DNA from: Synergistaceae bacterium
Lineage (GTDB): Bacteria; Synergistota; Synergistia; Synergistales; Aminobacteriaceae
Assembly (NCBI GenBank): GCA_012521675.1
Contig: JAAYLU010000091.1
Coordinates: forward strand, 1-34,285
DNA: 34,285 bases
Reading direction: 5' to 3'
The notes below the pieces were generated by a model. It made no database searches. It was not told where the DNA came from and was given only the letters and a program-made list of their open reading frames with translations. The position numbers and the translations under genes were made by a program. Positions within the stretch are counted from its first letter, which is position 1; the number at the start of each line of letters is the position of its first letter. Shown here piece by piece: positions 1 through 34,285 of this stretch.

Positions 1-62
1 ACTTGCATGTGTTAAGCACGCCGCCAGCGTTCGTCCTGAGCCAGGATCAAACTCTCGGATTA
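1..62 (-). rRNA. rrs: 16S ribosomal RNA, 5' end only
   Basis: Read on the minus strand, the first 55 bases carry the universal bacterial 16S start: AGAGTTTGATCCTGGCTCAG followed by the conserved stretch ending in ACACATGCAAGT. Placing this motif as in E. coli puts the mature 5' end near position 62. Only the first tenth or less of the gene is present; the rest lies beyond the left edge. It is transcribed in the same direction as proS and is preceded by its own promoter at 186-213. The visible segment is too conserved to assign a phylum. Confidence 0.97.
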
Positions 63-185
63 TTGCTGTTCGCTGATTTATCATGCTTATCTCGCTCTTA
101 TAAGACTGTCAAGGTTCAAGACTCCTCCGCACGGGCTCATCCCCGGACAGAGGGAAAAACACGCCGTTTCAAAGGCGCGAGGGGT

Positions 186-213
186 ATAATATCACGTTTT
201 CTGGCCTTGTCAA
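186..213 (-). promoter_or_regulatory. rRNA operon promoter
   Basis: On the minus strand a perfect -35 box TTGACA (213-208) is followed by a 16-base spacer and the -10 box TATTAT (191-186, one mismatch to consensus). The bases just upstream of the -35 box (about 214-240) are A/T-rich in an otherwise GC-rich region, which resembles an UP element as expected at rRNA promoters. Transcription would start near 179, giving a leader of about 115 bases. CTTTGAAA at 174-167 resembles part of a boxA antitermination element, but it is very close to the start, so that reading is weak. Confidence 0.82.
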
Positions 214-257
214 CTGGAAAAATATGATTTTCTCACTTTTTTCCCCTGAAATTGAAA

Positions 258-1697
258 CTAGTAGGCCTTGGCAAAGATGGTTCTGCGCGCGCCGGACTTT
301 CCGGTGAACATGCAGGTGCCGGTGTCGTCCGATTCGAGCGGCATGCAGCGGGAGCTGGCGCCCGTGTCCTCCTTGATGACCCTTTCGTCCTCGGTCGTGC
401 CTGCGAAATAGGTCTCTATGAAACCGCCCTTCTCCGCCATGGCGGCCTTGAATTCGTCGTAGGAAGCCGCGAAGCTGGTGTTCTCCCTTCGGAAGGCTAT
501 GGCCCTGTCCAGCATTGCGATCTGCATCTCTTCGAGGAGCTCCGTCATGCGGTTCGCCAGCGTCTCCGTCGGTATGTCGAACCTCTCGCCCGTGTCCCTT
601 CTGACCACGCGGACCTTGCCCTCGGCCATCTCCCTCTCACCCAGCTCTATGCGGAAGGGAACTCCCTTCTGAAGGTGGTGGAAGAACCTGTCGCCGGGGC
701 GGAGGTGGAACTGCCTGTCGACCGTTGTGTATCTGCCGCCGAGGGCGGCGTCGAGAGAGGCGGATATCTCCTCGGCCCTCGGCAGCAGGGTGGAGGCGAG
801 CTTATCTTCGTCGGTGCTTATCGGGAGGACAACCGCCTTGACGGGTGCCGTGCGCGGGGGCAGGACGAGTCCGTCGTCGTCGGAGTGGGTCATGATCAGT
901 GCGCCTATGAGGCGGGTGGAGGCTCCCCAGCTCGTCGTCCAGGCGTACTCGAGCTCCCCTGCCTGGTTCTGGAATTTGATGTCGAAGGCCTTGGCGAAGT
1001 TCTGGCCGAGGAAGTGGCTGGTGCCCGCCTGGAGGGCCTTCATGTCGCTCATCATGGTCTCGCAGGTGTAGGTGTTGACCGCTCCGGGGAATCTCTCGCC
1101 CTCGGTCTTCTCGCCCGGTATGACGGGAAGGGCGAGCTTGTCTGTCATTACCGTCCGGTAGACCTCGAGCATCTTCAGTGTCTCCTCCATCGCCTCCTCG
1201 GCGGTGCTGTGTGCCGTGTGCCCCTCCTGCCACAGGAACTCCGACGTCCTGAGGAAGAGGCGGGGGCGCTTCTCCCATCTCATGACGTTGCACCACTGGT
1301 TGATGAGTATGGGGAGGTCACGCCAGGACTGGACCCACTTGCTGTACATGTGCCCTATGACCGTCTCGGAGGTTGGGCGGACGACCAACGGCTCCTCGAG
1401 CTCCTCCCCCCCGGCGTGTGTGACCACGGCGCACTCGGGGGCGAAGCCCTCGACGTGCTCCGCCTCTTTCTCCAGGAAGGAGTTGGGTATAAGCAGGGGG
1501 AAGTAGGCGTTCACGTGCCCTGTCTCCTTGAATGCGTCGTCGAAGTGCCGCTGGACGCTCTCCCATATCGCGTAGCCGGTGGGGCGCACGACCATGCATC
1601 CGCGCACGGGCGCGTGGTCCGCCAGCTCGGCGACCTTTATTATGTCGAGGTACCACTGGGAGTAGTCCTCTTTTCTCGGTGTTATGTTGCGTGCCAT
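258..1697 (-). CDS. proS: Proline--tRNA ligase, type 3 (archaeal/eukaryotic-like)
   Basis: Charges tRNA-Pro with proline in the cytoplasm. The 479-residue product is a class II synthetase of the short, archaeal/eukaryotic-type form, which lacks the YbaK-like editing insertion of the E. coli enzyme. Motif 2 lies at about residues 138-155 (RWEKRPRLFLRTSEF) and motif 3 near GASTRLIG (about 255), followed by the anticodon-binding domain and a C-terminal domain ending FAKAY. The ATG at 1697 is preferred over the in-frame GTG at 1703 because AGGAGG lies 8 bases before the ATG but only 2 before the GTG. In Thermus-type enzymes the C-terminal domain binds zinc through four cysteines; here the equivalent positions are Ala432, Asp437, Cys462 and Thr465, so the zinc site is gone. 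The gene lies about 60 bases downstream of the patatin gene and just upstream of the rRNA promoter. Confidence 0.96.
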   Translation of the reverse strand: MARNITPRKEDYSQWYLDIIKVAELADHAPVRGCMVVRPTGYAIWESVQRHFDDAFKETGHVNAYFPLLIPNSFLEKEAEHVEGFAPECAVVTHAGGEELEEPLVVRPTSETVIGHMYSKWVQSWRDLPILINQWCNVMRWEKRPRLFLRTSEFLWQEGHTAHSTAEEAMEETLKMLEVYRTVMTDKLALPVIPGEKTEGERFPGAVNTYTCETMMSDMKALQAGTSHFLGQNFAKAFDIKFQNQAGELEYAWTTSWGASTRLIGALIMTHSDDDGLVLPPRTAPVKAVVLPISTDEDKLASTLLPRAEEISASLDAALGGRYTTVDRQFHLRPGDRFFHHLQKGVPFRIELGEREMAEGKVRVVRRDTGERFDIPTETLANRMTELLEEMQIAMLDRAIAFRRENTSFAASYDEFKAAMAEKGGFIETYFAGTTEDERVIKEDTGASSRCMPLESDDTGTCMFTGKSGARRTIFAKAY

Positions 1698-1757
1698 ATT
1701 CACTTCCTCCTGTCGTGCGTCCCCTATCGCGGGGTAATTCTTTCGTATTTTCCAGGG

Positions 1758-3845
1758 TCAGGGCAGAGGGTATTTGCCCCATACGGGGCTGCCCAGGAAG
1801 AATCCTATCTTGAAGTCCTTCTCGTCATTGTAGATGAACATCAGCTTGCCGTCGAACAGTACGCCCGGGATGGAGAAGGAGACACCGGCCTCCCATAGGT
1901 CTCGGAAGCGGTTCCAGTCGTCGTCGAAGGCGAACCCCATGCCGCCGAAAATTTCGGTGTTCAGGGCCCCCCACCAGCTCTTCATCATCACTCGCCTGAA
2001 GGCGACGTTCCACCAGGCCATTCGCTCGGCCTCGATCGGATTTCCTGAGTAGCTGTACAGCTCCTCGGCGGCGCCCAGATAGACGGCGTGCCCCTCGTGG
2101 TTCACGTTCCCCTCCGCGAAGCCGGCGCGGAAGTAGAATCGCCAGTCGTCCGCGAAGCGAGATGCCCTGAAGTACGTGATCCTGTACAGGAGCTCGTCCA
2201 GGTTGGCCCACCAGGCCTGGAGGTGCAGCAGGGCGCCCTCGGTCGGGTCCACCGGGTCGTTGAGGGTGTCGGACGTCAGGAACAGGGTCGGCCCGTGCGA
2301 GTCGAACTCCTCCCCCCTGGAGTGAGTGCGCTCGACGGCGTAGCCCGCACCGCCGGTGAACTCCCCCGACGTGAAGTGTTTGTAGAAGCCGAGGGCATAC
2401 CTGTCCCAGGAGCGTTTTTCCGCGTTTTCCGGCTCCAGCTCCCAGTTGTAGGCGGAGAGGCGTATCTCCCAGGGTTTCAGTTCGGGGGTGTCGAAGTAGC
2501 TCGCGTCCACCCCCCACTGGTCGCCGATCCTGAGGTTGAACTTGAGCGCATCCCCCTCCCTGAAGAGGTAGCGCCTTATCCCGCTGACATAGAGCCACCT
2601 TTGGGGATGAAGGTTGGTCGTGTACCCACCGAAGTTGATCTCCAGCGCGGGCTTCCTCTGGACGATGAATACCACCCCGACGTCGGGGCCCCGTGCCTCG
2701 AACCGGTAGTCCACTGACAGCACGTCGTCCCTCTCGCCTATCTGCCGGCTGGCCTTGAGGACCTCGAGCGAGCTCAGCGGCCTGCCTATCCAGGCGCCGT
2801 ACTTCTTTACTATCGCGGACGCCAGCTCCATCGACGCGCCCTCGACCTCTATGGAGGAGACGTTCGCCTCCAGTCCGAAGAACTCCGGCTGGGCCGCGCT
2901 GGGCGCGGACTCCGAGAGGGCGATTATCTCCGGAAGCACTTCGAGCGCCGCTCGCCTGCCCCCGTCGATCACGTTCTCCGCGCCTACGAGATCGAAGATG
3001 CTGACCCCCTCCACTGGGGGGGATATGAGCAGGTCGGCCATCGGCTTCTCCCACTCCACGTTTCTGCTGGTGAAGATGGTGATGGACTGGTCGACCACGT
3101 CCACCAGGTTGCGGATCTCCTTTTTCGACCTGAGCTGGCCCGTCACATCCACCGCGATCACCGGGTAGCCGGGAAACAGCTCTTTCGCCGTCTCGACCGG
3201 GAGGTTGGACACAAGGCCTCCGTCGACGAGCAGCCTGTCTCCCAATGGCCACGGCTCGAAGATAGCGGGGATGGCCATAGAGGCCCTCATGGCGGAGGCG
3301 AGGCTTCCCGCACGAAGGACGACCTTCTCCCCCGTCTCCAGGTCAGTGGCCACGGCCGCGAAGGGAATGGGGAGCTCGTCGAAGCGGACCACGTGTATCC
3401 GAGAGGCGAGTTGGGCGAAGCGCTCGAGCAGTTTCACGCCGGTTATCCCGCCCAGGGGGCCTATTACCTCCCCCGACTGGCTCAGCCTCACCCAGGGCAG
3501 GCTGCTCCTGGGCGATATGTTGTCCGACGGAAGGGGCACGAAGATCGGGTTTGTCCTCTCGGACATGAGGTTCGTCAGGTCGAGCTCTTCCACAACGTGG
3601 CGAAGCTCGTCCGGAGAGTAGCCGCTTGCCGCCAGGCCGCCGATTATCGAGCCCATGCTAGTCCCGACTATGCCCGCTATCGGTATGCCCTGTTCACCCA
3701 GGGCCTCGAGGACACCGATGTGCGCGAGGCCCCTGGCGCCACCGCCGGACAGGGCGAGCACCACGCCCCCCATTCGGGCGGAGGCGGGCCCGCAAAGGAC
3801 GAGCTGAATCATGATCAACGCGGTCAACAATCGCTTCTTCGACAA
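1758..3845 (-). CDS. Patatin-like phospholipase fused to a BamA-type outer-membrane barrel
   Basis: Predicted outer-membrane protein of 695 residues. A signal peptide (SKKRLL, a hydrophobic core, then ASA at about 21-23) precedes a patatin domain with the oxyanion motif SGGGARG (33-39), the nucleophile motif GTSMG (Ser63) and the DGG triplet (Asp208), so the Ser-Asp dyad is intact. Residues from about 340 to 410 look like a POTRA module and the rest like a 16-strand BamA/TamA-type barrel. This order matches the PlpD family (type Vd secretion), in which a patatin lipase is delivered by its own barrel. The TTG at 3845 is chosen because GGGGAGGGAG lies just upstream and it places the signal peptide at the N-terminus; an in-frame ATG at 3917 would add 24 residues. 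Substrate and surface exposure cannot be read from sequence. Confidence 0.88.
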   Translation of the reverse strand: MSKKRLLTALIMIQLVLCGPASARMGGVVLALSGGGARGLAHIGVLEALGEQGIPIAGIVGTSMGSIIGGLAASGYSPDELRHVVEELDLTNLMSERTNPIFVPLPSDNISPRSSLPWVRLSQSGEVIGPLGGITGVKLLERFAQLASRIHVVRFDELPIPFAAVATDLETGEKVVLRAGSLASAMRASMAIPAIFEPWPLGDRLLVDGGLVSNLPVETAKELFPGYPVIAVDVTGQLRSKKEIRNLVDVVDQSITIFTSRNVEWEKPMADLLISPPVEGVSIFDLVGAENVIDGGRRAALEVLPEIIALSESAPSAAQPEFFGLEANVSSIEVEGASMELASAIVKKYGAWIGRPLSSLEVLKASRQIGERDDVLSVDYRFEARGPDVGVVFIVQRKPALEINFGGYTTNLHPQRWLYVSGIRRYLFREGDALKFNLRIGDQWGVDASYFDTPELKPWEIRLSAYNWELEPENAEKRSWDRYALGFYKHFTSGEFTGGAGYAVERTHSRGEEFDSHGPTLFLTSDTLNDPVDPTEGALLHLQAWWANLDELLYRITYFRASRFADDWRFYFRAGFAEGNVNHEGHAVYLGAAEELYSYSGNPIEAERMAWWNVAFRRVMMKSWWGALNTEIFGGMGFAFDDDWNRFRDLWEAGVSFSIPGVLFDGKLMFIYNDEKDFKIGFFLGSPVWGKYPLP

Positions 3846-4094
3846 GACGCTTCTCCCTCCCCTCAAGCTGCGGATTGGATGTAAAAAGTCACTATATCCT
3901 AACAGAATCAAGGCCATCTTGCTACACGTCGACCTCCTGAACTATCTTACAGTAATTTGAAATTTTTGTCCGTGCTGGAATTCACAAGCAAAATGGAGTA
4001 TGCTTTCTCAAAAGCGACTTGTCGGGGGGAGGTGGTCGTTCGCAAGTTCGGTTTTTTTAGCGTGGTTACTATTTTGTAAAAGGAGGCGGTACTG

Positions 4095-5294
4095 TTGTCG
4101 GAAAAGAAGAAGATACCTCTAATTTGGCAGATCGGCATTGGTTTTGCACTCGGAATCGTCGCCGGAGCTGTCCTCGGGGAGAAGGTTCAGTACGTGGAGC
4201 CAGTCGGGAGCGCTTTCCTGAAGCTGCTCAAGATGCTCATCGTTCCCCTGGTCTTCTCCAGCCTGGTGGTTGGAGCGGCGTCGATCGGCGACCCACGCGA
4301 CCTCGGCAGGATCGGCATCAAGACGCTGATCCTTTACCTTGCCACCACGGCCGTCGCGATAGTCATCGGCCTGATGCTAGGCAATCTCCTTCAGCCGGGC
4401 GTCGGCCTGGCCATAGGCGAGGGACTGCAGTTCGACGCCAAGGAGGCGCCGAGCATCAAGAGCGTCCTTCTGAACCTCTTCCCGGACAACGCTCTGAAGG
4501 CGGCCGTCGACGGGCAGATGCTCCAGATCATCGTCTTCGCCCTCTTCCTCGGAGTGTCGGCTGTGCTGGCGAAGGACAAGGGGACTCCCCTGATAAGCTT
4601 CTTCGACTCGATGGCCGAGACGATGTACAAGCTCACCGGGCTGGTCATGATGGTTGCGCCCTACGGCGTATTCGCGCTAATAGCCGACACCGTGTCCAAG
4701 TACGGTCTGTCGGTGCTGGCACCGTTCGCCAAGGTGATCATAGCCGTATACATAGGCTGTGCACTCCAGCTTCTGGTAGTCTACTCCGCCCTGATCATCT
4801 CCGTGGTCAAGAAGTCGCCCATGTGGTTCCTGAAGGGGATCCGCGAGGCGGGACTGACGGCCTTCGTCACGAGGTCGAGCGCGGCGGCGCTGCCGGTCAC
4901 GATCCGCAACGCCCGCGAGAACCTCGGCATCTCGGAGAAGGTCTCGTCCTTCGTGCTGCCCCTGGGCGCGACGATCAACATGGACGGAACGGCCCTGTAC
5001 CAGGGAGTCTGCGCTCTGTTCGTGGCCCAGGCCTACGGACTGTCCCTCGGCATCGGCGCCCAGCTCAACATCGTCCTCACGGCCACTCTGGCCTCTATAG
5101 GGACGGCGGGAGTCCCTGGCGCCGGGCTGATAATGCTGACGCTCGTACTGACGGCGGTCGGCCTGCCGCTTGAGGGCGCCGCTCTCGTGGCGGGGATAGA
5201 CGCGGTGCTCGACATGGCGAGGACCTCGATCAACGTGATCGGGGACGCATGCGTCGCCGCCGTCGTGGCAAAGACGGAGGGAGAGGACCTCTGA
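4095..5294 (+). CDS. gltP: Dicarboxylate/acidic amino acid:cation symporter (DAACS family)
   Basis: Inner-membrane secondary transporter of 399 residues, probably taking up glutamate, aspartate or a C4-dicarboxylate with Na+ or H+. The family landmarks are present: the HP1 tip FVTRSSAAALPVT, the unwound TM7 motif NMDGTALYQ, the HP2 loop ASIGTAGVPGAG and the TM8 signature DMARTSINVIGD. The HP1 arginine and the TM8 Asp and Arg match the substrate-site residues of archaeal GltPh, supporting an acidic substrate. The serine-rich HP1 tip is altered: only two serines remain and alanines follow. The start is TTG, preceded by AGGAGG 8 bases upstream. A possible promoter is TTGTCC (3967-3972), a 17-base spacer, then CAAAAT (3990-3995), but it is weak. 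A hairpin terminator follows the gene. Confidence 0.95.
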   Translation: MSEKKKIPLIWQIGIGFALGIVAGAVLGEKVQYVEPVGSAFLKLLKMLIVPLVFSSLVVGAASIGDPRDLGRIGIKTLILYLATTAVAIVIGLMLGNLLQPGVGLAIGEGLQFDAKEAPSIKSVLLNLFPDNALKAAVDGQMLQIIVFALFLGVSAVLAKDKGTPLISFFDSMAETMYKLTGLVMMVAPYGVFALIADTVSKYGLSVLAPFAKVIIAVYIGCALQLLVVYSALIISVVKKSPMWFLKGIREAGLTAFVTRSSAAALPVTIRNARENLGISEKVSSFVLPLGATINMDGTALYQGVCALFVAQAYGLSLGIGAQLNIVLTATLASIGTAGVPGAGLIMLTLVLTAVGLPLEGAALVAGIDAVLDMARTSINVIGDACVAAVVAKTEGEDL

Positions 5295-5317
5295 TCCTTC
5301 GGTTCTATGGAGACGGA

Positions 5318-5366
5318 CGAGCCGTGAGAGGACCGGCAAGCGGCCTCTCACGGCTCGATTATTTCA
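5318..5366 (+). terminator. Strong hairpin terminator of gltP, possibly bidirectional
   Basis: CGAGCCGTGAGAGG (5318-5331) pairs perfectly over 14 bases with CCTCTCACGGCTCG (5344-5357). The 12-base loop contains a further CCG/CGG pairing. ATTATTTC follows on the plus strand, so it works best for gltP. It lies between convergent gltP and cheX and may also stop the minus-strand cluster, although the minus-strand side has no T run. Confidence 0.85.
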
Positions 5367-5379
5367 GTGTGGTTGTCGG

Positions 5380-5877
5380 TCAGATGCTGAATGACAGGAC
5401 CAGGAACAGAGTTCCTCCGTCCGCGAGCTTGAAGGGAAGGGTGAAGCTTCGTATCCCCGGGGATTGGCTGGGGATCGTCTTGATGCCGTCGCCGGAGATC
5501 AGCTGAGGGGGCGTCACCTCGGTGCCGACTATGCCGGACTGGATCAGCGCGCGTCCCCCCACCATGTTGGCCAGCTCGCCGATCACGCTCATAGATACCG
5601 GGTCATCGAGATTGGGCGTTATCATGCCGCCCGACATGGCTCGAACGGTGGCGTTGAAGCCGCCGTCGTCCAGCATGATCACCGCCGTGCCCTGAATGCC
5701 CCCGCCCACTATGCCGATAAGGGCGGCCAGGCGACTGCCCTGGACGTTCACCCCCTTGGCCACCTCCGATTTCGCCAAGGTTAGCTCGACTCCCATCTCC
5801 TTGCTGACCGACATCAGAGAAGAACCAAATGTGTTGACAAGGGTCGCCAGCTTCTCCGTTCCCATACCTCTCACCAT
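5380..5877 (-). CDS. cheX: CheX-family chemotaxis phosphatase
   Basis: Small cytoplasmic protein of 165 residues resembling CheX, which dephosphorylates phospho-CheY in bacteria lacking CheZ. It has the family's alternating helix/strand pattern and the key E-x-x-N motif (Glu101 and Asn104 in GELANMVGG) that positions the attacking water. The ATG at 5877 overlaps the stop of the upstream RuvC-like gene by 7 bases, implying translational coupling; an in-frame GTG at 5874 or the ATG at 5865 is also possible. No other chemotaxis or flagellar gene is in the window, and its position at the end of an envelope/division cluster is unusual. Other CheC/CheX-fold proteins act outside chemotaxis, so the target response regulator is unknown. 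Confidence 0.85.
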   Translation of the reverse strand: MVRGMGTEKLATLVNTFGSSLMSVSKEMGVELTLAKSEVAKGVNVQGSRLAALIGIVGGGIQGTAVIMLDDGGFNATVRAMSGGMITPNLDDPVSMSVIGELANMVGGRALIQSGIVGTEVTPPQLISGDGIKTIPSQSPGIRSFTLPFKLADGGTLFLVLSFSI

Positions 5878-6338
5878 TTCCTTTCCGTGCTCTGAACCTT
5901 TATGCGTTGGTAGTCAAGGACTATCGCCCAAGCCGCGAGATCGTCCACGTCCCTTTGCGGCTTGCGCAGTTTTGTCGACACGAGCCTCCACAGGCCGCGC
6001 GGCGGATGAAGCCTCCAATATAGAACGCGCGCGGCGAGGGTCGTCCCTCTTTCAGACACTAACTTTACCTTAAAAGACGAGGATTGCGCAAGTGAAAAAA
6101 GAGCGTTTTTTCCCGTTCCGTCTCCCATCAGAATCTCGGAGACAGACATAGGCTCGCTCCAGGGCCTCGGTTTTTCTATCGTAAACTCTCCGAGCGATTC
6201 GAAGGATCCGCTCGCCAATGCCTCGAAGAAGGATCGAGCCTCGGCGGAGCGGAAGATGCCGGAAGCGAGCAGTTCTCCGCCGTCCCCTACCGCGGCCCAG
6301 CCGGACTTGTCGCGCCCCGGGTCGATCCCTACTTGCAC
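5871..6338 (-). CDS. RuvC-like (RNase H-fold) nuclease-type protein
   Basis: Cytoplasmic protein of 155 residues with an RNase H/RuvC fold signature. MQVGIDPGRDKSGWA at the N-terminus, FTIEKP near residue 55 and RDVDDLAAWAI near 130 reproduce the layout of RuvC. The four acidic metal ligands are all present: Asp6, Glu55, Asp130 and Asp133. It is slightly shorter than canonical RuvC and diverges in the middle, so Holliday junction resolution is not established; a YqgF-like or novel nuclease role is equally possible. The GTG at 6338 is chosen because it starts just before the first core strand and has GGGGA 7 bases upstream; an upstream start would overlap the acyltransferase gene much further. 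It overlaps that gene by 10 bases and cheX by 7. Confidence 0.75.
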   Translation of the reverse strand: MQVGIDPGRDKSGWAAVGDGGELLASGIFRSAEARSFFEALASGSFESLGEFTIEKPRPWSEPMSVSEILMGDGTGKNALFSLAQSSSFKVKLVSERGTTLAARVLYWRLHPPRGLWRLVSTKLRKPQRDVDDLAAWAIVLDYQRIKVQSTERKW

Positions 6339-7201
6339 GACTGAGTCCCCGGACGAGTCGCCCAGCGCGGATAGAGCCACATCCACTGGTCGGGGGTCCC
6401 TCTTATGAGCTCGCCGACCACGTCGTTGCACTTGGTCATGGCCGCCTCCATCGTCTCGCCCTCGGGAGGAAACCCCTCCTCCCAGGGGGAGGCCAGCATA
6501 TGAAAAACGTGCAGGTGCGAAGCTCCCCGCCGGACGACCGCGCAGGGGATGATCGTGGCACCGAGCCTCCGGGCCATCTTCGCTATGCCGAAAGGGGTCG
6601 AGGCCGGCAGGCCGAGGAAGGGCACGAAGACCCCCCTATCCCTCACATCCTGGTCGATCAGGACGGCCAGCAGCTCACCCTTCTTCAGGCATCTCATTGC
6701 CCCCTTGAGATCCAGCCCCTTGCCTATGGTCTTCACCCCGCGCACCTCGCGAAGCTCTTTTATCAGGGAGGTCATCCTGTCCTCCCTCTGGTCGGCGCCG
6801 ATGGCATTGACCGGGTAGCCCCGCTCGGAGAGCAGGGCGGCGCCGTACTCCCAGTTGCCCAGGTGGGCCGACATGAGTATGACGCCCTTTTTCCTCCTGA
6901 AGGCCCTCTCCAGGTGCTCCTCGCCTTGCAACTCCACCAGCGACCCGACCTTGGTCCGAGTTCCGATGGAGGCGAACTCCAGCACGGAGCGCCCCAAATT
7001 CTCGTATGAGCCGCGCACGATCTTGCGCGCCCTCTTTCTGTCCACCCGGAGGGCCCTCATGCACCTCTCCTCCGCCTCTCGGACCCGTCTTCCGCTGAAA
7101 GACCACAGAAGAAAGCCCAACAGGCCGCCAATTCGGACCAGTAGGGGCTTTGGCAGTTTTTCAGATGTTTTTCTGATCAGAGATAATGCCTTCCATTTCA
7201 C
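6329..7201 (-). CDS. lpxL: LpxL/HtrB-family lipid acyltransferase
   Basis: Membrane-associated acyltransferase of 290 residues, related to the late acyltransferases that add secondary acyl chains to lipid A. The catalytic H-x4-E motif is present as HLGNWE (His113, Glu118), and the C-terminal WMWLYPRW followed by TRP matches the family. An N-terminal hydrophobic stretch (about 21-36) would anchor it to the inner membrane. The start is GTG at 7201; no good ribosome binding site precedes it. Together with lptC/lptD in this window it supports a lipopolysaccharide-like outer leaflet. The same family also includes phosphatidylinositol mannoside acyltransferases, so the acceptor is inferred from context. 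Confidence 0.9.
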   Translation of the reverse strand: MKWKALSLIRKTSEKLPKPLLVRIGGLLGFLLWSFSGRRVREAEERCMRALRVDRKRARKIVRGSYENLGRSVLEFASIGTRTKVGSLVELQGEEHLERAFRRKKGVILMSAHLGNWEYGAALLSERGYPVNAIGADQREDRMTSLIKELREVRGVKTIGKGLDLKGAMRCLKKGELLAVLIDQDVRDRGVFVPFLGLPASTPFGIAKMARRLGATIIPCAVVRRGASHLHVFHMLASPWEEGFPPEGETMEAAMTKCNDVVGELIRGTPDQWMWLYPRWATRPGTQSCK

Positions 7202-7219
7202 TTAGGTGCAACCCCGTTT

Positions 7220-7690
7220 CTAAAGAGCGTCGGCGACAATGACCAGGGGCAGAGAGGACTCCATGAGCAACGCGTCCTCGCCGCCCTCGTAATAGCCGGG
7301 AGCGGGCGCCAGCGGCAGAAACGCGTTCCTCTCGTAGAAGGCGCGCGCGCCGCTTTGAGAGGCCCGTACATGGAGGCTCAGCCTGGTGTAGCCCAGCGAC
7401 AGGGCGACCTCGGAGGCGCCGACGAGAAGCTGCGATCCTATGCCCCTCCTCCGGTAGTCCGGCCGCACGGCGATCCTGGCCAGCTCCGCGCCCCTGCGAC
7501 ATGGACCGAGGGCGGCGAATCCCAGGAGCAAATCCTTGCCCCTGGCGCCGAGATAGATCATCGCCGTCTCGCCCGCGAGGTCCCTGCGGATCAGGCTTAA
7601 CGGCCAGGGGGACACCGACGAGAGCTCCTCCAACGCGAATATCTCCGCCGCGTCCTTCGGGGAGCAGTACCCGATATCGGCCAGGAACAT
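7220..7690 (-). CDS. rimI: RimI-like GNAT N-acetyltransferase
   Basis: A 156-residue acetyltransferase of the GNAT fold. The acetyl-CoA-binding motif A is clear: RIAVRPDYRRRGIGSQLL (about residues 72-89). GARAFYERNAF and YYEGGEDALLM near the C-terminus are typical of RimI, which acetylates the N-terminus of ribosomal protein S18. Many RimI paralogues modify other proteins, so the substrate is inferred. The ATG at 7690 has AGAGG 9 bases upstream. It lies 38 bases after the protease gene and 18 bases before the acyltransferase gene. Confidence 0.85.
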   Translation of the reverse strand: MFLADIGYCSPKDAAEIFALEELSSVSPWPLSLIRRDLAGETAMIYLGARGKDLLLGFAALGPCRRGAELARIAVRPDYRRRGIGSQLLVGASEVALSLGYTRLSLHVRASQSGARAFYERNAFLPLAPAPGYYEGGEDALLMESSLPLVIVADAL

Positions 7691-7728
7691 CCCTCGTCAC
7701 CTCTCTTGTCCGTCAGCCCTTGCAGGCG

Positions 7729-8991
7729 CTATTGGTCGTCGGACGCGACCTTCGGCCTCGGTGCCGTGACGGCCTTTCCGGAGATCAGGTCGCGCAGCTC
7801 CGACTTGGCACGTTTAAGCTGCTCGTCGTCCTCTACGTCCTTCGCGACCTCTCCCTCGACCTCGATGTCCGGCTCCAGCCCCTCGTGGTCGATTATCCTT
7901 CCTGAGGGGGTGCGATACCTGGCTATGGTGACGTACAGTCCGCAGTCGTCGCCGAGGTTGAACAGGGTCTGCACCGATCCCTTACCGAAGGTCTTCTTGC
8001 CCACGGAGAGGGCCCTCCCCCTGTCCACCAGGGCGCCCGCGACTATCTCCGAGGCGGACGCGCTGCCCTCGTTTATAAGCACCACCATGGGCAGGTCGGT
8101 GACCGTGCCGGGCGACGCCAACACCTCGTCGTTGATGCTCGCCACCTTGCCGCTGATGACCACCACCGTCCCCCCGTCGAGGAACATGTCGGAGATCTCC
8201 ATGGCGCCGTTCAGCAGGCCCCCCCCATTGTTCCTGAGGTCGAGGATCAACCCCTTGGCCCCTTCTTCGATTAGCTCCTCGAGCCCGGCTCCGAACTCCT
8301 CCGCCGTGTTCTGCTTGAAATGGGTGAGCTTCAGATAGCCGAGATCCCCTTCCATCATCTCCCACCGGGCGGACTTGATCTTGATTATCTCCCTCTCGAT
8401 GGCGAACTCGAGCAGCTCCTCCTCGCCCTCGCGCCTGACCCATATCGTCACGACCACTCCAGGCTCCCCCCGAAGCTCCTTCACGACCCTCTGGGAGTCC
8501 CAGCCCAGGATGATGTCGTCGCCTATCTTCACTATCTGGTCGTTCGGCTTGAGGCCCGCCCGGTCGGCGGGGGTATCCTCGATCGGGCTGATCACGAGGG
8601 TCTTTCCGTCGCGCTGGCCTATGTAGATCCCGAGCCCCCCGTAGCGACCCTCCATCTCGATCTCCTCTTCCGCCAGCTGCGCGGGTTCCACGAAGCGGGT
8701 GTACGGGTCGCCCCAGGCAGCCACCATCCCCTTGACGGCACCGTAGAGAAGGTCCTCCTCCTTGACCTCCTTGGTGCCCGAGTCCACCTGGTACGTCTCC
8801 ACGATGGAGCGGGCCTGCTTCATCAACCACATCGAGCGGACGTTGAACGGCGAGACCTTCGCGAACTCCCCAAGGTCCGTCGCCCCGGCGGTGAACAGCC
8901 CCCCGGCGACAACGGCGCCAATTATCACGCCTATCACGAGTCCTCCCGCCCGGGAGCACAGTCCGCGGAGGGACATCTTCTTATTCTCCAT
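7729..8991 (-). CDS. ctpA: S41-family carboxyl-terminal processing protease with PDZ domain
   Basis: Periplasmic serine protease of 420 residues. An N-terminal membrane segment (about 15-36) acts as a signal or anchor. A PDZ domain (about 105-190) is followed by the S41 catalytic core with the Ser/Lys dyad Ser312 (in GSASASEI) and Lys337 (in FGKGSVQ), 25 residues apart as in plant CtpA. Family members trim periplasmic and envelope proteins, often regulators or hydrolases of peptidoglycan. It lies 28 bases downstream of the EnvC-like gene, an association of M23 protein and CtpA that is common in bacteria and suggests it controls the hydrolase or its partners. The ATG at 8991 has AAAGGAG 7 bases upstream. 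Confidence 0.95.
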   Translation of the reverse strand: MENKKMSLRGLCSRAGGLVIGVIIGAVVAGGLFTAGATDLGEFAKVSPFNVRSMWLMKQARSIVETYQVDSGTKEVKEEDLLYGAVKGMVAAWGDPYTRFVEPAQLAEEEIEMEGRYGGLGIYIGQRDGKTLVISPIEDTPADRAGLKPNDQIVKIGDDIILGWDSQRVVKELRGEPGVVVTIWVRREGEEELLEFAIEREIIKIKSARWEMMEGDLGYLKLTHFKQNTAEEFGAGLEELIEEGAKGLILDLRNNGGGLLNGAMEISDMFLDGGTVVVISGKVASINDEVLASPGTVTDLPMVVLINEGSASASEIVAGALVDRGRALSVGKKTFGKGSVQTLFNLGDDCGLYVTIARYRTPSGRIIDHEGLEPDIEVEGEVAKDVEDDEQLKRAKSELRDLISGKAVTAPRPKVASDDQ

Positions 8992-9019
8992 CCCTACTCT
9001 CCTTTACCTTGTCCTCTGC

Positions 9020-10222
9020 CTACTTGCCGAGGTATTGCATTGGGTCCTTCGCCTCGCCGTTCACCCTGACCTCGAAGTGAAGATGCGCCCCGGTGGTGGT
9101 CCCGGTCATGCCGACCACGCCGATCGTCTGTCCCGTTTTCACCCTGTCCCCCTCGCCCACGTCGAGCCTTCCGAGGTGGGCGTACACGCTTGAAAGCGAC
9201 CTGCCGTGGTCGATTATTACGATCTGGCCGTAGCCCCTCAGCCATCCGGCGTAGAGAACCTCCCCCGGACCCGCCGAATACACGGGAGTGCCGTTGGCCA
9301 TCCTTATGTCGATTCCCGTGTGCATGATGCGCGTCTTGAAGGTGGGATGCACCCTCATACCGAACTTGCTGACGATCTCCCCCCTCGACGGCAGCGGCCA
9401 GGCCAGTTTTCCCCCCGACGGAAGCTCCTCTCGCCGGGTCGGCGGCTCCGGCTTGCCGGGGAGCATCTCCTTCTCCCTCTTCTTCTTCATGAGATCCATT
9501 ATGGTGGCCTGTATCTCTCGCTGGGAGTCCTGGAGCTCCTTGACCGCCTTCTGGTGCAGGTCGCGCTCGCTCCTCACCTTCTGCAGAAAGGCGTTGCTCT
9601 CCGCTATCTCCTTCCGGTAGGTCATCCTGCTCTGCTCGAGGGCGGCGGCGTTCGCAGCGAGCTGCCTTCGCTCCTCTTCAAGCTGGACCACGGCCTCGCC
9701 AAGACGCTCCTTCTTGGAGAGCATGTCCGTTATCATGAGCTCGTCCTGCTGCGCGATGCGGTTCAGCAGCAGGGTCGTCTCCATCGCCTCGTGAGCTGTG
9801 GATGCGGACAGCAGCAGGTTGAACTCGGCTATCCCGCCGTACTTGTAGATGTTCAGGAGCCGCCCCTCGAGCACGCTCCTCATGGAGTCGAGTTCGCACT
9901 CGGTGGCCTGGATCTCGGCGTTGAGCTCCTCAACCGTCTTCTTGGCCTTTTCGTTCCTCAGCTCAAGGACGCGGATGCGCTGCTCAGTCAGGTTCTTCTT
10001 CTGGTCCAGATCCTCTATCCGGGAGATGACTCCCTGCTCCCTTTCGCCTATCTGCTTGACCCGATTCTGATGCTCCTTTATCTGTCGTTCGAGGGCCCTC
10101 ATCCGGGCCTCCTCCTGGACGAGCTTCGAGTCAAGACCGGAGTCCCCGGTGGCCGGACAGGGCAGGAGCAGTCCGAGCGCGACGGCGAAGACCGCGAGTA
10201 GGCGAACTTTATTCAACTTCAC
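9020..10222 (-). CDS. envC: EnvC-like murein hydrolase activator with M23 (LytM) domain
   Basis: Exported protein of 400 residues acting in the periplasm. A signal peptide (about 1-26) is followed by long coiled coils (about 28-255), a linker, and a C-terminal LytM/M23 domain. This layout matches EnvC, which FtsEX recruits to activate septal peptidoglycan amidases. Unlike E. coli EnvC, whose LytM site is degenerate, the metal and catalytic residues appear intact: His301 and Asp305 (HTGID), His349 (YAHL), and His380 and His382 (HLHFEV). It could therefore be a direct endopeptidase. It lies 33 bases after ftsX, which supports the FtsEX partnership. The start is GTG at 10222, preceded by a weak GGTGG. 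Confidence 0.92.
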   Translation of the reverse strand: MKLNKVRLLAVFAVALGLLLPCPATGDSGLDSKLVQEEARMRALERQIKEHQNRVKQIGEREQGVISRIEDLDQKKNLTEQRIRVLELRNEKAKKTVEELNAEIQATECELDSMRSVLEGRLLNIYKYGGIAEFNLLLSASTAHEAMETTLLLNRIAQQDELMITDMLSKKERLGEAVVQLEEERRQLAANAAALEQSRMTYRKEIAESNAFLQKVRSERDLHQKAVKELQDSQREIQATIMDLMKKKREKEMLPGKPEPPTRREELPSGGKLAWPLPSRGEIVSKFGMRVHPTFKTRIMHTGIDIRMANGTPVYSAGPGEVLYAGWLRGYGQIVIIDHGRSLSSVYAHLGRLDVGEGDRVKTGQTIGVVGMTGTTTGAHLHFEVRVNGEAKDPMQYLGK

Positions 10223-10255
10223 CTGGTACCACCACCTTGCAAGTATGAAATCGGG

Positions 10256-11140
10256 TCACCTCGAGCGCATGCCCCTGGCGGTGAAGCGGCTGACCGCGAT
10301 CCAGCTGCACATCCATCCGGTCGTGGCCCCCGCCCCGAACAGGAAGAGGAAGAACTGCCCGAGGATCTTCGGGTCGACGATTATGTCCACGAATGCCAGG
10401 GAGGAGCGTATCACCTCCACGGCCGAGGCGTAGGTGCTCGCAAGTCCCAGGATGGCGAGGGCCGCGCCGCCCGCGCCCAGGAACATGCCCTGGAAGACGA
10501 AGGGCAGCGATATATATGTCGAAGTGGCCCCTATCAGGACCATCACCTCTATCTCCTCCTTGCGCGAGTAGATGGCGATTCTTATCGTGTTGAAGATGAC
10601 CAGTGTGCTTATCAGCAGGGTGAACATCAGCACTATGCCAGAGACGGTGGCCGACGTCCTCGAGAGGTTGGCAAGCCTCTCGACGAGCTTGCCCGCATAG
10701 AGCACCTCCTCGACCGACGGCATCACCATGAGATCCCTGACAAGAGGGGTGATGTGCTCCGCCTTCCGCACCTGGATCTCCAGGCTCCAGGGCAGGGGAT
10801 TCTCCCCGAGGAGCGTGATGGCCCGCGCCTGGTTGCCCAGTTTCGCCCTCAGCCTCTCGAGCGCCTCCTCCGGGCTTATCGCCGCCACGGATGCGACCAG
10901 GGGGGACGACTCCATCAGCTCCAGCGCCCGATCCGCACTCTCTCCCCTCTTCATGTAGGCCTGCACCACCATCGCGCCCTCTATGCGAGAGATCATGTAC
11001 CTGGTGTTCATGGCGAAGAGAGAGGCGAATCCAAGAATGTACAGCACCGACGCGGCCGTCAGCAGCGTAAGGATGCTGAGCCCCCAGTGCCTGAAGAGCA
11101 GCCTGAAAGTATCCCTGAGGGCGTATCTAAAGCTCGCCAT
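10256..11140 (-). CDS. ftsX: Cell division ABC transporter permease FtsX
   Basis: Inner-membrane protein of 294 residues with the FtsX layout: a cytoplasmic N-terminus, TM1 (about 22-44), an extracytoplasmic loop (about 45-165) that in other bacteria contacts the EnvC or NlpC/P60 hydrolase partner, and three more membrane segments (about 167-190, 212-240 and 258-280). With FtsE it passes ATP-driven conformational changes to periplasmic peptidoglycan hydrolases at the division site. The ATG at 11140 has GGGAGG 10 bases upstream and overlaps the end of ftsE by 14 bases, the usual coupled arrangement. Confidence 0.95.
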   Translation of the reverse strand: MASFRYALRDTFRLLFRHWGLSILTLLTAASVLYILGFASLFAMNTRYMISRIEGAMVVQAYMKRGESADRALELMESSPLVASVAAISPEEALERLRAKLGNQARAITLLGENPLPWSLEIQVRKAEHITPLVRDLMVMPSVEEVLYAGKLVERLANLSRTSATVSGIVLMFTLLISTLVIFNTIRIAIYSRKEEIEVMVLIGATSTYISLPFVFQGMFLGAGGAALAILGLASTYASAVEVIRSSLAFVDIIVDPKILGQFFLFLFGAGATTGWMCSWIAVSRFTARGMRSR

Positions 11141-11822
11141 CTACGAAATACCTCCCCCTTCTCTCGTCTCGCCTGGTGCGCCCGTTGTGCAGTTCTACAA
11201 GTCGCTGCCTGTACGAATCGACCAGGTGCTGGTCGTGGGTGGCCACTATCACGGTGGTCCCCGCCGCGTTTATCGAGAGCAATAGCCTCATGATCTCCTC
11301 GGAAGTGCGCAGATCGAGGTTTCCCGTGGGCTCGTCGGCCAGGAAGACCGAGGGGGAGTTCACCATCGCGCGCGCTATGGCCACTCTCTGCTGCTCGCCC
11401 CCGGAGAGCTGCGGCGGCCTGAGGAACCTCCTGCGCCACAGCCCCACCTGGTCTATCACCTCGTTGGCCCTGCTCTCCACCAGCTTGGGAGGTATTCCCA
11501 TCGCCTCCAGCACGAAGGCGACATTCTCGAACACAGTGTAGTTCTGCAGGAGCTTGAAATCCTGGAAGACCACCCCTACCTCCCTCCTGTAGTAGGGAAG
11601 CTCCGAGGAGCGCAGTTTCCTCAGGTTTCGGTCCCCGACGCTTATCTGTCCCCTGGTGGGCAGGTACTCCCGCGATATCAGCCTCAGCAAAGTCGTCTTT
11701 CCGGAGCCGGTCATGCCGATGAGGTATACGAACTCGCCGCTGTCCACCGACAGGTAGATGTCCTCCAGGGCGACAATTTCCGGCTCGAATACCTTTGTCA
11801 CGCCTGACAAGCGTATATCCAT
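11127..11822 (-). CDS. ftsE: Cell division ATP-binding protein FtsE
   Basis: ABC-type ATPase of 231 residues, the cytoplasmic partner of FtsX. Walker A is GMTGSGKT (36-43), the signature is LSGGEQQRVAIARA (about 139-152), Walker B runs into FLADEPTGNLD (about 160-170) and the switch histidine is in VATHDQ. Walker A has GMTGSG where many FtsE proteins have GPSGAG. The ATG at 11822 has AGGAGG 6 bases upstream; this ribosome binding site is formed by the last two Arg codons and stop of the preceding transketolase-like gene, so the two are tightly linked. Confidence 0.97.
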   Translation of the reverse strand: MDIRLSGVTKVFEPEIVALEDIYLSVDSGEFVYLIGMTGSGKTTLLRLISREYLPTRGQISVGDRNLRKLRSSELPYYRREVGVVFQDFKLLQNYTVFENVAFVLEAMGIPPKLVESRANEVIDQVGLWRRRFLRPPQLSGGEQQRVAIARAMVNSPSVFLADEPTGNLDLRTSEEIMRLLLSINAAGTTVIVATHDQHLVDSYRQRLVELHNGRTRRDERRGRYFVDGEL

Positions 11823-11825
11823 GCA

Positions 11826-12770
11826 CTACCTCCTGCGCATTATCCAGGCCTGCATGGCCTCGCTGACTATCTGCGAGGCCGTGAGCCCGTAATATTCCTT
11901 CAGCTCCCGGGGTGTTCCGCTCTGGCCGAACTTGTCGAAGACGGCCACCATCTTGACCGGTACCGGGTAGCTGCCGGCCGTCAAGGAGGCCACAGCCTCG
12001 CCCAGCCCCCCCGCGGATATATGTTCCTCGGCCGTGACACAGCAGCCCGTCCTTCTGACCGAGTCCAGGATGGCCTGGGCCGGAAGCGGGGAGAGGCTGT
12101 AGCAGTCGATGACTTCGGCGCTTATATTCTGGCGGGAGAGCACCTCGGCGGCCTTTACAGCCTCGCTGACCATGATACCACAAGAGCATATCGTGACGCT
12201 TCCTCCCTCCCGAAGGACCCTTCCTCCCCCCAGGGAGAAGGAGTCATCCCCGTCCTCGTAGACGTCGGGAACAGGAGCTCCGCTCAGGCGGATGTAGACT
12301 GGCTTGCCGTACGAGGCCGCGGACTTTATCAGAGCGAGAGCCGATGTGTGGTCGGCGGGCGTCACCACTGCCATGTCCGGCAAAGCCCGCATCAGGGCCA
12401 TGTCCTCCAGCATCTGCCTGCACGCGCCGTCCGGACCGGCGGACAGCCCGGAGTCAAGCCCGACCAGCTTGACCGGAAGAGACGGAATGGCCACCGCAGC
12501 CCTTACCTGGTCGTAACCCCTGCCTGCGAGCAGCGCGGCGTTTCCCGCGACGAAGACGTTCTCGCCCCCGAGGGACATGCCGGCGGCGGTCAGGATCAAA
12601 TTCTGCTCCCCCGCCCCGGCATCGAAGAACCTCCCCGGCACGACCTCCGCCATCCTCGACGCCCATTCGCCCTCCTTCGCGCAGCCCACGACGGCGATCT
12701 TCTCATCGGAGGCCGCCAGCGAAGACAAGGCCTGTGCGAATGAATCCATCATGCTTCTCTCGACACTCAT
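11826..12770 (-). CDS. Transketolase-like C-terminal half, probable pseudoenzyme subunit
   Basis: The 314-residue product aligns by eye with the C-terminal subunit of split transketolases (pyrimidine-binding plus C-terminal domain). GAGEQN keeps the thiamine-activating glutamate (Glu55), and GRGYDQVR, DMALMRALP and YIRLSG are family landmarks. However, the catalytic histidine normally found in the ATHQ-type motif is Arg118 (ACRQ), and the SHAG-type motif reads LDSG. With its partner's changes this suggests loss of transketolase activity. The ATG at 12770 overlaps the stop of the N-terminal half by 4 bases (ATGA) and has GGGAGG 7 bases upstream. A divergent 1-deoxyxylulose-5-phosphate synthase or other thiamine enzyme is possible but would need the same residues. 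Confidence 0.85.
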   Translation of the reverse strand: MSVERSMMDSFAQALSSLAASDEKIAVVGCAKEGEWASRMAEVVPGRFFDAGAGEQNLILTAAGMSLGGENVFVAGNAALLAGRGYDQVRAAVAIPSLPVKLVGLDSGLSAGPDGACRQMLEDMALMRALPDMAVVTPADHTSALALIKSAASYGKPVYIRLSGAPVPDVYEDGDDSFSLGGGRVLREGGSVTICSCGIMVSEAVKAAEVLSRQNISAEVIDCYSLSPLPAQAILDSVRRTGCCVTAEEHISAGGLGEAVASLTAGSYPVPVKMVAVFDKFGQSGTPRELKEYYGLTASQIVSEAMQAWIMRRR

Positions 12771-13564
12771 AGCACACCCTCCCCGTTCAGCTCCGACAGA
12801 GCCATGTCGACTCTCTCCCTGTCGGGGACCTTCCGCTCCGCGCAGGGATCTCCCTCGAGGAACGAGACCCCCTTGCCGAGAACCGTGCGGGCGAAGATGC
12901 ACAGGGGGCCCTCGGCCCGGGACAGTGCCTTGAAGGCCGCTCCTATCGACGCGAAGTCGTGCCCGTCGCACTCCTCCGTGCGCCACCCGAAGGAGCGAAG
13001 CTTATCCCCGGTGGAGGGAGAGCCACCCCTAGTCTCGAACAGAAGCACGAGGTTGTCCAGTCCGAAGCGCGGAGAGGAGGCGGCCGCCTCCCAGAAGACT
13101 CCCTCGCGTGCGTCGTCCTCCCCCGTCAGGCAGAACACGGACGACGAGACCCTTCTTCCGCGAAGGGACAGGGCGAGCCCGTTCGCTATTCCCAGCCCCA
13201 TGCCGCGGGAGCCTCCCCCGGGGGCGTCTACCCCGGGAATCCGCAAGGCAAGAGGATACCCCTGCAGCATCGCCCCGAGACGCCTGTAGCTCCATAGCTC
13301 GTCCCTCTCGTAGAAGCCCTTGCCGGCAAGAGTCGCGTAGAGAGCGGGCGCTCCTTCCCCCCTGCCCAGCACGAACCTGTCCCTGGTCTCCAGCCAGGGG
13401 CTGGACGGGTTGACCGACATCTCCTCCCAGTAGAGCCATACTAGAATATCCACTATGGAAAGAGAGGCGGAGAGCCATCCCGAACGGGCCAGCCCTATCA
13501 TGCGCACGACATCGCGCCTTATCTCCGCCGCCTTCGACATCAGAAATGAATTGCCGGCAGTCAT
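12767..13564 (-). CDS. Transketolase-like N-terminal half with degenerate thiamine site
   Basis: The 265-residue product has the framework of the N-terminal (thiamine diphosphate-binding) half of a split transketolase: EIRRDVVRMI, RDRFVLGRG, APALYATL, LQGYP, PGVDAPGGG, FWEAA, DGHD and GKGVSF all align. The functional residues do not. The GHPGG-type histidine is Trp30, the SKGHA histidine is Glu70, the QGHP histidine is Tyr103, the GDGE Mg/thiamine motif reads GEDD (147-150), the following DRNG motif reads ETRG (177-180), and the late WHGK-type histidine is Glu243. The ATG at 13564 is preferred over the ATG at 13585 because AAGGGG precedes it. It lies 4 bases after csaB. The fold appears maintained, so a structural or regulatory role is inferred. 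Confidence 0.85.
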   Translation of the reverse strand: MTAGNSFLMSKAAEIRRDVVRMIGLARSGWLSASLSIVDILVWLYWEEMSVNPSSPWLETRDRFVLGRGEGAPALYATLAGKGFYERDELWSYRRLGAMLQGYPLALRIPGVDAPGGGSRGMGLGIANGLALSLRGRRVSSSVFCLTGEDDAREGVFWEAAASSPRFGLDNLVLLFETRGGSPSTGDKLRSFGWRTEECDGHDFASIGAAFKALSRAEGPLCIFARTVLGKGVSFLEGDPCAERKVPDRERVDMALSELNGEGVL

Positions 13565-13568
13565 ACCC

Positions 13569-14597
13569 TCACTCCCCTTGGTCATCTAGCAAAGCCCTCG
13601 AGCAAAGCTCTCCGAACACTCTCTGAAACTCGAGCCTTTCATCCGCACGGCCCTTGACCGGCATACCGGGCGGGGGCAGTCGACCTGCGCCGCTCCATGC
13701 CGGGATTTTCCATGCCTCTGCCAGTCCCGCGACCTTCGGGTCGTACGGGACAACGGTCAACGGACGGTCGAACAGCAGCGCCAGCACCGAGGCGTGGAGG
13801 CGCATCGCGATCACGCCGACGGCGGCGCCCATAAGAGTCCGGCACTCGTCTCGCCAGTCGCCCGCGTCCAGCAGGACGATCCTCTCTGCCGGGAAGACAC
13901 CCTCCTCCCTCAGCCCCTCCATCACTGAGAGGTCCTCCCGCGCCAGCGCAAGGCCGACGACGGCGGCCCGGGCGGACAACGCGTAGTCGCAGGCCGCGAC
14001 GGCGGTTCGACGGGGCAGATCCCCCTCCCACGGGCGGATGTTAACCAGCAGGAACTCCCCCCGCCCCGTCGTCGACGGCACCGCAAGGGAGAAGGCCGGG
14101 TCGCACGTCAGGCGGGAATCCAGCCCCCACTCTCTTAAAAGCTCCGCGGACCCTGCGTCCCTCACGCCGCGGACGGAACAGCTTCCCAGGGCGGATCTGG
14201 CCAAACGCTCGGAGAGCGACGACTCGAACGGGCCGACCGACTGCCCCGCGCACCAGGGGCGCGCCCCCGCCATCAGCGCAATCCTGACCACTCCCCAGTA
14301 GTACAGGGGCGAGCGCATGCTCGTCGCGTCCTGAAAGAGCCCTCCGCCTCCCAAGAGGAGGGTCTCGCTCCTCTTAAGCACCCGGTACACCTCGACCGGC
14401 GACCACCTCGACACGGCCCTGACGCCGTGCAGCCGGGCGGAGCCCTCCGGATCGGAGGAGAGCATCGCCACTTCGCTTCGAGGCACGCCGTACCTCTCGA
14501 GTGAATCGAGCAGTGCCTCGGCAAGAAGCTCGTCACCAAGGTTGCCAAAACCGTAATACCCGCAGAGGGTGACCTTCAGAGAGCGCTCCGCCCTCAA
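13569..14597 (-). CDS. csaB: Polysaccharide pyruvyl transferase CsaB-like protein
   Basis: Cytoplasmic transferase of about 342 residues, predicted to add ketal pyruvate to a cell-wall polysaccharide, the modification that anchors SLH-domain surface proteins in some bacteria. CGYYGFGNLGDE at the N-terminus and LLLGGGGLFQD near residue 80 are CsaB hallmarks; a second Rossmann-like half ends with MRLHASVLAL and VVPYDPKV. The TTG at 14597 overlaps the preceding stop as TTGA. The conserved region actually begins at LKVTLCGYYG, where a CTG at 14579 has GGAG 6 bases upstream, so a CTG start (336 residues) is possible. It follows the DUF5693 gene, its frequent neighbour. Confidence 0.9.
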   Translation of the reverse strand: MRAERSLKVTLCGYYGFGNLGDELLAEALLDSLERYGVPRSEVAMLSSDPEGSARLHGVRAVSRWSPVEVYRVLKRSETLLLGGGGLFQDATSMRSPLYYWGVVRIALMAGARPWCAGQSVGPFESSLSERLARSALGSCSVRGVRDAGSAELLREWGLDSRLTCDPAFSLAVPSTTGRGEFLLVNIRPWEGDLPRRTAVAACDYALSARAAVVGLALAREDLSVMEGLREEGVFPAERIVLLDAGDWRDECRTLMGAAVGVIAMRLHASVLALLFDRPLTVVPYDPKVAGLAEAWKIPAWSGAGRLPPPGMPVKGRADERLEFQRVFGELCSRALLDDQGE

Positions 14598-16582
14598 CCC
14601 GTCATCATCTTTCCGTGCCTGGTCCAAAGGGGCAGGATCAGCATCTTGAGCATGAGAAGGCTGACCGTGCCGACGAGCAATCCCGTCCACAGCCCGTTGA
14701 ACTGCCTGAACAGGATGAAGTGCAGCGGCGTGTGGAAGTGGCAGAAGCTGTTGACCGCCGACGAGAAACCCACCACCGTGGCCAGGCGAAAGACCTCCCT
14801 GTAGCGGGGCCACATGTCGACCCTGCGGACGAAGTACCAGATCAGCAGGGCCGGGTAGCCTAGGAAGACCTCCTTGCTCCTGGGGCGGGCCACCAGCGCT
14901 CGCTCAAGCATCTCCCTGACCCTCACCTCGAAGGCCGGCACGAACTGGACGTTGTCGCTTCTGAAGAGAACAAGCACCGCACCCCCCAGCAGCAGGGCCA
15001 GCAGGATCATCTCGCCCCAGAGCGGAGGCCTGCGGAACAGCTCGACGAGCGACTCCGGGTGCTCGCGGCTTTTGAAATCGGCCAGGAGCAAGAGCAGAGG
15101 CGGCAGGAAGAGAGTGGCCTTGACCCCCGAGAATGTCCTGAGGCGCAGCATGAAGAGAGGGTCGCTGAAGAAGGCCGCTATGGCGAGGCCGCCCGCGATC
15201 ACGAAGAGGAAGCTTCCGAGTATCCCGAACCAGGGCCTTCTCCACGAGTCCAGCGCGATGAACGAGGCCTCGGTCACGAGCAGGACAGCGGTCAGGGCCC
15301 CAGCCGAACGGGCCGCCGCCGGGACGAACAGGATTAGCATCCCGGTCAGGACGACCATTCCGCCGAACACCATCAGGCCCCTTCCCGAGCCCCTCCAAGC
15401 CAACGATGCGCCCGTGTCACCAGATGCGCCCGCGATGAACCTCTGAAGAAAGCGGAGCGCTGTGAAGACGAGCGCCAACGAGAGGGCCAAGGCGCCGAGG
15501 ACTCCCGTGCGCCACGGCTGATACGGCTCGGGCCAGCTCAGCGCGACGCCGGAAGAGGAGATATTCGAGGCGAGGAGGTGCAGCTCCTGCTGGAAGAAGT
15601 CGAATTGGCCGCTTGAGACCTCGATAGCGGACGGGCGGAAGACGAGCAGCCTGATCGCCCTCTCCTTGACCGCCCTCATGAACCTTTCGTGAAGCCCGAT
15701 CCGCGTGATGCCCCTGCTCAGTATCTCCTCGTTGGTGACGCTGTGCAACGGTATGAGCCTGGGATAGGCCAGCCAGTTCAGCTGAACCGCTCCTACCTGC
15801 CGAGAGAACTCCACGGCCGCCACCGATCGGTCGTGCCTTCTTATCACGTCCGCCAGGGGGCGAAGGTCGGGATAGCCGAGCGCGACCTCCGCGGAGGGGG
15901 ATACGGTGCGGATCTGGGGGAAAGAGAGAAGCAGGGACTCCAGGGTTGTGAGAGAACCGCCCGTGTCCGGCGCAAGAGCGGGCGCGGGCCTGTAGAACAC
16001 CGGTATGTCGTGCTTGGATGCCAGCAGCAAGCCATCCACGTCCGGGACAACTCCGGTCAGCAGAAGCTCGTCCAGCGTCCTGGGCAGCAGCACGGCCGTC
16101 CCCGTCTCGAACTCCTGTATGAGGACCCCTTCGAAGCGCGCGTTCAGAAGAGGGGGCATCATCTCTGCCCCGGGGAAGCCCTTCGGGATGAACATTGACG
16201 CCTGCATCGGATTACCCGCCGCCAGCTTGGGCGCCGCCCCCGGCAGGCCCGACGCCGGCCCGTAGTAGAGCTTCATCGCCCCCAGGGAGAGCTGCTGTCC
16301 TGTCAGCTCCGACACCATCAGCCCCATCGCACCGCTCTGACGCAGTATCAGCCAGAGCTCCTCGTCGCTCCTTCCCTCCCTCTCGGAGAAGGCCGCTAGG
16401 TCGCGATAGTCCAGCACGATAGCGGCGTTCCTGGCCTCCTTCTCCGCCGCGAGCCTGGGCAAAAGGGCGGGGATCGAGAGCATCGCCAGCAGGATCGCCA
16501 CAATCAGGGCGGGCCGGACGCGCGCCACCTCGACGAGCCCGGAGCCCCTTCCAGTCTCCTTGCCGAATTCCCTATTATTCAT
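14594..16582 (-). CDS. DUF5693 family multi-spanning membrane protein
   Basis: Inner-membrane protein of 662 residues resembling the DUF5693 family, often encoded next to csaB. One membrane segment near residues 25-45 is followed by a large extracytoplasmic domain (about 50-355) and then roughly eight membrane segments to the C-terminus. The soluble domain has repeated patterns such as GITRIGLHERF and VDGLLLASKHDIPVFY, reminiscent of a TIM-barrel-like fold. No catalytic motif is recognised. Partnership with CsaB suggests a role in making or exporting a pyruvylated envelope polymer, but this rests on context only. The ATG at 16582 has GGAGG 8 bases upstream and overlaps the maf stop by 4 bases (ATGA). 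Confidence 0.85.
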   Translation of the reverse strand: MNNREFGKETGRGSGLVEVARVRPALIVAILLAMLSIPALLPRLAAEKEARNAAIVLDYRDLAAFSEREGRSDEELWLILRQSGAMGLMVSELTGQQLSLGAMKLYYGPASGLPGAAPKLAAGNPMQASMFIPKGFPGAEMMPPLLNARFEGVLIQEFETGTAVLLPRTLDELLLTGVVPDVDGLLLASKHDIPVFYRPAPALAPDTGGSLTTLESLLLSFPQIRTVSPSAEVALGYPDLRPLADVIRRHDRSVAAVEFSRQVGAVQLNWLAYPRLIPLHSVTNEEILSRGITRIGLHERFMRAVKERAIRLLVFRPSAIEVSSGQFDFFQQELHLLASNISSSGVALSWPEPYQPWRTGVLGALALSLALVFTALRFLQRFIAGASGDTGASLAWRGSGRGLMVFGGMVVLTGMLILFVPAAARSAGALTAVLLVTEASFIALDSWRRPWFGILGSFLFVIAGGLAIAAFFSDPLFMLRLRTFSGVKATLFLPPLLLLLADFKSREHPESLVELFRRPPLWGEMILLALLLGGAVLVLFRSDNVQFVPAFEVRVREMLERALVARPRSKEVFLGYPALLIWYFVRRVDMWPRYREVFRLATVVGFSSAVNSFCHFHTPLHFILFRQFNGLWTGLLVGTVSLLMLKMLILPLWTRHGKMMTG

Positions 16583-17178
16583 CGAGCATTCCTCCACTGC
16601 TCGGCCAAGGAGCAGCCGAACTCTTCCAAAAGTCCGCTCAGACCGCGGAGCGGCAACCCGACCACGTTGAAATAGTCGCCCTCTATGGAGGAGACGAGCA
16701 GCGCTCCTCGCCCCTGGATGGCATAGGCGCCGGCCTTGTCGTCCCCCTCCCCGCTATCGACGTAGGCCATCGCGGCCTCGGGGGATAGGTGTCGAAACAC
16801 GACCCTCGTCTCCTCCACCGCGAACCTCTCCTCGCCCCCCCGCCTCACGGCGATGCCCGTGAAGACGCTGTGCGTCCTGCCGCTCAGCAAGGAGATCATC
16901 CTGAAGGACTCATCCCTGCCGGAGGGCTTTCCAAGGACATTCCCGTCCAAGGACACCAGCGTGTCCGCCGCTATGACCACGCTGCCCGGATTTCTGCGCA
17001 CCGCGTCCCCGGCCTTCGCCCGGGCGAGGCGGACCACCGCGTCCCTCGGCAACTCTCCGTCCAGCAGCTCCTCGCACACGTCCGCCGCATCCGTCCTGAA
17101 CCGCCAGCCGAGCGAACTCAAAAGCTCTCTGCGCCTGGGGCTGGCCGACGCCAGCACCAGGTCTAACGGGCCAACCAA
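16579..17178 (-). CDS. maf: Maf-like nucleotide pyrophosphatase
   Basis: Cytoplasmic house-cleaning enzyme of 199 residues that hydrolyses non-canonical or excess nucleoside triphosphates to monophosphates. The N-terminal LASASPRRREL (substrate loop), IAADTLV (catalytic aspartate) and GKPSGRDES are family signatures, and DKAGAYAIQG followed by GDYFNVVGLPL forms the conserved C-terminal part. The TTG at 17178 gives a normal-length protein and overlaps the DUF4321 gene by 16 bases; the ATG-like codon further up (17217) would overlap it by 55. GGAGGAG lies just upstream. In Bacillus, overexpressed Maf blocks septation, which fits a division cluster. Confidence 0.92.
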   Translation of the reverse strand: MVGPLDLVLASASPRRRELLSSLGWRFRTDAADVCEELLDGELPRDAVVRLARAKAGDAVRRNPGSVVIAADTLVSLDGNVLGKPSGRDESFRMISLLSGRTHSVFTGIAVRRGGEERFAVEETRVVFRHLSPEAAMAYVDSGEGDDKAGAYAIQGRGALLVSSIEGDYFNVVGLPLRGLSGLLEEFGCSLAEQWRNAR

Positions 17179-17405
17179 ATGCCGATCACTCCTCCCGCCA
17201 CAGTCCCCGCGTTCCACCTTATGCTCAACCTGAGCCCGAACTCCGCGAAGGCGAGGTTCACGTCGCGCAGGTCGAACCCGGTTGAAAGGATATCTCTGAA
17301 GAAGGGCTCGGTCAAGGCGAAGCGCTGAAGATAGAGCCCGACCACCGTGCCTATTATCAACGAGGCCAGGACCAGCCAGATTTTCCTGGAAGAGCCGGCC
17401 GCCAT
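17163..17405 (-). CDS. DUF4321 small membrane protein
   Basis: An 80-residue protein with two hydrophobic segments (about 9-28 and 62-78). The segment NLAFAEFGLRLSIRWNAGTVAGGVIGIW resembles the conserved core of the DUF4321 family, which often sits beside maf and cell-shape genes. Function is unknown. The ATG at 17405 shares one base with the uppP stop (TGATG), so it is translated by coupling. The longer open frame starting at 17561 overlaps uppP and does not look like protein upstream of this ATG. Confidence 0.8.
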   Translation of the reverse strand: MAAGSSRKIWLVLASLIIGTVVGLYLQRFALTEPFFRDILSTGFDLRDVNLAFAEFGLRLSIRWNAGTVAGGVIGIWLAR

Positions 17406-18226
17406 CACGCCGACCCCGCGATAGACAGGAATATGGACAGGAATCCGGCGAGGGCGCAGTAGACGGCGAAGGGGCGCCACCTGCCCGATGCCGCCACCCT
17501 GCGAAGCAGAACCAGAGAGCAGTAGCCCGCCGCGAAGGAGACCAGCATCCCTGCCTGCCACCCCGGTGGCAGAGAGGCTCCGGGAGCGGCGACCGATAAA
17601 AGGCCGCGCGCCTCCAGCAGTGTCGCGCCGAGCACCGCGGGGATGGACAGCAAAAATGAGAAGCGGAAGGCCTGCTCCGCCCCGAGACCGGCCCGCAGCC
17701 CTGCGAAGATCGTGGACCCGGAGCGCGATACCCCGGGCAGCACCGCGACCCCCTGGACGACGCCTATGAACAGGCCCTTGACCGGCGTGATCGGGCGGGG
17801 GTCCCGCTCATCCCCGCGATCCGATGTGGCCATCCACAGCAGCAGGGATGTCAGCAGCAGCCCGGCCCCCACAGCCCATGGCATCGAGCCCATCCGCACC
17901 ACCAGCGGTTTCAGCGGCAGCGCGACGGCCCCTGTCAAGAGGGTGCCGGCGATGACGGCCCATCCGACGTTCCACCCCTCGCCCCTCTCCTTCCTCGATA
18001 GGAAGCCCGCGAGCCACTCCAGGAACAGGCGAACTATGTCCCTTCCGAAGAAGAAGAGTGTGGCCAGCATCGTCGCGAAGTGCAGCAGTATGTCGTAGGA
18101 GAGGGATGCGTCCTCGATCGAGAAGAGAGATTTGGCCAGCGCCAAGTGGCCTGAGCTGCTCACCGGCAGAAACTCCGTCAACCCCTGGAGCAGCCCCAGG
18201 AAGAGAGCGGGAAGAGCCTCGCTCAT
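17405..18226 (-). CDS. uppP: Undecaprenyl-diphosphatase UppP (BacA)
   Basis: Inner-membrane phosphatase of 273 residues that converts undecaprenyl diphosphate to the monophosphate lipid carrier used for peptidoglycan and envelope polymers; excess UppP confers bacitracin resistance. The two catalytic signatures are present: GLLQGLTEFLPVSSSGHL (about 11-28) and GVSRSGST (about 163-170), within seven or eight membrane segments. The ATG at 18226 has AGGAGG 8 bases upstream and shares one base with the RNase J stop; the GTG one codon earlier is the alternative start. It supplies the lipid carrier for the pathway suggested by csaB and the DUF5693 gene. Confidence 0.96.
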   Translation of the reverse strand: MSEALPALFLGLLQGLTEFLPVSSSGHLALAKSLFSIEDASLSYDILLHFATMLATLFFFGRDIVRLFLEWLAGFLSRKERGEGWNVGWAVIAGTLLTGAVALPLKPLVVRMGSMPWAVGAGLLLTSLLLWMATSDRGDERDPRPITPVKGLFIGVVQGVAVLPGVSRSGSTIFAGLRAGLGAEQAFRFSFLLSIPAVLGATLLEARGLLSVAAPGASLPPGWQAGMLVSFAAGYCSLVLLRRVAASGRWRPFAVYCALAGFLSIFLSIAGSA

Positions 18227-19968
18227 CACCTCTCCCTCCTTCCGCGACGAACGGGTGGGTTCAGCACCGTGATCATCGGCGCTATCACCGGCCTGCTTCG
18301 CCCGAAGCGCCGCAGGACATCCCTGATCCGCCCCCTGACCCTGCTCTTCAGCTGATCCGGCTCTGCGGCCGCCTTGGCGCCGAAGGAGCGCACCAGCTTC
18401 TCCACAAGCTCGCCGAGCTCGTCCTTGAGGGTGCCGGCGTCCTCCAGGTGCAGAAACCCGCGGCTCTCGAACTCCGGCGCGGCAATTAGCTCCCCGTCCT
18501 TCGACAGCACTATCGACACTATCACCAACCCCTCCTCCGACAGCTCTCGCCTCTCCTTGAGGATGCTCCCCTGGAGCTCCCCGAGCGCGAGGCCGTCCAC
18601 CATTATCCCTCCGGCCTGCACCCTCTTCTTCAGCACGGCCCTGTCACCGTCAAGCTGCAGCACGTCGCCGTTGAGAAGGACGAATGCGTTCTTGACCGGG
18701 ACTCCCGTCTCCCTGGCCAGCTCCGCGTGCCTCACCAGGTGGCGATATTCGCCGTGAACCGGCACGAAGAACTTCGGCCTCGTCATGTTCAGCATGAGCC
18801 GAAGCTCGTCCCTCGCCGCGTGCCCGGAGACGTGAATACCACGCTCCTTCTCGTACAGCACGTCGCAGCCGCAGGCGAACAGCCTGTCGATCGTCTTGCT
18901 CACGAGCTTCTCGTTGCCGGGGACGGGCGTCGCGAATATCGCCACAACGTCCTTCTCGCTCAGGGAGATCACCCTGTGCTCCCCCCGGCTCATAAGCACC
19001 AGCCCCGAGAAGGGCTCCCCCTGGCTCCCGGTCGTCATGACCACCAGCGAGCCGGGCGACACGGAGCGTATGTCGTCCACGTCCACGACGATTTTGTCAT
19101 CGACGTGCAGGTAGCCGAGATTCCTCGCCAGCTCGACGTTCTTCAGCATGCTGCGCCCGACGAAGGCGATCTTGCGATTGAACCTGGACGCGGCGTCCAC
19201 AACCTGCTGAACCCTGTGCAGATTGCTCGCGAACGATGCGATTATGATTCGCTTCGTCCGGTACTGCCTGAAGATCTTGTCGAGCGTGCCGGACAGCGCC
19301 CTCTCGGACTCGGTGAAGCCCGACCGCTCCACGTTTGTCGAGTCGGAGAGGAGCAGCAGCACCCCCTTACGCCCCTCCTCGGAGAAGGCGTCGTACCCGG
19401 TCAGCCTGCCGTCCACCGGGGTGGGGTCCAGCTTGAAGTCCCCTGTGTGGACCACCGTGCCGACCGGTGTCTCGATCGCGAGGCCCACCCCGTCGGGGAT
19501 CGAGTGGCATACGGCTATGAAGCGCACCCTGAAGGGCCCCGCCTCGACCACGTCGCCCGCCTCTATCTCCCTGTAATCGGGGTCGAGCTCCGGCGCCCAC
19601 TCCGCCATTTTGTTGCCCACCATTCCCAGGGTCAGCTTCGTCCCGAAGAGAGGAACCGGGATCTTCGACAGCACGAATGGAAGCCCCCCTATATGGTCCT
19701 CGTGACCGTGGGTCAGTACCATGCCGACTATCTTCTCCCTATTCTCCTCCAGGTAGGTCGTATCCGGTATGACGAAGTCTATGCCCAGCATCTCGTCGTC
19801 CGGGAACATCAGGCCGCAGTCCACCACGAGTATGGACTTGTCGTACTCCAGGGCGAAGATGTTCTTTCCTATCTCGCCAAGCCCCCCGAGGGGAATGAAC
19901 TTCAGCTTTCCTTTCTTCTTTACGGCGGGCCCTGCCCCGCCCTTTTTCTTTCGTGTTGCTTTTGCCAT
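18226..19968 (-). CDS. rnj: Ribonuclease J
   Basis: Metallo-beta-lactamase-fold RNase of 580 residues with 5'-3' exonuclease and endonuclease activities in mRNA decay and rRNA maturation in bacteria lacking, or supplementing, RNase E. The metal site THGHEDH is at 86-92 (His87, His89, Asp91, His92), with HTGDFKLDPTP, SDSTNVERSGF and HVSGHAARDEL further along, and a C-terminal RNase J domain (about 465-575). The N-terminus is Lys-rich (AKATRKKKGG and a KKK). The ATG at 19968 has only a weak upstream Shine-Dalgarno sequence. It is the first gene of the long minus-strand cluster and is divergent from greA. Confidence 0.96.
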   Translation of the reverse strand: MAKATRKKKGGAGPAVKKKGKLKFIPLGGLGEIGKNIFALEYDKSILVVDCGLMFPDDEMLGIDFVIPDTTYLEENREKIVGMVLTHGHEDHIGGLPFVLSKIPVPLFGTKLTLGMVGNKMAEWAPELDPDYREIEAGDVVEAGPFRVRFIAVCHSIPDGVGLAIETPVGTVVHTGDFKLDPTPVDGRLTGYDAFSEEGRKGVLLLLSDSTNVERSGFTESERALSGTLDKIFRQYRTKRIIIASFASNLHRVQQVVDAASRFNRKIAFVGRSMLKNVELARNLGYLHVDDKIVVDVDDIRSVSPGSLVVMTTGSQGEPFSGLVLMSRGEHRVISLSEKDVVAIFATPVPGNEKLVSKTIDRLFACGCDVLYEKERGIHVSGHAARDELRLMLNMTRPKFFVPVHGEYRHLVRHAELARETGVPVKNAFVLLNGDVLQLDGDRAVLKKRVQAGGIMVDGLALGELQGSILKERRELSEEGLVIVSIVLSKDGELIAAPEFESRGFLHLEDAGTLKDELGELVEKLVRSFGAKAAAEPDQLKSRVRGRIRDVLRRFGRSRPVIAPMITVLNPPVRRGRRER

Positions 19969-20029
19969 TTACACACCCAGCCTTTCAAGCTTCGGCTCTT
20001 GAAGAATTCCGAAATATATTACCGACGTA

Positions 20030-20058
20030 TTGCCGAACAGGCCTTTCTCTGCTAGAAT
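20030..20058 (+). promoter_or_regulatory. greA promoter
   Basis: -35 TTGCCG (20030-20035, 4 of 6 consensus), a 17-base spacer, and -10 TAGAAT (20053-20058, 5 of 6). Transcription would start near 20065, giving a leader of about 55 bases before the greA TTG. I found no equally good minus-strand promoter for RNase J in the same gap. Confidence 0.75.
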
Positions 20059-20119
20059 GCCGTATCGACCTCAAGAGACCCATACTCCGCATGATGGAAA
20101 AGACCGGGAGGTAGCAAGT

Positions 20120-20608
20120 TTGAACAACAATGAAACCCCATCCACCATGACCCGGGAGGGCTACGAAAAGCTGATGGCCGAGCTGGTCGAGCTTCGTAGC
20201 TCCGGGAGGGCCGAGATATCCAAGCTGCTCGAGGAGGCGCGCTCCTTCGGCGACCTGGCCGAAAACGCCGAGTACGCCGTCGCGAAGGAGGAGCAGGCGA
20301 AGCTGGAAACGAGGATATCGCGGCTGGAATACCAGCTCGGCAACGCAAAGGTCCTCGACTCCACAACCATCGACGCAAGCAAGGTAGCCCTCGGAACCAC
20401 GGTCACAATCCAGGACATCATCAACTCTCAAAAATACTCCTACATGATAGTGGGCTCGGAAGAGTCGGACCCGAAGGCTTGCAGGATCTCCTCCTCCAGC
20501 CCGGTCGGGCAGGCCCTTCTGAACAAGACGGTGGGAGAGGAGGTACACGTGAAGGTGCCGCGAGGCGTCAGGCACCTGAGGATAGTGAGCATCTCCATAA
20601 CTACCTGA
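20120..20608 (+). CDS. greA: Transcription elongation factor GreA
   Basis: A 162-residue factor that enters the RNA polymerase secondary channel and stimulates cleavage of backtracked RNA. The N-terminal coiled coil carries the diagnostic tip SFGDLAENAEYAVAKEEQ, whose Asp and Glu coordinate the catalytic magnesium. The C-terminal FKBP-like domain has VGQALLNKTVGEEVHVKVP. The start is TTG at 20120, with GGGAGG exactly 8 bases upstream; the open frame extends to 20030, but the extra 30 residues contain the promoter and do not resemble GreA. It is convergent with lptD, 32 bases from that gene's stop, with no clear terminator between. Confidence 0.96.
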   Translation: MNNNETPSTMTREGYEKLMAELVELRSSGRAEISKLLEEARSFGDLAENAEYAVAKEEQAKLETRISRLEYQLGNAKVLDSTTIDASKVALGTTVTIQDIINSQKYSYMIVGSEESDPKACRISSSSPVGQALLNKTVGEEVHVKVPRGVRHLRIVSISITT

Positions 20609-20640
20609 TCGCAGGGCGATAGCACGTCGGCCGGTCACTC

Positions 20641-22359
20641 CTACGAGCCGTCCTCGTTCAGCCTGTCGGCCAGCCCTTCAGGGACGGCGAACGGGTCGTA
20701 AAGTTCGCGCACACCGAAGGAAACCGGGGTGTCCGGGAAGGCGGTCAGGATGAAGGACAGACCGACCCAGTCGTCGCCCTCCGCCCTGTCGTCCCTGTAC
20801 GTCAGCTCCCACCTGGAGCACTCCCCGTTCTTCAGAGTCAGTCCGTACACCATCTCCGCGAGGCTCGACTCCGCCAAGTCGTACCCTCCGAGCACGGAAA
20901 ATGTGAGGTCCTTCCCGGCCGGGAAGGAGATTCGCTGGTACAGCTCCTCCCTCTCGCCGTAATAGTCCCAGAGCATGGGGGTTTCCCCGCTCGTCCACCT
21001 GCGAACGTAAGCAGAGGCCAGGTCGGCCTGTCCCCAGGACCAGCGGACGCCGAGGACCGCGTCCATGATCTCCTGCTCCGTCGAATCGGGATCGTCGTAC
21101 CAGTAACGCCTGTAGCGAGCGTCGATGAAGGAGGTATACGTCTCCAGCCTCTCCTCGGAATATATCTGCACTTCGGCACCCTTTCGGCTCACGTCGAGCG
21201 TCGTGGCGCTCTGCACGTCCTCGTACTCGCCCCACGTGACCTCGACCCTGCCGTACGCGTTCAGCAGCGGAGTCCTCTCCCAGGGGCCGCGCAGCGAGAA
21301 CTCCGGCGACCTCCACAGAACCCCGTGATAAGTCTCCCCGGCCCGCTTCTGGATCGACACCGCCTCCCTCTGGGTCCAGCGCAGCGAGGCTTCGTATCCA
21401 CCCGAGCTGTACGATATCCCCCACGAGGGGCGGTAGAGGTTCTCCTTGGAGTTCTTCTCGTAGGAGCGTTCCGTCCCCCCCCACACGAAGAGATACTCGC
21501 CGATCTTCTGCTCGACAGCAAGTCTCCCCTCCCAACCGGCGTCCGACCACCATACGACGTCGAGGCTCGCCTTGCCGGTGTCCCACACGTAGGGGCCGCC
21601 GATTCCGATCCCCCGCCCCTTGTCCGAGTCGCTGCCCAGAACGGGGAAGAAGGAGCTGAGAAGCGCCCTCTTCTGTTTCGGGTCGAGCGGCACGACATAG
21701 TCGAACGGGTAGGTGAACAGCAGGCTCTCCCCGATGTACACCTGCGGATTCTTCGCGATTACCCTCTTTCCCGGGACGTAGACGACGCTCCTGGACACGA
21801 GCCTGTAGTGCGGGTTCTTCAGGCCGCATGTCGTGAGAGAGACGTCGCTCAGCTTGCCTATCAGCTCGTCCTCCTCCACTCCGCGGACGCCCGATGAGGA
21901 GACCCATCCCTTTTCGCGGGCGGAACCCACCGGCGCGACCGCCATCTCCCTTCCCTTGACGAACACCCTGCCGTCGCCCGCGGGGGAGGAGCCAACCGCT
22001 CCGTGGAGCACTCCCTCCCGAGTTGCGACGTTATAGTTTAGCGAGTCCCCCGTGAGCACCCTGTCCCCCTGTATCATGGACACTTTCTTTCCCGGTGCCG
22101 CGGACGCGGACAGCAGCTGCTCCTCGGAGTCCATCTCGACCCTGTGGGCGAAAATATCGAGCAGCCCGCTGCGCACCCGGACGTTGCCCTCGGCTACCGC
22201 GAGCCCGGTATGTTCCTCGAACACGACCTTGTCGGCATCCAGATAGATCGTCTCTTCTTCTCCGTCGTACGACTCCGCCGGCGGAGGAATCATCGGCACG
22301 GCGAAAAAAAGAAGCGAGAAGAGCAATAGGATTAATCCTGGTTTTCGGGCGGAGACCAC
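20641..22359 (-). CDS. lptD: LptD-like outer-membrane LPS assembly protein
   Basis: Predicted outer-membrane barrel of 572 residues for lipopolysaccharide insertion. A signal peptide (hydrophobic about 9-23) is followed by an OstA/LptA-like jelly-roll (about 35-165, with LDADKVVFEE and AEGNVRV), then a region with many alternating Trp/Tyr-rich strands, as in LptD barrels. LTTCGLKNPHYRL near residue 175 resembles the conserved TxC segment near the start of the LptD barrel. It is shorter than E. coli LptD (about 784 residues) and has few cysteines, so disulfide assembly as in E. coli is unlikely. The GTG at 22359 has AAAGGAG 10 bases upstream and overlaps lptC by 28 bases. No lptA gene is in the window. 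Confidence 0.85.
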   Translation of the reverse strand: MVSARKPGLILLLFSLLFFAVPMIPPPAESYDGEEETIYLDADKVVFEEHTGLAVAEGNVRVRSGLLDIFAHRVEMDSEEQLLSASAAPGKKVSMIQGDRVLTGDSLNYNVATREGVLHGAVGSSPAGDGRVFVKGREMAVAPVGSAREKGWVSSSGVRGVEEDELIGKLSDVSLTTCGLKNPHYRLVSRSVVYVPGKRVIAKNPQVYIGESLLFTYPFDYVVPLDPKQKRALLSSFFPVLGSDSDKGRGIGIGGPYVWDTGKASLDVVWWSDAGWEGRLAVEQKIGEYLFVWGGTERSYEKNSKENLYRPSWGISYSSGGYEASLRWTQREAVSIQKRAGETYHGVLWRSPEFSLRGPWERTPLLNAYGRVEVTWGEYEDVQSATTLDVSRKGAEVQIYSEERLETYTSFIDARYRRYWYDDPDSTEQEIMDAVLGVRWSWGQADLASAYVRRWTSGETPMLWDYYGEREELYQRISFPAGKDLTFSVLGGYDLAESSLAEMVYGLTLKNGECSRWELTYRDDRAEGDDWVGLSFILTAFPDTPVSFGVRELYDPFAVPEGLADRLNEDGS

Positions 22360-22886
22360 GAGAACGACGCTCCTTTCTCCGCGGAGAACACCCCTGAGAA
22401 GGTGACCCGCACAACACTGCCCTCGAAGTGAAGGCCGTCACTGCTGAACGAGGCGCCCTTTTCGAACAGCACCTCTCTCTCCCCGTCCGCCCACCTGGCC
22501 TCTGGGGCCTCGAAGAATCCCGACCTATCCCCGAAGACGAACGAACCCTCGACATCGGAGAGGCGGACAACACGCTCCCGTTCCGAGAAGACCCCGAACG
22601 GCGAGCTCAGACCGGCCCTCCTCCTGCCGTCCTCCAGGGCGGAGAGCTCAAGCGACTCGAGCCTTATCTCCTCTCCCCTGTGCTCGACCAGGTTCACGCT
22701 CGCCGTCCACTCCACACCGTCCTCCTCGCGTTGAAAGCGAACCCTCTCGAGGGACATGTCCGGCAGATCCGCCCTGCCTACGGACAGGGCGTCCACCTCC
22801 AGCGAGGCGTCCCGCGCAGCGTACCAAACAACGACGAAGGCGGCGGCCAGCAGAAGCGCGAGCCCCACACGTCTCATAATGGTCAA
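22332..22886 (-). CDS. lptC: LptC-like LPS export protein
   Basis: A 184-residue protein with one N-terminal membrane anchor (about 5-23) and a periplasmic beta-rich domain resembling LptC, which links the inner-membrane LptBFG transporter to the periplasmic bridge. Recognisable features are the repeated strand pattern, GEEIRLESLELS and the segment AEGNV-like FEGSVVRVTFSG near the C-terminus. The TTG at 22886 has GGGAG 9 bases upstream; the ATG three codons later is the alternative. It sits directly before lptD with a 28-base overlap, which strongly supports the assignment. Sequence similarity in this family is low, so position carries much of the weight. Confidence 0.75.
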   Translation of the reverse strand: MTIMRRVGLALLLAAAFVVVWYAARDASLEVDALSVGRADLPDMSLERVRFQREEDGVEWTASVNLVEHRGEEIRLESLELSALEDGRRRAGLSSPFGVFSERERVVRLSDVEGSFVFGDRSGFFEAPEARWADGEREVLFEKGASFSSDGLHFEGSVVRVTFSGVFSAEKGASFSWSPPENQD

Positions 22887-22926
22887 TTATCACAACTCCC
22901 GCACTCGAGGACGACTCGTCTCCGCG

Positions 22927-23991
22927 TCACCACGTCAGCCTCCACAGCGAATTCTCCCTGTCGATGCCGAGCACCTTGCTCCTGAGGGTGCGGAAGAGGA
23001 GCATCCTCTGAGCCGTGACGACGCGGACCCGACCCTCCTCCATCCATTGAATCTTGTACCCCTCCTTAAGAGAGGGACGGAGCCCGGTCGCGTTAACCTG
23101 AGCGGCGAACTGTTCCTCGGTGAGAGCCGTGCGGGAGGAGGTCGACAGAAGGTCGTACATGGCGCCCGTCTCCCCTTCGATCCAGTGACGGACGAAGTTC
23201 TCGACCGTCCTATCCTTGCCGATGTAGATGGGGGAGACCTCCTCTTCCCGCGGAAGCGGCAGCTCGGGGGCGGGCGGGGGCGCGAGCTCCTCCAGTTCCG
23301 TCGTCGTGGCCACGGGCGGCGGAGGCGGAGGCGGAGGCGGAAGAAGCGGCGCGACCGGCTCCGGTGCCTTCGGTTTGGGAGGATCCTTCTTCGGCGCGGG
23401 CGGAAGCTCCACCACCACGACCTCGACCTCCGCCGGAGGCGCCGATGCAACAACTACGGGCGGCTCGACGGCGCCGACGAAGGCGAAAGGCTGCTCGTCC
23501 TGTATGCCAAGGTTCTTGAGGACCACGACGAAGTCCTTGTCGTCCTGCTTGGGGAAGAAGACCAGCCCCTGCGTAATCCCCGACAGGGGCTGGTCGAACT
23601 TGCGCTCGTAGCTGAGCGGCGGCAGCCTCCTGCCGTCGCCCGTCTCCAGCATGATCGCGTGCTCGAACCTGCCGAGGTCGAGCGGGCGGGGGGAGAAGAC
23701 GTAGACGGTAAGCAGAAAGGGTTCGGTCTCCCCTATCCGCAGCTCGGACGTGAAAGAGCGTCGGTACTGCTCGCTCTCGGGCCCGCTCATTCCGCTGCGC
23801 GCGGCCTCCGCCCCCACCCAGGGATCCACGAGCTCCTCCGGGTAGTGCACGAGCCAGACGAGGCAGTCGCGCCCCCAGTGGAACGCGGTCCACCTCTCGA
23901 GGATCGACATTGCCTCCGCGACCGAGTCTCCGGCGTCCGACCGTCCGGCTATAAGCAGCAGCACCAAGAGAGCGACCAAGAGCCTCTTCAT
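22927..23991 (-). CDS. Secreted protein of unknown function with proline-rich linker
   Basis: Exported protein of 354 residues; no family recognised with confidence. A signal peptide (about 1-20, ending SDA) leads to an N-terminal domain (about 21-180). A proline-rich linker (about 190-255) follows, including nine consecutive prolines encoded by a GGAGGC-type hexanucleotide repeat. The C-terminal domain (about 258-354), with TVENFVRHWIEGETGAMYDLL and WRLTW at the end, resembles an NTF2-like or SnoaL-type cone fold. The linker suggests it spans the periplasm or peptidoglycan. It is cotranscribed with lptC (40 bases away), so an envelope role is plausible but unproven. Confidence 0.75.
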   Translation of the reverse strand: MKRLLVALLVLLLIAGRSDAGDSVAEAMSILERWTAFHWGRDCLVWLVHYPEELVDPWVGAEAARSGMSGPESEQYRRSFTSELRIGETEPFLLTVYVFSPRPLDLGRFEHAIMLETGDGRRLPPLSYERKFDQPLSGITQGLVFFPKQDDKDFVVVLKNLGIQDEQPFAFVGAVEPPVVVASAPPAEVEVVVVELPPAPKKDPPKPKAPEPVAPLLPPPPPPPPPVATTTELEELAPPPAPELPLPREEEVSPIYIGKDRTVENFVRHWIEGETGAMYDLLSTSSRTALTEEQFAAQVNATGLRPSLKEGYKIQWMEEGRVRVVTAQRMLLFRTLRSKVLGIDRENSLWRLTW

Positions 23992-24019
23992 AAAACCACC
24001 CGGCAGTCCGCGCCTCTTG

Positions 24020-24463
24020 CTACAGCCTGTAGTCGATTATCGCCGATACTCCGACCCCCTGGACCCGCCTGAACCTCTGCAGCGGGTTCTCCGAGTCTAT
24101 CGGCACGAGGATCTTCACCCTCAGCCTGTCCCTGAAGGAGGCCTCGACCTGGGCCACCGCCTTCGTGGACCCCACGGGCTCCCCCTTCGGACCGGCGACC
24201 TGCGCCGCGCCTATGTGAGTCCCGGAGCCGATGGATACGATCGGCACGACCTTGGTGTGGCCCTCGACCTTGACTCCCCTGTTGAGGGTTATGGTGTTGA
24301 TGAAGTCGTTTATGGGCCCCGCGATGGTCGTGATCACGAACCCGCCTCCGATTACGCCGATCAGGTCGCCCAGATCGAACGCCGCGCAGACCCCGCCGCC
24401 CAATAGCAGCATCGCCAGCGACCAGGCCGCGACCGTCTTTTTCCCCTTGCGAATGAACTTCAT
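24020..24463 (-). CDS. Small exported protein of unknown function
   Basis: A 147-residue protein with an N-terminal Lys-rich, hydrophobic signal peptide (about 8-28). The mature region begins with a Gly/Ile-rich stretch (LGDLIGVIGGGFVITTIAG), followed by a beta-rich domain with GVKVEGHTKVVPIVSIGSG. I recognise no family. The ATG at 24463 has GGGGAG 8 bases upstream, whereas the GTG at 24481 has none, so the shorter start is used. It lies 14 bases after the upstream gene and 28 before the next, in the pyrG-lptD cluster. Confidence 0.75.
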   Translation of the reverse strand: MKFIRKGKKTVAAWSLAMLLLGGGVCAAFDLGDLIGVIGGGFVITTIAGPINDFINTITLNRGVKVEGHTKVVPIVSIGSGTHIGAAQVAGPKGEPVGSTKAVAQVEASFRDRLRVKILVPIDSENPLQRFRRVQGVGVSAIIDYRL

Positions 24464-24477
24464 ACCAGGCACTCCCC

Positions 24478-25505
24478 TCACTGATCCATCATGTCGGAGC
24501 CGCTTTCAACAGAGATGTCGTCCGCCGACTCCACAGGGACCACCGCGTCCGGGTCCCTCAGCAGCCCCCTCAGTCCGAGCGGAACCGGGTAGGCCCCGGC
24601 CTTGACGGTCTCCTCCGTCTGGCTGAAGACCACGCTGCCTGCGGGAAGCTCCTTGAGGTCGCCTCTGACCAGAAAGCCCGTGACCAGCCCCACCGGTCCG
24701 AGAAGAAGCGCTCCGACGACGCTGGTGCCGGCAGCGGCGAGCTGGGCCGACTCCGCCTCGACGGCCTGCTTCGACTCCTCTCCGAAGACCAGGCGGATCG
24801 GAGACGGGCCGAGAGGAAACAGGGAGTCCACGCTTATCTTCACCTCGGCGGGACGCCCGAAGCTCCTGGGCTTCGTCACCTCCTCGACGACGGCGGAGAC
24901 CCGGCTTCCCTTCGGCGCCACCAGTTTGGCGCCCACGACGAGGTCCGAGTCCAATAGGAGGTCTACCGAGTCCCCCTTCTTCGCGCTCTTCGGCGAGAGA
25001 GGGTAGGCCAGCGAGGCCCTGATGATAGTCGCCTCTGGAAGCTCCGCCTCCTCGGCTGCGACAGGATCGGAGAGCAGCAGTCCCAGCACCCTCTCCAGCC
25101 GCATGGCTACAGGGCGGTCCACCTGGGGCGTCCCCTCGAGCTGAACCTCCAACCCCTCCACCCTCCTGGTAACGGAGGACAGGACGTCAATCTCTCGGTC
25201 GATGGCCCATTCCGCGACTCCCAGCTTGAAGAGGAGCGACGGCTGATACTCCGTGCCCTTCTCCACGAAGTTCAGCAGGGCCGCCTGCCTCTCGGCGATG
25301 CTCCCCGGCAGCTCTCGGCCGAACATATCCCTCTCGATCGAGCCAAGGCGGTCGATGAGCCCTCCAGTGTGCTCGATTCCGTACACCAGCCGCTCAACTC
25401 TTCCCATGACGTGGAAGGTGGAGGAGTCCTCCTCCGACATCCCCGGAAGCGCGGCTACCACCGTCAAAAGGGCCGCGCACGCAAGCACGAGCACGCTTCG
25501 CCTCA

Positions 25506-25506
<1 letters not shown>
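24478..25506 (-). CDS. Secreted protein of unknown function with glycine-rich hydrophobic segment
   Basis: Exported protein of 342 residues with a signal peptide (about 1-24). Residues 30-150 look mostly helical. Residues about 175-245 form a beta-rich domain with APKGSRVSAVVEEV and KISVDSLFPLG, reminiscent of small barrel domains in secretion or pilus-assembly proteins. A hydrophobic Gly/Ala-rich stretch (about 260-285) resembles a glycine-zipper membrane segment. I cannot name a family. The ATG at 25506 shares one base with the pyrG stop (TAATG) and has GGAGG 10 bases upstream, so it is coupled to pyrG. Confidence 0.75.
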
Positions 25507-27146
<1,640 letters not shown>

Positions 27147-27150
27147 TCAG

Positions 27151-27184
27151 TTAAAAAAGATGGACCAGGGATGACCCCGGTCCA
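27151..27184 (-). terminator. Rho-independent terminator, possible pyrG attenuator
   Basis: On the minus strand TGGACCGGGG (27184-27175), a four-base loop TCAT, and CCCTGGTCCA (27170-27161) form a 10-bp stem with one G-U pair, followed by TCTTTTTTAA. It lies about 40 bases after the LysM/M23 stop and about 23 bases before the pyrG start. Confidence 0.9.
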
Positions 27185-27225
27185 GTGTTTCTCGTGTAAG
27201 AACGCACCGCACGCGGCCTCACGGC

Positions 27226-29118
27226 CTATTTCAACAGCCCGAGCGGATTAACCGGGCTCTTACCCCTGCGGATCTCGAAGTGGAGGTGAGGTCCCGTGGT
27301 CCTGCCGGTGGTTCCGACGGTGGCTATCGCCTGCCCCTGGGCTATCTTCTGCCCCTTTCGCACGGAAAGGGTGCTGCAGTGGGCGTACAGAGTGGAGTTT
27401 CCGTCGTTGTGCTTGATGACCACGACCTTACCGTATCCTCCCATCCAGCCGGAGTATTCGACGACTCCCGCCTTTGAGGCATGGATGGCCCTGCCCCTGG
27501 GAGACTTGATATCGATGCCGGTGTGGAAGTCGCGGCGACGAGTGATCGGATGGCGCCTCCAGCCAAACGGGCTGTTGATCTTGCCCACCACCGGCCATCT
27601 GTAATTTCTGGATGCCGCGGTGACCTTTCCGGCGGAACCCTTCGCCTGGGTGGTCTCCGGCCTAGCGCCCGGGAGGAAGATCTCCTTGTCAGCGACAAGA
27701 GGCTCCGCGTCCTTTCCGTTGGCCTCCTTTATCCTCTCGACCGTGATCGAGAACTTTTTCGCTATTCCCGCCAGGGCGTCTCCCTTTTTCACCTTGTAGA
27801 ATATGCCGTCCTGGTTGGGCACGCGAAGGGTGATGCCGGGACGGATCACGTTGATATTGTTCAGGTTGTTGCAGCCGATGAGAGTGTCTATCTCCAGGTT
27901 CTGCGAGTTGGAGATCGACCAGAGGCTATCGCCCTCCGCGACGACGTAGGCCGTTATCTTGATCGGCAGGACCTTCTCGCGGGCCGCGACAAGCCGAGCC
28001 TTCCTCGTGAGCACCTGCTCCAGAGTGGCCTCGACTGCGGAACTGTCGTTGGGTATAAGCAGGATCTGCTTCTCGGAAAGCCTGTTGGCGTTTTTAAGCT
28101 CGTTGGCCTTCATTATATCGTTTATAGACACCCCGTGGGCCATAGCTATATCCGACAGGGTCTGTCCCAGCTTGACCACGTGCTCCGTCCAGAGCACGTC
28201 GACCTTGGCCAGAACGACCTCCTCGCTCTCCTCTCCAAGGTCCTCCTCGTCCAACAGGAGAGCCTTCTCCCCGTCCTCGCCTACGCTAAGGATGACAGTT
28301 TCGTAGTCGGACGCGTAGGAGTCCGCCGGATCTCCGGCTGCCTTGGCGCCTCCCTTGGAGAATGGGGAGCAGGAGACCGCCGAGTTCGCGAACAACGCTC
28401 CGTTGATCGTGGCGAACGAACTGTCCCCCATGCTCAGCCCGCCGGGCGAACGGGGCTGGAATACTGTCATCCTGGAGACCCCGAAGCCGGAGCCAAGGCC
28501 CGAGCCTCCGTACTGCCCGCCCTTTTGGACGAGGTGCTCGGGGAATTCGAAGCCGCTTTCACCGGCGGTCGTGACACTCTTGGAGGTGAAGGGCATGTCG
28601 CCGACGCCCCCTCCTAAGAACCTGGAGAAAGGCCAGTTGAACTCCGCGGCCGAACGACACTCCGCAGCGACTACGCCATCATACGTGTCGGCGTTCTCCG
28701 GAGCCGCCGGCCTCTTTTGGGGCGTATCCTCACCCTTGACGGGAAGCAGGCAGGGCTCGACGCACACCCCCCTCGAGGAGAACAGGAAACCGAGGTCGAT
28801 CTCGCCCTCCAAATCCCCCTCTTCGATGAATGAGTCCGACATCTCGATAACTATGAAGCCCGAGGCCGGGAGGACGAAGTCCTCCGGTGAGGGCGAATCC
28901 ACAAGGCCGCCCCAAGCTGTGCCCACCGTGCGGTCGGTCGCCTCCAGCACCAGCATGGCGGACGCCGCCAGCATCACGAAAATCGCCAAGTAGCAGCCAA
29001 GCCGTCCCGCCGTCATTCGTTTTTTCTTCTTGGCAAGGGTCGACAGGTAGACCCTTCTTTTACCTCTCTCCGAGCTGCCGAATACCCCAAAGGGCGAGGG
29101 TGAGTTCCGCTTCCTCAA
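27226..29118 (-). CDS. M23 endopeptidase with three LysM domains
   Basis: Large envelope peptidoglycan hydrolase of 630 residues. A Lys/Arg-rich N-terminus (KKKKR at about 30-34) precedes one membrane segment (about 40-60), then a long low-complexity region (about 65-300), three LysM repeats that bind glycan chains (about 315-360, 395-440 and 445-490), and a C-terminal M23 domain (about 515-630). The catalytic residues are intact: His532 and Asp536 (HTGID), His580 (YAH), and His611 and His613 (HLHFEI). It is predicted to cleave peptide cross-links, probably during growth or separation. The TTG at 29118 has GGAGG 9 bases upstream. A second active-looking M23 protein is the EnvC-like protein in this window. 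Confidence 0.93.
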   Translation of the reverse strand: MRKRNSPSPFGVFGSSERGKRRVYLSTLAKKKKRMTAGRLGCYLAIFVMLAASAMLVLEATDRTVGTAWGGLVDSPSPEDFVLPASGFIVIEMSDSFIEEGDLEGEIDLGFLFSSRGVCVEPCLLPVKGEDTPQKRPAAPENADTYDGVVAAECRSAAEFNWPFSRFLGGGVGDMPFTSKSVTTAGESGFEFPEHLVQKGGQYGGSGLGSGFGVSRMTVFQPRSPGGLSMGDSSFATINGALFANSAVSCSPFSKGGAKAAGDPADSYASDYETVILSVGEDGEKALLLDEEDLGEESEEVVLAKVDVLWTEHVVKLGQTLSDIAMAHGVSINDIMKANELKNANRLSEKQILLIPNDSSAVEATLEQVLTRKARLVAAREKVLPIKITAYVVAEGDSLWSISNSQNLEIDTLIGCNNLNNINVIRPGITLRVPNQDGIFYKVKKGDALAGIAKKFSITVERIKEANGKDAEPLVADKEIFLPGARPETTQAKGSAGKVTAASRNYRWPVVGKINSPFGWRRHPITRRRDFHTGIDIKSPRGRAIHASKAGVVEYSGWMGGYGKVVVIKHNDGNSTLYAHCSTLSVRKGQKIAQGQAIATVGTTGRTTGPHLHFEIRRGKSPVNPLGLLK

Positions 29119-29188
29119 TCACCTCAACCTCCTCCGTCTGCAGAATGAGCCCGCCGCGTCCCGATCTTCCGGCGCGGGGGCAATCAGC

Positions 29189-30556
29189 CTACCCTTTCTT
29201 GATGGTCAACAGGAAGTCCCTGTTGGTGGGAGACTGTTTCAGCTTATCGATTATCAGGTTGAGCGCCCCCGCTTCGTCGACATTTACAATGCGTCGCCGC
29301 AGCAGCCATAGGCGGCTGAGCTCGTCCTCGTCGAACAGCAGCTCCTCGTGCCTTGTGCCCGACTTCACTATGTCGATGGCGGGGAAGATACGTTGCTCCG
29401 ATAGCTTCCTGGAAAGATGAAGCTCCATGTTGCCCGTGCCCTTGAATTCCTCGTATATCACCTCGTCCATGCGGCTGCCCGTGTCGACCAGAGCCGTGCC
29501 GATTATCGTCAGGCTTCCGCCCTCCTCTATATTCCGCGCGGCGCCGAAGAAGCGCTTCGGGAAGTAGAGAGCCGCCGGGTCCATTCCTCCCGAAAGGGTT
29601 CTCCCGGAAGGAGGCACCACCAGGTTGGACGCCCTCGCCAGGCGTGTTATCGAGTCCAGCAGCAGAACGACGTCCTTGCCAACCTCCACCAGTCGCTTCG
29701 CCTTCTCCAGGGCCAGGTTGGCCACCCTGAGATGCTCGTCCGACGGCCTGTCGAAGGTGGAGGCGATAATCTCCCCGTCCACCGAGCGGGTCATGTCGGT
29801 GACCTCCTCCGGCCGCTCGTCTATCAGCAACACCATGACGATGACATCCGGGAAGTTGGTCGTCACCGAGTTGGCTATCTTCTTCAGGAGGGTGGTCTTT
29901 CCCGCCTTCGGCGGCGAGACCAGAAGCGCCCTCTGCCCCTTGCCTATGGGCGCAAAAAGATCCACCAGGCGAGTGGAAATCTCCCTCGGGTCCGTCTCAA
30001 GCACTATCTTCTCGTTGGGAAAGATGGGTGTGATCGAGTTGAAATGCGGCCTCCTGCGCGCCGCCTCCGGGTCGGAGAAGTTGACCATCTCCACCCTCAG
30101 CAGAGCCTCGTAGTGCTCCGAGTCGCGCGGCGGGCGTACGAGCCCCCATATCACGTCGCCGTTCCTGAGGCCGAAACGGCGAACCTGCGATGCGGAGACG
30201 TAGACGTCGTGATCGCTCGGCAACAGCCCCTTCGGGCGAAGGAAGCCGTACCCCTCCTGCAGGACCTCGAGCGTGCCCCCGCCGAAGCGGTAGTTCAGCT
30301 CCTCGGCCTGCGCCCTGAGTATCGCGATGATGAGGTCATCCTTGCGCAGCGAGGAAAAACCGATGACCCCCATCTCCTTCGCGATCTTTCGAAGCTCGGG
30401 GTTTAGCAGGCCGGCCAGGTGACCGTATGTATGCCTCGGCTTGGGCGGAAGCCTGGACGGCTCGTCCGGCTCCGGCCTGAGCTGGGCGGTTCTCTGAGCC
30501 GTTGCACCGGTGGTGTTCTCCGATGCCTCGGCTAAAACGGTATTATCGGATGACAT
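29189..30556 (-). CDS. rho: Transcription termination factor Rho
   Basis: Hexameric RNA-dependent ATPase that ends transcription, 455 residues. An N-terminal helical domain (about 50-85, with [22 protein letters not shown]) precedes the cold-shock-like RNA-binding domain (about 92-160, YGFLRP and [12 protein letters not shown]), then the RecA-like motor with Walker [10 protein letters not shown] (214-222), [10 protein letters not shown], Walker [14 protein letters not shown] and the Q-loop region [18 protein letters not shown] short N-terminal extension of about 45 residues is low-complexity. The ATG at 30556 has GGAG 8 bases upstream. The 134-base leader has paired segments that could mask this ribosome binding site (30565-30595). 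Confidence 0.97.
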
Positions 30557-30564
30557 TGAATCTG

Positions 30565-30595
30565 CTCCGGGCAGTATGGACGTTGGCGTCCGGAG
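30565..30595 (-). promoter_or_regulatory. Leader hairpin over the rho ribosome binding site
   Basis: On the minus strand an inner hairpin GGACG-CCAA-CGTCC (30591-30578) lies within an outer pairing of CTCC (30595-30592) with the rho ribosome binding site GGAG (30568-30565). If formed, it would reduce rho translation. Rho autoregulates its own leader in E. coli; whether that applies here is inference from sequence alone. Confidence 0.35.
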
Positions 30596-30690
30596 GGCTT
30601 TGGAACCCCTTATCGATGACTATCGGATATGAAAACACGTATCTGGACATCCCCTTCCTGAAAGAGCGCCGTGTCGCTGCGAAAGAATGA

Positions 30691-31155
30691 TTAATTCACG
30701 GCGCCATGTAATGACTGAGGTTGTTCCGCTATCTCGAACAGAGTGTCCGAGAACACCCTGTCGAAAAGCGATATCCTCACTGAATAGGCTCCCTTGGGCA
30801 ACGGCGACCCGTCCTCCAGGAGAAGACAGAACGCCTTGGCGCCGCTGCCCTGTTCCAGCGTTACCTCCTGGGATTGAATCGGGCGCCCCCTGAAAAACCA
30901 TCTCACCTTCACGTTCTCGCCGTAGCCCGCCCGCGAATAGTCGAACCACAGGCACAGCTGCCGGGTCCCGTAAGAAAAAACAGAGCTGACGCCGACGGGG
31001 GTCATATTTCCGTCGACCTCGTCGCAAAGGACTATATTGTGTATCTCGAACGAGCCGGCGGCCTTCTTCGATCGTATCGCCCCGAACGAGAGGACGAGCA
31101 GGGAGATGATAGCGAACCCGACCATTGCTAGGAACAACTTCCCGCTCCTGGACAT
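30691..31155 (-). CDS. Membrane-anchored protein of unknown function
   Basis: A 154-residue protein with an N-terminal membrane segment (about 8-26) and an extracytoplasmic beta-rich domain. Segments such as VRWFFRGRPIQSQEVTLEQG and LPKGAYSVRISLFDR resemble an immunoglobulin- or FixH-like beta-sandwich. No family was recognised. The ATG at 31155 has GGGGCGG 8 bases upstream, so it is preferred over the in-frame GTG at 31164. It stands 134 bases upstream of rho and about 217 bases downstream of the DUF4392 gene, with no clear terminator seen on either side. Confidence 0.7.
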   Translation of the reverse strand: MSRSGKLFLAMVGFAIISLLVLSFGAIRSKKAAGSFEIHNIVLCDEVDGNMTPVGVSSVFSYGTRQLCLWFDYSRAGYGENVKVRWFFRGRPIQSQEVTLEQGSGAKAFCLLLEDGSPLPKGAYSVRISLFDRVFSDTLFEIAEQPQSLHGAVN

Positions 31156-31372
31156 TATACCCACCGCCCCGAAAAAAAGACAAGTACAGAGAGAAGACGA
31201 TCAAACACTGCCGACGGGCGCAATATCAGTCCAGAGCCGGATGAAACGGCCCCTGGCCCGTGCATTCCAAAAACACTCTACCATGAAAATTATTGGGAGG
31301 CAAGAGGAAACAGAGGCAAATAAGATGGTATTCCAGCTAAAACCAACAGATGGAGCGCAAACAGGACAACCC

Positions 31373-32224
31373 TTATGCAGGGTCCCCCGCTATTTCGGCG
31401 GCAATGCCCCTCAGGAACCGGACGACCTCCCTGTGGACGTCCGCCTCGAAACCGTCCACCGTCGGCGCGCAGGCGCGGGTCACCCCGTCGACGGCACCGG
31501 CATCGACAAGAGCGGCCAGCATCTCGTCGATCTCGCTCTCCCCGGGTCCGATCCACTCTCGGTTTCTCGCTGACATCAGGGCCGCCAGCGCGTAACCGCC
31601 CCAATCGGACACGTCCGTCGGCACCGCCACCGTCGAGGGGGTGACGGAGAGACACTTTGCGTAGCCCGGGAGAGAAGCCGACAGGGCCTCGTGGAGGATG
31701 CCCATGCCCGCCTCGTTTCCCCCGTCCCCCACCGCCAGCACCGGGATCCCCCCGTCCATGGCGACCGCCGCGGCATCGTCCAGGGGACAGGTGAAGTCCG
31801 AGATGTCCTCCGAGCGCATGTTGTAGTACCTCCCGTCCGCGGCCCGTCCCAATCGTTCGAGGTAGACCAGCAGCGACGGTCGCGACTCGAGCACCTCCGA
31901 ACCGCTCTCCGCGCAACGGACCTCCGGCCCGCCGACGGAGCGGGAGCAGGCCTCGACCGCCTCCAGGCACAGGGGATCCGTGAACAGCAGCACTCCCTTC
32001 CCGAGACGGGAGAGGGCTCGCCCAAGCATGACCGCCCCTCCGGGGCCATCGGTCTCCGGCGCACCGCGGGCGGGCACGAAGAACCCTGTCACGATCACGA
32101 CCGAGGCCGCACTCCACAGGAGATCGCAGGCGTCGCGAAGGTGTTCCGCCCTCAGAAGAGGCCCCACCCCCCTGCCGGACCTGTCGGAGGCGATCACGCG
32201 ACGGACTCGGTCGAGGAGAGACAC
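31373..32224 (-). CDS. DUF4392 family (D-glutamate cyclase-like) protein
   Basis: A 283-residue cytoplasmic protein. SVVIVTGFFVP, APETDGPGGAVMLGRAL and the segment VLAVGDGGNEAGMG match the C-terminal half of D-glutamate cyclase (DUF4392), which in animals converts D-glutamate to 5-oxoproline. The bacterial role is not established. The GTG at 32224 begins one base after the pfkA stop, with GGGGG 6 bases upstream, so it is cotranscribed with pfkA. Use of D-glutamate would fit peptidoglycan-derived amino acid turnover in an amino-acid-fermenting organism, but that is inference. Confidence 0.8.
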   Translation of the reverse strand: MSLLDRVRRVIASDRSGRGVGPLLRAEHLRDACDLLWSAASVVIVTGFFVPARGAPETDGPGGAVMLGRALSRLGKGVLLFTDPLCLEAVEACSRSVGGPEVRCAESGSEVLESRPSLLVYLERLGRAADGRYYNMRSEDISDFTCPLDDAAAVAMDGGIPVLAVGDGGNEAGMGILHEALSASLPGYAKCLSVTPSTVAVPTDVSDWGGYALAALMSARNREWIGPGESEIDEMLAALVDAGAVDGVTRACAPTVDGFEADVHREVVRFLRGIAAEIAGDPA

Positions 32225-32225
32225 G

Positions 32226-33188
32226 TCAGACCCCCAGCTTGTCCACCAGGGCCAGCATCTCCGGGTTGAGCTCCTTCTTGGTCCTCCAGGCGTCCTCTAT
32301 GGGGCAGAGCTCCATCCTGCCGCATATCGAGCCGGTCATGACGCCCGACCTGCCCTCCAGCAGCGACTCCACCGCGAAAGATCCCATGCGCGAGGCCAGT
32401 ATCGTGTCGAACGACGAAGGGCTTCCTCCGCGCTGGATGTATCCGAGCACCGTGACTCGCGCGTCGTAGCCGCCCGTGTCCTGAAGACTGTCGCGGAGCT
32501 CCGTCGCCGACATAACCCCCTCGGCCAGGATTATCAGCGAGTGGGTCTTGCCCCTCTTGCGCGAGTAGTGCAGGCTGTCGCACATCTTCTGGATATCGAG
32601 CGGAATTTCCGGCACCACAACGTACTCCGCGCCGGTCGAGATGCCCGCCTCGAGCGCCAGAAAGCCCGAGTCCCTCCCCATCACCTCTACGATGAAGAGC
32701 CTGTCGTGGCTGCTGGCCGTGTCGCGCAGCTTCTGCACGGCGGACAGGGCCGTGTTCAGCGCCGTGTCGTAGCCGATGGTGGTATCCGTGCCGGCGATGT
32801 CGTTGTCGATGGTCCCCGGCACGCCCACAACTGGCACCCCCATCGCCGCCATCTCCGCCGCACCCCTGAAGGAGCCGTCCCCGCCGATGACCACCAGAGC
32901 GTCGATCTTTTTGTTCTCAAGCTTTACCAGCGCCGAGCGAACCCCCGCGTCGGTCTTGAACCGCTCGCTGCGGGCCGTGCGCAGTATCGTCCCGCCCCGG
33001 TGTATGATGCCACCCACCGCGGCCCGGTCGAGCACCATGCTGTCGCCGTCCATCAGCCCCTCGAACCCCTTCATGAACCCCAACGTCTCCATGCCGTTGT
33101 AGAGCGCGGTTCGCACCACCGCGCGGATGGCGGCGTTCATCCCCGGGGAGTCCCCCCCGCTGGTTAGCACCGCGATTCGTTTCATCAT
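32226..33188 (-). CDS. pfkA: ATP-dependent 6-phosphofructokinase
   Basis: Glycolytic enzyme of 320 residues phosphorylating fructose-6-phosphate. RIAVLTSGGDSPGMNAAIRA at the N-terminus, IGGDGSFRGA (ATP site; a Gly at the position equivalent to E. coli Gly104 points to ATP rather than pyrophosphate), the catalytic PGTIDNDIAGTD, and VEVMGRDSG (fructose-6-phosphate site) are all intact. Length is typical of the homotetrameric bacterial form. The first ATG at 33188 has GGGGAG 10 bases upstream; a second ATG follows immediately. It lies 143 bases after the NYN gene. I found no good minus-strand promoter in that gap. Confidence 0.97.
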   Translation of the reverse strand: MMKRIAVLTSGGDSPGMNAAIRAVVRTALYNGMETLGFMKGFEGLMDGDSMVLDRAAVGGIIHRGGTILRTARSERFKTDAGVRSALVKLENKKIDALVVIGGDGSFRGAAEMAAMGVPVVGVPGTIDNDIAGTDTTIGYDTALNTALSAVQKLRDTASSHDRLFIVEVMGRDSGFLALEAGISTGAEYVVVPEIPLDIQKMCDSLHYSRKRGKTHSLIILAEGVMSATELRDSLQDTGGYDARVTVLGYIQRGGSPSSFDTILASRMGSFAVESLLEGRSGVMTGSICGRMELCPIEDAWRTKKELNPEMLALVDKLGV

Positions 33189-33225
33189 AGGTGGATCGCT
33201 CCCCTCTTGGGTGAAAAAAGCAACC

Positions 33226-33253
33226 TTGACAACCGACCGTATTGATCTATAAT
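33226..33253 (+). promoter_or_regulatory. Consensus promoter on the plus strand with no sense gene
   Basis: Perfect -35 TTGACA (33226-33231), a 16-base spacer and perfect -10 TATAAT (33248-33253). It faces away from pfkA, toward the 3' end of the minus-strand NYN gene. Transcription would start near 33260. Two hairpins follow: TTGGCGTTC/GGATGCCAA (33270-33293) and GAGGGGGAAGG/CCTTTCCCCTC (33304-33333). It may drive a small or antisense RNA, or may be fortuitous. Confidence 0.6.
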
Positions 33254-33303
33254 TGAGTTACTATGCTCCTTGGCGTTCCTTCGCGGATGCCAATGCGTTT
33301 GGA

Positions 33304-33333
33304 GAGGGGGAAGGTCGAAAGGCCTTTCCCCTC
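33304..33333. terminator. Hairpin at the 3' end of the NYN gene
   Basis: GAGGGGGAAGG (33304-33314) pairs with CCTTTCCCCTC (33323-33333) over 11 bp with one wobble and an 8-base loop. It overlaps the NYN stop codon. Neither strand has a T run after it, so it may be a weak terminator or an mRNA 3' stabiliser. Confidence 0.4.
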
Positions 33334-33889
33334 ATCTCGTAAGCTCAAGCGCCCCGAGGACTGCCGGTGTAATCTCTCTCCGCTCGTCAACTATGCCCCA
33401 GAGTTGGTTATGGTACGTTCCAAACGGTCCGTGAACAAGACGTGTTATTATGCCTTCATTCTTAGCTGCTTCTACTGCGGGGCAAAGATCGCTGTCTCCT
33501 GTAACCAGCGCTGCGTAGTCGATTCTCTGCTTCAAGGACGCGAAGACGAAGTCCAGCCCCATCCGAAGATCGACGCCCTTCTGATCGAACATCGGCCTGC
33601 CGCTTTCGTCTTCTCCCCTTTTTTCCAATTTCCCGAGGCGCACTTCGCATCGGTCCAGCCTTTCAATAGCATTAAAAAACTTCTGCTTTTTTGATACCCT
33701 TTCTCTTTCTTCACAAGTGGGTTCAGGCGATTGATATGGCAAGCAGTCGTAGTAATAGACCCTCCGCACGGCCAAGTCACATGCAATCCACTGCACCAGC
33801 CTTGCCACATCGATCCTGATTCTGGGAGACATCTGGAAAGCGATTTTCTGAAGATAACCGCCGTCGATGAATATTCCAATGTATTCCAT
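33332..33889 (-). CDS. NYN-domain (LabA/DUF88, PIN-like) putative nuclease
   Basis: A 185-residue cytoplasmic protein of the NYN family, PIN-like RNases. IGIFIDGGYL at the N-terminus supplies the first acidic residue; VYYYDCLPYQ, KGVDLRMGLDFV and LVTGDSDLCPAVEAAKNEG supply the remaining conserved aspartates. Members often act on RNA, though targets are usually unknown. The ATG at 33889 has AGGAG 7 bases upstream and is right at the domain start; the longer open frame to 34018 runs across the promoter. Its own promoter (33948-33976) and an upstream terminator make it an independent unit. Confidence 0.9.
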   Translation of the reverse strand: MEYIGIFIDGGYLQKIAFQMSPRIRIDVARLVQWIACDLAVRRVYYYDCLPYQSPEPTCEERERVSKKQKFFNAIERLDRCEVRLGKLEKRGEDESGRPMFDQKGVDLRMGLDFVFASLKQRIDYAALVTGDSDLCPAVEAAKNEGIITRLVHGPFGTYHNQLWGIVDERREITPAVLGALELTR

Positions 33890-33947
33890 AAATACACTCC
33901 TTCGATTCAGTCGGTTTCCACTGTCCAGCCAGACGCAGCATGACCGC

Positions 33948-33976
33948 ATTATAGGCTCCCGACGAGGGCGTTGCAA
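33948..33976 (-). promoter_or_regulatory. Promoter of the NYN gene
   Basis: On the minus strand -35 TTGCAA (33976-33971, 4 of 6), a 17-base spacer and a perfect -10 TATAAT (33953-33948). Transcription would start near 33941, giving a leader of about 50 bases with AGGAG before the ATG. Confidence 0.8.
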
Positions 33977-33997
33977 GTCACATCCACCCAAAGCACA

Positions 33998-34037
33998 CAC
34001 AAAAGCCGGGAAGCGCACCGCTCCGCGCTCCCCGGCT
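33998..34037 (-). terminator. Strong Rho-independent terminator
   Basis: On the minus strand AGCCGGGGAGCGC (34037-34025) pairs with GCGCTTCCCGGCT (34016-34004) over 13 bp with one wobble and an 8-base loop, then TTTTGTG follows. It ends the small coiled-coil gene and separates it from the NYN promoter. Confidence 0.9.
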
Positions 34038-34058
34038 ATTTGATCGGCGGGTGTGTGT

Positions 34059-34277
34059 CTACTGCCGCTGAAGCTCTTCGACGCGACTCTCGATGGTGTC
34101 TAGCTCGGAGTTAAGCACGGCCAGCTGTCCCTCGAGCTCCTTCTTCTCGGCGTTGAGCTTGTCCAGCCTCTTGATGAGGCGGTCAAGTTCCAGGCGGGCG
34201 GCCGCCTTGCCCCTGTAAAGAGCATCCGGGTCGTCACGGTGTACATCCCAGATGAAATCCACAGTCGACAGATGCAT
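34059..34277 (-). CDS. Small coiled-coil protein
   Basis: A 72-residue product: a short N-terminal part (MHLSTVDFIWDVHRDDPDAL) followed by a charged coiled coil with regular leucine spacing (LDRLIKRLDKLNAEKKELEG and on to the end). Family not recognised. The ATG at 34277 is only 8 bases from the window edge; the frame stays open to the edge, and its ribosome binding site would lie outside, so the true start could be upstream. A strong terminator follows 21 bases after the stop. Confidence 0.65.
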   Translation of the reverse strand: MHLSTVDFIWDVHRDDPDALYRGKAAARLELDRLIKRLDKLNAEKKELEGQLAVLNSELDTIESRVEELQRQ

Positions 34278-34285
34278 AGTGATAC

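Follow-up and report, generated by a model that had tools for sequence, protein, structure and literature searches.

The closest described system to the gene pair considered here is the split transketolase of Carboxydothermus hydrogenoformans, in which one half carries the PP domain and the other the Pyr and C-terminal domains, with the two halves assembling as an α2β2 complex (6YAK/6YAJ, PMC7661550). The E1 component of pyruvate dehydrogenase (PDH), an active ThDP enzyme, belongs to the same superfamily and shows the same α2β2 division into subunits. The homologous C-terminal domain of its E1-β subunit docks the E2 partner protein. The vertebrate transketolase-like protein TKTL1, named in PMC12525540, is another relative. 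It is a transketolase paralogue with a changed active site and debated activity. Metabolic enzymes can also be tied to cell division, as described for UgtP and PDH E1-α of Bacillus subtilis (PMC8270655). Pseudoenzymes are a known kind of protein, as are transketolase-like proteins with altered sites such as TKTL1; a description of a bacterial pseudo-transketolase family, or of a transketolase adjoining ftsEX, was not found in the open-access papers searched.

The window, the whole stretch of 34,285 nucleotides analyzed here, is contig C91 of a 2.2-Mb draft genome whose relatives are Synergistota. It contains a minus-strand block encoding RNase J, UppP (BacA), Maf, a DUF5693 protein, CsaB, two transketolase halves, FtsE, FtsX, an EnvC-like M23 protein and a Ctp-type protease. 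The N half, TKn (12767 to 13585), contains the PP domain and likely starts at the ATG at 13564, as assumed in the initial annotation, with an alternative ATG at 13585 and the stop at 12767. The C half, TKc (11826 to 12770), contains the Pyr and C-terminal domains. Both reading frames are intact and share an ATGA stop/start overlap (12767 to 12770), and Pfam assignments of the neighbors together with synteny bear out the placement of the pair between csaB and ftsE, all as first described. The gene csaB (13569 to 14600, start approximate) encodes a polysaccharide pyruvyl transferase (Pfam PS_pyruv_trans, 1e-30), while ftsE (11127 to 11822) and ftsX (10256 to 11140; Pfam FtsX_ECD and FtsX) follow the pair. 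The DUF5693 protein upstream (14594 to 16597; Pfam DUF5693, 5e-100) has no assigned function and is a constant neighbor of csaB and the transketolase pair across families. The EnvC-like protein (9020 to 10222; Pfam Peptidase_M23) shows the HxxxD and HxH motifs of M23 peptidases, and a motif scan detected them in nearly all complete relatives. The EnvC protein of Escherichia coli has a degenerate M23 domain; with both motifs present, the EnvC-like protein of the window may, in contrast, itself cut peptidoglycan.

All three transketolase domains can be found in the pair, with Pfam scores above the cut-off for Transketolase_N (7e-20) in the N half and for Transket_pyr (6e-21) and Transketolase_C (6e-30) in the C half. 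The best NCBIfam equivalog, NF004559, gives 187 and 215 bits for the two halves; its cut-off of 488 was set for the fused chain, a value that the separate halves of a split pair are not expected to reach. AlphaFold models built from 33-member alignments show a pLDDT of 89 for TKn, with 6yak chain A as the top Foldseek match in the PDB (TM score of 0.89), and a pLDDT of 91 for TKc, with 6yaj as the top match (TM score of 0.91). The Carboxydothermus enzyme is the nearest solved relative of the pair, with about 40% identity, the same arrangement of domains on the two halves and the same predicted folds.

The active site, in contrast, is largely lost. Sixteen active-site positions were scored in yeast numbering, with their roles taken from PMC7661550 and PMC4601599, and the window shows W30, E69, Y103, E157, D162, R187, E263, M359, E386, E418, N442, L445, D469, D477, R481 and R528 at these sites, which leaves 3 of the 16 residues in place (E418, D477 and R528). 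The ligands of magnesium and the ThDP diphosphate, Asp157, Asn187 and His69 (PMC4601599, PMC7661550), are replaced by Glu, Arg and Glu; measured against the Carboxydothermus enzyme, the pair lacks the His, Asp148 and Asn178 ligands of cofactor and metal. The substrate-binding and catalytic histidines His30, His103, His263, His469 and His481 have become Trp, Tyr, Glu, Asp and Arg. Most of these losses had been read from the window before, and both pairwise and larger alignments place Trp30, Glu70, Tyr103 and Glu243 of the N half (numbered from the ATG at 13564) at His30, His69, His103 and His263. Alignment likewise bears out the change of GDGE to GEDD and of D-x-N to E-x-R in the N half, as well as Arg118 of the C half in place of His481. 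The initial annotation went too far only in naming the glutamate of the EQN motif as the sole residue retained. This residue, the catalytic Glu418 directed to the pyrimidine ring, is indeed kept as E55 of the C half, but so are Asp477 (D114), Arg528 (R161) and the lysine of a GKG motif (K238) in the same half. The same genome contains a transketolase with all catalytic histidines and magnesium ligands on contig C16 (locus L001), so that the pentose-phosphate function need not depend on the pair of the window. This second, intact transketolase is a fused chain.

Among 80 relatives searched at the protein level, every family sampled contains close matches. The gene order (UppP, Maf, DUF5693, CsaB) TKn-TKc-FtsE-FtsX-EnvC was found by tblastn with the window genes against fetched loci in ten families of the order, which are all those sampled. 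In a locus scan with one genome per GTDB species, ftsE lies directly 3' of TKc, with its start within about 110 nt, in 65 of the 69 named loci; of the remaining four, three are canonical pairs and one lies at a contig end. The pair is thus genetically linked to ftsE-ftsX-envC, and the synteny with ftsEX proposed as a check is kept among the orthologues. The ftsE-linked loci all belong to Synergistota, for example, Acetomicrobium hydrogeniformans, Thermovirga and Fretibacterium fastidiosum. A TKc profile finds matches at an E value of ≤1e-80 in 107 of the 183 genomes of the order, about 100 once the handful of canonical pairs is removed, and where the flanks are complete, neither half occurs without the other. 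In a tree built from 101 concatenated pairs, the 77 ftsE-linked pairs group as one clade (support of 0.94), set apart from the canonical split transketolases, including those in the same genomes. A canonical split paralogue, at L121 in genome G030, has an in-frame stop in its C half. Another canonical split pair, L214, groups close to the Synergistota pairs and has no neighboring ftsE; its record is titled Candidatus Methanomethylophilaceae archaeon, and either a transfer or mis-binning of the contig would account for it. The ftsE-linked pair can be lost: it is missing from some genomes within these families, which indicates that FtsEX as such does not require it. In five of these genomes, csaB directly adjoins ftsE, and the absence is clean, with the gene block otherwise preserved: L127 (G039), L141 (G074), L143 (G051), L144 (G068) and L152 (G023).

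The loss of catalytic residues extends across this clade. His263 is present in none of the 77 members compared to 24 of 24 canonical sequences, all 77 members have Arg528, and every other scored site is kept in some lineages and lost in others; even the catalytic Glu418 is lost in 16 of the 77. The most conservative members lack His263 only, with 14 to 15 of the 16 residues kept in Acetomicrobium, and at least 12 are kept in 19 of the 77 members, while the most eroded lineages keep 1 to 3. The number of retained sites also differs between close relatives, with 7 in L163 compared to 13 to 14 in its neighbors L161 and G006, G025 and G034. Separate losses were mapped on a tree of FtsE, FtsX, DUF5693, Maf, CsaB, EnvC and UppP, from which the eroding sequences themselves were excluded. 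Loss-only counting gives 15 losses for His30, 8 for His69, 21 for His103, 17 for Asp157, 19 for Asn187, 7 for Glu418 and 11 for His481, compared to 7 to 15 changes for the same seven sites under unordered parsimony, with both counts sensitive to the topology of the tree. Decay is therefore not limited to this strain, although the site is nearly complete in several orthologues. Neither are the substitutions of the window conserved in its orthologues, a question raised with the initial annotation: within the genus of the window, the position of His30 is occupied by W, R, R and H and that of His69 by E, D, R and R. Loss of the loop that follows Asn187 was considered as a common mark of the clade and rejected, since it arose from viewing only the columns present in the window and most orthologues keep the loop.

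Column identities separate three groups. In canonical enzymes, the catalytic columns show an identity of 0.80 compared to 0.49 for the other PP and Pyr columns; the 19 conservative members show 0.76 and 0.58, and the 47 eroded members show 0.20 and 0.41. The catalytic columns of the 19 conservative members still exceed their surroundings, and part of the family may hence still bind the cofactor or act as an enzyme. In most lineages, the former active site is unconstrained, and column comparison revealed no replacement residue common to the clade or to the genus of the window, which argues against a replaced catalytic center.

Constraint is instead found in the C-terminal domain (TKc residues 184 to 314; 11826 to 12221), which contributes no active-site residue and is the most constrained part of the pair in the clade. 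Its mean identity is 0.62 in the clade compared to 0.44 in canonical enzymes, while those of the PP and Pyr domains fall from 0.49 and 0.46 in canonical enzymes to 0.44 and 0.39. Similarity is higher in the C-terminal domain than in the PP domain for 2,847 of 2,850 clade pairs but for only 30 of 210 canonical pairs, the pairs within each set not being independent. The dN/dS values of close pairs, eroded members included, are mostly 0.04 to 0.25 for the PP domain and 0 to 0.12 for the C-terminal domain (Nei-Gojobori method, with some dS values saturated and very close pairs noisy). Judged by these sequence comparisons, purifying selection acts on the genes, and the constraint has shifted to the C-terminal domain. 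This domain contains the clade-specific residues C195, Q214, E219, C223, P230, S237, R240, C243, C244, E292, Y293, Q307, W309 and R312 to R314; one N-half residue, W98 (counting from the ATG at 13585), occurs in every clade member and in no canonical enzyme. The cysteines were considered as a possible Fe-S or metal site, but single ones are replaced one by one (by V, I, N, Y or T) while the others stay, which makes a strict common site of this kind unlikely. The invariant C-terminal Arg-Arg-Arg as a protein motif is largely explained by the ribosome-binding site of ftsE: the last two arginine codons of TKc, AGG AGG (11829 to 11834), coincide with the ftsE Shine-Dalgarno sequence in most of the 69 loci compared. 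The three arginines are nevertheless retained, through different codons, in loci with ftsE starting 44 to 109 nt away.

The clade thus shows a common origin, the loss of His263 throughout, erosion of the cofactor and substrate sites that occurred repeatedly and independently, and purifying selection, in other words, an enzyme fold kept by selection whose catalytic residues are lost, as expected of a pseudoenzyme. Of the two roles offered in the initial annotation, the maintained pseudoenzyme is well supported by the order-wide synteny, the selection on both genes, the independent losses and the lack of conserved replacement residues, whereas a new enzyme is not supported for the eroded members, in which the substitutions differ. 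The favored and probable explanation is a maintained family of pseudoenzymes, homologous to split transketolases and fixed upstream of ftsE in Synergistota, that acts as a scaffold and docks a partner through the C-terminal domain. The co-retention of both halves and their intact predicted folds suggest that they still assemble as the α2β2 tetramer of canonical split transketolases. Catalysis would be gone in most lineages, including that of the window, although cofactor binding may be retained in some. The partner would dock on the C-terminal domain and tail of this scaffold and is probably a product of the same gene block.

The weakest step is the choice of this partner, which gene order, the one line of evidence here, tentatively places in the neighboring FtsEX-EnvC or CsaB/UppP envelope module. 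Residues tracking the presence of the pair were sought in FtsE, FtsX, EnvC, CsaB and DUF5693, and none was convincing. A greater divergence of EnvC in genomes without the pair was also considered, but the difference nearly disappears with full-length EnvC. The role in division or envelope assembly proposed initially is therefore backed by gene order and not by covariation in FtsE, FtsX, EnvC or CsaB. It is possible, though still somewhat doubtful, that the whole order turned a split transketolase into a noncatalytic subunit of its FtsEX-EnvC machinery, or of envelope machinery linked to it, with the partner docking on the C-terminal domain and present lineages at stages from a nearly intact enzyme to a complete pseudoenzyme.

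The pair could instead still be an enzyme whose chemistry has changed, dependent on ThDP but with a different substrate in the conservative lineages and independent of ThDP elsewhere, and could supply a precursor of the envelope polysaccharide handled by CsaB. The constant neighborhood of csaB, uppP and the DUF5693 gene fits this proposal, as do the conserved cofactor site of 19 members and the invariance of Arg528, a substrate binder in transketolase (PMC4601599). It is nonetheless rather unlikely, as the active-site columns of eroded members vary above average with no common replacement, 16 members lack the catalytic glutamate, and constraint is greatest in a domain that is the source of no active-site residue. 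A ligand sensor, in which catalysis was lost with His263, ThDP or a sugar phosphate remained bound as a signal and the ligand was dropped in later lineages, would agree with the members that lack His263 only and with the metabolic enzymes UgtP and PDH E1-α gating division in B. subtilis (PMC8270655). The magnesium and diphosphate ligands are gone in many members, the window included, so that ThDP cannot be the common signal, and a sensor of this kind appears quite improbable.

A decaying relic kept mainly for the ribosome-binding site of ftsE at the 3' end of TKc would account for the AGG AGG codons and for the clean loss of the pair in several lineages, but it is very improbable given open frames in the complete pairs, purifying selection strongest in the C-terminal domain, and arginines retained through other codons where ftsE starts farther away. 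The good overall fold and family scores would suit an ordinary active split transketolase whose residues were misread through misalignment or sequencing error. This can hardly be correct, since the alignment to 6yak and 6yaj is clean and losses of the same kind recur in numerous unrelated genomes, among them the complete one of Fretibacterium fastidiosum.

The putative pseudoenzyme family stands apart from each of the systems described above. Compared to the Carboxydothermus enzyme, its clade shows a far more constrained C-terminal domain with clade-specific residues and is fixed beside ftsE. TKTL1 resembles it as a transketolase paralogue with a changed active site but is a single-chain animal protein with no known tie to division genes. 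PDH E1 binds a partner protein through its C-terminal domain, as proposed here for the pair, but this partner is E2, and the enzyme is active and not known to be linked to ftsEX. UgtP and PDH E1-α of B. subtilis (PMC8270655) offer an analogy only, as metabolic proteins acting on division that keep their catalysis and are encoded at unrelated loci.

Genes of this family probably carry transketolase annotations and are likely to be included by metabolic models among the pentose-phosphate enzymes. At a single fixed locus, the family offers a graded natural series from a near-intact enzyme to a pseudoenzyme, in which the proposed order of events, with the loss of His263 first and that of the cofactor site and the tightening of the C-terminal domain later, can be tested directly. 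Should the partner be FtsEX or EnvC, the pair would be a hitherto unrecognized component of the divisome in a poorly studied phylum whose members include the oral Fretibacterium.
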